Shown here one piece after another: positions 1-41,643 of a DNA stretch of 41,643 nucleotides; within the stretch, counting starts at the first letter, position 1; every line of letters begins with the position of its first letter. The notes under the pieces were generated by a model. The model was not told the DNA's origin. It did not search any database and was given only the letters and a program-made list of their open reading frames with translations. A program made the position numbers and the translations under genes. The stretch comes from Bacteroidales bacterium (GTDB lineage: Bacteria > Bacteroidota > Bacteroidia > Bacteroidales > P3), in contig JAKSML010000012.1 of the NCBI GenBank assembly GCA_024400665.1, forward strand, positions 1 to 41,643. The letters are read 5' to 3'.

Positions 1-50
1 TGTTAATTACCAACACGTTATAGTTGAAAGCATTTCTTTCGACCACTCAT

Positions 51-240
51 GATTTGTAATCCGCATTAATCATTCAACTCTGTGGCGAGTTACTGCTTGG
101 AATAATGATATGATAAATGTTTATATTGTGGAAATTGTAGGAATTAGTGAATTGCGGATTGGAAATCCTAATAGTAGGAAGCATCGGATTGCAAATCCGA
201 TGCAACGGAAGATAATAACAACTCTGGCGAAGCGGGAAAA
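51..240. repeat. Palindromic repeat cluster, left copy group
   Basis: This stretch has no gene. It holds three members of a short palindrome family built on CGGATT-N3-AATCCG: a degenerate copy near 51-69, one at 154-170, and a perfect one at 181-203 with 10-bp arms (GCATCGGATT / AATCCGATGC) and a 3-nt loop. Related copies lie at 688-824. Each could fold as a hairpin in RNA or single-stranded DNA. No REP-associated transposase gene lies in the window, so the mode of spread is unknown. Confidence 0.7.
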
Positions 241-293
241 GTAGGCTCTCCGTCAAAGCCAGATGACAAAAATAATCAATTTTTAGAGCCTAC
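241..293. other. 9-bp inverted repeat upstream of small membrane gene
   Basis: GTAGGCTCT at 241-249 is the exact reverse complement of AGAGCCTAC at 285-293, with a 35-nt spacer. It ends 33 nt before the start codon of the 327-647 gene. It could be a leader hairpin or an element boundary. There is no T-run after it, so it is not a classic intrinsic terminator. Confidence 0.45.
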
Positions 294-326
294 CTGGGAT
301 AAACTTTTTCAGAGGAGTAATTAGTC

Positions 327-647
327 ATGAGGGATAAAGTCATAACTATTTTTTTAGTGTATTTTCCGATTTTTATTAAATATGTGTTGATATATTTTTT
401 TTGGTACATGCATACGTATATGAGCGAACGAATTACTATTAGTCTTTTTAACATTAGGACTGTTATCTCCACAATATCGAGCATTGTTGTTTTACACATC
501 CCAATTATGATAGTTTTTCTGCTGATTTCGTTGTTCATACCAACACTAATTTTTTTCAAGAATCGTCAAAGGCATTTTGCTATAGCAGTTATATGGTGGA
601 TATTATTTTATCTTTTCGATCCAGGTCTGAAGTGGTTTTTAGATTAG
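327..647 (+). CDS. Small hydrophobic membrane protein, unknown function
   Basis: The 106-residue product has three to four hydrophobic stretches (about residues 6-28, 45-72 and 83-104) separated by short basic loops, so it is probably an inner-membrane protein. I do not recognise a family. The start is supported by a good Shine-Dalgarno (AGAGGAG at 311-317, 9 nt before ATG). It is AT-rich compared with the rest of the window, and it sits alone between two clusters of covarying palindromes (51-240 and 688-824), which suggests a small acquired island. An overlapping reading frame on the other strand (290-559) is less convincing because it lacks a ribosome site. Confidence 0.55.
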   Translation: MRDKVITIFLVYFPIFIKYVLIYFFWYMHTYMSERITISLFNIRTVISTISSIVVLHIPIMIVFLLISLFIPTLIFFKNRQRHFAIAVIWWILFYLFDPGLKWFLD

Positions 648-687
648 ATTATTTCCGTCCTTGGGGATGTTCTGAGGGCGGGGCGCT

Positions 688-824
688 GTGTCGGATTTGC
701 AATCCGACACTGTGTAATATAAGGATTTGCAATCCGCATTAAATAATTCATTATAAATAATGTATGATATGTTTGCGGATTAAAAATCCTTATATTAGAC
801 AGGCTCGGATTATAAATCCGAGCC
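688..824. repeat. Palindromic repeat cluster, right copy group
   Basis: Two perfect hairpins with 10-bp arms and 3-nt loops lie at 688-710 (outer bases GTGT/ACAC) and 802-824 (outer bases GGCT/AGCC). Between them, 717-738 and 774-795 form a 22-bp inverted repeat with two mismatches. All share the CGGATT / AATCCG core seen at 154-203. The outer stem bases differ between copies but always pair, which is a sign of selection on the fold. The 648-1200 gap holds no convincing gene. Confidence 0.75.
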
Positions 825-883
825 AACGTGAATGTTTTATAGGTTTGAAAATAAACAATTTCTTCTCACTGAGCAAGCTCAGT

Positions 884-912
884 CTTGTGGGTTTGTGGTA
901 GCAAACTACAAG
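884..912. other. Hairpin in the intergenic region before the TonB gene
   Basis: CTTGT at 884-888 and GTTTG at 891-895 pair with CAAAC at 902-906 and ACAAG at 908-912 around a 6-nt loop. A smaller stem (ACTGAG / CTCAGT, 868-883) precedes it. There is no T-run. This may be the relic of another repeat element; I see no gene in 825-1170. Confidence 0.35.
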
Positions 913-1170
913 TAAAGAAGCATTAATGGAATCTACTATGATTGTCTCTTATTGCCTTAATGACCAATTGGGGATAGAAATTATTTTTGAGGAGGGATGT
1001 AAAAAATCGGGCATTTTTGCGACTAATATTGTAGAGAGGGCCGATGAGGGGGCGGGATTGCTGCGTGCGGATGTTTTTTTGTGTGAGAGGTAAGGCTCTA
1101 TTTTTGAAGATGATGAAGATTTGTTTTGCAGATATGGATAGAAAAAATCGCTCAATTGAGAAAAATGGTG

Positions 1171-1178
1171 TATCTTTG
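1171..1178 (+). promoter_or_regulatory. Bacteroidota -7 promoter element for the TonB gene
   Basis: TATCTTTG matches the Bacteroidota consensus TAnnTTTG and lies 22 nt before the ATG at 1201. I do not see a well-spaced -33 TTG, so the promoter call rests on the -7 box and its position. Confidence 0.55.
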
Positions 1179-1200
1179 CACTTTCAAACTGATATTATTA

Positions 1201-2036
1201 TGAAGCCAGGAAAGCGCATCTGTTCCCAGTTGAAAGAGATCCGGCGGTCGATAGCTGCCGAGAACGAGATTCCCTATCATGAGCACGAGTGCACTTATGA
1301 GGGGCCTTGTCGCGGCACCTGTCCCTATTGCGAGGCAGAGCTGCGCTATTTGGGCAGCCAGCTGCGCGAGCGTCTCCTCTCGGGCAAGGCGGCCACGGTG
1401 GCGGGCATAGCTGTGAGTCTTGCCTCGCTGACGGCATGCGGCTCGGCCGAGAGGCCAGATTCCGCAGGCAGTGGGGCTGATACGGTCACAATCAAGGCTG
1501 GAGATGTTTCTTCGCTGCCGCCCGACACTTTGGCAACACAAGGCTTGGTGCGAGAGCCTGCCGCAGAGGGGGAGAAGGCGGCTGTGCGCTACGAACTTCC
1601 CATAGCGGGTGAGGATATCTGTGTGGGAGAGCTTGCTGTGGAGGATTGCTTAGCGGGTGTCAAAGATGAGGATTATGCGGAGGGCGATGTTGGCGGGGTT
1701 GATGATGAGATTGTGGCTATTGTAAGTGAGGAGCCTGAGTTTCCTGGGGGATTTGATTCTTTGATGGCTTATCTTCAGCAGCATGTCCGTTATCCGCAGG
1801 AGGCTCGTGAGCAGGGTGTTTCGGGCAAGGTGTATGTCACTTTTGTGGTTGAGACGGATGGCAGGGTGAGCAATGTCAGGCTTCTCCGCGATATAGGCGG
1901 GGGCTGCGGGCAGGAGGCTGTGCGTGTGGTGAAGGGCATGCCTAAATGGAAGCCGGGCAGGGCGTCGGATGGCAGGGTTGTGCGTACTCCGTTCAATCTG
2001 CCTATCCAGTTTAGTTTGGAGAATGAGGCGGAATAG
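1201..2036 (+). CDS. Energy transducer TonB-like protein with cysteine-rich N-terminus
   Basis: The last ~90 residues form a TonB C-terminal domain (FPGGFDSLMAYLQQHVRYP, then GKVYVTFVVETDGRVSNV and a final VRTPFNLPIQF), the part of TonB that touches the plug of outer-membrane receptors. The N-terminal ~60 residues are soluble and have four cysteines (HECTYEGPCRGTCPYCEAE), which could bind a metal. A hydrophobic stretch near residues 65-80 (ATVAGIAVSLASLTACG) would anchor it in the inner membrane, followed by an acidic linker of about 110 residues. The frame is open further upstream to 1044, but the start at 1201 is preferred because the promoter box lies between the two and the conserved domain begins here. 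It may serve the receptor at 8926-11415. Confidence 0.8.
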
Positions 2037-2200
2037 GGATATAAGCGATTGGATGTGGTAGCGTGGGAGATGTGATAGTGTGGGATAGGTGTGATAGAGG
2101 GATAGCGTGGATGGAATGGATGATTTCTAATTAGAACTTGCCGGCCGGATGAGCGTATGAGCGGCCGTGAAGGGATTGAAATATTTGCTTAAGGGTGTGA

Positions 2201-5200
2201 CTATCGGACGAGGGTGATGGTGCCGTTGTGGGAGAGTATGTCTCCCTCAGCGGTGCGGTATTGGATGCGGTAGGTGTAGGCTTCCTGCTTGCAGGGTGTG
2301 CCGTTGTAGGTGCCGTCCCAGGGTTCGTTGATGTCTGCGGAATGGAAGATGAGGCTGCCTCGGCGGTCGAAGATCCATATCTCGTATTCGGTGATGCCGA
2401 AGCCGATGGGCTGGAAGCGGTTGTTGTCATGCTGCGCAGGGGTGAAGATGTTGGGTATGAAGAGGCTGTGCCGCTTGACGGGGATGGTCTCGGAGGTGGT
2501 GTCTTGGCATGAGTTGTTGTAGGCTATCAGTGTCAGGAGGATGCTGTCGGGCATGGCGGGGAGGTCAATGTGCAGCACGGGGCTTTCATCGGCTTGTAGA
2601 ACTTCGTCGACGAGCCAGAATCTCCCGTCGGCGTTGATGCTGAAGTCTTCGGCGGTCAGTTCTTGGCAGCTGTTGGAGATGTAGGGGGGTGTGACTCTCA
2701 TGCGGGCAGCGATGTCTTGCACGGGTGGGAGGAGGAGGGTGTCGGTGTTGGAGCAGTGAAAGCTGTCGAGGGTCTCATAGCGGAGGAAGTAGGTGGACTG
2801 GATGTGCGGCTTGATGCAGAGGATGCGGTTGCCGAGGCTGTCCTGGCTGAAATAGGGCTCGGGTGCGTTGGCGGGGTCGGAGGTCCAGCTGTAGGCGAAG
2901 GTGTCGGGGAGGTGCATGTAGTAGTAGGCTTCGCCCACGCAGGTGTGAAAGATGGTGTAGTCTATCTGTGGCTTGTCGAGGACGGTGAGGCTAAGAGCGC
3001 GGACGGAGTCGCAGCCGTTGTTGCTGGCAAGGGTGACGGTGGTGTAGGTGCCAGCAGTGTCGCAGGTAAGGCCTCGCCAGGTGATGCTTTCGCCGTGGCA
3101 GATGGTGTCGAACGCGTCCTCCGAATGGGGGTAGTAGGTGTGGAGGTGCAGCGTATGGTGTTTGCAGTTATCTTCTATGGTGTAGGTGCCGCTATCGGTA
3201 ATCCATGTGTCATAGAATTGGTAGCCTTGTCCGTGGCAGATGGTGTCGTAGATGACATCTTCAGTCTTCTCTACGCGAAAGGTACGCTGCACAGAATCGG
3301 AGCATTCTCCGTTGGCAAGCATGGCGATGAGGGTCACGGAGTGGTCGCCAACGTCGAAGTAGTGTATGGGGTTTGTTTGGGTCGAGGTAGTGCCGTCGTC
3401 GAAACGCCAGAGGTAATTCTCGCAAGGGTGGGTGGTGAGGTTGGAGCGAGCGGCATCGCGTGCGATAATGCTGCGGTTGTTGAAGCGCATCCTCCTTCCG
3501 CAGTCGTCCATCTGCTCAATATCGAACTGCGCTACGGGGTATTTAGGACCAAAGTAGGAAGAGAGGGTGAAGCCGCATTCTGTGCTGTCGGGACCAAAGC
3601 GGAGGTCGCATTTGTAGGTGGCGGGCTGGTAGGCGGTGAAGGTTCTCGCATGGGATAGGGTGGAGGTGTCCTCGGCAGTGTACCAGCGATAGCGGAAGCC
3701 CTGTGGGGCGGTGAAGGTGGCGGAGTCGAGGCCGTCGCAGTCGGTGCTGGTGAGGTATTTGTTATATGTGGACAGGACGAAATAGCCGTAGCCGAAGTGC
3801 ATGCCGCCTCTGCAGTCACAATTGCTCATCTTCACTTTGATGGTCTGGTTATGGAGAGGGGTGAGGTCCAGTCCTACGGCATCCCAATCGTGCCAGACGA
3901 TGTTATGGTCCTGTACACGGTTCCATCCGGAGAGGTCGCCAGCAACGAAGTTCCTGTGGTAGCAAGGATTGATATCGTTGTCGTTGCTGTCGCAGATGTT
4001 GATTTCGAAGCGGGGCTGAGCATCGGGACCGTGGTTGGGGTCTTCTTCGACGATGGCGTAGCGTAGGACGAGGATGTTGAAGTCCAGCGTATCGACTTTG
4101 ATGTTGTAGATGATTTCTTCTTGTTGCGCGTTGGTAAGGTCGTTACCGAGACGGACGGAATAGCAGCAGTCTGTGGGCACGATTTGCAGCTGGTTGTTGG
4201 TGTATGGGTCGCGGGAGCCTTGTTGGGTGCAGACGGTGTGGCGTGAGTTTCTGTTGTTGGGACCGAAGTCAACGATTTGCTGGACGCGGGAGGGTTCGGA
4301 TGCGCTGCCTGTCCAGCACGTTACGTCAGGGATGTAGAGGTTCTGGTACGCTATCTGGTTATGCTCCTGTCGTAGGCATGGAGTTGTGAATCTGGTCCAG
4401 GAGGAGGTGCTGGTGCTGCCATTGGTGCAGGTGGTGATGACGGAGGCTGTGTATTGGGTCTCAGGGGTGAGACCTTCGACGACGACGATGGAGTCCATGG
4501 TCTGTTGCGTCACCATGGGCAACGAAGAGCTATTCTCCGTGAGGGAGAACTGGTAGTAGCAGTCTGTTGGGTGAGTTTTCCACACGAACTCCGCTGAGGT
4601 TGAGGTGAGGTGGCGGACATAGACATGCGTAGGTTTGGCGCAGAGGGGCTGGCTTGTGGGTGTGAAACGGTAGTAGTGGTACTGCCCAGGCCAAAGATTG
4701 CTCCAATAGCTACCAGGGCTGTTCATAACAGATCCATTTTCAATATTTACTACAATACAGTGCTCAATATCGAGGGCCATGCCGATTTGGCTCCACCGAG
4801 CGGTGTCGATGTTGGATAGATAGACCATCGTCACACTGCCGTTTGCTTCGCGTAGGTGGACTTGGAATTTGCAGTCAGAGGGAACGGTGACATCGGTGTC
4901 GGATGATAGCAGAAATTCGCATACAAGGGTTCTATTGCCAGCCGACCCCGATATTTGGTAGCGGGCGTAGCTGTCGTTGGCCACTAGGAGGCTCATGCCG
5001 TATGGCATGATTGTGGGCGGGCATATCAGTGTGTGAGGTGAAGAGAATGGCATTGAGAAGCCGTTGAAGAGTGTCCTGTAGATGTTGTCGAAGCGTATGG
5101 CCCCCTGCTTGTTGATGGAAATGCGTCGGTAAGAGTTGCCGAAGAAGTAAAACTCAAACCCCATGTCGAAGATAGGCGTGGTGAAATCTTCGACGGTCTC

Positions 5201-5323
5201 GTAGTCGGTCAGGGTAATCCATTCTGCTGCGGACTCGCCCGATTCAAAACGATAGCCGTGCAGCTCTTGTGCATGGAGGTTGATGCAGAGCAACAGGAAT
5301 AGGGGAAGGAATAACTTTTTCAT
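2201..5323 (-). CDS. Large secreted protein with FN3, PKD and T9SS type B C-terminal domain
   Basis: The 1040-residue product starts with a clear signal peptide (MKKLFLPLFLLLCINLHAQ). An N-terminal beta-rich region is followed by a fibronectin type III-like segment around residues 230-315, a PKD-like domain around 640-690 (YLWRFDDGTTSTQTNPIHYF), repeated CHGxxYxF / ICHGESITW adhesin-like modules around 690-780, and a final 85 residues (FIPNIFTPAQHDNNRFQP...EIWIFDRRGSLIF...WDGTYNG) typical of the gliding-motility-associated CHU_C tail, a type B sorting signal for the type IX secretion system. It is therefore expected on the cell surface or outside the cell. No catalytic motif is visible, so adhesion or scaffold is an inference. 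It stands 159 nt downstream of the flavoprotein gene. Confidence 0.85.
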   Translation of the reverse strand: MKKLFLPLFLLLCINLHAQELHGYRFESGESAAEWITLTDYETVEDFTTPIFDMGFEFYFFGNSYRRISINKQGAIRFDNIYRTLFNGFSMPFSSPHTLICPPTIMPYGMSLLVANDSYARYQISGSAGNRTLVCEFLLSSDTDVTVPSDCKFQVHLREANGSVTMVYLSNIDTARWSQIGMALDIEHCIVVNIENGSVMNSPGSYWSNLWPGQYHYYRFTPTSQPLCAKPTHVYVRHLTSTSAEFVWKTHPTDCYYQFSLTENSSSLPMVTQQTMDSIVVVEGLTPETQYTASVITTCTNGSTSTSSWTRFTTPCLRQEHNQIAYQNLYIPDVTCWTGSASEPSRVQQIVDFGPNNRNSRHTVCTQQGSRDPYTNNQLQIVPTDCCYSVRLGNDLTNAQQEEIIYNIKVDTLDFNILVLRYAIVEEDPNHGPDAQPRFEINICDSNDNDINPCYHRNFVAGDLSGWNRVQDHNIVWHDWDAVGLDLTPLHNQTIKVKMSNCDCRGGMHFGYGYFVLSTYNKYLTSTDCDGLDSATFTAPQGFRYRWYTAEDTSTLSHARTFTAYQPATYKCDLRFGPDSTECGFTLSSYFGPKYPVAQFDIEQMDDCGRRMRFNNRSIIARDAARSNLTTHPCENYLWRFDDGTTSTQTNPIHYFDVGDHSVTLIAMLANGECSDSVQRTFRVEKTEDVIYDTICHGQGYQFYDTWITDSGTYTIEDNCKHHTLHLHTYYPHSEDAFDTICHGESITWRGLTCDTAGTYTTVTLASNNGCDSVRALSLTVLDKPQIDYTIFHTCVGEAYYYMHLPDTFAYSWTSDPANAPEPYFSQDSLGNRILCIKPHIQSTYFLRYETLDSFHCSNTDTLLLPPVQDIAARMRVTPPYISNSCQELTAEDFSINADGRFWLVDEVLQADESPVLHIDLPAMPDSILLTLIAYNNSCQDTTSETIPVKRHSLFIPNIFTPAQHDNNRFQPIGFGITEYEIWIFDRRGSLIFHSADINEPWDGTYNGTPCKQEAYTYRIQYRTAEGDILSHNGTITLVR

Positions 5324-5482
5324 CTTGCGGCTTATGAGAATTGTGAGATGTGAGAGTCGTCGTGAGACATTTTATATTTTGCTAAATGAATATAGATTTT
5401 TGGTTAGAAGATCTGAAGATTCGAATGGCTCTCAAGCCTTCCAATCTCCAAATCTCCTAACCTTCCAATCTATTTTATGCCC

Positions 5483-8400
5483 TTACTTGAAGGCGTTCTC
5501 GGAGAGTCCTTTGCCGTTGATGCGGAGGTCGTCCATGTAGGAGGGCACTTCGCGGCCGAGGTACTTATCGACATAGAGTTTGGCGAGGTACTGGCCGAGC
5601 ATGAAACCGTGGCCGCGGAGGCCTGTGCAGAGTCCTACTTCGGGGTCGATGATGTAGCGTGGCTCGGTGTAGCGGCCTGCCCATACGGCGAGGAATCCGA
5701 CTTCGCGGAGGTTGGGGATCCATTCGGCGAAGACTTCGGAGACGATTTCGAGGAACTCGCGTGAGTTGTACTTGATGTTTTGTCGTGCTTCGTAGCTGTC
5801 GCAGTCGGGGGAGGCACAGCCGATGATCTGGCCGGTGTGGCCCCATTGCTGACCATAGACGGCGGAGAAGCCTTTGTAGTGGCGGCGGTCGATGATCATG
5901 TCGAGGGGGCCTCCGTTGGGTCCCATCATGGGGAGGCGGCGTGTGATGAAGGCTTGGTGCTTGACGGGGTAGAGGCTGATGTCGAGGTCGAGTTGGTCGA
6001 TGAATTTTTCGGCGCCCCAGCCCATGGCGTTGACGAAGTGGTCGCAGGTGTATTCGATGTATTGTCCTTCGTGGTTGCGGACGAGTGCGACGTAGTGGCC
6101 GCCTACTTTTTGGATGTGGAGGAGTTCGCAGTCTTCGTAGTAGCGGCCGCCGCATTGGGTGCCGATGGCGCGGATGTGGTCGATGACGCGGCCGGGTGTG
6201 GCCTGCCAGCAATCGCGTGTGATGAGGGCGTGGGAGTAGGTGTCGCGCGAGTCGTCCCAGAGGGGTGAGATTTCGCGTTTGAAGTCTTTGCGGTCGATCA
6301 TGTAGGCGTCGCTCCACGCGCGGGAGGCGTCGAGTGAGCGGTAGGTGGCGTCGTCGTGGACGAGGTTGACGTAGTGTGTGAGGCGGTAGTTGATGTTGGT
6401 CTGCTTCTGCATCTCCTTGAATATCTCGTGGTTGTGGACGGCGATGTCGGCGATGTCGGGGTTGGAGAAGGCTGGGCGTCCGCCGCCGATGCAGCGCCAG
6501 GAGGCTCCGCGGGCGTAGTTGATCATGACAGGGTGTTTGCCTGCTTCGGCGAAGTAGCGGAAGAGTGCGCTGCCGGCGATGCCGCCGCCGGCGATGAGGA
6601 CTTCGATGCTTTCGCGCCGCACGTCGTTCATCTTGGGGAAGACGAAGACTTCGTGGGCGCGAGGGTTGTAGAGGTCGCCGAGGGTGACTTGGTTGGAGAG
6701 GGGTGCGCGTGGGGTGGCGTCGCCGACGAGTTCGATGCCGTAGGAGCGGAGGATTTGGCGGGCGCGGGGTATGCAGCGTTTGCCGCGGCAGGGGCCCATC
6801 CCGAGGCGGGTGATGTGTTTGAGTTCATCGACTGAGATGGTTTTGCGGTCGCCGATGACTTCGAGGACGTGTTCGAGGCTGATGTCTTCGCAGTGGCAGA
6901 CGTAGGCTTCGCCAGCTTCGGCGTCGGCTTCGCTGAGCGGTTTCATCTGTAGCGGTTCGGGGTAGTTTTCTTTGATGATAAAGCCTTTGATATCGGGGTA
7001 TTGTATGCCTTCGTAGGTGGTTGTGACTTTTACGCGGGCGAGGTTGGTCTTGTTGGGTTTGCGGATGATTTTCTCGATGATGCCTTCGCCCACTTTGGTG
7101 CCGTTGTTGTCGATGAGGAATACTTGTGCGCCTTCGGCGGCTTCGTATTCGATGGGCAGGAAGCAGAGTTCTTTGGCGAGGTCGTAGCCGAAGATGGCGA
7201 GGCCGGGGCAGGAGGTGACGCACTGCATGCAGCCGATGCATTTGTCGTAATCGACCGTGGGGGTTGAGGAGGTGGTGGGCTTGGTGATGGCGCCTTGGGG
7301 GCAGGAGAAGGAGCAGGGGTTGCAGGCGAAGCCGTAGAGGCAGTCGGTCTGCACGAAGGGGCGCAGTTTCATGCGTTCCGGTGTGGGGAGGTTGGGTTTT
7401 TCGAGCAGGCGCAGGGGGCGCTGCTGGGAGTCGATGTATTGGCGGGAGATTTCAAGGTATTCGTCGTAGTTGTAGCGTATGCCGAGGGCTTGAGCCACTT
7501 CGTAGGCGGCTTGGCGGCCGCGGAGCACGGCGCTGGTGCCTTCGCCGATGCGGATGGCGTCGCCTACGCCGTAGGTGTTGTGGCCGAAGACTTCGCGGCC
7601 TTTGATGAGGAGCTGGTTGTCGGGGATGAGGCCGGTGCAGATGTTGATGATGTCGATGTCGTCGATAACTTGTTCGGTGCCGGATATGGGTTTGAAGTTC
7701 TCGCATTTGGCGATGACGGCGCCGACGATGCCGGTGCGGTCGGCATTGGGGATGGCGCGGAGGAGGGTGTAGCCTGTCATGATGGGGATGCCGAGGCGGC
7801 GGAGGCGGTTGGCCTGTACGGGGAAGCCGCCCTCGCGGGGCATGGCCTCGATGATGGCGCGGATATGAGCGCCGGCCTGCATGCCTTGGTATGAGGTGAG
7901 GTAGCCGATGTTGCCTGCCCCAACGGTGAGGACCCGTTTGCCGAGGAGGGTGTGTTCTTGGTTCATCATTTTTTGGAACACGGCGGCGGTATATACGCCT
8001 GGGACGTCGTCGTTTTCAAAGGTGGGCATGAAGGGCACGGCTCCTGTGGCGACGACGAGGTGTTCGGCGTCGATATAGGAGATGTCGCCGTTTTCGATGT
8101 TTTTGATGGCTACGCGTCGTCCTTCGAGGAGGTCCCAGACGGTGTTGTTGAGGAGGATGCCTTGGTGGTTGTCGCCTGCGAGGGTGCGTGCGATGTCGAA
8201 GCCGCGCATGCCGCCGAAGCGTCGTTCTTTTTCGAAGAAGAAGAATTGGTGGGTCTGCATGTTGAACTGGCCGCCGATGCGGGCGTTGTTGTCGATGACG
8301 ATGTTGTCGATGCCGAAGGTGTTGAGTTGTTCGCGGCAGGCGAGGCCGGCGGGGCCGGCGCCGATGATGGCGACCTGGGTTTTATAGACTTTGACTTCGC

Positions 8401-8725
8401 GGGGTTTCTGCGGCACGACGTCGGGGATTTCGTTGACGGAGGATTCGATGTGGTGGACTTCGCGGACGTTATCGACGAGTGTGATGCAGATGCGTCGCAC
8501 TTGACCGTCAACCATCATCTCGCAGGCGCCGCATTTGCCTATGCCGCAGTTGAGGCTGCGGTTGCGTCCGTTGATGCTGTGGCTGTGGACGGGGAAGCCT
8601 GCTTGGTGGAGTGCGGCGGCGATGGTGTAGCCTTTGCGGCCTTGGACTTTTTGTCCGTCATAGATGAATTCTACAATCTCACTTTGCGGAATGTCGAGGA
8701 TTGGATGTTGGTCGATTTTGAACAT
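5483..8725 (-). CDS. Fused multi-domain iron-sulfur flavoprotein dehydrogenase
   Basis: This 1080-residue enzyme joins parts that are usually separate subunits. Residues 15-85 hold a [2Fe-2S] ferredoxin-like domain (C60, C65, C68, C80). Residues 115-450 form an FAD/NAD(P) disulfide-reductase-like domain (GAGPAG at 122-127). Two 4Fe-4S clusters follow (C462/468/471/475 and C496/499/502/506), then a BFD-like [2Fe-2S] domain (C610, C612, C646, C651), and a D-amino-acid-oxidase-type FAD domain (GGGIAG at 713-718) to the end. The layout matches the alpha, gamma and beta chains of dye-linked L-proline, opine or sarcosine-type dehydrogenases fused in one chain. A cytoplasmic amine or imino acid oxidation passing electrons to an acceptor is inferred; the substrate cannot be read from sequence. 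It has its own promoter and no clear operon partner. Confidence 0.85.
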   Translation of the reverse strand: MFKIDQHPILDIPQSEIVEFIYDGQKVQGRKGYTIAAALHQAGFPVHSHSINGRNRSLNCGIGKCGACEMMVDGQVRRICITLVDNVREVHHIESSVNEIPDVVPQKPREVKVYKTQVAIIGAGPAGLACREQLNTFGIDNIVIDNNARIGGQFNMQTHQFFFFEKERRFGGMRGFDIARTLAGDNHQGILLNNTVWDLLEGRRVAIKNIENGDISYIDAEHLVVATGAVPFMPTFENDDVPGVYTAAVFQKMMNQEHTLLGKRVLTVGAGNIGYLTSYQGMQAGAHIRAIIEAMPREGGFPVQANRLRRLGIPIMTGYTLLRAIPNADRTGIVGAVIAKCENFKPISGTEQVIDDIDIINICTGLIPDNQLLIKGREVFGHNTYGVGDAIRIGEGTSAVLRGRQAAYEVAQALGIRYNYDEYLEISRQYIDSQQRPLRLLEKPNLPTPERMKLRPFVQTDCLYGFACNPCSFSCPQGAITKPTTSSTPTVDYDKCIGCMQCVTSCPGLAIFGYDLAKELCFLPIEYEAAEGAQVFLIDNNGTKVGEGIIEKIIRKPNKTNLARVKVTTTYEGIQYPDIKGFIIKENYPEPLQMKPLSEADAEAGEAYVCHCEDISLEHVLEVIGDRKTISVDELKHITRLGMGPCRGKRCIPRARQILRSYGIELVGDATPRAPLSNQVTLGDLYNPRAHEVFVFPKMNDVRRESIEVLIAGGGIAGSALFRYFAEAGKHPVMINYARGASWRCIGGGRPAFSNPDIADIAVHNHEIFKEMQKQTNINYRLTHYVNLVHDDATYRSLDASRAWSDAYMIDRKDFKREISPLWDDSRDTYSHALITRDCWQATPGRVIDHIRAIGTQCGGRYYEDCELLHIQKVGGHYVALVRNHEGQYIEYTCDHFVNAMGWGAEKFIDQLDLDISLYPVKHQAFITRRLPMMGPNGGPLDMIIDRRHYKGFSAVYGQQWGHTGQIIGCASPDCDSYEARQNIKYNSREFLEIVSEVFAEWIPNLREVGFLAVWAGRYTEPRYIIDPEVGLCTGLRGHGFMLGQYLAKLYVDKYLGREVPSYMDDLRINGKGLSENAFK

Positions 8726-8780
8726 AGTGCTGTGATTTTTAATTAGATGAAGTTTTTGTTGGGTGGTGTTAATTTTAGGG

Positions 8781-8812
8781 CAAAGTTACAAAGTTTTTTT
8801 TAATTGTGCAAA
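8781..8812 (-). promoter_or_regulatory. Promoter of the flavoprotein gene
   Basis: Read on the minus strand, TAACTTTG (8788-8781) is a -7 element and TTTG (8812-8809) a -33 element, with a 20-bp spacer. This fits the Bacteroidota sigma factor consensus well and predicts a leader of about 50 nt before the ATG at 8725. Confidence 0.75.
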
Positions 8813-8837
8813 TTTTTAACATTTGGGAGGGTGTGTG

Positions 8838-8938
8838 ATAAAGAATTAATGAATAAAGAATAAAAAGTGAGCTGCCGCTGGGCGGCTTCCGCCCCATTTT
8901 TTATTCCTTTATTCTTCATTCTCCATTAATCATTCGTT
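8838..8938. repeat. Family B hairpin after the TonB-dependent receptor
   Basis: Arms of the GAATAAAGAATAAAAAG / TTTTTATTCCTTTATTC type flank a GC-rich centre (CTGCCGCTGGGCGGCTTCCGCC). It follows the stop of the receptor gene on the minus strand and provides that stop codon. It is probably able to end transcription in both directions, because each arm is followed by A/T runs. Confidence 0.7.
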
Positions 8939-11415
8939 TCGGTGGCGCCGGTTTTGGCTTGGCTTTCGAGTTCCATTTTGCCGAAGCGGAGGGCGGCGCC
9001 GAAGGTGATGTAGCGCGAGGTGTATTTGCTGGTGGAGGTGCTGCTGTTGTAGGGGTTGATGGTGGTGGAGCTCCAGGCGTTCCAGTTGAAGATGTCGCTG
9101 GCGTTGAGGTAGAGGGAGAGCTTGCGGTCGAAGAAGTCGGCGCTCATGCCCAGGTCTATGCTTTTGCGTGCGTGCTCGATTTCCAGTTTGCTCCAGCTGT
9201 GAGAGGGTGTGCTGTAGCGTCCGCTCACGAAGAGTTCGACTTTTTTCCAGAGTTTGGTCCAGAGTTTGCCGCGGATGGAGAAGGAGAGCATCTCATCTTC
9301 GATGGGGGGCTGTCCTTGGCGCGGGAGGATGCTGTACCAGTCGTCGGTGAGTCCTATGTTGAGGCGCAGGTTGAGGTAGGCGGAGGGGCGGTACATGCAG
9401 CTGGCGGTGAGGTCGAAGCGTCGGCCGTCGGCGTTGTTGTAGGGCATGGAGTAGTTGACTACACGGCCGAAGTATTGTACGTAGCGGGCGTCGGTGATGG
9501 TGTTGTATTCGTTGATGTTGGCTTGGTAGGAGGCGTCAACGCTCACGGAGCCGAATTTGGTGAAGTATTTGGACCATGAGAGGGTGGCGTTGTGCTCGTA
9601 TTGGGGTTGGAGGAGGGGGTTGCCTGTGGTGAAGGATTCGATGCCGAAGTAGGGGTAGCGGCAGAGGGAGCCGGCATTGGGCTTGATGGTGTTGATGCGG
9701 TAGGAGAGGGAGATGTTGTGCATGCTCTCGGTGCGGTAGCTGGCATGGATGGAGGGTGAGAAGGTCCAGTTGGCGACGGCGGTGTCGTATTGGGTGTTGC
9801 TTTGGTGGCGTTCGGTGCTGAAGGAGCTGCTGAGGCGTCCGCCGAGTTTGAGGGTGAAGTTGCCCCATTGGCGTCGCCAGGTGAGGTAGGTGCTGATGCC
9901 GTTGCCGGGGGTGTGGCTGGTGTCGGAGCGGAGGAGGTCGCGGCGGTAGGTGCCGAGGGTGTTGTCGAGGGTGTCGCGGCTGTTGTTGGTGAGGCCGTGG
10001 CTGAGGTCGAGGCTGACGCCCATCTCGATTTCGCCTTGTTTGCTGTAGGGGAGGGAGTAGTCGATGCCGAGGGAGCTGCTGCCGTTGAAGTGGCGGGAGA
10101 GGCTGTTGTCGCTGAAGCTCATTTGTGGCTGGTGGGGGTAGATGAGGCTGCTGCTGCTGTTGCTTGCGTCGCCGTAGAAGTGGCCGTTGTAGTCGATGGA
10201 GAGTTCGTGGCCGTCGTTGTTGAATTTGTGGGTGTAGTCTATGCCTCCGAAGCCGCCGTAGTGGTTGCTGTGGGTTGAGGTGGTGCCGTGGTTGCTGTAG
10301 TCGCCGGGGTTGTCGATGTATTCGGTGCGGTCCATTTCGGAGGATGCGTCGTAGTCTGACCAGCTGGGGTAGGTGCCGAACCAGCCTGAGATGCGGTTCA
10401 TGGAGTCGAATTCGTAGCTGGCGTTGATGTTGGCCCAGATGTTGCGGTGGCGGCTGTCGGAGTGGGAGTGGCTGCTGTAGGTGCGGCTGAGGAGGCTGTC
10501 TTCGTTGAAGAGCTGGCCGCTTGAGGTGTTGTTGCTGGGGTATTTGCCGCCGTTGAAGCTGATGTAGGCGCTGATGTTGAATTTTTCGTTGCTATAGACG
10601 TAGGAGGCCCACGGCGAGATGGAGGGGCGGGAGGAGCCGTTGGCGCCGAAGCTGACGAAGGAGTTTTTGAGCATGCGCTGGTTGGTGACGATGTTCACGA
10701 CGGGTTCGCCGCCGCCGTATTTGGCGGAGGGGTTTTTCATCACTTCGATGCGGTCGATGCTGTTGGCGGGCAGCATTTTGATGTATTGTTTGAGGGCTTC
10801 GCCTTCGAGGTGGGAGGGGCGGTCGTTGATCCAGACGGTCACGCTTTTGCCGTTGAGGGTGACGTTGCCTTCGACATCGACTTCGATGCCGGGGGCGTTT
10901 TGGAGGGCGTCGCTGGCGTTGCCTGTCTGGATGCTGGCGTCTTCTGCCACGTTGTACATGTCTTTTTCTCCGTCAACGGAGTAGAGGGGCCTTGTCTCGG
11001 TGATGCTGACGGTGTTCAGCAGTGTGGCGCCTTCGTCCATGGCGATGGTGCCCATGTCTATCTTCCAGAGTCCTGTGGGGCCGCCGTTGCGAGTGGCGGG
11101 GACGGCGACGAATTGTGTCTCGTAGCCCATGGCTGAGAGGCGCAGGAGGGTGGGCACGGTGTCGTTGTCGATGTTGAAGATGCCTTTGTCGTCGGATATC
11201 ACGCCGCGGAGGAAGGTGCTGTCGGCGGCGCGCAGCATGGTGACGTTGGCGTAGGGCAGTGCCTGTTTGTCTTTGCTGCTGATGAGTTTTCCGGTCACTA
11301 TATACTGTGCGTCGGCGGTGCCGGCAAGCAGTATGGCGGTGGCGAGCATGAGGCTGAGCCTTGCTGCGCGGGGTTTGGGGGTGGTGCCCTGATGAGAGGT
11401 GGAAGATTTGTGCAT
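8926..11415 (-). CDS. TonB-dependent outer-membrane receptor (beta-barrel family)
   Basis: The 829-residue protein has a signal sequence (about residues 1-36, ending GTADAQ), a carboxypeptidase-regulatory-like domain (VTGKLISSKDKQALPYANV, about 38-110), a plug region with the typical NASDALQNAPGIEVDVEGNV and IDRIEVMKNPSAKYGGGEPV motifs (about 165-245), and a C-terminal beta-barrel rich in alternating polar and aromatic residues. It would import a ligand across the outer membrane using TonB energy. No SusD-like partner is adjacent, so it is more like the stand-alone barrel_3 type than a SusC. The ending TND-stop reads into the family B repeat downstream. Upstream is a repeat array without a recognisable promoter. 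Confidence 0.88.
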   Translation of the reverse strand: MHKSSTSHQGTTPKPRAARLSLMLATAILLAGTADAQYIVTGKLISSKDKQALPYANVTMLRAADSTFLRGVISDDKGIFNIDNDTVPTLLRLSAMGYETQFVAVPATRNGGPTGLWKIDMGTIAMDEGATLLNTVSITETRPLYSVDGEKDMYNVAEDASIQTGNASDALQNAPGIEVDVEGNVTLNGKSVTVWINDRPSHLEGEALKQYIKMLPANSIDRIEVMKNPSAKYGGGEPVVNIVTNQRMLKNSFVSFGANGSSRPSISPWASYVYSNEKFNISAYISFNGGKYPSNNTSSGQLFNEDSLLSRTYSSHSHSDSRHRNIWANINASYEFDSMNRISGWFGTYPSWSDYDASSEMDRTEYIDNPGDYSNHGTTSTHSNHYGGFGGIDYTHKFNNDGHELSIDYNGHFYGDASNSSSSLIYPHQPQMSFSDNSLSRHFNGSSSLGIDYSLPYSKQGEIEMGVSLDLSHGLTNNSRDTLDNTLGTYRRDLLRSDTSHTPGNGISTYLTWRRQWGNFTLKLGGRLSSSFSTERHQSNTQYDTAVANWTFSPSIHASYRTESMHNISLSYRINTIKPNAGSLCRYPYFGIESFTTGNPLLQPQYEHNATLSWSKYFTKFGSVSVDASYQANINEYNTITDARYVQYFGRVVNYSMPYNNADGRRFDLTASCMYRPSAYLNLRLNIGLTDDWYSILPRQGQPPIEDEMLSFSIRGKLWTKLWKKVELFVSGRYSTPSHSWSKLEIEHARKSIDLGMSADFFDRKLSLYLNASDIFNWNAWSSTTINPYNSSTSTSKYTSRYITFGAALRFGKMELESQAKTGATETND

Positions 11416-11703
11416 TTTAATTGATAATTGAAAATTGATAATTGATAATTAGGGCGGTTGCCGGTTTGAGTAATGAATAATTAATAATGAGTAATGAGTG
11501 GGGCGGGAGCCGTTTGAGTAATGAATAATTAATAATGAGTGGGGCGGAAGCCGTTTGAGTAATGAATAATTAATAATGAGTAATGAGTGGGGCGGGAGCC
11601 GGTTGAGTAATGAATAATTAATAATGAGTGGGGCGGAAGCCATTATTCAATATTCATTATTCAATATTCATTATTCACTATTTCACTAATCACAGTTCAT
11701 TGT
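11416..11703. repeat. Repeat array, families D, A and C
   Basis: The 290-nt gap between the receptor and the zinc-ribbon gene has no gene. It begins with AATTGATAATTG units (11416-11455), continues with four family A units (GAGTAATGAATAATTAATAA ... GGGGCGGRAGCCGTTT, roughly 11467-11640), and ends with mirror-image ATTATTCAATATTCATTATT and a family C piece (CTAATCACAGTTCA). A reading frame of HYSLLIIHYSN-type residues crosses it on the minus strand and is a by-product of the repeat. Confidence 0.9.
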
Positions 11704-11705
11704 GG

Positions 11706-12953
11706 CTATTTCCACTCGGAGGTTTCGTTGTAGCCTCCTTCGGTGGAGTATAGCTGTATTGCTTCTCCGCAATGGGGGCAGATGAGGTTTTCTGTCACGG
11801 ATCGTTCTTCGCGTAGGCCCACGTAGTGCTTGATGCCTTTGTTGTATATGGTCTCGTTCACATGGACGATGCCTAATCCGTCATACTCGTCGCGATGGTT
11901 GTAGGTGACGCTCTTGACTTCTTCTTTGTCCCACTCTTTTTTCGACTGCCGCCATTCGCCGTACTTGGTGCTCTTGTAGTGGATGCCGGTACGATGGCAG
12001 TGCGGGCATCGCTCCCAATCTACATCGTCGCGGATGCTCATCAGGTAGCGCGATGCCAGCATCAGCGCCCAGATGCAGAACCCTATGGGGGTGAGCCCCA
12101 GGAAGGCGCCGATGAAGAAGGCGAGGATGTAGCATAGTATGGAGCAGAGTATCTTGACGAGCCAGTTGGGCAGGAGTCGTATGTGCCAGATGGCGTTGAG
12201 CGACAGCCAGGGCACGACAAGCATGAAGACGATGATCAGCAGCACGAAGCTCAGCACTGCCTGTATGCCGCGGACGAGCCACTGGGGCATGCCTTTGATA
12301 AGGGGTGTGTAGCGGTAGAAGCTGGCATCTTTATATAGCAGGTGGTTGAGTGTGTGAGCGGTGGCGAAGTTGGCCACTTTGTTCAGGCGGAAGGCGCATT
12401 TCTTCCAGAAGCTTTGAGCCTCGTCGGGCTCTGCCTGCTGGGCGGCTCCCAGCTCTGCCCGGCCGAATTGGGGCCTGTTTTGTCGGTGGGGGAAATAGAT
12501 TGCCACGTCTTTGGGCGACAGCCTTGTCTGATTGACGGCTCCTGGCTCTGCCTGGTTAGTGGCTCCTGGCTCTGCCTGGTCCGAATAAAGCTCGTCAACT
12601 GCCATATACACCCGCCTGCCGTCCGAGAGTTCTGCCAGCCAGACGTCGTAGTCTTTCGAGTCCTTACGGAAGGCTGTGGGGATGGTTTTGAAGGCGCCCA
12701 CCTGGCCTCTGAGGCCGAGGACTTTCACCGTTGTGCCTTTCGAGAGTGTCAGTTTCTCGCCCGCGTGATCTACAGAGTCCAGCAGGAAGGCATCGCGTGA
12801 GGAGGTGAGGGTCACGGATTTCTGATAGTCTTGGAGACGCTCTGCGGGGATTCTGTGGAATGTGATGAGGTCGGAGAGGTTGGTCTTCTGGCAGGAGGAG
12901 AAGGCCAGCATCGTCACGATGCAGTAGAGGGTTACTTTGATGCTGTGTTTCAT
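11706..12953 (-). CDS. Membrane lipoprotein with zinc-ribbon motifs and in-frame repeats
   Basis: I do not know this family. The 415-residue product begins MKHSIKVTLYCIVTMLAFSSC, a lipoprotein signal with C21 as the lipid site. Residues 65-125 look like a small SH3-type beta domain (KGTTVKVLGLRGQVGAF...WLAEL.DGRRVYM). Two hydrophobic spans (about 232-252 and 265-302) cross the membrane. The C-terminus has two CPHC knuckles (C316/C319 and C392/C395), a likely zinc ribbon. Residues 126-141 are two copies of an 8-residue unit (QAEPGATN, QAEPGAVN), with two weaker ones at 166-181. These come from the family E 24-bp DNA repeat. The frame stays open upstream to 13025, but that part only translates repeats; the ATG at 12953 gives the signal peptide. 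Confidence 0.7.
   Translation of the reverse strand: MKHSIKVTLYCIVTMLAFSSCQKTNLSDLITFHRIPAERLQDYQKSVTLTSSRDAFLLDSVDHAGEKLTLSKGTTVKVLGLRGQVGAFKTIPTAFRKDSKDYDVWLAELSDGRRVYMAVDELYSDQAEPGATNQAEPGAVNQTRLSPKDVAIYFPHRQNRPQFGRAELGAAQQAEPDEAQSFWKKCAFRLNKVANFATAHTLNHLLYKDASFYRYTPLIKGMPQWLVRGIQAVLSFVLLIIVFMLVVPWLSLNAIWHIRLLPNWLVKILCSILCYILAFFIGAFLGLTPIGFCIWALMLASRYLMSIRDDVDWERCPHCHRTGIHYKSTKYGEWRQSKKEWDKEEVKSVTYNHRDEYDGLGIVHVNETIYNKGIKHYVGLREERSVTENLICPHCGEAIQLYSTEGGYNETSEWK
12531..12578 (-). repeat. Two 24-bp family E repeats inside the zinc-ribbon lipoprotein gene
   Basis: On the coding strand the unit is AACCAGGCAGAGCCAGGAGC plus four bases, present twice in tandem (12555-12578 and 12531-12554). A weaker pair lies at about 12413-12460. 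Each unit is 24 bp, so copy number can change without shifting the frame. The unit shares the ACCAGG...GGAGCCA frame with the triple repeat inside the M1 peptidase gene at 37680-37751. Confidence 0.75.
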
Positions 12954-12954
12954 A

Positions 12955-13075
12955 TGGTGAACTGTGATTAGTGAACTGTGATTAGTGAACTGACAATACA
13001 AACTGACGGCCTCCGCCCCACTCATTATTCATTACTCATTATTCATTATTAATTATTCATTACTCAGCCGGCTCC
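12955..13075. repeat. Repeat block of families C and A
   Basis: Family C runs (GTGAACTGTGATTAGTGAAC type) at about 12957-12995 are followed by a family A unit in reverse orientation (GGCCTCCGCCCCACTCATTA onward). The block ends inside the phosphatase gene, whose stop codon (13064-13066) and last residues it encodes. There is no separate gene here. Confidence 0.85.
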
Positions 13076-13729
13076 CACCTGGTCAATTAGAGAGAGTAGG
13101 GCGGGAAGGTGGTCGATGATGTGGTCGGGGGTGGCTGTGGCGAGTTGTTCGCGGCTCTGGTTGCCGTAGGTGACGCCGCAGGTGTGGCAGCCTGCGGCGG
13201 AGCCCATCATGAGGTCGTAGATGGTGTCGCCTACCACGAGGGTCTCGGAGGCTTGGAGGTTCATGCCTTGCAGGATGCTGAGGGCCAGGTCGGGTGCGGG
13301 CTTGGGGCGCAGCCTCTCGTCCTCGCCATACACCTGGCTGAGGGGGATGTGGCGGGAGATGCCGAGCTGCTCCACCAGCGGGTCGAGCGAGATGTGGTGG
13401 CGCGAGGAGGCGATGGCCATCACTATGCCGCGGCTCCGCAGGTCGGCGAGGGTGTGGAGGACGCCGTCGAAGGGGGTGATGTGGTCTAACGCCAGCAGGG
13501 GGAAGATGTCGCGATAGACCTGCGCGGCTTCCTCTATGCGGCTTTCGGGCGTAGTGGTGGCACGGCGGAAACACTCCGTGAGGGGCAGGCCGATAGTCTT
13601 CACGATGTCGGCAGGCGCGGCAGGGGCGAGGCCCATGCGCTCCAAGGTGCCCTGCACCGTGCGGACGATGCCCTCGCGGGTGTCGGCCAGGGTGCCGTCG
13701 AAATCGAAAAGGATATTCTTGTACTTCAT
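13064..13729 (-). CDS. HAD-family phosphatase, phosphoglycolate phosphatase-like
   Basis: The 221-residue protein has HAD motif I (FDFDGTLAD, nucleophile Asp near residue 9), motif II (IASSR), the lysine motif (RPKPAPD) and motif III/IV (VVGDTIYDLMMGSAAG). The cap sits between motifs I and II, as in phosphoglycolate phosphatase and related sugar-phosphate phosphatases. The most likely role is dephosphorylation of a small metabolite in the cytoplasm; the true substrate is not shown by the sequence. A GTG directly before the ATG (13732) is an alternative start. The last residues (DQVGAG) come from repeat DNA: GACCAGGTGGGAGCC resembles family E, and the TGA belongs to a TAATGA array. Confidence 0.82.
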   Translation of the reverse strand: MKYKNILFDFDGTLADTREGIVRTVQGTLERMGLAPAAPADIVKTIGLPLTECFRRATTTPESRIEEAAQVYRDIFPLLALDHITPFDGVLHTLADLRSRGIVMAIASSRHHISLDPLVEQLGISRHIPLSQVYGEDERLRPKPAPDLALSILQGMNLQASETLVVGDTIYDLMMGSAAGCHTCGVTYGNQSREQLATATPDHIIDHLPALLSLIDQVGAG

Positions 13730-13797
13730 CACCCCTATAACGCAAAAAAGGCGCCTTTATTGTCCCCCACGGCGAATATTCCTACAAAAAACGCCCA

Positions 13798-13908
13798 ACC
13801 TCCGCCGTGCATTGCTACTGCATAGCATCTGCATAGCTACTGGTATGCTATGCCATAGCAATGCAGTAGCAATGTGGTAGCAATGCAGTAGCAATGCACG
13901 GCGGAGGT
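13798..13908. repeat. Perfect 26-bp inverted repeat with GTAGCAATG tandem units
   Basis: The arms at 13798-13823 and 13883-13908 are exact reverse complements over 26 bp (beginning ACCTCCGCCGTGCATTGCTA). The 59-nt centre contains more copies and inversions of a GTAGCAATG / GCATAGC motif, so several nested folds are possible. It is unlike the AT-rich arrays around it. It may be a structured RNA, a recombination site or an insertion element without coding capacity. Confidence 0.8.
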
Positions 13909-14015
13909 AAGCATATCTTGTATTGGGGAGAGGTTTTGGCCAATTGTGCATGAGGTGATGTTTCATTTCAATTGAAACACGCATTCTCCAAATCTCGTGA
14001 ATTGCCGCCAGTTTT

Positions 14016-14380
14016 AATTGAGTAATGAATAATTAATAATGAGTAATGAGTGGGGCGGGGGCCGGTTGAGTAATGAATAATTAGTAATGAGTAATGAGTG
14101 GGGCGGGGGCCGTTTGAGTAATGAATAATTAATAATGAGTAATGAGTGGGGCGGAGGCCGTTTGAGTAATGAATAATTAGTAATGAGTAATGAGTGGGGC
14201 GGAGGCCGTTTGAGTAATGAATAATTAGTAATGAGTAATAAGTGGGGCGGGGGCCGGTTTTAATTGAGAATTGATAATTGATAATTAGGGCGGGGGCCGG
14301 TTGAGTAATGAATAATTAATAATGAGTAATGAGTGGGGCGGGAGCCATTATTCATTATTCAATATTCATTATTCACTAAT
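14016..14380. repeat. Family A tandem array (about six to seven units)
   Basis: Units of about 48 bp (GAGTAATGAATAATTARTAA ... GAGTGGGGCGGRGGCCGGTT) repeat in tandem, interrupted once by a family D piece near 14262-14295. The array ends with the reverse complement of its own AT arm (ATTATTCATTATTCAATATT, about 14348-14380), so its last unit can fold on itself. It fills the 13733-14447 gap between divergent phosphatase and galK genes; no gene is visible. Confidence 0.9.
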
Positions 14381-14416
14381 TCACATTTTTTTATTCATTT
14401 ATTCATTATTTTTTCG

Positions 14417-14424
14417 TATCTTTG
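14417..14424 (+). promoter_or_regulatory. -7 element of the galK promoter
   Basis: TATCTTTG lies 23 nt before the galK ATG, directly after the repeat array. A matching -33 TTG is not obvious because the sequence upstream is repeat-derived TTATTCAT. The array thus stops just short of, or overlaps, the promoter. Confidence 0.65.
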
Positions 14425-14447
14425 CATTTTGAAATATATTGTTTATT

Positions 14448-15590
14448 ATGGATAGGAACGTCATCTTTCAGCATTTTTTTCAGCGTTTTGGCGCGCCTGC
14501 GGGGAGTCTCTTTATGGCTCCGGGCCGCGTGAATCTCATCGGCGAGCATACGGACTATAACGGCGGCTTTGTGTTTCCCGGGGCGGTGTGCCAGGGCATC
14601 ATGGCGGCGGTGCGTCCCAGCACGGGGAGCCGCATGGTGCGGGCTTACGCTATTGACTTGGACAGTTATTGCGAGTTTTGTCTGGACGACCCCGAGGGTC
14701 CTTCGCGGGTTGATTTCCGCTATCTCTACGGGGTGGCGCGGGAGTTGATGGGGCGCGGCGTGAGGGTGGAGGGCTTCGACACGGTGTATGCCGGCGATGT
14801 GCCTCTCGGCGCGGGCATGTCGTCTTCGGCAGCGTTGGAGTGCTGCTTTGCCTATGGCTTGAACAGGCTGTTCGGCGGAGGGCTGGACAGGATGGAGCTG
14901 GCGCTGGTGGGGCAGGCTACGGAGCATAGGTATGTGGGTGTGAACTGCGGCATCATGGATCAGTTTGTGTCTATGCACGGCAGGGAGGGGAGTCTTGTGA
15001 GGCTGGATTGCAGGAGCGGCGAGTTTGAGTATTTTCCTTGGCATCCCGAGGGCTACCGCCTGGTGCTGGTGAATAGTTGTGTGAAGCACGAGCTTGTGGG
15101 GTCGCCGTATAATGACCGCCGCAGAAGTTGCGAGCGTGTGGCTCAGCTTGCGGGGGTGGAGACGTTGCGGGATTGCACGTGGGAGCAGCTTGAGGCGCTG
15201 AGGCCGCAGCTTTCGGAGGAGGATTACCGCCGTGCCCGCTATGTGCTGGGCGAGGCGGACAGGGTGCTGGCGGTGTGCGACGCTTTGCAGCATGATGATT
15301 ACGAGCGGGTTGGGGAGCAGATGTATCTCACCCACGAGGGTTTGAGCAAGGATTATGAGGTGAGCTGCGAGGAGATAGACTTCCTCGTGGAGGTGGCGCG
15401 TCGCTGCGGCGTGACGGGCGCCCGCATCATGGGGGGCGGCTTCGGCGGCTGCACTATCAACTTGGTGCGCGACGACCGCTACGAGGCTTTCACCGCCGAG
15501 GTGGCTCCAGCATATAGGGCTCGCTTCGGCGTGGAGTGCAAGGTGATACCTGTGGTGATTGGAGAGGGAGCGAGATTAATTGATAATTGA
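14448..15590 (+). CDS. galK: Galactokinase
   Basis: The 380-residue enzyme phosphorylates alpha-D-galactose with ATP in the Leloir pathway. It has the GHMP kinase signatures: GRVNLIGEHTDYNGG near residue 24, the ATP-binding GAGMSSSAAL near 122, and GARIMGGGFGGCTI near 322. Length is normal. ATG at 14448 is chosen over a TTG three codons upstream because the TATCTTTG box fits it. The neighbour downstream is a GH97 enzyme of the retaining type, known for alpha-galactosidase activity, so galactose released outside could be fed to this kinase. The last four residues (LIDN) and the TGA are encoded by a family D repeat. Confidence 0.95.
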   Translation: MDRNVIFQHFFQRFGAPAGSLFMAPGRVNLIGEHTDYNGGFVFPGAVCQGIMAAVRPSTGSRMVRAYAIDLDSYCEFCLDDPEGPSRVDFRYLYGVARELMGRGVRVEGFDTVYAGDVPLGAGMSSSAALECCFAYGLNRLFGGGLDRMELALVGQATEHRYVGVNCGIMDQFVSMHGREGSLVRLDCRSGEFEYFPWHPEGYRLVLVNSCVKHELVGSPYNDRRRSCERVAQLAGVETLRDCTWEQLEALRPQLSEEDYRRARYVLGEADRVLAVCDALQHDDYERVGEQMYLTHEGLSKDYEVSCEEIDFLVEVARRCGVTGARIMGGGFGGCTINLVRDDRYEAFTAEVAPAYRARFGVECKVIPVVIGEGARLIDN

Positions 15591-15870
15591 TAATTGAGAA
15601 TTGATAATTAGGGCGGGAGCCGGTTTGAGTAATGAATAATTAATAATGAGTAATGAGTGGGGCGGTTGCCGGTTGAGTAATGAATAATTAATAATGAATA
15701 ATGAGTGGGGCGGTTGCCGGTTGAGTAATGAATAATGAAAAGATGTTTAGATATTCTGACATCCAGATATTCAGAATCTGAAAATCTCTTCATCTGAAAA
15801 TCTTTCTGATAATGAGTGGGGCGGGAGCCATTATTCATTATTCAATATTCAATATTCATTATTCACTAAT
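15591..15870. repeat. Repeat block between galK and GH97 gene
   Basis: Family D, then family A units with cores GGGCGGGAGCC and GGGCGGTTGCC, then a distinct 104-bp module (15721-15824), then mirror-image ATTATTCATTATTCAATATT and TTCACTATTCAC-like ends. The whole gap 15591-15896 has no gene and no clear promoter for the next gene, which may be read through from galK. Confidence 0.88.
15721..15824 (+). repeat. 104-bp exact duplicate, copy 1
   Basis: Positions 15721-15824 are identical to 21311-21414. The unique core (AGATGTTTAGATATTCTGAC, then ATCTGAAAATCT-type repeats) contains a short inverted repeat AGATATTCTGA / TCAGAATCT and is framed by family A ends (GAGTAATGAATAATG and GATAATGAGTGGGGCGG). 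It looks like a family A unit that carries an inserted cassette. Confidence 0.85.
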
Positions 15871-15896
15871 TCACAATTCACTATGTAATAATTGTT

Positions 15897-17963
15897 ATGA
15901 TGAATAAGTATAAACTGTTAGGGCTTTTGGTTGCGATGGTTGTTGTCTGCGGGACGTTGCAGGCCAAGCCGAAGAGCTACAGGCTTGCGTCGCCTGACGG
16001 CAAGCTGGTGAGCAACATTGTTTTTTCCGCAGAAGAGGGTGTCACTTACGACATCGTCTGTGATGGTGTCACTCTCATGAGGCCTTCTCATATCGGCCTC
16101 ACTCGCTTGGTGGCCAGTGGGAGGGCCTTGGTCAGCAGCCTCGAACTGGTGAGGGCCAGCAGGGTGCGTTTCGCCATAGAGCCTGTGCCTTCGCCGTTTA
16201 CGCGCCAGGCGGAGATGTACAGCAGTTATAACGAGATGATTTTCACGCTCAAGGACGGTCTCAGCCTCGTTTTCCGCGCCTACGACAATGGCGGCGTTGC
16301 CTACCGCTTTGTGTCGGCCAAAGAGTGTATCGTCCGTTCTGAGACGGTGGAATATAACTTTGCCGAGGACTTCACGGCTACGGCGCCCTACGTCTCGGCT
16401 TTCGATGAGAAGAGCCCCGACGTGCAGTATTCGACCTCTTTTGAGAACCTATACACCACGCTGCCGCTCTCGCAGCTCGACAGCCGCCGCCTCTGCTTCC
16501 TCCCTCTGCTGGTGCATGGTCCGCAGGGCATCAAGATATGCCTCACTGAGACGGCGCTGCACGACTTCCCCGGCCTCTATCTCAAAGGCACAGGCCAGAG
16601 CGGCCAGCTTGTGGGCGACCATGCTCGCTACCCTAAGCGCGTGGAACAGGGTGGCCACAACAACTTGCAGATGCTGGTCAAGGAACGCGAGGACTTCATC
16701 GCCAAGGTGCCTGCCGGCGCCAAGCTGCCGTGGCGCATCGCTATGGTGGCCCGCGACGATGCGCAGCTGGCCATGAACAACCTCAGCTATCTCCTCGCCG
16801 ACCCCTGCCGCCTCACCGACATCAGCTGGATCAAGCCGGGCAAGGTGGCTTGGGACTGGTGGAATAACTGGAATATCGAGGGGGTTGACTTCAAAGCCGG
16901 CATCAACAATGACACCTATAAATACTATATCGACTTTGCCTCGAAGAACGGTATCGAGTATGTCATCCTCGACGAGGGCTGGGCTGTGAACATGAAGGCC
17001 GACCTCTTTCAGGTGGTGCCGGAGATAGACCTGCCCATGCTGGTTCGCTACGCAGAAGAACGCAACGTGGGGCTCATCCTGTGGGCGGGCTACTATGCCT
17101 TTGACCGCGACATGGAGCGTGTGTGCCAGCACTATAGCGACATGGGCATCAAGGGTTTCAAGATAGACTTTATGGATCGCGACGACCAGGTGGTGACCGA
17201 CTTCTATTATCGCGCTGCCGCGATGTGTGCCAAATACCAGCTCGTGGCGGACTTCCACGGCGCCTTCAAGCCCGCAGGCCTCAACAGGACCTATCCCAAC
17301 GTGCTCAACTTCGAGGGGGTGGCGGGTTTGGAGCAGCTCAAGTGGGCGCCCAGCACATGGGACCAGGTGCAGTACGACACTGAGCTGCCCTTCATCCGCC
17401 AGACAGCAGGACCTATGGACTACACCCAGGGCGCTATGCACAATGCCGCCAAGGGATGCTACTTCCCCTGCTGGAGCGAGCCGATGAGCCAGGGCACCCG
17501 CTGCCATCAGCTGGCGCTGTATGTGGTGCTTGAGTCGCCCCTCAACATGATGTGCGACGCTCCCACCAACTACGAGAAGGAGAAGGAATGCACCAAGCTC
17601 ATCGCCTCCATCCCCACCACTTGGGATGAGACATACGTGCTTGACGGCAAGGTGGGCGAATATATCGTCACAGCCCGCCGCAAGGGCGATGTGTGGTATG
17701 TCGGCGGCATCACTAACTGGACGCCGCGCGACCTCGACGTCAACCTCAGCCAGCTGGGCAACGTCGAGGAGTATGTCTATTATGTCGATGGCAAGAACGC
17801 CGACCGCAAAGGCTCGGACTATCAGGCCATGTCGGTCACGGTGATCAACCAGAACAACTCCGACAAGGACATTGTCGAGACTGTCCATCTCGCTCCGGGA
17901 GGCGGCTTCCTGATGAAGGTGGTGGCAAAAGGCCCGCACACCTTCGGCACTCATCTTTATTAA
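15897..17963 (+). CDS. GH97 glycoside hydrolase, retaining (alpha-galactosidase) type
   Basis: The 688-residue protein has a signal peptide (residues 1-23, ending LQA), an N-terminal beta-sandwich, a TIM barrel (AWDWWNNWNIEGVDF, then EYVILDEGW) and a C-terminal beta domain, the GH97 plan. In the barrel, GFKIDFMDRDDQ places an aspartate (D424) where retaining GH97 enzymes have their nucleophile; inverting SusB-type members have Gly here. HGAF replaces the HEP motif of SusB, again fitting the retaining group. Those studied are alpha-galactosidases, so release of terminal alpha-galactose in the periplasm or at the surface is likely. It lies directly after galK. Either of the first two ATGs could be used. 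Confidence 0.88.
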   Translation: MMNKYKLLGLLVAMVVVCGTLQAKPKSYRLASPDGKLVSNIVFSAEEGVTYDIVCDGVTLMRPSHIGLTRLVASGRALVSSLELVRASRVRFAIEPVPSPFTRQAEMYSSYNEMIFTLKDGLSLVFRAYDNGGVAYRFVSAKECIVRSETVEYNFAEDFTATAPYVSAFDEKSPDVQYSTSFENLYTTLPLSQLDSRRLCFLPLLVHGPQGIKICLTETALHDFPGLYLKGTGQSGQLVGDHARYPKRVEQGGHNNLQMLVKEREDFIAKVPAGAKLPWRIAMVARDDAQLAMNNLSYLLADPCRLTDISWIKPGKVAWDWWNNWNIEGVDFKAGINNDTYKYYIDFASKNGIEYVILDEGWAVNMKADLFQVVPEIDLPMLVRYAEERNVGLILWAGYYAFDRDMERVCQHYSDMGIKGFKIDFMDRDDQVVTDFYYRAAAMCAKYQLVADFHGAFKPAGLNRTYPNVLNFEGVAGLEQLKWAPSTWDQVQYDTELPFIRQTAGPMDYTQGAMHNAAKGCYFPCWSEPMSQGTRCHQLALYVVLESPLNMMCDAPTNYEKEKECTKLIASIPTTWDETYVLDGKVGEYIVTARRKGDVWYVGGITNWTPRDLDVNLSQLGNVEEYVYYVDGKNADRKGSDYQAMSVTVINQNNSDKDIVETVHLAPGGGFLMKVVAKGPHTFGTHLY

Positions 17964-17982
17964 AACAGATTGGGATATGAAG

Positions 17983-18052
17983 AAAGTCCAGTCTTTTTTC
18001 GATAGCGAAGCGGAGAACAGACAGAGAGTCCAGTCTTTTTTCGATAGCGGAG
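17983..18052. repeat. Family F direct repeats with T-run
   Basis: AGTCCAGTCTTTTTTCGATA is followed by GCGAAGCGGAG in a first copy (about 17985-18015) and GCGGAG in a second (about 18026-18052). A third copy lies inverted at 21139-21177. The CTGTTCTCCGCT.CGCTATCG part (17999-18020, reverse) also occurs inside the M1 peptidase gene at 37658-37679. It is followed by CCTCCAAATCTCCCAATCCT (18068-18090), another simple motif seen at 5440-5470. Confidence 0.75.
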
Positions 18053-18109
18053 TTCAAAAGAAGGCAATCCTCCAAATCTCCCAATCCTCAAAACTTTAAA
18101 ACCTCAATT

Positions 18110-19333
18110 ATGAAAGCAAAATCTTATCGTCACATCGTCTTTCAGCTTTTCTTCGCCGTGATGTTCCTCATGCCTATGATGGCTTGCACCAAGCCTGAGG
18201 AACAACCCGCCGAACCCATCAACGATACTATCGTGAAGCCCGATATACCGCTCTGCGACAGCGTCTTCTTCTACGAACAGTGCCTTTACCGCCCCGGCGA
18301 CTACGGCTCGCAGAACTATCGCATCCCCGCCATCTGCACCCTGCCCGACGGCACCCTCCTCGCCGTGAACGACAAGCGCAAGTTCAATGAAGGCGACCTC
18401 CCGCAGGATATAGACATCGTCTGCCGTCGCAGCACCGACAACGGCCGCACCTGGAGCGAGCCGTCGAATATCATCGTCGGCACGGGCTACAAGCACGGCT
18501 ATGGCGACCCCGCCCTCGTCGTATGCCCCAATGGCGATGTGCTGTGCCTCTTCTGCGGTCTCAACGGCTTCTGGCAATCTACCGAGGCTGACCCGCAGGG
18601 CATCTTTGTCTCCCGCAGCACCGATGGCGGCGTGAGTTGGTCGCAGCCCGAGGACATCCACACCCTCGTGTGGGGCTCGCAGGCCCTCAACTCCGCGTGT
18701 CGCAACTACAAGGGCGGCTTCATCGCCTCCGGCAACGGACTGGTGCTGAAACGCGGCGAACACAAAGGCCGCATCATCCTCGTGGCAGCTCTCTGCCGCA
18801 AGAACGCCAATATTGCTGACAACTTCGCCGTCTATAGCGATGACAACGGCTACACCTGGCAGGTGTCTGACTGTGCCTTCTACGCTGGCGATGAGGCCAA
18901 GGTTGTGGAGCTGGTGGATGGCAGGGTGCTGATGAGTGTCCGCCAAAGCGGTCCCAGAGGTTATGCCATCTCGGAGGATGCGGGTGCCCATTGGGGCGCT
19001 TCATATACATGGCCAGAGATGACCACCAACGCCTGCAATGGCGAGCTTCTGCGCCTCAGCGCAGTTGATGAAGGCGGCGAGCGCAACATCTTGCTCCACT
19101 CCATCACCAACTCGATGAATCGCGAGAATGTGAGCGTCTTCATCAGCTACGACGAAGGCCGCACCTGGCAGGACCCTGTGACCCTCTGTGCAGGTCCCTC
19201 GGTCTATTCCTCCCTCACGCTCCAGCGCGACGGCACGATAGGCGCCTACATCGAGAAGAACCCCAACGGAGCCTGCGAGATGTGGTATCAGAACTTCACT
19301 TACGCCTGGCTCCTCAGTTTAATTGATAATTGA
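18110..19333 (+). CDS. Exo-alpha-sialidase (GH33) lipoprotein
   Basis: The 407-residue protein cleaves terminal sialic acid from glycans. It has a lipoprotein signal (MKAKSYRHIVFQLFFAVMF..MPMMAC, C26). The YRIP motif (R71) gives the first arginine of the carboxylate-binding triad. Five Asp-boxes follow: STDNGRTW (108-115), STDGGVSW, SDDNGYTW, SEDAGAHW and SYDEGRTW. GDLPQDIDIV holds the probable acid/base aspartate, SVRQSGPRG a second triad arginine region, and YSSLTLQRDGTIGAYIE the catalytic tyrosine region. It would act on the cell surface or in the periplasm. No sialic acid catabolic genes (nanA, nanE) are in the window. The final SLIDN and stop come from a family D repeat, so the native C-terminus may have been altered. 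Confidence 0.9.
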   Translation: MKAKSYRHIVFQLFFAVMFLMPMMACTKPEEQPAEPINDTIVKPDIPLCDSVFFYEQCLYRPGDYGSQNYRIPAICTLPDGTLLAVNDKRKFNEGDLPQDIDIVCRRSTDNGRTWSEPSNIIVGTGYKHGYGDPALVVCPNGDVLCLFCGLNGFWQSTEADPQGIFVSRSTDGGVSWSQPEDIHTLVWGSQALNSACRNYKGGFIASGNGLVLKRGEHKGRIILVAALCRKNANIADNFAVYSDDNGYTWQVSDCAFYAGDEAKVVELVDGRVLMSVRQSGPRGYAISEDAGAHWGASYTWPEMTTNACNGELLRLSAVDEGGERNILLHSITNSMNRENVSVFISYDEGRTWQDPVTLCAGPSVYSSLTLQRDGTIGAYIEKNPNGACEMWYQNFTYAWLLSLIDN

Positions 19334-19430
19334 TAATTGAAAATTGATAATTAGGCTGACGCATCCTTTGTATTGTCAATTCACTATTTCACTATTCACA
19401 ATTCACTGATCACAGGTCACATTTTACAGA
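19318..19430. repeat. Repeats D and C between sialidase and subtilase genes
   Basis: AATTGATAATTGATAATTGA (family D) overlaps the sialidase stop codon. After GGCTGACGCATCC and TATTGTCAATTC comes family C (ACTATTTCACTATTCACAATTCACTGATCACAGGTCAC). No promoter box is seen before the next ATG at 19441. Confidence 0.85.
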
Positions 19431-19440
19431 TTATAAAAGA

Positions 19441-21066
19441 ATGAAAAAGCTCTTAATCGTCGCACTCCTCCTCCAAGCTGTCGTTTCCCTGCATGGGCAG
19501 GAGGTATATAAATATTGGGTTCGCTTTGCCGACAAGGCAGGCTGCAGCTACGACATTTCGCACCCCTCGCAGTTCCTCAGCGAGCGTGCGCTGCAACGTC
19601 GCACCAACCAGCGTATCGCCGTTGACAGCCTCGACCTCCCCGTCTCCTCAGTGTATCTTCAAGCCCTGTCCGACATGGGTTACAGCATTCAGCACCGCTC
19701 CCGCTGGCTTAACGGCGCCGTCATCTACTCCGCCACCGACAGCCTCGGCACAGGGTTGGACTCCCTGCCCTTTGTGCGTGAAGTGCATCCCTTCGGACGT
19801 TTCTCCCTCACCCACCCCGACGATGCTGTCTCACCCCTCCCTCTCGACCGCCCCGAGCCATATACCTACGAGCCCTTCGAAGCATCCTACTATTTCTACG
19901 GATACGAGCAGATACGCCAGCTCTCCGGCATCAGGCTGCATAGCGAGGGCTATCAGGGTCAAGGCCTCGTCATAGGCGTCTGCGACGGCGGCTTCCCTGG
20001 CGTCGATTCCATCCCCTGTTTCGACTCCCTGCGCAACAGCGGCCGTCTCCTCGCAACGCGCGACTTTGTCTGGCTGGGCGATGAAGTCTTCAACACCAAT
20101 CAGCACGGCACCCTCGTCATGTCCAACATCGCCGCCTATCTGCCAGGCCTGTACGTCGGCACTGCCCCTATGGCCTCATACGTCCTCTGCCGCACTGAGA
20201 ACACCAGTAGCGAGAGCCTCCTTGAAGAATACAACTGGACCGCCGCCGCCGAATACCTCGACAGCCTCGGCGCCGACATCATCACCACCTCCCTCGGCTA
20301 CTTCTATTTCGATGACACTACCACCAGCCACACCCTTGCCGACCTCGACGGCCGTACGGCCCCTATCACTCAAGCCGCAGAGATAGCTGTCTCCCGCGGC
20401 ATCCTCGTCGTCAATGCCGCAGGCAACGACGGCAACAGCAGTCCCCAGCACCTCAACACTCCCGCTGATGCCCCCAGTGTCCTTACCGTAGGTGCCGCCA
20501 CCGCTGATGGCACCGTGGCAGACTTCAGCTCCTACGGCCCCACTGCTGACAGCCGCATCAAGCCCGACGTGCTCGCCTTCGGACAAGGCGTCTCCTGCAT
20601 CAATCCGCAAGGCTACATCGTCACCGCAAGCGGCACCTCCATGGCCTGCCCCATCCTCGCCGGCATGATGGCCTGCCTCTGGCAACGCTATCCACGTCTC
20701 ACCCCTCGTCAGCTCTGCGACAGCGTCCGCTCATGGGGCAGCACCTCGCGACTCCCCGACCTCCACGGCGGCTTCGGCATCCCCGACTTCAGCCGAGCCT
20801 TCCCGCACGATACAACGGCCGCCATCCACACACTTAATCCCGAAAAAGAGTTCCCCCTCTTCATCGCATCGCAGGGAACTCTCACAATCAGATTTCAAGA
20901 ACCTCCCGAGCCTGTTGAGATGATCCTCATCGACATCCAGGGTCGCCAATGTCTCCGCCATCCACTCAACTCTCAACTCGAACAACAGATTGACATATCC
21001 TCGCTCCCCGCAGGCTTCTATGTGGCTCACATAGGCGCTGAATCTTTCAAAGTGATAATAAAGTAA
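19441..21066 (+). CDS. Secreted subtilisin-like serine protease (S8) with T9SS tail
   Basis: The 541-residue protein has a signal peptide (residues 1-20, ending LHGQ), a propeptide-like N-terminal region, and an S8 catalytic domain with D182 (GVCDGG), H222 (NQHGTLV), oxyanion N329 (NAAGNDG) and S400 (GTSMACP). The last ~75 residues (PVEMILIDIQGRQCLRHPL...IDISSLPAGFYVAHIG) are a type A T9SS sorting domain, so the enzyme is exported across the outer membrane. It could degrade mucin or other host protein, in line with the adjoining sialidase. All catalytic residues are present. Confidence 0.92.
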   Translation: MKKLLIVALLLQAVVSLHGQEVYKYWVRFADKAGCSYDISHPSQFLSERALQRRTNQRIAVDSLDLPVSSVYLQALSDMGYSIQHRSRWLNGAVIYSATDSLGTGLDSLPFVREVHPFGRFSLTHPDDAVSPLPLDRPEPYTYEPFEASYYFYGYEQIRQLSGIRLHSEGYQGQGLVIGVCDGGFPGVDSIPCFDSLRNSGRLLATRDFVWLGDEVFNTNQHGTLVMSNIAAYLPGLYVGTAPMASYVLCRTENTSSESLLEEYNWTAAAEYLDSLGADIITTSLGYFYFDDTTTSHTLADLDGRTAPITQAAEIAVSRGILVVNAAGNDGNSSPQHLNTPADAPSVLTVGAATADGTVADFSSYGPTADSRIKPDVLAFGQGVSCINPQGYIVTASGTSMACPILAGMMACLWQRYPRLTPRQLCDSVRSWGSTSRLPDLHGGFGIPDFSRAFPHDTTAAIHTLNPEKEFPLFIASQGTLTIRFQEPPEPVEMILIDIQGRQCLRHPLNSQLEQQIDISSLPAGFYVAHIGAESFKVIIK

Positions 21067-21689
21067 ATTGATGAATGAAAAATAAAGGAATAAAAAGTGA
21101 GAGCGGTGGTCGTCGTGCGGCAGCCCACCCTTTTATTCTCCGCTACACTATCGAAAAAGACAGGACTTTCTTCATAAATAATTCGCCTGTTCAAAAATAA
21201 ACGGCCCGGTGCATCCTTTCTCTTCTCTGTCCAAGTTCACGGTCGGGAGCACGCAGGGCCGTTTGAGTAATGAATAATTAATAATGAGTAATGAGTGGGG
21301 CGGTTGCCGTTTGAGTAATGAATAATGAAAAGATGTTTAGATATTCTGACATCCAGATATTCAGAATCTGAAAATCTCTTCATCTGAAAATCTTTCTGAT
21401 AATGAGTGGGGCGGAAACCATTATTCATTATTCAATACTCTTCAAATCTTCAATACATACAATAGACGTTTGACCATGCCCAAATATTCGCCAAAGCGTG
21501 AATTTTTTTCAAATTGAGAATTGGTCTGACGCGTCGGTTGTATTGTCAGATTCACAGAGAAGGTCAGCCCTATTCGATGGGCCGATTGAGTAATGAATAA
21601 CGAATTGTTAGTTCACAGATCACAGATCACAGATCACAATTCACAGATCACAGATCACAGTTCACAGATCACAGATCACAGTTCACTGA
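21067..21689. repeat. Long mixed repeat region between convergent genes
   Basis: No gene is visible in these 623 nt between the convergent subtilase and GH97 genes. In order: a family B-like half (GAATGAAAAATAAAGGAATAA), an inverted family F copy (21139-21177), family A units (21260-21315), the second copy of the 104-bp module (21311-21414), mirror arms, a unique piece (21445-21530) with CAAATATTCGCCAAAGCGTG, and a family C run of about ten ACAGATCAC / ACAGTTCAC units (21608-21690). This last run ends in the GH97 stop codon. Confidence 0.9.
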
Positions 21690-23771
21690 TCACTTGTCTT
21701 CTACGGGGCGGAAGATGACTGCGCAGCCGCCTCCTGGGGCGAGGTGCAGCTTCAGATTGGTGCGAGAGGTGACCTCTTGTTGTGTGATGCTGTAGGAGGT
21801 GGGATTGCTGCGGTAGTCGGCATCGGGACTGTCGGCGTAGAGGGTGGCGGTGAAGTGCTTGCGGCGGCCTTCGCGGCTGAGGAAGGTGAGCGGCACGGTG
21901 ATGTCGCGTGCCTCTTCGTTGGTGGCTGCGGCGAGGTAGTATGTGCTGTTCGTGCGGCGTGCGATGACGACAAACTGTCCGGGTTCGCCCTGCAGGGCTT
22001 CAGACCAGTCGTAGTCGGGGTTGAAGTCGCGGAAGAATTGGAACATGGGGTGGCCTTCGTAGTTCTCGATAAGGTCTGCGGCCATCACGAGCGGCGAGTA
22101 GAGGAGGACCCACAGCGACACTTGTTTGGCGAGGGTGGTGTGGACGCGGCATTCGCGGGCGTCCTTCTGGTTCCACTGCTTGCTGTCGGGGTACTTTCCA
22201 AGACACTTGTAGGTGATATCGAAGATGCCAGGGGTGTAGTCCATCGGGCCTGCGAGGAGGCGGGTGAAAGGCAGGGTGACCTGGTGCGAGGGTGCGTTGC
22301 CGTCGCTCCAGGCGTTCCACTCCATGCCGCGGGCACCTTCGCCGCTCATGAGGTTGGGGTAGGTGCGGCGCAGGCCTGTGGGCTTGATGGGTTCGTGGAC
22401 GTCGAGTGCGAGGCCGTATTGGGCGGCTGTCTGCATAGCGCGGGCGTAATGCTGCACACCGTAGCGCGAATGGTGTATCTCGCGGTTGGGGAAGCCTCCG
22501 GCATAGCCGGTCTTCACTGCGTGGACGCCGTGGTCGCTGCACCAAGCGTAGGCCTCCTCCATCTGGGTTTCGTAGTTGGGTATGTTGCCGCCCGTCTCGT
22601 GGTGGATGATGACCTCCACGCCCTTGCTCTTGGCGTAGGCGAGGACGCTGTCGATATCGAAGTCGGGCGCGGCATGGGTGAAGTCGAAGACCTGTGTGCC
22701 GCCCCACTGCTCCCAGCCTTGGTTCCAGCCTTCGAAGAGCACGGCGTCGATGTTGTTCGCGGTAGCGAAATCGATATAGCGGATGGCGTTAGCCGTGGTG
22801 GCGCCGTGACGGCTGTCGGGCACCCAGCTGTTGATGCCGAGGTGCATGCCCCACCATACGCCCACGTATTTCATGGGGCGGTACTGTTCGGGGTGGGGGA
22901 GGGCGCAGGGTTCGTTGAGACAGAGAATCATGTCGTTGTTGATGAGATCGACAGCTTTGCGGCCGATGGAGATGGTGCGCCATGAGGTGACGAGCTGCCG
23001 GCTCTCGATGTGATAGGCATACTGGATGGCGCTGTCGGCGCTGGGTGCCAGCCAAGTCTTGAAACAGGTCTTGGCCTGTTTGTCAGAATCGGTATTGCCG
23101 TGGTAGCCCGCCGTATCACGCACGAGGGTCATCTCGGGCATATCGCGGAGGTTGGCCTCGTGGATGGCGCCGTAGATGCCGTTTTTTAGGCGGAAGGTGA
23201 AGGGCGTGTTGGCGTCGGCAGTCTGCGAGATGGGCTGCTCGCGATAGGCGAACTCATAGCTCTCAAAGTTGGCAGGGATGCTCCAGCAGGTGCCGTCGGA
23301 GGGGAACAGGTAGCGGGTGTTGTCGCCGCGAAGGAGGCGCCCCGTGGTGTCGCTGAGGCGATACTCGTAGCGGAAAGCCACGCCGTTGTCGAACACGCGG
23401 ATGCGGATATCGAGGCTGTCGCCAGAAGTGACTCCATGGGTGCGCAGCAACATCTCTTTGTAGTGCTCCCGCACCTCTTTGCGTTCGCCCCACGGCAGAT
23501 GCCATGTAGTATCGACTTCGGGGCTGCGGAGGATGGTGTCGAGATGGTAGGCCTCACGGCTTTCGGCAACATCGAGACAGAGGTTGCGGACTTGGAGAAA
23601 CTGATGGTTATCGACTTTGATGTTGAGGGCCCATCCGCAAAATTGTGAGTAGTCGTCATAGTGGTAGTCGAACACATTTACACGGATATCGCCGTCTGGC
23701 GAGGTGACAATGTGGTGGTTGCATGCCGAGAGCAACAGTATTGCGGCGAGGAACGGAATTAAGCGTTTCAT
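21690..23771 (-). CDS. GH97 glycoside hydrolase lipoprotein, inverting (SusB) type
   Basis: The 693-residue protein has a lipoprotein signal (MKRLIPFLAAILLLSAC, C17), an N-terminal beta-sandwich, a TIM barrel (KYVGVWWGMHLG, VLFEGWNQGW, IHHETGGN) and a C-terminal beta domain. In contrast to the other GH97 at 15897, the nucleophile position is Gly (VKTGYAGG, about 419-426), while HEPIKPTG (E460) and SGEGARGMEW (E478, E484) supply glutamates in the positions used as general bases and acid by SusB. An inverting alpha-glucosidase is therefore most likely. Its ATG overlaps the stop of the upstream methylase gene (ATGA, 23768-23771), so the two are translationally coupled. Its stop lies in a family C repeat. 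Confidence 0.88.
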   Translation of the reverse strand: MKRLIPFLAAILLLSACNHHIVTSPDGDIRVNVFDYHYDDYSQFCGWALNIKVDNHQFLQVRNLCLDVAESREAYHLDTILRSPEVDTTWHLPWGERKEVREHYKEMLLRTHGVTSGDSLDIRIRVFDNGVAFRYEYRLSDTTGRLLRGDNTRYLFPSDGTCWSIPANFESYEFAYREQPISQTADANTPFTFRLKNGIYGAIHEANLRDMPEMTLVRDTAGYHGNTDSDKQAKTCFKTWLAPSADSAIQYAYHIESRQLVTSWRTISIGRKAVDLINNDMILCLNEPCALPHPEQYRPMKYVGVWWGMHLGINSWVPDSRHGATTANAIRYIDFATANNIDAVLFEGWNQGWEQWGGTQVFDFTHAAPDFDIDSVLAYAKSKGVEVIIHHETGGNIPNYETQMEEAYAWCSDHGVHAVKTGYAGGFPNREIHHSRYGVQHYARAMQTAAQYGLALDVHEPIKPTGLRRTYPNLMSGEGARGMEWNAWSDGNAPSHQVTLPFTRLLAGPMDYTPGIFDITYKCLGKYPDSKQWNQKDARECRVHTTLAKQVSLWVLLYSPLVMAADLIENYEGHPMFQFFRDFNPDYDWSEALQGEPGQFVVIARRTNSTYYLAAATNEEARDITVPLTFLSREGRRKHFTATLYADSPDADYRSNPTSYSITQQEVTSRTNLKLHLAPGGGCAVIFRPVEDK

Positions 23772-24559
23772 GGCTCCAAACCCTCATTGACGTTTGAGAT
23801 ACTCGTCTTGCACAGTTCGGCGCAGAGGATGGCGCAGGCCACGCTGGCGTTGAGGCTCTCGGCTGTGCCGCCGAGGTTGGGGATGGTGACGCGATGGGTG
23901 ACGTACTGCTGCACCTCGGGGGTGATGCCGCGCGACTCGTTGCCGATAACCAGCACGGCGCCTTCTTCGGGCAGGCTGAGGGTCTTGCCGCCCCAGATGC
24001 TTTCGCCGTCGAGCAGTGCCCCGAAGACAGGTTTGCCGCAGCGGGCGAGGTAGTGCGGGAGGTCGCAGTACTCTATCGTGGTGCGGAGCAGTCCGCCCAT
24101 GGTGGATTGCACCACCTTGGGGTTGAAGCAGGAGACAGAGCCGTGGCTGCAGACGATGTGACGGATGCCGAACCAGTCGGCCGTGCGGATGATGGTGCCG
24201 AGATTGCCGGGGTCTTGAAGGTGGTCGAGGGCGAGGATGAGCGGAGCCTCAGCGGAGCTATGGCGGAGTTTCTCCGATACCGCGCTGCGGTCGAGGAGCA
24301 TCCACACTTCATTGGGAGTTTTCATGCCGGAGAGGCGTTCGAGGGCTTCGCTATCGACCTCGAAAAAAGTGTCATTATTTGGTGCAAAATTGTGTTTGGA
24401 AAACCACAAATTTGTTGCACAGAGCACCTTTATGGGAAGATTTGCAGATAGTATTTCGTCGCACATCTTTACCCCTTCTACAACAAAAACGGACTCATCG
24501 TCGCATCTCTTTTGTTGCTTATATACAGCGAGTTCTTTTAATTTTGCCTTTGAAATCAT
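23768..24559 (-). CDS. SpoU/TrmH-family RNA 2'-O-methyltransferase
   Basis: The 263-residue protein has an N-terminal RNA-binding part (VFVVEGVKMCDEIL near 25-37) and the three SPOUT motifs: LDHLQDPGNLGTIIRTADW (111-129), VIGNESRGI (about 206-214) and NLGGTAESLNASVA (about 230-245). Such enzymes methylate ribose 2'-OH in rRNA or tRNA using S-adenosylmethionine. The start at 24559 is chosen because homologues start close to SKAKLKELAVYK and because the TATCTTTG promoter box lies only 4 nt upstream; a longer frame to 24625 would start before this box. The mRNA is probably leaderless or almost so. It is cotranscribed with the GH97 gene, an odd pairing. Confidence 0.88.
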   Translation of the reverse strand: MISKAKLKELAVYKQQKRCDDESVFVVEGVKMCDEILSANLPIKVLCATNLWFSKHNFAPNNDTFFEVDSEALERLSGMKTPNEVWMLLDRSAVSEKLRHSSAEAPLILALDHLQDPGNLGTIIRTADWFGIRHIVCSHGSVSCFNPKVVQSTMGGLLRTTIEYCDLPHYLARCGKPVFGALLDGESIWGGKTLSLPEEGAVLVIGNESRGITPEVQQYVTHRVTIPNLGGTAESLNASVACAILCAELCKTSISNVNEGLEP

Positions 24560-24563
24560 GACG

Positions 24564-24571
24564 CAAAGATA
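24564..24571 (-). promoter_or_regulatory. -7 element of the RNA methylase promoter
   Basis: Read on the minus strand, TATCTTTG (24571-24564) ends 4 nt before the ATG at 24559. Transcription would begin at or next to the start codon. A -33 match at the usual spacing is not clear. Confidence 0.6.
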
Positions 24572-24592
24572 CAAATTTTTTTCAAATAAATT

Positions 24593-24622
24593 TTGCCATG
24601 TCGAAAAAAAGTAGTAATTTTG
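24593..24622 (+). promoter_or_regulatory. Promoter of tRNA-His
   Basis: TTG at 24593-24595 and TAATTTTG at 24615-24622 with a 19-bp spacer match the Bacteroidota -33/-7 consensus. The tRNA begins 23 nt downstream. The box sits back to back with the promoter of the divergent methylase gene. Confidence 0.75.
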
Positions 24623-24644
24623 CACCCGATTTCAGAATCAGGAT

Positions 24645-24722
24645 GGTGGGCGTAGCTCAGCTGGTTAGAGTGCCGGATTGTGGATCCGAAGGTCGTGGGT
24701 TCGAACCCCACCTCCCACCCCA
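24645..24722 (+). tRNA. tRNA-His (anticodon GTG)
   Basis: The cloverleaf is complete: acceptor GTGGGCG / CTCCCAC (one mismatch at the sixth pair), D-arm GCTCAGCTGGTTAGAGT, anticodon loop TTGTGGA with anticodon GTG, T-arm GTGGGTTCGAACCCCAC, discriminator C and an encoded CCA end. The encoded extra G at -1 opposite C73 is the histidine identity element. A strong terminator follows. Confidence 0.95.
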
Positions 24723-24732
24723 AAGAAATCTT

Positions 24733-24760
24733 AAAGCAGGTTGAAAGACCTGCTTTTTTT
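24733..24760 (+). terminator. Intrinsic terminator of tRNA-His
   Basis: AAAGCAGGT (24733-24741) pairs with ACCTGCTTT (24748-24756) around a 6-nt loop and is followed by a T-run to 24760. This is the clearest classical terminator in the window. Confidence 0.9.
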
Positions 24761-24861
24761 ATTGTGAGGAGGCCGTGCGGAAGCTCGCTTTCTGTGTGAT
24801 TGAGAATTGGTGCGGTTGCTGCCAATTTGTATTGTCGATTCACTATTCACTTGTTGTAAAT

Positions 24862-24901
24862 AAAGAAGAGGGCAAGACTTTTATGGTCTCGCCCTCTTTT
24901 A
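24862..24901 (-). terminator. Terminator of the lipoprotein gene, bidirectional
   Basis: GAGGGCAAGAC (24868-24878) pairs with GTCTCGCCCTC (24886-24896), one mismatch, flanked by A-rich and T-rich ends on both strands. It lies about 20 nt after the stop of the minus-strand lipoprotein gene. Confidence 0.8.
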
Positions 24902-24919
24902 TATCAGCATAGGTGGCTA

Positions 24920-25462
24920 TTAGTTCAGTACAGAATGATAGTGCAGGTTGCCCGTGATGGTCACGCTGACGGGGCCGACGATGGGCAGGGTGGTTGTCGC
25001 GGTGCCGGAAGCCGTAGAGGTCCAGTCGAGGGCACCGTTTGAGCGGGGAGCGATTGTGGGGTGTGTCATGGTGACGTTGATAGAGGCGTTCACGCCCAGG
25101 GTGTCCACGGCGAAGGCGATGGTGTCGTTCTGGAGGTGCAGGCCGAGGGTGTCAACCACGCCGCGGAGGTACATGCCGTCGTTGCTGGTCATGATGATGC
25201 CGTTCTCCTGAGTGGGGTCTTCAGCCACGGTGACAACTTCGATGTTGAGGTCGCGGTCGAGGGGGAACTGGAACATGTTGAGGACGTTGAGGGTGAGCTC
25301 GGCTTTGCGGGTCATGAGGTATTTGCCCAGGTAGGGTGTTAGGTCGATGCCTGCGGGGTCGTTGCCGTGGTTGTCATCATTAGGGTTGACGACGTCGTCT
25401 TTCTCGCAGCCACAGAAGAGCATCGTGGCTACGGCAAGGAATGTGATGAGGGTCTTTTTCAT
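24920..25462 (-). CDS. Lipoprotein of unknown function
   Basis: The 180-residue protein has a lipoprotein signal (MKKTLITFLAVATMLFCGC, C19), an acidic Asn/Asp-rich linker (EKDDVVNPNDDNHGND), then a beta-rich domain starting at DLTPYLGKYLMTRKAEL and ending in ITGNLHYHSVLN. The pattern resembles the small calycin/lipocalin-like lipoproteins of Bacteroidales, but I cannot name the family. It probably faces the periplasm or the cell surface. It stands alone with its own terminator. Confidence 0.72.
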   Translation of the reverse strand: MKKTLITFLAVATMLFCGCEKDDVVNPNDDNHGNDPAGIDLTPYLGKYLMTRKAELTLNVLNMFQFPLDRDLNIEVVTVAEDPTQENGIIMTSNDGMYLRGVVDTLGLHLQNDTIAFAVDTLGVNASINVTMTHPTIAPRSNGALDWTSTASGTATTTLPIVGPVSVTITGNLHYHSVLN

Positions 25463-25486
25463 AGTTGGAGTTTTTTATGTAAGTTA

Positions 25487-25668
25487 AAAATGAAGAATAA
25501 AGGAATAAAGAGTAAGGGGCAGGAGCCGGTTTGAGTAATGAATAATTAATAATGAATAATGAGTGGGCGGTTGCCGTTTTAATTGATAATTGATAATTGA
25601 TAATTGATAATTAGGGCGGGGCCGTCACAATTATCAATTATCAATTATCAATTCTCAATTAATTAATT
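25487..25668. repeat. Repeats B, A and D upstream of thiL
   Basis: A half family B unit (AATGAAGAATAAAGGAATAA), one family A unit with core GGGCGGTTGCC, and a family D palindrome whose arms AATTGATAATTGATAATTAG and ATTATCAATTATCAATT flank the core GGGCGGGGCCG (about 25575-25668). No gene lies in 25463-25833. Confidence 0.88.
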
Positions 25669-25726
25669 AGATGCGTGGTGTTGAAAAATTCTCAATAATA
25701 ACGTGCGATTATTGGAAAAAATTGTG

Positions 25727-25734
25727 TACTTTTG
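25727..25734 (+). promoter_or_regulatory. -7 element of the thiL promoter
   Basis: TACTTTTG, followed by CA and an A-run, lies about 100 nt before the thiL ATG. The predicted leader thus contains a family B hairpin (25760-25830). Confidence 0.55.
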
Positions 25735-25757
25735 CAAAAAAAATAATATGTAAGTTA

Positions 25758-25832
25758 ATAATGAAGAATAAAGGAATAAAGAGTGGGGCGGAAGCCTACT
25801 TTTTATTTTTTATTCATTAATTTATTCATTTA
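25758..25832 (+). repeat. Family B hairpin in the thiL leader
   Basis: GAATAAAGGAATAAAGAGTG and its partner CTACTTTTTATTTTTTATTC flank the core GGGCGGAAGCC. The element lies between the -7 box and the ATG, so it would be part of the mRNA. The right-hand arm runs directly into the start codon. Confidence 0.65.
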
Positions 25833-25833
25833 T

Positions 25834-26886
25834 ATGGAACATCTCGAATATCAAGAGGGGCGCACAGAACTGGAGAGCCTGGGAGAATTTGCTTTGATTG
25901 ACCGTCTTACTGAGGGCTTTGGCCGCAGGCATAGGAGCACCGTGAAGGGTGTGGGGGATGATTGTGCCGTGCTGGGCACTGGCAAGAGGAAGACTGTGGT
26001 GACTACGGATATGCTTGTCGAGGGGGTGCATTTTGATATGACTTACACCCCGTTGCGTCACTTGGGATACAAGGCTGTGGCTATCAATCTGAGCGACATC
26101 TGCGCTATGAACGCCACCCCGAAGCAGATTTTGGTGAGTGTGGCTGTGAGCAACCGCTTCTCGGTGGAGGCTCTTGAGGAGCTGTATGCGGGCATCCGCT
26201 TGTGCTGCGAACGCTACGAGGTGGATCTCGTGGGCGGCGACACTTCTACGAGCCGTGTGGGCATGGTTATCTCTATCACCGCCATCGGCGAGGTGGAGAG
26301 TGACAGGATTGCATATCGCAGCGGTGCCAGGCTGCACGACCTCCTCTGCGTGAGCGGCGACTTGGGCAGCGCTTACAGCGGCTTGCTGGTGCTGGAGCGT
26401 GAGAAGGTGACTTTCCAGGCTAATCCTAATTTTCAGCCTGATTTGGAGAGCTACGACTATGTGCTGGAACGCTATCTGAAGCCTGAGCCTCGCGTGGATA
26501 TCGTGAAGTTGCTGGCGGAGAAGGAGATTGTTCCCACCTCGATGATTGATGTGAGCGACGGTCTCGCGAGCGAGGTGCTGCACCTCTGCAGGCAGTCGAA
26601 GTGCGGCTGCGAGGTGTATGAGGAGCGTCTGCCCATCGACTATCAGACGACGCGCGTCTGCTCCGAGATGAGCCAGAACATGCTGCCTGTGAGCAATGCG
26701 CTGAACGGCGGCGAGGACTACGAGCTACTGTTCACCATCAGCCAGAGCGACTATGAGAAGATCAAGGACAGCACCGAGGTCCATATCATCGGACATATCA
26801 CGGAGGAGGGGTCGCCCGCCGTGATGGTGACGCCGCAGAACACCACCATCGAGCTCCGCGCCCAAGGGTGGAAGCCGGTTGAGTAA
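25834..26886 (+). CDS. thiL: Thiamine-monophosphate kinase
   Basis: The 350-residue enzyme makes thiamine diphosphate from thiamine phosphate and ATP. AIR-synthase-fold motifs are present: GVGDDCAV (39-46), TTDMLVEGVHFD (57-68), a GGDTS loop near 140, and MIDVSDGLASE near 250. The ATG at 25834 is preferred; the open frame upstream (FYFLFINLFIY) only translates the repeat. The gene ends WKPVE-stop, where the sequence GTGGAAGCCGGTTGAGTAAT is the core and beginning of a family A repeat, so the last residues and the stop are repeat-derived. No other thiamine gene is near. Confidence 0.93.
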   Translation: MEHLEYQEGRTELESLGEFALIDRLTEGFGRRHRSTVKGVGDDCAVLGTGKRKTVVTTDMLVEGVHFDMTYTPLRHLGYKAVAINLSDICAMNATPKQILVSVAVSNRFSVEALEELYAGIRLCCERYEVDLVGGDTSTSRVGMVISITAIGEVESDRIAYRSGARLHDLLCVSGDLGSAYSGLLVLEREKVTFQANPNFQPDLESYDYVLERYLKPEPRVDIVKLLAEKEIVPTSMIDVSDGLASEVLHLCRQSKCGCEVYEERLPIDYQTTRVCSEMSQNMLPVSNALNGGEDYELLFTISQSDYEKIKDSTEVHIIGHITEEGSPAVMVTPQNTTIELRAQGWKPVE

Positions 26887-27060
26887 TGAATAATTAATAA
26901 TGAGTAATGAGTGGGCGGGAGCCGGTTTGAGTAATGAATAATTAATAATGAGTAATGAGTGGGGCGGTTGCCGGCGTTTGTATTGTCAATTCACTATTCA
27001 CAATTCACTACTTTGTATTGTCAGTTCACAGTTCACAAATCACAGTTCACTATTCACAAA
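26880..27060. repeat. Repeats A and C between thiL and isoaspartyl methyltransferase
   Basis: Two family A units (with cores GGGCGGGAGCC and GGGCGGTTGCC), then a long family C run (TTCACTATTCACAATTCACT, ATCACAGTTCAC) up to the A-run before the next ATG. A short frame through it on the plus strand is not considered a gene. Confidence 0.88.
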
Positions 27061-27066
27061 AAAAAG

Positions 27067-27762
27067 ATGGAACATAGACTCTCTCCCGACATTCCCAAAT
27101 ACCAGGCTTGGCGCCGTAGAATGGTCACGCAGCTGCGTGCTGAGGGCATTCATGACGAGAGCCTTCTGGCTGCTATGGAGAAGATTCCGCGGCATTGGTT
27201 CTGGAATGATACGCTGCTCGACAATCTGATATACGATATCAATACGGCTATCCAGATTGACTGCGGGCAGACGCTCTCGAAGCCTATCACCGTGGCACGC
27301 CAGACGCAGCTGCTCAACCTTCAGCCCATGCTCTCGGTGCTTGAGGTGGGCACGGGCAGCGGCTACCAGACTGCTGTCTTGTGCGAGATGGGTGCCCGCG
27401 TCTTCACCGTGGAGCGGCAGAACGACCTCTTTGTCCGCACTAAGAGTCTCCTCGCCACGCTGCATTATACGGCTCGCTGCTACTTGGGTGACTGCTCGCG
27501 CGGGTTGCCTGAGATGAGGGGTTATATGTTCGATCGTGTGCTTGTCACCTGCGGCGCCACGGAGGTGCCTCCTGTTCTGATGTCGCTGTTGAAAGTGGGC
27601 GGCATCATGGTCATCCCAGTAGAGAATGCGTCCGCTTCGGCGACGGGTGCTTCGCAGAAGATGTTGCGGATTTTCAAAGATGGAGAGTCGCCCGACGGGT
27701 GGCGCACTGAGGAGTGCGGCGATGCCTATTTCGTCCCCATGTTGAAAGGCCGCCAGTTCTGA
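27067..27762 (+). CDS. pcm: Protein-L-isoaspartate O-methyltransferase
   Basis: The 231-residue enzyme repairs isoaspartyl residues in damaged proteins with S-adenosylmethionine. GQTLSKPITVARQ (67-79) is the family's substrate-site motif, EVGTGSGYQTA (93-103) binds the cofactor, and FDRVLVTCGA with VGGIMVIPV are the later motifs. The start at 27067 follows AAAAAAAAG; the frame open to 26959 is repeat. Its TGA overlaps the first bases of the following palindrome (TTCTGAGTAATTGATAATT). Confidence 0.9.
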   Translation: MEHRLSPDIPKYQAWRRRMVTQLRAEGIHDESLLAAMEKIPRHWFWNDTLLDNLIYDINTAIQIDCGQTLSKPITVARQTQLLNLQPMLSVLEVGTGSGYQTAVLCEMGARVFTVERQNDLFVRTKSLLATLHYTARCYLGDCSRGLPEMRGYMFDRVLVTCGATEVPPVLMSLLKVGGIMVIPVENASASATGASQKMLRIFKDGESPDGWRTEECGDAYFVPMLKGRQF

Positions 27763-27763
27763 G

Positions 27764-27816
27764 TAATTGATAATTAGGGCGGGAGCCATCATTTTCAATT
27801 ATCAATTATTTTTTTT
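27764..27816. terminator. Repeat palindrome between convergent genes, likely two-way terminator
   Basis: AATTGATAATT (27764-27775 region) pairs with AATTATCAATT (27797-27807) around the core AGGGCGGGAGCCATCATTTTC; eight Ts follow on the plus strand. The pcm stop lies at its left edge and the SprT-like gene's stop inside its right arm. Structure and position fit a bidirectional terminator, though the stem is AT-rich. Confidence 0.55.
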
Positions 27817-28436
27817 ACTTGGGCGGTGCCGGAGACTATGTATTGTCGGTGGTCGTTGAGGTCGAGGCAGATCCAGCGTGTGCGGCGGCGTTCTTGGGCG
27901 GTGAAGAGGTGCTTGGGTTTGGCGATGAGGCGGAAGGTGTCGCCGGGCTGGAGGTCGTTGAGGGTGAGGTCTTGCGAGGGGGTGTAGCCGGGGTCGTAGT
28001 GCAGGAGGAGGGCGTCGATCTGGTTGTCGAGGGAGCGGTTGAGGGGGATGCGCTTGACGTAGTTTGCGATGAGGGCGGCTACGTCGTGGGGGAAGCAGTG
28101 GAGGTAGGCGATAAGGAGCTTTCGGTATTCGTTTTGCCATTCGTGGCCGTGGGGTTGGACGGATGTCTCGTGCAGGAGGTAGCAGTTGAGGTGTGCCATT
28201 TCGTGGAGGAGCACCATGAGGAACTTGTATGGGTTCATGTCCCCGTTTACGCTAATCTCGTGAAAGTTGTGCCGAGGCTGCGGCCAGCGGTAGTCGCCCA
28301 GCTTGGTGGTTCTTTTTCGTGTGATGTGGAGCCTCACACAGTTGCGGTTCATGAAGTCGAATACCGCATCTACCGCAGTGGATGGGATATATTGGTCCAG
28401 GGTCTGCTTGTATTGGTCTATCTCGGTCTGAGTCAT
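27795..28436 (-). CDS. SprT-like zinc metalloprotease domain protein
   Basis: The 213-residue protein has the SprT-type motif HEMAH (78-82) with a likely third ligand in HGHEW (96-100). The N-terminal region (PSTAVDAVFDFMNRNCVRLHITRKRTTKLGDYRWP) matches SprT-like proteins, which include eukaryotic Spartan. The biological role in Bacteroidota is unclear. Residues 150-210 form a short beta-rich domain of unknown role. The end is KKIIDN-stop, where IIDN and the stop are made by a family D repeat shared with the convergent pcm gene. Confidence 0.82.
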   Translation of the reverse strand: MTQTEIDQYKQTLDQYIPSTAVDAVFDFMNRNCVRLHITRKRTTKLGDYRWPQPRHNFHEISVNGDMNPYKFLMVLLHEMAHLNCYLLHETSVQPHGHEWQNEYRKLLIAYLHCFPHDVAALIANYVKRIPLNRSLDNQIDALLLHYDPGYTPSQDLTLNDLQPGDTFRLIAKPKHLFTAQERRRTRWICLDLNDHRQYIVSGTAQVKKIIDN

Positions 28437-28439
28437 TAG

Positions 28440-28590
28440 AAGTAAGTTAAAAATGAAGAATAAAGGAATAAAGAGTGTAAATATAAAATGAAGGATAAAG
28501 GAATAAAGAGTGGGGCGGAAGCCGTTGTGCGGCAGCTCACTTTTTATTCTTTATTCATTAATTTTTTATTTATTCATTAATTAATTCCTC
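28440..28590. repeat. Family B repeats between SprT-like gene and small lipoprotein
   Basis: Two family B left halves in tandem (AATGAAGAATAAAGGAATAA and AATGAAGGATAAAGGAATAA) are followed by GTGGGGCGGAAGCCG and the right arm (CACTTTTTATTCTTTATTCA). The last part encodes the end of the small lipoprotein gene on the minus strand. Confidence 0.85.
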
Positions 28591-28785
28591 AATTCCTTCA
28601 CTTTCTATAGGGGTCCAAATGTAGGTTTCGGGGGCGCCCTGCAATTGCGAGAAGGTGGGACAGTTGCAGTGCCTGCGCATCCTGTGCTTGGGCATCTGCA
28701 CTCCCTTGTTGCTGCATGATGCGCACAAGGTGGTGAGCATCAGTGTCAATAGGAGGATTGCGATGGTTTTTTTGCCGTATTTCAT
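28570..28785 (-). CDS. Small lipoprotein, unknown function
   Basis: The 71-residue product has a lipoprotein signal (MKYGKKTIAILLLTLMLTTLCASC, C24) and a short basic mature part with KHRMRRHCNCPTF. Such small HCNCP-containing lipoproteins occur, as I recall, in other Bacteroidales, but the function is unknown. The final residues (ELINE) and TAA are given by the family B arm. Confidence 0.65.
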   Translation of the reverse strand: MKYGKKTIAILLLTLMLTTLCASCSNKGVQMPKHRMRRHCNCPTFSQLQGAPETYIWTPIESEGIEELINE

Positions 28786-28819
28786 GCTTTGTATAACGCA
28801 GTCGGGTGGAAAATATTGT

Positions 28820-28866
28820 AATTAATAATTGATAATTAGGGCGGGAGCCATCATTTTCAATTAATA
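28820..28866. repeat. Family D palindrome at the CPBP gene end
   Basis: AATTAATAATTGATAATTAG, core GGGCGGGAGCC, then ATCATTTTCAATTAATAG. The right arm contains the CPBP stop codon (minus strand). Confidence 0.8.
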
Positions 28867-29729
28867 GGTGAGGTGAATAGGCGGTCTTTGGTGATGTGGC
28901 GGTCGAAGAGGAAGAGGAGGATGTCGAGGGAAAGGATGACGAGGATGCCGGCGAGGCCGGGGCCGCCGCAGAGGAGGTCGTTGAAGTTGGCGATGAAGAG
29001 GTTGGAGATGCCGATGGTGGCGTTGAGGGTGCCGTGCATGATGGCGGCGGGGATGAGGGAGCGGCTCTTGAGTCGGATGTATTGGATGAGAGGGGTGAGG
29101 GCGGCGCAGAAGAGCATCATCATGAAGACTCCGGCGACGGGGTGCTGAGGGTAGTTGTGCCCGAGGAGGATGAGGGGAGCGTGCCAGAGGCCCCAGATGA
29201 GTCCGATGAGGATGGCGGTGACGAGGAAGTTCTTGCCTCGGAATTGCTGGAGGAGGTAGCCGCGCCAGCCTATTTCTTCACCAAAGGCAAAGAGGGCGTT
29301 GATGGTGGCACCGGCGAAGAGGCCGCTGAGGAGTGTGATGAGGATGTAGAGGCTGGGGGTGAGGGCGACACTGGTCTGCTGGGACATCTGGGTGAGGGCT
29401 TGGGTGACGGTCTCGTTGTCGGGGTTGTAGCTCATGCCGGGCATCCAGGAGGAGACGACGAGGGTGAGGAGGGCGATGATGGGCATGAGGAGCCAGCCCA
29501 CGAACCACCAGCGGTTGACTTTCCAGCTGATGCCCAGACCTCGGAGCAGCGGCTCGTGATGGGCGGCCTGTAGGATGAGGACGGCGATGAGGGGGAAGAG
29601 CATGCAGAGGGTGGCGAGGGCCACGCCTGCGAAGCTTTGATAGCTGGTGCCGGTGAGTTTGAAGAGGGCGAATGCCACCCACATAAGGGCGTAGGTGATG
29701 GCGGTGTAGAGGAGGGTTTTCTTGTTCAT
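28857..29729 (-). CDS. CPBP-family intramembrane metalloprotease
   Basis: The 290-residue protein has about eight membrane spans and the abortive-infection/CAAX protease-like motifs: EEIGWRGYL (E151, E152, R156), WHAP (H183) and MHGTLN (H232, N236). These match the type II CAAX prenyl protease family; in bacteria members process peptides or act in immunity, but the substrate here is unknown. It starts an apparent block with the acyltransferase gene 48 nt upstream. The last residues IN and the TGA come from a family D repeat. Confidence 0.85.
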   Translation of the reverse strand: MNKKTLLYTAITYALMWVAFALFKLTGTSYQSFAGVALATLCMLFPLIAVLILQAAHHEPLLRGLGISWKVNRWWFVGWLLMPIIALLTLVVSSWMPGMSYNPDNETVTQALTQMSQQTSVALTPSLYILITLLSGLFAGATINALFAFGEEIGWRGYLLQQFRGKNFLVTAILIGLIWGLWHAPLILLGHNYPQHPVAGVFMMMLFCAALTPLIQYIRLKSRSLIPAAIMHGTLNATIGISNLFIANFNDLLCGGPGLAGILVILSLDILLFLFDRHITKDRLFTSPIN

Positions 29730-29777
29730 GATTTTATTTGGGCTAATAGGGCGGTTGCCGTAGGTGTTCTATATTCA

Positions 29778-30920
29778 TTATTTCGTTTGTTTCTCTCCGA
29801 GGATGCACCAGCGGAGGAGGGGGATGCGACGGATGAGTTCGTAGAGGGCGGGGGAGAGGAGCATGACGGCGGCGAGGAGGATGAGGTAGTCGGCTACGGG
29901 GGGCAGCGAGGTATATACTTTGAGCATGTAGCCGATGGAGGTGACGACGAGGTAGTGGACTACATAGATGCCGTAGCTGCTGCGGGTCATGTAGCGTGAG
30001 AATGGTGTCTCTTTGTTGCCCCATGCGCGGAAGCAGCCGAGGATGGCGAGGATGGTGCTGTAGGCGTAGAGGTTGGTGCGCCAGTTCATGAGGTAGAGGG
30101 GGTCGGTGTTGCATTGGCCCCATGTCTGGGCGATGAGTATGGTGCCCGAGACGAGGGCGAGCAGGAGCATGGGCAGGGCGAGTTCTTGCAGGCGCTGCTG
30201 GATGCTTTCGACGGAGAAGATGAAGTAGCCCAGCAGGAAGAGCACAAGGTATGTCGCAGGGCGGTAGAGGTTGAGGAGGCCGGAGAGGTCGTCGGGCGCA
30301 GGATGCGGCACGCAGAGCTGTGCGCCGCCCCACACGGCGAAGAAGCCGAGGAGCAGGGCGATGCCTGTGGCGGCGCGGCGGTGAGTGTCGAAGAACTTAT
30401 GCAGGCGGCTGTAGAGGCGCTCTTTGTCGATTTTGACGATGAGGGCGAGCAGCAGTGAGAAGAGCCAGAGGTCTTGCACGAACCATAGGGGACCGATGCC
30501 GGCGATGATGCAGACGATGATGCGTGTGGGGAGGGGCATGGTGTGGACCATGTCGGGGATGCCTTGATAGACGCCGCCGATCTGGGTGTTGAAGTAGCCT
30601 GTCATCCATTGAAAGACTACGAGGCCGATGGTGGCGGGGACGAGCAGCTTGCGTGTGCGGCTCTTGATGAAGCGGGAGCAGTTGAAGTCGCTACGTTCTA
30701 GGGCGTAGCGCGAGCTGATGCCTGCCACGAGGAAGAGGAGCATCATGAACCAGGGATAGAGGATGTACATGATGACATCCTGCGGCTGCCCCTTGGGGTC
30801 GCTCACAAAGCCGCCGATACCGCCGAAGACTCCTTTGTTATTGAAGAAATAGACGGCGTGGTACAGGAGTACCAGCAGCACTGTGACCCATCGGATATTG
30901 TCAAGAAAATGCTTTCTCAT
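29778..30920 (-). CDS. Acyltransferase 3 family membrane protein
   Basis: The 380-residue protein has about ten membrane spans and starts RKHFLDNIRWVTVLLVLLYH, the typical first helix with the conserved histidine (H21) of acyltransferase 3 (OafA-like) enzymes. These move acetyl or other acyl groups to sugars of the cell envelope. A specific substrate cannot be assigned; no polysaccharide locus is near. The stop (TAA) coincides with an ATAATGAATAT repeat fragment. Confidence 0.85.
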   Translation of the reverse strand: MRKHFLDNIRWVTVLLVLLYHAVYFFNNKGVFGGIGGFVSDPKGQPQDVIMYILYPWFMMLLFLVAGISSRYALERSDFNCSRFIKSRTRKLLVPATIGLVVFQWMTGYFNTQIGGVYQGIPDMVHTMPLPTRIIVCIIAGIGPLWFVQDLWLFSLLLALIVKIDKERLYSRLHKFFDTHRRAATGIALLLGFFAVWGGAQLCVPHPAPDDLSGLLNLYRPATYLVLFLLGYFIFSVESIQQRLQELALPMLLLALVSGTILIAQTWGQCNTDPLYLMNWRTNLYAYSTILAILGCFRAWGNKETPFSRYMTRSSYGIYVVHYLVVTSIGYMLKVYTSLPPVADYLILLAAVMLLSPALYELIRRIPLLRWCILGEKQTK

Positions 30921-31015
30921 GTGTGCTAAAATGTTGAATGTTAAGTGTTAAATTAGGATTCCCGCCCAATTTTTACCATTCAGATTCATGTTGTTCTATA
31001 TTTTGTTGGGTTATA

Positions 31016-32035
31016 TTATTTGGTGAACATGATTTTCTCGCTGTTGAACATCTTGGTGAGGCCCCAGATGGCGAGAGCTGTGTAGCAGAGGTTGGAGCCG
31101 ATGGTGATGAGCACTGCGGTGAGGTTGATACGGAAGGAGAAGACGGAGGCCAGCACTTGGGCACTGTTGTAGAGCGGGACGAGGTAGTAGGCTTCGTTGG
31201 GTGCCTGGCCGATCATGGGCGTGATGCTGGCGAGCATGATGACGAGCATGAAGGGCGTGACCATGGTGCCGGCGGTCTTCACGTCTTTGGCCCAGGCCGA
31301 GATGAGCGAGATGCCGGAGATGATAATCAGCACGGTGCAGGAGATGACGAGGAGGATGATGAGCAGGTCGCCGCTCCCATAGAGGTTGCTGGGCAGTTCC
31401 ACGCTGTCGCCTTGTATCATCTTGGGCAGCGAGAGGATGATGCCGAGGAAGCTGGAGAGGCCGCTGAGGAGGGCGAAGCAGGAGAGGCTCACAATCTTGC
31501 CGATGGCCAGCTCGCTGCGCCTCATGGGGGTGACGAGGAGGGTGGCTATCGTGCCGCGTTCTTTCTCGCCCGCGATGGCGGTGGGACCTACAGTCATGCA
31601 GCCCGAGAAGATGAGCATGATGATGAGCAGGGGGATGAGGTTGCCGAGCACGGCGCCCAGCTCCTGCTGTTCCTGTTGGGTACGTTGTTCGCTCAGCTGG
31701 GCCTGTTCGGCCTCGTAGAGCACGGTGCCGAGCGAGTCGTAGAGTGCCTGCTCCTCGGCTGTGAGGGGCGAGACGAACTCGGTCTGGTCCTCGATCTTGG
31801 CTATCTCTTCGTCGATGTTGTCATACATGAAGGAGCCCATGAGGGTGTAGATGACGTAGATGAGCAGGCCGGGCATGATCACGGTGGTGAAGAGCAGTGT
31901 GCGGTCGCTGAAAAAGCGTTTGAACTCTTTGCTGATGATGGTGCCGATGTTGCTCTTGCTGTTAGGTTTGGTGAGGTTTGGAGATTTGGAGGATGGAAGA
32001 TTTGCAGCGTCTCCTTCTAATCTATCGTTATTCAT
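31016..32035 (-). CDS. ABC-2 type permease, NatB-like
   Basis: The 339-residue protein has an N-terminal span (LLFTTVIMPGLLIYVIYTLMG), a periplasmic loop of about 90 residues rich in Glu and Gln, and five further C-terminal spans (IPLLIIMLIFSGCMTVGPTAIAGEKERGT carries the ABC-2 signature). It pairs with the ATPase gene upstream (ATGA overlap at 32032-32035), as in NatAB sodium exporters and similar efflux systems. Residues 4-28 (DRLEGDAANLPSSKSPNLTK...) look foreign: the DNA is a CCTCCAAATCTCCAAACCTC-type simple repeat found in gaps of this window, so the native start was probably near SNIGTIISKEF. Confidence 0.85.
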   Translation of the reverse strand: MNNDRLEGDAANLPSSKSPNLTKPNSKSNIGTIISKEFKRFFSDRTLLFTTVIMPGLLIYVIYTLMGSFMYDNIDEEIAKIEDQTEFVSPLTAEEQALYDSLGTVLYEAEQAQLSEQRTQQEQQELGAVLGNLIPLLIIMLIFSGCMTVGPTAIAGEKERGTIATLLVTPMRRSELAIGKIVSLSCFALLSGLSSFLGIILSLPKMIQGDSVELPSNLYGSGDLLIILLVISCTVLIIISGISLISAWAKDVKTAGTMVTPFMLVIMLASITPMIGQAPNEAYYLVPLYNSAQVLASVFSFRINLTAVLITIGSNLCYTALAIWGLTKMFNSEKIMFTK

Positions 32036-32808
32036 TGTTCTTCTCCTTTCTGTGCTTTGTAGATTTCAAAAAAGCGGTCCTCAAGATTCAGACCGTCGCA
32101 TACGGTTTCGAGGGTGTCGCAATGGGTGAGCTTGCCGTCGATGATGATGCCCACGCGGTCGCAGAGCCGCTCCACGAGGCTGAAGATGTGGGTGGAGAGG
32201 ATGACGGTCTTGCCCTGTGCTTTGAGCTCCAGGAGGAAGTCGGTGACGGTGCGGGCGGTGATGACGTCGAGGCCGTTTGTAGGCTCGTCGAAGATGATGA
32301 TGTCGGGGTCGTGCACGAGGGAGACGACGATGCTCACCTTCTGTCTCATGCCTGTGGAGAGGTTGGCCACCTTCACCTCGGCGAATTTTTCCACGCCGAA
32401 GCGTTCGAAGAGTGCCTTCTTGCGTGAGGCTGCGGTCTCGGGCTCTACGCCGTGCAGCTTGCTGAAGAAGTCGTAGAGGTAGTTGGGGGTGAAAAAGTCC
32501 TCCAGTTTCAGCTCGCTGGTGAGGAAGCCGATTTTGGCACGCACCTTGTCGGGCTCTGTGATGATGCTGCAGCCATCCACCCAGGCGTCGCCCTTGTCGG
32601 GACGGATGAGGGTGGCAAGCATACGCAGGGTTGTGGTCTTGCCTGCTCCGTTGGGGCCGAGGAGGCCGAAAATCTCGCCGCGGTAGGCGGTGAGGGAGAG
32701 CGCATCCACGGCCACTTTCTTGGCATCGTGGGTGTGCTCTATCTTCTGTTGCTTTTTCGAGAGCGTGAAGGTCTTGCTGATGCCTTCCACGCGGAGAATC
32801 TCTTCCAT
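32032..32808 (-). CDS. ABC transporter ATP-binding protein, NatA-like
   Basis: The 258-residue ATPase has Walker A GPNGAGKT (51-58), the Q-loop region, signature LSTGMRQ, Walker B IIIFDEP and the switch STH. An insertion of about 15 residues (KKQQKIEHTHDAKK) near the N-terminus is typical of the NatA type. Together with the permease that overlaps it by 4 nt it forms an export ABC transporter in the inner membrane. Confidence 0.92.
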   Translation of the reverse strand: MEEILRVEGISKTFTLSKKQQKIEHTHDAKKVAVDALSLTAYRGEIFGLLGPNGAGKTTTLRMLATLIRPDKGDAWVDGCSIITEPDKVRAKIGFLTSELKLEDFFTPNYLYDFFSKLHGVEPETAASRKKALFERFGVEKFAEVKVANLSTGMRQKVSIVVSLVHDPDIIIFDEPTNGLDVITARTVTDFLLELKAQGKTVILSTHIFSLVERLCDRVGIIIDGKLTHCDTLETVCDGLNLEDRFFEIYKAQKGEEQ

Positions 32809-32876
32809 AGACTATAGTATTTTGTTTTTTATCCTTGTCGATTTCTTAGAATGATGACGCGAGGCAGCCCCGTGCC

Positions 32877-32999
32877 GCCTTCGCCGTAGCCCCCTTGTAG
32901 CTCCGCCAAAGCTTCGCCCCTTTTGTCGGACCTACGGCGAAGGCGAAGGTAGGGCGGAGCTACTCCGAGGCTTGCAAGGCCCTTTTTCGCGGCCTTGCA
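32877..32999. repeat. Nested palindromic element
   Basis: GCCTTCGCCGTAG (32877-32889) pairs with CTACGGCGAAGGC (32932-32944), TAGCTCCGCC (32898-32907) with GGCGGAGCTA (32953-32962), and TGCAAGGCC (32973-32981) with GGCCTTGCA (32991-32999). The first two cross each other, giving alternative folds. A 68-codon frame over it (32829-33035) has no support. It separates natA from the membrane protein genes. Confidence 0.7.
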
Positions 33000-33031
33000 C
33001 GACGGTGATATGTTAAATATGTTTAGAAAAG

Positions 33032-33496
33032 TCATAATTCAGGGGTGAGTTTTTTCTTGTACCATGCGTTCAGGGCGATTTCGACGGCGATGTCGAAGCC
33101 GCCGAGGAGGATGAGCCAGAGTTCGGAGCCGTCTTTGGTGGTGAGCATCCACACAACAAGTGCCAAGAAGGAGAGGGCTTCGAGGAGGTTGTTGATGCCG
33201 GCCCGGAGATAGCGCCAGCCGTCGGGGTCGTCAAGCAGTGGGGCGGCTTCCTGTTTGGCTCGGATGGAGAACATGCGGAGGCTGATGGGCTGTTGCACCT
33301 GCTTGTTGTCCAAAGTGAAATGTGTGTACACTATTATGATGCCGTTGCACACCAGCAGGAGGCCGATGAAGAAGAGGCGTAGCGCCAGAGCCTGCTCCCA
33401 TGCGAGGATAATCGCCAGTTGCAGAAGCGTCAAGGAGGCCGTGACGATCAGCAGTGTGCGATAGCGGGATTTGTTGCGTTCGAGTGTCGGGTTCAT
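33032..33496 (-). CDS. Four-span membrane protein, third of a tandem paralogue set
   Basis: The 154-residue protein has two N-terminal membrane helices (about 15-33 and 39-57), a cytoplasmic loop with LLDDPDGWRYLRAG, and two C-terminal helices. The same plan and the DP(E/D)G motif occur in the two genes upstream (33500-33946 and 33955-34416), so the three are diverged duplicates. Function unknown. It lies 3 nt after its neighbour and is surely in the same transcript. Confidence 0.72.
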   Translation of the reverse strand: MNPTLERNKSRYRTLLIVTASLTLLQLAIILAWEQALALRLFFIGLLLVCNGIIIVYTHFTLDNKQVQQPISLRMFSIRAKQEAAPLLDDPDGWRYLRAGINNLLEALSFLALVVWMLTTKDGSELWLILLGGFDIAVEIALNAWYKKKLTPEL

Positions 33497-33499
33497 GGT

Positions 33500-33946
33500 C
33501 TATTGTTTGTTGCGTTTGGATATTCGGATGGCTGTCCACATACTGTATCCCACCATTAACGGGCCGACTATCAGGCTGACGACGCACAGCGTGCTCCAGA
33601 ACGTGCTGCTGTCGAATGCCTCCATGAGGACGTGGGTGGAGGTCAATATCGTCAGGTATAGCAGCAGGATGCTGTCGCAGAAAAGCTGTAGGCCTTCTGG
33701 GTCTTTCATCTCGCTGCGTCCAATCCCTAAAAACTCTATGCCGGTGCAGCTTTCGGGGTGCTTCCATGCCGTTTTGAGCGCTATCACCATGGGGACGCCC
33801 ATGATGACGATGGCGAATGCTGTCTCCACCCATGGCCAGGCCGTGCCGCATCGGCTCACGACAAGGCTGACAATGCAGGCGAGCCATATCGCTCCCGACA
33901 CGACGGCGAGGATGGTTGCGATATTTCTACGTGTTTCGTAATCCAT
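33500..33946 (-). CDS. Four-span membrane protein, second of the set
   Basis: The 148-residue protein has helices at about 9-30, 40-58, 85-105 and 115-138, with EMKDPEGLQLFCDS in the central loop. The start at 33946 (MDYETRRNIA) is chosen over a longer frame to 34054 because the extension overlaps the upstream gene and is rich in His/Arg shadow sequence. Function unknown; part of the SPFH/Arc operon. Confidence 0.72.
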   Translation of the reverse strand: MDYETRRNIATILAVVSGAIWLACIVSLVVSRCGTAWPWVETAFAIVIMGVPMVIALKTAWKHPESCTGIEFLGIGRSEMKDPEGLQLFCDSILLLYLTILTSTHVLMEAFDSSTFWSTLCVVSLIVGPLMVGYSMWTAIRISKRNKQ

Positions 33947-33954
33947 AGTTGTAC

Positions 33955-34416
33955 TCAGTCTTTGTATGTGTTGCCATCTTTGAGGCGGTATTCTATTATG
34001 ACGAGGATGCAGCCCATGGCCACGGCCAACACGCTGACGATGATGGTGGCCCACAGCGGGAGGTCTCTGCTGTCATGTCCTGAGATGAGGATTACCGCCA
34101 TCAGCAAGGCGAAAATAGGCATCACCAAGCCATATCCGCGCCAGCGTAGTCCCTCGGGGTCCGAGGCACGTAAGATGCGTCTCATTCGCAGGCGCCCATC
34201 TTGGCGGGTGAGGCCGTATCTGACGTTCCATTCGGGATGCTCGATGCCGGCGTAGAGTCCCAGCCCCAGGATGCCGTTGCAAAATAGCAGTATGAGGGGC
34301 GTCGTCAGTTTCTGGGTGAGGTTCTCGCCGGTGAGCACAAGCACAGCCATGCCCATCACGGTGATTACGGCGGCGATAACGGCCATCAGGCGGAAAAATG
34401 CTTTGTTGTCTTCCAT
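33955..34416 (-). CDS. Four-span membrane protein, first of the set
   Basis: The 153-residue protein (start MEDNKAFFRLMAV) has four helices and the central loop RASDPEGLRWRGYG, like the two genes downstream. A longer frame to 34563 is rejected because it would overlap the Arc-like gene at 34509-34664. Function unknown. Confidence 0.72.
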   Translation of the reverse strand: MEDNKAFFRLMAVIAAVITVMGMAVLVLTGENLTQKLTTPLILLFCNGILGLGLYAGIEHPEWNVRYGLTRQDGRLRMRRILRASDPEGLRWRGYGLVMPIFALLMAVILISGHDSRDLPLWATIIVSVLAVAMGCILVIIEYRLKDGNTYKD

Positions 34417-34488
34417 GTTGTTACGACTCTTTGATGTTGCTCTTCTTGGGTGTCCGTTAACTTTGTTGGCGTCTCTTGCGCTCGGTAT

Positions 34489-34508
34489 AATCCAAGCGAG
34501 CTTGGATT
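34489..34508 (-). terminator. 8-bp hairpin right after the Arc-like gene
   Basis: AATCCAAG (34489-34496), loop CGAG, CTTGGATT (34501-34508) form a perfect tetraloop stem directly after the stop codon of the minus-strand Arc-like gene. There is no T-run afterwards, so partial termination or mRNA end protection is more likely than full termination. Confidence 0.45.
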
Positions 34509-34664
34509 TTACTCTCGCTTTTTGAGACGTTTGGCTTTGCGGAGTGCTTCGGAGAGTATCCACTCTATCTGTCCGTTAGTGCTGCGGAACTCGTCTGCGG
34601 CCCATTTCTCAATGGCCGCAAACACCTCTTCGTCCACCCTCAGGGCAAAACTCTTTTTAGACAT
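34509..34664 (-). CDS. Arc-like ribbon-helix-helix DNA-binding protein, 51 residues
   Basis: This short gene reads MSKKSFALRVDEEVFAAIEK then WAADEFRSTNGQIEWILSEA and LRKAKRLKKRE. The beta strand KKSFALRV, helix VFAAIEKWAADEF and second helix STNGQIEWILSEALRKA form a ribbon-helix-helix domain of the Arc/MetJ type, which binds DNA as a dimer of dimers. It sits downstream of the SPFH gene, whose promoter has two tandem 11-bp palindrome-bearing repeats (35967-35988), a fitting operator for such a protein. From memory, SPFH genes are accompanied by such Arc-like genes in other bacteria. It overlaps no other credible gene. Confidence 0.82.
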   Translation of the reverse strand: MSKKSFALRVDEEVFAAIEKWAADEFRSTNGQIEWILSEALRKAKRLKKRE

Positions 34665-34679
34665 TAGACGTTCTTTTTT

Positions 34680-34885
34680 TAATTGAGAATTGAAAATGTG
34701 TTTTAATTGAGAATTGAAAATTGAGAATTGAGAATTAGGGCGGGAGCCGTCATGTGGGGCGGTAGCCCACTTTTTATTCTTTATTCAATAATTCCTCCAA
34801 TTCACTATTCTGTATTGTCAGTTCACAGTTCACTGATCACAGTTCACTAATCACAGTTCACTAATCACAATTCACAATTCACTAA
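34680..34885. repeat. Repeats D, B and C between SPFH and Arc-like genes
   Basis: Family D runs (AATTGAGAATTGAAAATTGA) with core GGGCGGGAGCC, then a piece of family B (GTGGGGCGGTAGCCCACTTT), then a family C run of six TTCACTGATCACAG / TTCACTAATCACAG units. It ends at the SPFH stop. The operon is interrupted by 227 nt of this sequence. Confidence 0.88.
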
Positions 34886-34891
34886 TGGCCA

Positions 34892-35836
34892 TTAATAGAG
34901 CGAGCCGGTGTTGATTACGGGGCTGGCACTTTCGTCGGCGCAGAGCACCACGAGGAGGTTGCTCACCATGGCGGCTTTGCGTTCCTCATCGAGGTTGACG
35001 ATGTTTTCTTCCGAGAGTTTCTTCAGGGCAAGGTCAACCATGCTCACGGCGCCTTCCACAATCTTCTCGCGGGCGGAGATGATGGCGTCGGCCTGCTGGC
35101 GGCGCAGCATCACGCTGGCGATTTCGGCTGCGTAGGCGAGGTAGTTGATGCGGGCTTCGACAATCTCGATGCCGGCGATGCTGAGACGGCTGCGGAGTTC
35201 CTCTTCGAGACGGTCGTTAATCTCCTCGCCGCCGCTACGGAGGGTGATTTCCTCGCTCTGGCGGTTGTCGATATTGTCGTAGGCGTAGAGGCCGGCGACC
35301 TTGCGGAGGGCGGCGTCGCTCTGCACGTTGACGAAGTTGTCGTAGCCCTTGAGGGTGGTCACCTTGGTGCCGTCCTTCTGCGTCACCACGGCGCTATCGA
35401 CCTCGATGTCGAAACAGGCCTTGTAGGTGTCTTTAATCTTCCATACCAGCACGAGGCCGATCATGATGGGGTTGCCGTTCTTGTCGTTCACCTTGATGGG
35501 AGCCACGTCCATGTTACGGGCACGCAGCGAGAGGCGGCGTTTGGCATAGAAGGGGTTCACCCAGAAGAAGCCGTTATCCACCACGGTGCCGCGGTATTTG
35601 CCGAAGAAGGTCAGCACGCGGCTCTGGTTGGGCTGGATGGTCATAAAGCCGACGCATTGTAAGCAATAGACTACGCACATGATGCAGCAGAACGTTGCGC
35701 CTGCCCCGTCACCGTAGCGTTGGGTGAGGAAGATTGTGCCGCCGATGGTCACACCGAGCAGGATAAAGTTAACAATCAAGTGGAGGAAGCCGTTGTTGCC
35801 CCTCGTCATCTTTCTGGTAAATTCTTTCGTTTCCAT
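34892..35836 (-). CDS. SPFH/band 7 domain membrane protein
   Basis: The 314-residue protein has two N-terminal membrane helices (about 17-37 and 44-66) and an SPFH domain ([19 protein letters not shown] at about 68 to 240), followed by an Ala/Glu-rich coiled coil ([20 protein letters not shown]) and a C-terminal tail. SPFH proteins form oligomeric rings in membranes and organise proteases or lipid domains. It is the first gene of an operon with the Arc-like regulator and three membrane proteins. Upstream lie a promoter, two operator-like repeats and a long hairpin in the leader. Confidence 0.9.
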
Positions 35837-35868
35837 GATATATTGTATTAATAATTGATAAATGAAAA

Positions 35869-35930
35869 ATAAAGGAATAAAAAGTGAGGGCGGCAGCCGT
35901 TATGCGGCAGCCCACTTTTTATTCCTTTAT
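35869..35930 (-). repeat. Family B hairpin in the SPFH leader
   Basis: ATAAAGGAATAAAAAGTG (35869-35886) is the exact reverse complement of 35913-35930, with a 26-nt GC-rich loop (GGCGGCAGCC... GCGGCAGCC). It lies between the promoter at 35993 and the start codon at 35836, so it is transcribed in the leader. Confidence 0.8.
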
Positions 35931-35966
35931 TCATTAATTCATCCATTGCTTCATTCATTACTATTC

Positions 35967-35988
35967 TGTGATATCATTGTGATATCAT
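35967..35988. promoter_or_regulatory. Two tandem operator-like 11-bp repeats
   Basis: TGTGATATCAT is repeated exactly twice (35967-35977 and 35978-35988). Each contains the palindrome TGATATCA. They lie right at the predicted transcription start of the SPFH operon (-7 box at 35993-36000). The 11-bp spacing puts both on one face of the helix, as for dimers of a ribbon-helix-helix or similar repressor. Confidence 0.65.
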
Positions 35989-35992
35989 TTTG

Positions 35993-36024
35993 CAAAGATA
36001 CAAACTTTTTTTTATTCTATCAAA
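35993..36024 (-). promoter_or_regulatory. Promoter of the SPFH operon
   Basis: Read on the minus strand, TATCTTTG (36000-35993) is the -7 box and TTTG (36024-36021) the -33 box, spacer 20 bp. It is divergent from the M1 peptidase promoter. Confidence 0.75.
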
Positions 36025-36035
36025 AAAATTTTTCG

Positions 36036-36043
36036 TATCTTTG
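36036..36043 (+). promoter_or_regulatory. -7 element of the M1 peptidase promoter
   Basis: TATCTTTG, followed by CA, lies about 55 nt before the ATG at 36099. Its -33 region overlaps the divergent SPFH promoter. Confidence 0.65.
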
Positions 36044-36098
36044 CATCCAAAATTAGAAAAGTATAATCTTATTCGTTGAAACGTAATATCATACACTT

Positions 36099-38522
36099 AT
36101 GAGAAAAAAGTCGCTTTTTTTGTCGTTGCTGCTGTTGCTGCTGCCGCTGAAATGGGTCTCGGCACAGTCGGCCGAAGCCGATTCTGTGGATGTTCTGCAT
36201 TATAATCTCACTCTCGACCTGGGCGGACATACAGCGAAGCTGCTGCGAGCCTCGGCCGATATCACCTTTGTGCTGACACGCGACTGCGACCGCGTGACTT
36301 TCGACTTGGTGTGCGACACCCTGCAGCCTGTCTCGCTCGACGGCACCGTCACCCGCGGCTTCTCCTACGACCGCGACCTGCGCCAGGTCTCCGTGAACCT
36401 CAACGGCGGCTATGCGGGCGACACCCACACTGTGTCCATCCCCTACGTCAGCCGCGGCTACATAGAGAGCTATGGCTGGGGCGGCCTCCATTTCGATAAT
36501 ACCATATATTATACCCTCGGCGTGGCATTCCAGGAGTACCCGCATGTCTTCGGCCGCTCTTGGTTCCCTTGCCGCGACAACTTCTACGACAAGGCCACCT
36601 ATCGCTTTGCCGTCACCTCTCAGCCTGGTTGGCGTGCCATCTGCAGCGGCCTGCGCCAGTCTGAGACGCAGAATGCTGACGGCACCAACACCAGCGTGTG
36701 GCTCCTCGATCGCTCTACACCAACCTACCTCGTCTCTGTCTCCTCTGCCCCGTGGCATGTCATTGAACGGGACTATGAGGGCGCTTACGGCACCTATCCT
36801 GCCATCATCGGCTACACCGCTCAGGATAGCGCGGCCGTCTATCATGCCTACAACATCCTTGAGGATGTCATCCCCGCATACGAGCGCTCCTTCGGCCCCT
36901 ATCGCTGGGACCGCATAGGCTATATCGCCACACCGCGAGGTTCGATGGAGCATGTCTCCAACATCGGCCTGGCTGCCGACTGTATGGATAGCCGCAGCAA
37001 TCATTGCCAGATGGTTATCTGCCACGAGCTGGGCCATGCCTGGTTCGGCAACCTCATCACTTGTGCTTCGGCGGGCGATATGTGGATTAATGAGGGCGGT
37101 GCCACCTTCTGCGAGGAGGTTGCCACTGAGGCTGCCTTCGGCCATGAGGCTGCCGTGCGCTACTATCAGGACAAGGTATGTCGCGTGCTGCGTGCTGCCT
37201 ACATGGATGACTACGGCTATCGCTCCCTCTCCGACATGGACGAGCACTACACCTACGGCACCACCACCTATCAGAAAGGCGCCATCGTCTTCCACTCCCT
37301 CCGCGGCATCATGGGCGACTCTCTCTTCTACAGCTGTATGCAGCGCCTCTTCGACCGCTGTGCTTTCTCCAACCTCGATGCTGCCAGCTTCCGCGACAGC
37401 CTCAGCCTCTACAGCGGCATAGACCTCACGGGCTTCTTCGACTTCCACGTCTTCGGCAAGGGCTTTGTCGATTATCATCTCGACGACTTCTCCGTCGAGG
37501 GCAATACAGCCACCGTCACCCTCCGCCAGTTGCTGCGTGGCACCGACCAGTATGCCCGTGGCAACCGTGTGCCGCTCACCTTCTTCTCAGCCGACAGGGA
37601 GATGCTCGATGGCTGGATGACGTTCGACGACAGCGTTGCCACACAGACTTTTGATTTCTGTTCTCCGCTACGCTATCGACCAGGTGGGACCTGGAGCCAT
37701 TTACCAGGTGGGACCTGGAGCCATTTACCAGGTGGGACCTGGAGCCATTTATTTGTGCCGCAGTATGTGGTGGTGGATTATCATAACGCCATCTCTGATG
37801 CCAGCACGAGCGACACTGCCACGCTCCATAAGAAAGGCTTGATCGATATGGACCAGGCTTATTGCAAGGTGAGTGTTGGCGAGGCCAATTCCGCTCCCCG
37901 TGCCTGGGTGCATGTAGCCCACCATTTCGCCCATCCTACGGGCGACACCCTTGACGGCATCGTCCGTATGGCCGACAGATACTGGCAGGTCTCGGGCAAT
38001 GTGCCGTGGGAGGGCGACGTCCAAGGTCGTTTCTTCTACAATCAGGGCAGCATCGGCAGCAGTGGCGCCGCCTATCTCGACCTCGGCTTCTACGAGAAGC
38101 GTCAGACGCTCGACTCTATGGCTCTCATGTACCGCCCCACGGCGCAGGAACCGTGGCAGCTTGTGAGCCGCAAGCGCACCTCGGGCAGCTCTGTCACAAA
38201 CGGCTATTTCACCGCGCGGCTCTTCCCCGGACAGTATGCCCTTGCCGTTATCGACAGCAATTTGCTCTCGGTTTCAGCCCCTCAAGAAAAGCCGATATTA
38301 CGCTTATCACCCAACCCAACAGCCTCAGAATTTCGCATTCAGATGGGCGGCTACGAGAAAAATTTTGATGTATCGATAATCGATTCTATGGGTCGTAAAG
38401 TAATGATACTAAATGCTGTTAGCGATGGTGACATCATTCGCACCGACCTCCCGGCAGGAACATATATTGTGTTAATCCAAAATAATTTCTTATCTTTGCA
38501 GTCGCAAATTATAATACAATGA
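36099..38522 (+). CDS. M1-family metallopeptidase with T9SS sorting tail
   Basis: The 807-residue protein has a signal peptide (MRKKSLFLSLLLLLLPLKWV..SAQ), an M1 N-terminal beta domain and a catalytic domain with HELGH (H309, E310, H313) plus E332 in NEGG, the zinc ligands of gluzincins. The usual GAMEN motif is GSMEH (281-285), a variant seen in divergent members. The last ~75 residues (PILRLSPNPTASEFRI ... DLPAGTYIVLIQN) are a type A T9SS tail, so it is exported. Residues 521-551 are repeat-derived: a family F fragment, then three exact copies of PGGTWSHL. The stop overlaps the start of the next gene (ATGA). Confidence 0.9.
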   Translation: MRKKSLFLSLLLLLLPLKWVSAQSAEADSVDVLHYNLTLDLGGHTAKLLRASADITFVLTRDCDRVTFDLVCDTLQPVSLDGTVTRGFSYDRDLRQVSVNLNGGYAGDTHTVSIPYVSRGYIESYGWGGLHFDNTIYYTLGVAFQEYPHVFGRSWFPCRDNFYDKATYRFAVTSQPGWRAICSGLRQSETQNADGTNTSVWLLDRSTPTYLVSVSSAPWHVIERDYEGAYGTYPAIIGYTAQDSAAVYHAYNILEDVIPAYERSFGPYRWDRIGYIATPRGSMEHVSNIGLAADCMDSRSNHCQMVICHELGHAWFGNLITCASAGDMWINEGGATFCEEVATEAAFGHEAAVRYYQDKVCRVLRAAYMDDYGYRSLSDMDEHYTYGTTTYQKGAIVFHSLRGIMGDSLFYSCMQRLFDRCAFSNLDAASFRDSLSLYSGIDLTGFFDFHVFGKGFVDYHLDDFSVEGNTATVTLRQLLRGTDQYARGNRVPLTFFSADREMLDGWMTFDDSVATQTFDFCSPLRYRPGGTWSHLPGGTWSHLPGGTWSHLFVPQYVVVDYHNAISDASTSDTATLHKKGLIDMDQAYCKVSVGEANSAPRAWVHVAHHFAHPTGDTLDGIVRMADRYWQVSGNVPWEGDVQGRFFYNQGSIGSSGAAYLDLGFYEKRQTLDSMALMYRPTAQEPWQLVSRKRTSGSSVTNGYFTARLFPGQYALAVIDSNLLSVSAPQEKPILRLSPNPTASEFRIQMGGYEKNFDVSIIDSMGRKVMILNAVSDGDIIRTDLPAGTYIVLIQNNFLSLQSQIIIQ
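37658..37751 (+). repeat. Composite repeat inside the M1 peptidase gene
   Basis: CTGTTCTCCGCTACGCTATC (37658 onward) matches, inverted, the intergenic family F element at 17999-18020 (21 of 22 bases). It is joined to three exact 24-bp units, CCAGGTGGGACCTGGAGCCA plus TTTA (37680-37703, 37704-37727, 37728-37751). A further copy is intergenic at about 41428-41450. All units are codon-aligned, so no frameshift results. Confidence 0.85.
38467..38498 (+). promoter_or_regulatory. Internal promoter before the beta-barrel-like gene
   Basis: TTG (38467-38469) and TATCTTTG (38491-38498) with a 21-bp spacer lie within the last codons of the M1 gene. The next ATG is 20 nt downstream. Confidence 0.65.
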
Positions 38523-39133
38523 AACAGATAAAGTGCTTTTTACTGATAGCAATGCTAATGGCCGCCACCACTGTGTCGGCACAGTACACCCAGGACAATC
38601 CCAATGTCGAGTACATGTTCAAAGTAGAGGTTGGATACCTCCACAATGTGGGCAACTATGGTTCGCCCGAGAATAAGGCCGTGCCCAACAAGCCCAACCT
38701 CAAAGAGGTGGGCTACCGCTTCAACAGCTACGAGGAGGCTATGGGCATCAACATCATCAACGGTGTGAACATCAGCCAGGACTTCTTCCTCGGCGGCGGT
38801 GTGGGCTACAGCTTCTGCGCTCCCATGCGTCCCGCGCATTTCGACAAGAGCAGCCACATGGCTCAGGTGTTTGTCGATATGGATTTCCGTCCTGTGGGCG
38901 ATATCTGGGCTCCTATGGTGGGTGCCCGCATCGGCGGCAGCTTCTTGATGAATCCCAACAACTACGGCAACACCATCAGCCCCTATGCTGAGGTCTATGC
39001 CGGCATCAACTGGTTCTACGACCATGCTCTCCAGCAGATGAACCGCAACTATCACAGCCTCTTTGCCGAGGTGGGCGTTGTGCTTGAGCAGCAGACGGTC
39101 TTCATCCCCATCCGTGTGGGCTGGCGCTGGTAA
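38519..39133 (+). CDS. Outer-membrane beta-barrel-like protein
   Basis: The 204-residue protein has a signal peptide (MKQIKCFLLIAMLMAATTVSAQ) and alternating hydrophobic/polar strands with many Gly and aromatic residues (FFLGGGVGYSFCAP, PMVGARIGGSFLMN, ISPYAEVYAGINWFY), ending in aromatic VGWRW, as barrel proteins do. It is probably a small outer-membrane barrel of unknown function. It overlaps the M1 stop by 4 nt and has an internal promoter as well, so it can be made with or without the peptidase. Confidence 0.72.
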   Translation: MKQIKCFLLIAMLMAATTVSAQYTQDNPNVEYMFKVEVGYLHNVGNYGSPENKAVPNKPNLKEVGYRFNSYEEAMGINIINGVNISQDFFLGGGVGYSFCAPMRPAHFDKSSHMAQVFVDMDFRPVGDIWAPMVGARIGGSFLMNPNNYGNTISPYAEVYAGINWFYDHALQQMNRNYHSLFAEVGVVLEQQTVFIPIRVGWRW

Positions 39134-39437
39134 AGTAATATGAGTTAAGAGTGCAGGCAGTAGAGACGTAGCGCGCTACGTCTGTACAAGAACGAATCCC
39201 TTTTCTGGTTAAGAGTGCAGAGTTAAGAGTTAAGAACGAATCCCTCATCAATAGGACACTCCGTTTTAAACCTAACGAACACCTCTTCACCAAAACGGGA
39301 ACAGCTACAAGTCGGAATACCCCTCTTAACTCTTAATTCTTAAATGCACCCCCGTTTCAAGAACGGTTTTTTAAGGGAACAGTTATGAAAAGGGACTCCC
39401 TTTCTTAACTCTTAACTCTTAACTCTTAATTAAAACA
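39134..39437. repeat. Intergenic repeats and 20-bp palindrome
   Basis: No gene is visible in these 304 nt. AGACGTAGCGCGCTACGTCT (39164-39183) is a perfect palindrome of a kind I recall from other bacteria as dispersed repeat. GTTAAGAGTGCAG / GTTAAGAGTTAAGAACGAATCC motifs occur twice near 39142-39245. Reverse copies (CTTAACTCTTAACTCTTAAC) occur at 39324-39430, making a large loose inverted repeat that reaches the rbfA start. Confidence 0.8.
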
Positions 39438-39818
39438 GTGGAATCTACAAGACAGCATAAAATCTCCCGCCTCATACAGCAGGACCTCGGCGACATCTTC
39501 CTCCGCGAGATGAAGCCTGTTTTGGGCAACTCGCTCATCACGGTGACGAGTGTGCGCATCAGCCCCGACCTCTCTATCGCGCGTGTGCATATCAGCATCA
39601 TGCCCATCGGCACCATTCCCGCCTACGGCAGCGAGCCTGAGAAGCCGGCTACGAAGCAGGGCATCATCGATGCCATCCTCACCTTCAGTGCCGACATCCG
39701 CCGTCGCCTCGGTCTCCGCGAGGGCAAGCAGCTCCGCATCATCCCGCAGCTTGACTACTACCTCGACGACTCCCTCGACTATGTCGAGAATATCGAACGA
39801 CTCCTCAAGAATGGTTGA
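39438..39818 (+). CDS. rbfA: Ribosome-binding factor A
   Basis: The 126-residue protein has the RbfA KH-type fold: RQHKISRLIQQDLGDIFLRE, TVTSVRISPDLSIARVHISI, then RRLGLREGKQLRIIPQLDYYLDDSLDY. It helps maturation of the 30S subunit. The start is GTG at 39438, just 7 nt after a TTAACTCTTAATTAAAAC repeat end; no ATG is available in frame upstream. Ribosome site is weak. The stop lies in GGTTGACCAGG, similar to the start of the family E unit. Confidence 0.9.
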   Translation: MESTRQHKISRLIQQDLGDIFLREMKPVLGNSLITVTSVRISPDLSIARVHISIMPIGTIPAYGSEPEKPATKQGIIDAILTFSADIRRRLGLREGKQLRIIPQLDYYLDDSLDYVENIERLLKNG

Positions 39819-39837
39819 CCAGGCTTTTTAATGAATA

Positions 39838-39950
39838 TTGAATAATGGTGAATTGTGAACTGTGATCTGTGAACTGACAATACATAATGCGTCAGCCTAA
39901 TTTTCAATTCTCAATTTTCAATTCTCAATTAAAACACATTCTCAATTAAA
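39838..39950. repeat. Repeats C and D before the permease gene
   Basis: GTGAATTGTGAACTGTGATC-type family C, then GACAATACATAATGCGTCAGCC, then family D (TTCAATTCTCAATTTTCAAT, TCAATTAAAAC). The last repeat base touches the TTG start codon of the permease gene. Confidence 0.88.
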
Positions 39951-41270
39951 TTGAAGACCAAGCTCCCTCTGTTCATCGCTCGCCGCTATTTCTTCTCGCG
40001 TAAGCAGAAGACGGTTATCAACGTCATCTCGTGGGTGTCGCTCATTGGGGTCACTGTCTCCACGATGGCCCTCATTGTGGTGCTCAGCGTCTATAACGGC
40101 ATCGGCGACCTGACGAAGGGACTCTTCAACACTTTCGACCCTCCGCTCCTTGTGCAGCCCGCACAGGGCAAGACTTTCCGCACTTCCGATTTCGACTATA
40201 AGAGGCTCTGCTCGCTGCCCGGGGTGGCTGCGGTGTCGCAGCTTGCCGAGGAGAATGCCTGGATTACTTATAATCATAACGAGGCCATCGTCAGCCTGCG
40301 CGGTGTGGATACGCTCTATCCGCGCATCACAGGGCTGGACACGATGCTCTATGAGGGCACCTACCAGCTCAGCTACACGCCAGAGAATAGTGTGGCTGAG
40401 AACTGTGAAATAGTGAATAGTGAATTGACAAATGACCGCGCCAGCCACAATTCACAATTCACAATTCACAATTCACCAACCACGGTCTATTACCTCCTTT
40501 TTGGCGGCGACATATACTATAATCTCGGCATCCGCGAAGCTTCTAACCTCCCCGTCTCGGTGCATATCCCCAAGCGCGGCGTCGCCCTTGGTATGACTAT
40601 GGAGGAGGCTTTCAACACCGGCTACGCCATGCCTGGCGGCAATTTCACCATACAGAAGGATATCGACAACCTCTATGTCGTCAGCGACATAGCCTTTGTG
40701 CGCAGCCTCATGGACTACGCGTCCGACGAATGTACCTCGCTGGCCCTCTCTCTTGTGGAGGACGCCAATGTGGAGCGCACTAAGAGGGAAGTCCGCGAGC
40801 TCCTCGGTGACGGATTCACCGTCAAAGACCGCTTCGAGCAGAAGCCGCTGTACTATAAGGTGTTCCGCTCCGAACGTCTCGGCATCTACCTCATCCTCAC
40901 CCTCATCGTGCTCATCTCCACCCTCAACCTCATCGCCTCTCTCTCCCTCCTTGTGCTCGACAAGAAGCGTGATGCTGCCACCCTCCGCAGCCTCGGCATG
41001 ATGCCATCGGACATCCGGCGTACTTTCCGCATCGAGGGTCTCCTCATCTCCGCCTTCGGCGTGGCTGTGGGACTTATTGGAGGCTTTGTCGTGTGCCTGC
41101 TGCAGCAGCAGTTTGGCATTGTCAAGATGGGCGACAACTTCGTCGTCTCTGCCTTCCCCGTTTCCATGCGTGCCATCGACTTCCTGCTCACCTTTGTCAT
41201 TGTGATGAGCATCAGCTTGCTTTCCGTGCTGCTGGCTACGCGGCGTGCCGGCTATAACAGTGAGCAGTGA
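39951..41270 (+). CDS. FtsX-like permease, LolC/LolE type
   Basis: The 439-residue protein starts KTKLPLFIARRYFFSRKQKT and has a first helix at about 22-46, a periplasmic domain to about 315, and three C-terminal helices (315-340, 362-390, 410-430), the plan of LolC/LolE lipoprotein-release permeases. Motif SRKQKTVINVISW is close to that family. The ATPase LolD is not in the window. The start is a TTG that directly abuts a family D repeat; no ATG is near. Residues 150-178 (ENCEIVNSELTNDRASHNSQ and on) are encoded by a family C repeat, seemingly inserted in the periplasmic domain. Confidence 0.85.
   Translation: MKTKLPLFIARRYFFSRKQKTVINVISWVSLIGVTVSTMALIVVLSVYNGIGDLTKGLFNTFDPPLLVQPAQGKTFRTSDFDYKRLCSLPGVAAVSQLAEENAWITYNHNEAIVSLRGVDTLYPRITGLDTMLYEGTYQLSYTPENSVAENCEIVNSELTNDRASHNSQFTIHNSPTTVYYLLFGGDIYYNLGIREASNLPVSVHIPKRGVALGMTMEEAFNTGYAMPGGNFTIQKDIDNLYVVSDIAFVRSLMDYASDECTSLALSLVEDANVERTKREVRELLGDGFTVKDRFEQKPLYYKVFRSERLGIYLILTLIVLISTLNLIASLSLLVLDKKRDAATLRSLGMMPSDIRRTFRIEGLLISAFGVAVGLIGGFVVCLLQQQFGIVKMGDNFVVSAFPVSMRAIDFLLTFVIVMSISLLSVLLATRRAGYNSEQ
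40401..40484 (+). repeat. Family C repeat inside the permease gene
   Basis: AACTGTGAAATAGTGAATAG, then TGAATTGACAAATGACCGCG, then four CACAATT units. The same order (GTGAA runs, a GACAAT piece, GCG(T)CAGCC, then mirror-image TTCAC / TTCAAT runs) is present in gaps such as 39838-39935 and 19350-19420. The frame stays open, adding about 28 residues. Confidence 0.85.
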
Positions 41271-41643
41271 TCTGTGATTGATGAACTGTGAACTGTGGCT
41301 GGCGCATGATGGCTTCCGCTTTTTGGGGCGGCAGCATTCCTTATTTTGACCTTACTTACCCTTGATTTACCCTTGACTCATCCTTGACTTACTCTTGACT
41401 CATTCCTTTCTCACTTTTTTAGGGAACCAGGTGGGACTTGGAGTCATTTAGGGGCGGGGACCGGCGGGTGGTGTCTGGGGCTGAAAAATGTGGCAAATAA
41501 GAGGGTGCAGGTTAAGATATTTAACAAAGCGTCGTAAATAATCATAAAAAACAGGGGGTCTGGGTAAAAAAAAGGGTACTTTTGACTCTAGGGGAGTTCT
41601 ATAAATTAAAATAATGTTAATCATTTTGTTATGTCGGAAAATT
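41271..41643. repeat. Repeat-rich tail of the window with a promoter box
   Basis: Family C (GTGATCTGTGATTGATGAAC) begins at the permease stop. Next come GGGCGGCAGC, five 11-bp tandem units (CTTGACTTACT type, 41350-41404), one family E unit (ACCAGGTGGGACTTGGAGTC, about 41427-41450) and a family A-like core (GGGGCGGGGACCGG). A -7-like box TACTTTTG at 41577-41584 may drive a gene beyond the end of the window. No gene is visible. Confidence 0.75.

Follow-up and report, generated by a model that had tools for sequence, protein, structure and literature searches.

Dispersed palindromic repeats with heptamer arms at gene ends and within genes of a Bacteroidales genome

Introduction

Several genes in a contig of a Bacteroidales bacterium end inside repeats that recur between genes, and unrelated proteins encoded there share their last residues. 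This raises the question of whether such repeats rebuild the C-termini of the proteins that they meet, whether they are directed to gene ends, or whether gene ends are the places where they survive. A preliminary description of this DNA had put forward the first two as alternatives.

Repeats at gene ends or inside genes have been described in other bacteria, and the following is taken from the available text of the respective reports. Rickettsia palindromic elements (RPEs) are dispersed stem-loop palindromes of 105-146 bp that occur in spacers and in frame within conserved protein genes, where the peptide is tolerated (PMC2229807). Direct repeats of the heptamer TAACTGA are found in marine Beggiatoaceae, Cyanobacteria and five Bacteroidetes (MacGregor, 2015, PMC4679880). 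They provide stops for 13 upstream genes, in all three frames; in the genome studied, most of them precede start codons, and one set in Flexibacter litoralis is located within a purC gene, near its end (PMC4679880). The palindrome termini of GTAG/CGTC REPs (2013) often stop flanking ORFs, some REPs lie inside ORFs, including DNA repair genes, and CGTC REPs have been reported from Bacteroidetes among other phyla (PMC3733652). Finally, QMITE1 and QMITE2 of Coxiella burnetii overlap gene C-termini by a few bp, giving only the stop or some residues, and in no gene of known function did the authors see the 5' end affected (PMC5896051).

Materials and Methods

The window (the whole stretch of DNA analysed, 41,643 nt) is the entire contig C4 of a MAG of 1,541,559 bp in 46 contigs, which is 64.67% complete. 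Counts within the genome were made on a sample of 441,643 bp, consisting of twenty 20-kb stretches and the window and corresponding to 29% of the 65%-complete MAG. The 326 genes in this sample were called by a home-made codon-model caller with at least one omission, a TonB-like gene at 1044. For the stop-codon test, repeated DNA was defined as 11-mers occurring at least 6 times in the 441,643 bp.

Each search for homologues covered 41 genomes, own genome included. Homologues of galK were taken from a set of relatives, those of thiL, SprT, HAD, sialidase, CPBP, GH97 and permease from searches within the genus, and those of pcm from the thiL loci. Nine proteins were compared at the C-terminus with 11-29 homologues each; the TonB-dependent receptor and the 28570 ORF were left out. 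The BipA-like, YgiQ-like, TcdA-like, sulfatase (LTA-synthase)-like, alpha-2-macroglobulin-like and RapZ/APH-like proteins and the MurF-like protein of G002 were named by eye from their translations, without a family hit; the FolC-like protein, with Mur ligase domains only in Pfam, was also named by eye.

Results

Heptamer arrays are dispersed through the genome

Heptamer periodicity was pronounced in the window, with 112 scan windows (21 comparisons, lag-7 identity of at least 90%) compared with 0 at lags 5, 6, 8 and 9. At threshold 12, 81 lag-7 arrays were found in the 441,643 bp, as opposed to 0, 0 and 0 in three local shuffles; the same scan gave fewer arrays at other lags (20 at lag 8, 11 at lag 9, 25 at lag 11 and 8 at lag 12). 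The arm sequence AATTGATAATTGATAATTAG occurred at 77 sites in the genome when up to 2 mismatches were allowed, compared with 1 for the reversed control. The window is dense in arrays, holding 34 of 91 within 9.4% of the sampled DNA. Tandem TAACTGA units were absent from the lag-7 arrays listed, which are of the AATTGAN, TGAATAA, TGTGAAC and TTAACTC types.

Repeats supply the stop codons of neighboring genes

The features of the window on which the following sections draw are listed below.

13019..13067, minus strand: HAD arm, in which the HAD phosphatase gene (13064-13732) has its stop
15574..15611, plus strand: galK left arm, stop-bearing AATTGAT heptamers, supplying galK (14448-15590) with its final residues LIDN and its stop
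15612..15871, unstranded: remainder of the island downstream of galK, with left arms (TGAGTAATGAATAAT), GC-rich linkers and the closing right arm CATTATTCATTATTCAATATTC
19317..19354, plus strand: sialidase left arm, source of the LIDN-stop end of the sialidase-like gene (18110-19333)
21605..21695, minus strand: GH97 array, TGTGATC/TGTGAAC heptamers, in which the GH97 gene (21690-23771) has its stop
25575..25664, unstranded: most complete palindrome of the window, with four AATTGAT heptamers, a GC-rich core and AATTATC/AATTCTC heptamers; fold z -11.51
26880..26913, plus strand: thiL left arm (TGAGTAATGAATAAT), supplying thiL (25834-26886) with its stop
27763..27808, unstranded: small palindrome in the convergent pcm/SprT spacer; fold z -4.98 (27757-27808)
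28480..28582, unstranded: AT-rich repeat, giving the stop of the 28570 ORF (71 aa, putative gene)
28815..28866, unstranded: CPBP-end palindrome, an arm of which gives IN-stop of the CPBP/Rce1-like gene (28857-29729); fold z -2.96
40386..40484, plus strand: palindromic segment inside the permease gene, NSVAENCEIVNSELTNDRASHNSQFTIHNSPTT, in frame and read stop-free; fold z -5.53
41260..41301, plus strand: permease-end heptamers of TGTGATC type, in which the FtsX/MacB-like permease gene (39951-41270) has its stop

It had been claimed that the stop codons of eleven genes lie inside repeats. This was confirmed for nine, galK, the sialidase, SprT-like, CPBP, thiL, HAD, permease and GH97 (21690) genes and the 28570 ORF, in which all three stop bases fall into repeated 11-mers and the repeat covers 3 to 16 nt of the end of the CDS, stop counted. 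It did not apply to pcm, where the repeat starts at the second base past the stop, or to the TonB-dependent receptor (8926), where it starts at the sixth. Gene 29778, absent from the earlier list, likewise has its stop within repeated 11-mers.

The translations bear out that three proteins, those of galK, the sialidase and the SprT-like gene, end in IDN-stop, an ending that follows from the AATTGAT heptamer, one frame of which reads ATT GAT AAT TGA. The small palindrome at 27763..27808 provides this end for the SprT-like gene (ending at 27795) and starts just past the native stop of pcm (ending at 27762). Identical 38-nt copies belonging to the small palindrome are present at 27764-27801 and 28826-28863, about 1 kb apart, flanking the SprT-like gene. 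The further claim that the stop-rich strand closes every frame at once also held: among the 15 arrays that overlap or abut a stop, 14 were richer in stop-bearing frames along the gene direction, 1 was equal in both directions and 0 favored the opposite one. Since the stop-rich strand ends all frames, a repeat that crosses a gene end supplies the stop codon.

Complete copies are palindromes with a fixed order of arms

On either strand, the complete form reads from a stop-bearing heptamer arm through a GC-rich core into a stop-poor complementary arm. The first-arm heptamers AATTGAT, AATTGAG, TGAATAA and TGTGAAC contain no or little C, and the second arm no or little G. Neighboring arms at most 60 nt apart were ordered left-right in 17 cases and right-left in 0, with 23 left-left and 4 right-right pairs, all others involving neither type; a stricter threshold gave 13 left-right and 0 right-left. 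Complete copies are palindromes able to fold into a long stem-loop, as are RPEs. Their arms are inverted repeats with approximate termini and may correspond to the terminal inverted repeats of MITEs. Of the 89 islands in the own-genome sample, 18 contain the two arms and 44 only one. A complementary remnant within 80 nt was recognized for 8 of these 44, each time on the expected side and never on the other, while 36 have no recognizable partner. As the remnants lie on the expected side, the single arms probably represent partial copies. In five of six stretches the DNA fold z values were -11.5, -5.5, -5.0, -3.0 and -2.9, the galK-side stretch alone reaching -1.6.

As a consequence of the palindrome, a gene that enters a complete element, from whichever side, meets a stop-bearing arm, and a gene that starts beyond it leaves the other arm. 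Fourteen arrays lay no more than 15 nt from a start; 12 of them were stop-bearing on the other strand and 2 equally on both.

Native C-termini are largely retained

The alignment of the nine proteins with their homologues spoke against the proposed remodelling of C-termini, as the conserved cores were intact and the medians of the end length ranged from -4 to +5 residues. The medians, own minus homologue, were +1 for galK (n=18), 0 for thiL (29), -1 for pcm (29), +2 for SprT (29), +5 for HAD (28), +3 for the sialidase (23), -4 for CPBP (11), +2 for GH97 (28) and +4 for the permease (29); some homologue rows are paralogous or misaligned, e.g., two GH97 rows at -349. GalK itself ends GARLIDN and its relatives GARKL, GARRVK or GARKLKGEN; ThiL ends AQGWKPVE and its relatives AQGWKK, AQGWKTQNS or AQGWGRIES. 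In three relatives (L023, L027 and L031), other heptamers were seen by eye at or just past the thiL stop, so that repeats seem to have arrived at this site more than once.

A general remodelling, in which insertions remove native C-terminal segments and create new functional ends, would fit the tails such as IDN that unrelated proteins share, and CPBP is shorter than 9 of the 11 relatives compared. With the cores complete, it is nevertheless largely refuted for these nine genes and we consider it extremely unlikely overall.

Stop codons lie in repeats no more often than random intergenic triplets

Counted over the 441,643-bp sample, stops in repeats were not above random intergenic placement, contrary to the suggestion that the repeats are targeted to gene ends. 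Repeated 11-mers contained the stop codons of 39 of 326 genes (12.0%), compared with 351 of 2,309 random intergenic triplets (15.2%); for start codons the count was 29 of 323, and for random coding triplets 524 of 8,696. Most arrays (85 of 91) were located between two called genes, and 3, in two genes, were wholly inside. Arrays touched 15 of 74 stop boundaries (14 by overlap, 1 by abutting) and 1 of 96 start boundaries. Outside the genes, at a distance of 1-15 nt, no excess was found on the stop side, with 6 arrays compared with about 8.5 expected from uniform placement; the start side had 13, with about 9.1 expected. The 51 islands in spacers were spread over 45 of 317 spacers, 5 falling into the 37 convergent spacers with two gene ends, 40 into the 242 tandem spacers with one and 6 into the 38 divergent spacers with none; per base, tandem spacers were richest.

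A model of uniform insertion predicted 9.4-12.6 islands at stops if a coding tail of 18-30 nt is tolerated, and 4.8-8.5 if the tail is 6-15 nt; 15 were seen. There may therefore be a mild excess of islands at gene ends over the tolerance model. Targeting, e.g., by a transposase that recognizes terminators or stop contexts, or retention of the repeats as 3'-end signals would account for this excess and for the contrast between stop and start boundaries, and REPs elsewhere lie mainly downstream of genes according to the available text of PMC3733652. It would not account for the lack of enrichment just beyond the stops, for islands being no commoner where a spacer has more gene ends, for the stop codon count set against intergenic triplets, or for the copies that occur within genes, and we regard it as unlikely. 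Taken against the models, the counts place the stop overlap close to what random insertion of a sequence with a built-in stop would give.

Copies are read in frame inside genes

The in-frame copy in the permease (39951) occupies about residues 144-177, and the matches of many relatives are split around residues 143-177. Other genes of the genome encode a peptide similar to this insert. In the permease, the loop varies in length regardless, with 108 nt between the anchors here and 3-105 nt (median 39) in 29 relatives. Further in-gene copies of the own genome were found in CinA, in a UvrD-like helicase, in NAD kinase, in a FolC-resembling protein of the Mur ligase type and in one protein without a Pfam hit; a sulfatase-like protein carries two copies, and a GH106 rhamnosidase two or more.

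Comparison with PDB relatives places unaligned stretches at such copies, of 38 residues compared with 8 in CinA, 44 compared with 4 in the UvrD-like protein and 67 compared with 10 in NAD kinase; in LeuRS of another genome (G041), gaps at the insert total 23 residues. The CinA relatives in named genomes are Bacteroidales MAGs, the best with 83% identity. Across 39 aligned CinA proteins, extra segments of at least 6 residues occurred in one loop in 13, own included, and 21 lacked an insert of 5 or more residues anywhere. Judged by eye, the inserts of the own protein and of L237, L248 and L266 are of the heptamer-palindrome type. The L266 protein carries a second segment within the element, and in L263 and L270 a different palindrome, of the CCCTCTCC...GGAGAGGGG type, lies in frame in the loop.

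Of 131 arms matching AAAATTGAAAATKSAAAATTGA in 14 genomes chosen by us, 124 keep the central TGA and 7 lack it. Six of these seven are in frame in long frames that look gene-like by eye, and the seventh is not, so stop-free arms of the AAAATTGAAAATKSAAAATTGA form are nearly confined to genes. Since copies also lie in frame within genes, gene ends look like sites at which stop-bearing copies survive rather than like targets. At about 5325-5513 of another contig (G000:C46), long open frames, including one of 437 aa, run along the stop-free strand of heptamer arrays, and a gene caller could mistake them for genes.

Related copies occur across the genus and in other Bacteroidales

The best-defined copy, 83 nt long, lies in the BipA-like gene of G015 and is identical to a copy in PurL of G012, a second species; the most complete palindrome of the window (25575-25664) matches this element at 77%. 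Used as a query, the 83-nt sequence matched 36 of 59 genomes of the genus at E 1e-8 or better, and many of the listed matches were full-length. We classified 45 matching loci, 25 supplied by the search and 20 that we picked among its higher-ranking hits, and dropped 7 partial matches. Of the 38 full-length copies, 21 lay in frame between coding flanks, 9 ended a gene inside the element, with tails such as LRIEN and LKVEN, and 8 did neither. With a stop-free query from inside a gene and high-ranking loci, 21 of 38 is an upper value for the in-gene share, which was 3 of 91 arrays (in two genes) in the own-genome sample. In-gene copies may have lost their stop after insertion, or stop-free copies alone may persist within genes; the identical copies in two genes favor a stop-free version that spreads.

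These data bear on the proposal that polymerase slippage at short native gene-end sequences produces arrays on the spot, without movement, and that the single arms are arrays of this kind. The unit number indeed varies, 44 of 89 islands are single arms, and the galK end of one relative, AAATTGTGATGA, is already arm-like. On the other hand, slippage does not explain 77 near-identical arms in one genome, the common GC-rich cores, the left-right order wherever both arms exist, or an identical 83-bp copy in two unrelated genes. As these four observations require copying between sites, slippage as the sole cause was rejected and appears very improbable, though it can still account for changes in length.

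With the 83-nt element as a query, phage records gave no match at E 1e-3. Eight plasmid records in PLSDB matched, four of Bacteroides finegoldii and four of Parabacteroides distasonis. Two of the four records opened, NZ_OY725925 and NZ_OY725749 (plasmid-labelled, B. finegoldii and P. distasonis), contain dxs and murF-alr, and rbfA; since these are housekeeping genes, the plasmid-labelled records are probably chromosomal contigs. The MurF-alanine racemase fusion of B. finegoldii carries an in-frame copy at residues 77-105, a putative insertion, as PDB matches begin at or after the end of the copy. An FtsX-like permease of P. distasonis ends AKKLKIEN-stop inside a copy. In a collection of viral contigs, 19 stretches (L400-L418) contain the exact right arm CAATTCTCAATTCTCAATTCTCAATT, in phage or host DNA.

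Discussion

We consider it probable that the repeats derive, as whole and partial copies, from a palindromic, heptamer-armed element that is dispersed through the genome, and that their distribution reflects the different survival of stop-bearing and stop-free copies. Copies, of about 83 bp in the best-defined form, would come to lie at many places without sign of gene-end preference, presumably by transposition or templated copying. Stop-bearing copies would survive in spacers and over the final few codons of a coding sequence, where translation would stop immediately in the first arm, leaving tails like IDN, IEN or VEN. Within genes, copies would persist as in-frame peptides of about 25-60 residues if their first arm is stop-free in the frame used. 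The filter would be purifying selection, and the inserted peptides, predicted from the DNA, are presumably translated.

Among the known systems, RPEs come closest by description in the available text of PMC2229807. The element resembles them as dispersed palindromes with stem-loops, located in spacers and in frame within conserved protein genes, the latter seen here in the PDB comparisons and in 21 of 38 copies obtained with a biased query. Unlike RPEs, whose range of 105-146 bp it falls below, it has a Bacteroidales host, a length of about 83 bp, heptamer arms and a first arm that is usually stop-bearing, and many copies are one-armed; membership in RPE proper is not claimed. We would rather regard it as a variant of the protein-coding palindrome kind, to be set beside RPEs by description and new to the literature searched. 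No description of heptamer-armed protein-coding palindromes in Bacteroidales was found in that literature (subscription journals and preprints apart, and in the text available), and three insert-peptide strings were likewise absent from it.

As to the gene-end effect itself, analogy with TAACTGA heptamers, GTAG REPs and QMITEs indicates that it is ordinary for a stop-bearing repeat. In the accessible text of the respective reports, the TAACTGA repeats are heptamer direct repeats like ours, but the heptamer is a different one and they are not described as GC-cored palindromes (PMC4679880). GTAG/CGTC REPs are likewise palindromes that give the stops of flanking ORFs, with some copies within ORFs, but they prefer 3'-end neighborhoods and the arms of the present element are heptamer arrays (PMC3733652); neither a GTAG nor a CGTC tag was seen by eye on either strand of the 83-nt copy. 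QMITEs also overlap gene C-termini and give the stop or a few residues, but they are MITEs of 150-400 bp with another sequence and short direct repeats at their ends (PMC5896051).

More broadly, it is likely that Bacteroidales, culturable gut species included, possess protein-coding palindromes of their own, independent of those of Rickettsiales. Their stop-bearing copies would fill spacers and cap genes, and a stop-free sublineage would spread from gene to gene, decorating essential enzymes (BipA-like, PurL, LeuRS, NAD kinase, MurF-like) with closely similar in-frame peptides. Gut bacteria, with the apparently culturable species B. finegoldii and P. distasonis, would thereby offer a second setting for palindromes that enter proteins in frame. 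If this is true, questions raised by RPEs, i.e., how they move, whether the inserts are neutral and how stops are avoided, become experimentally accessible. For annotators of these genomes, common C-terminal tails (IDN, IEN) and loop peptides (NSQFSILNSQL) may be repeat-derived and need not indicate homology.

Other repeats of this genome are of different kinds. Inverted repeats on CGGATTTGCAATCCG-like motifs, at 153-207, 684-738 and 774-828 of the window, are unlike the heptamer palindromes. Dispersed tandem arrays of 11-nt units (TAGCTCCGCCT, TGCATTGCTAC) form a separate class, with 25 at threshold 12 in 441 kb; they are located at 13798-13908 and 41356-41400 of the window, at G000:C1:39113-39157 and elsewhere.
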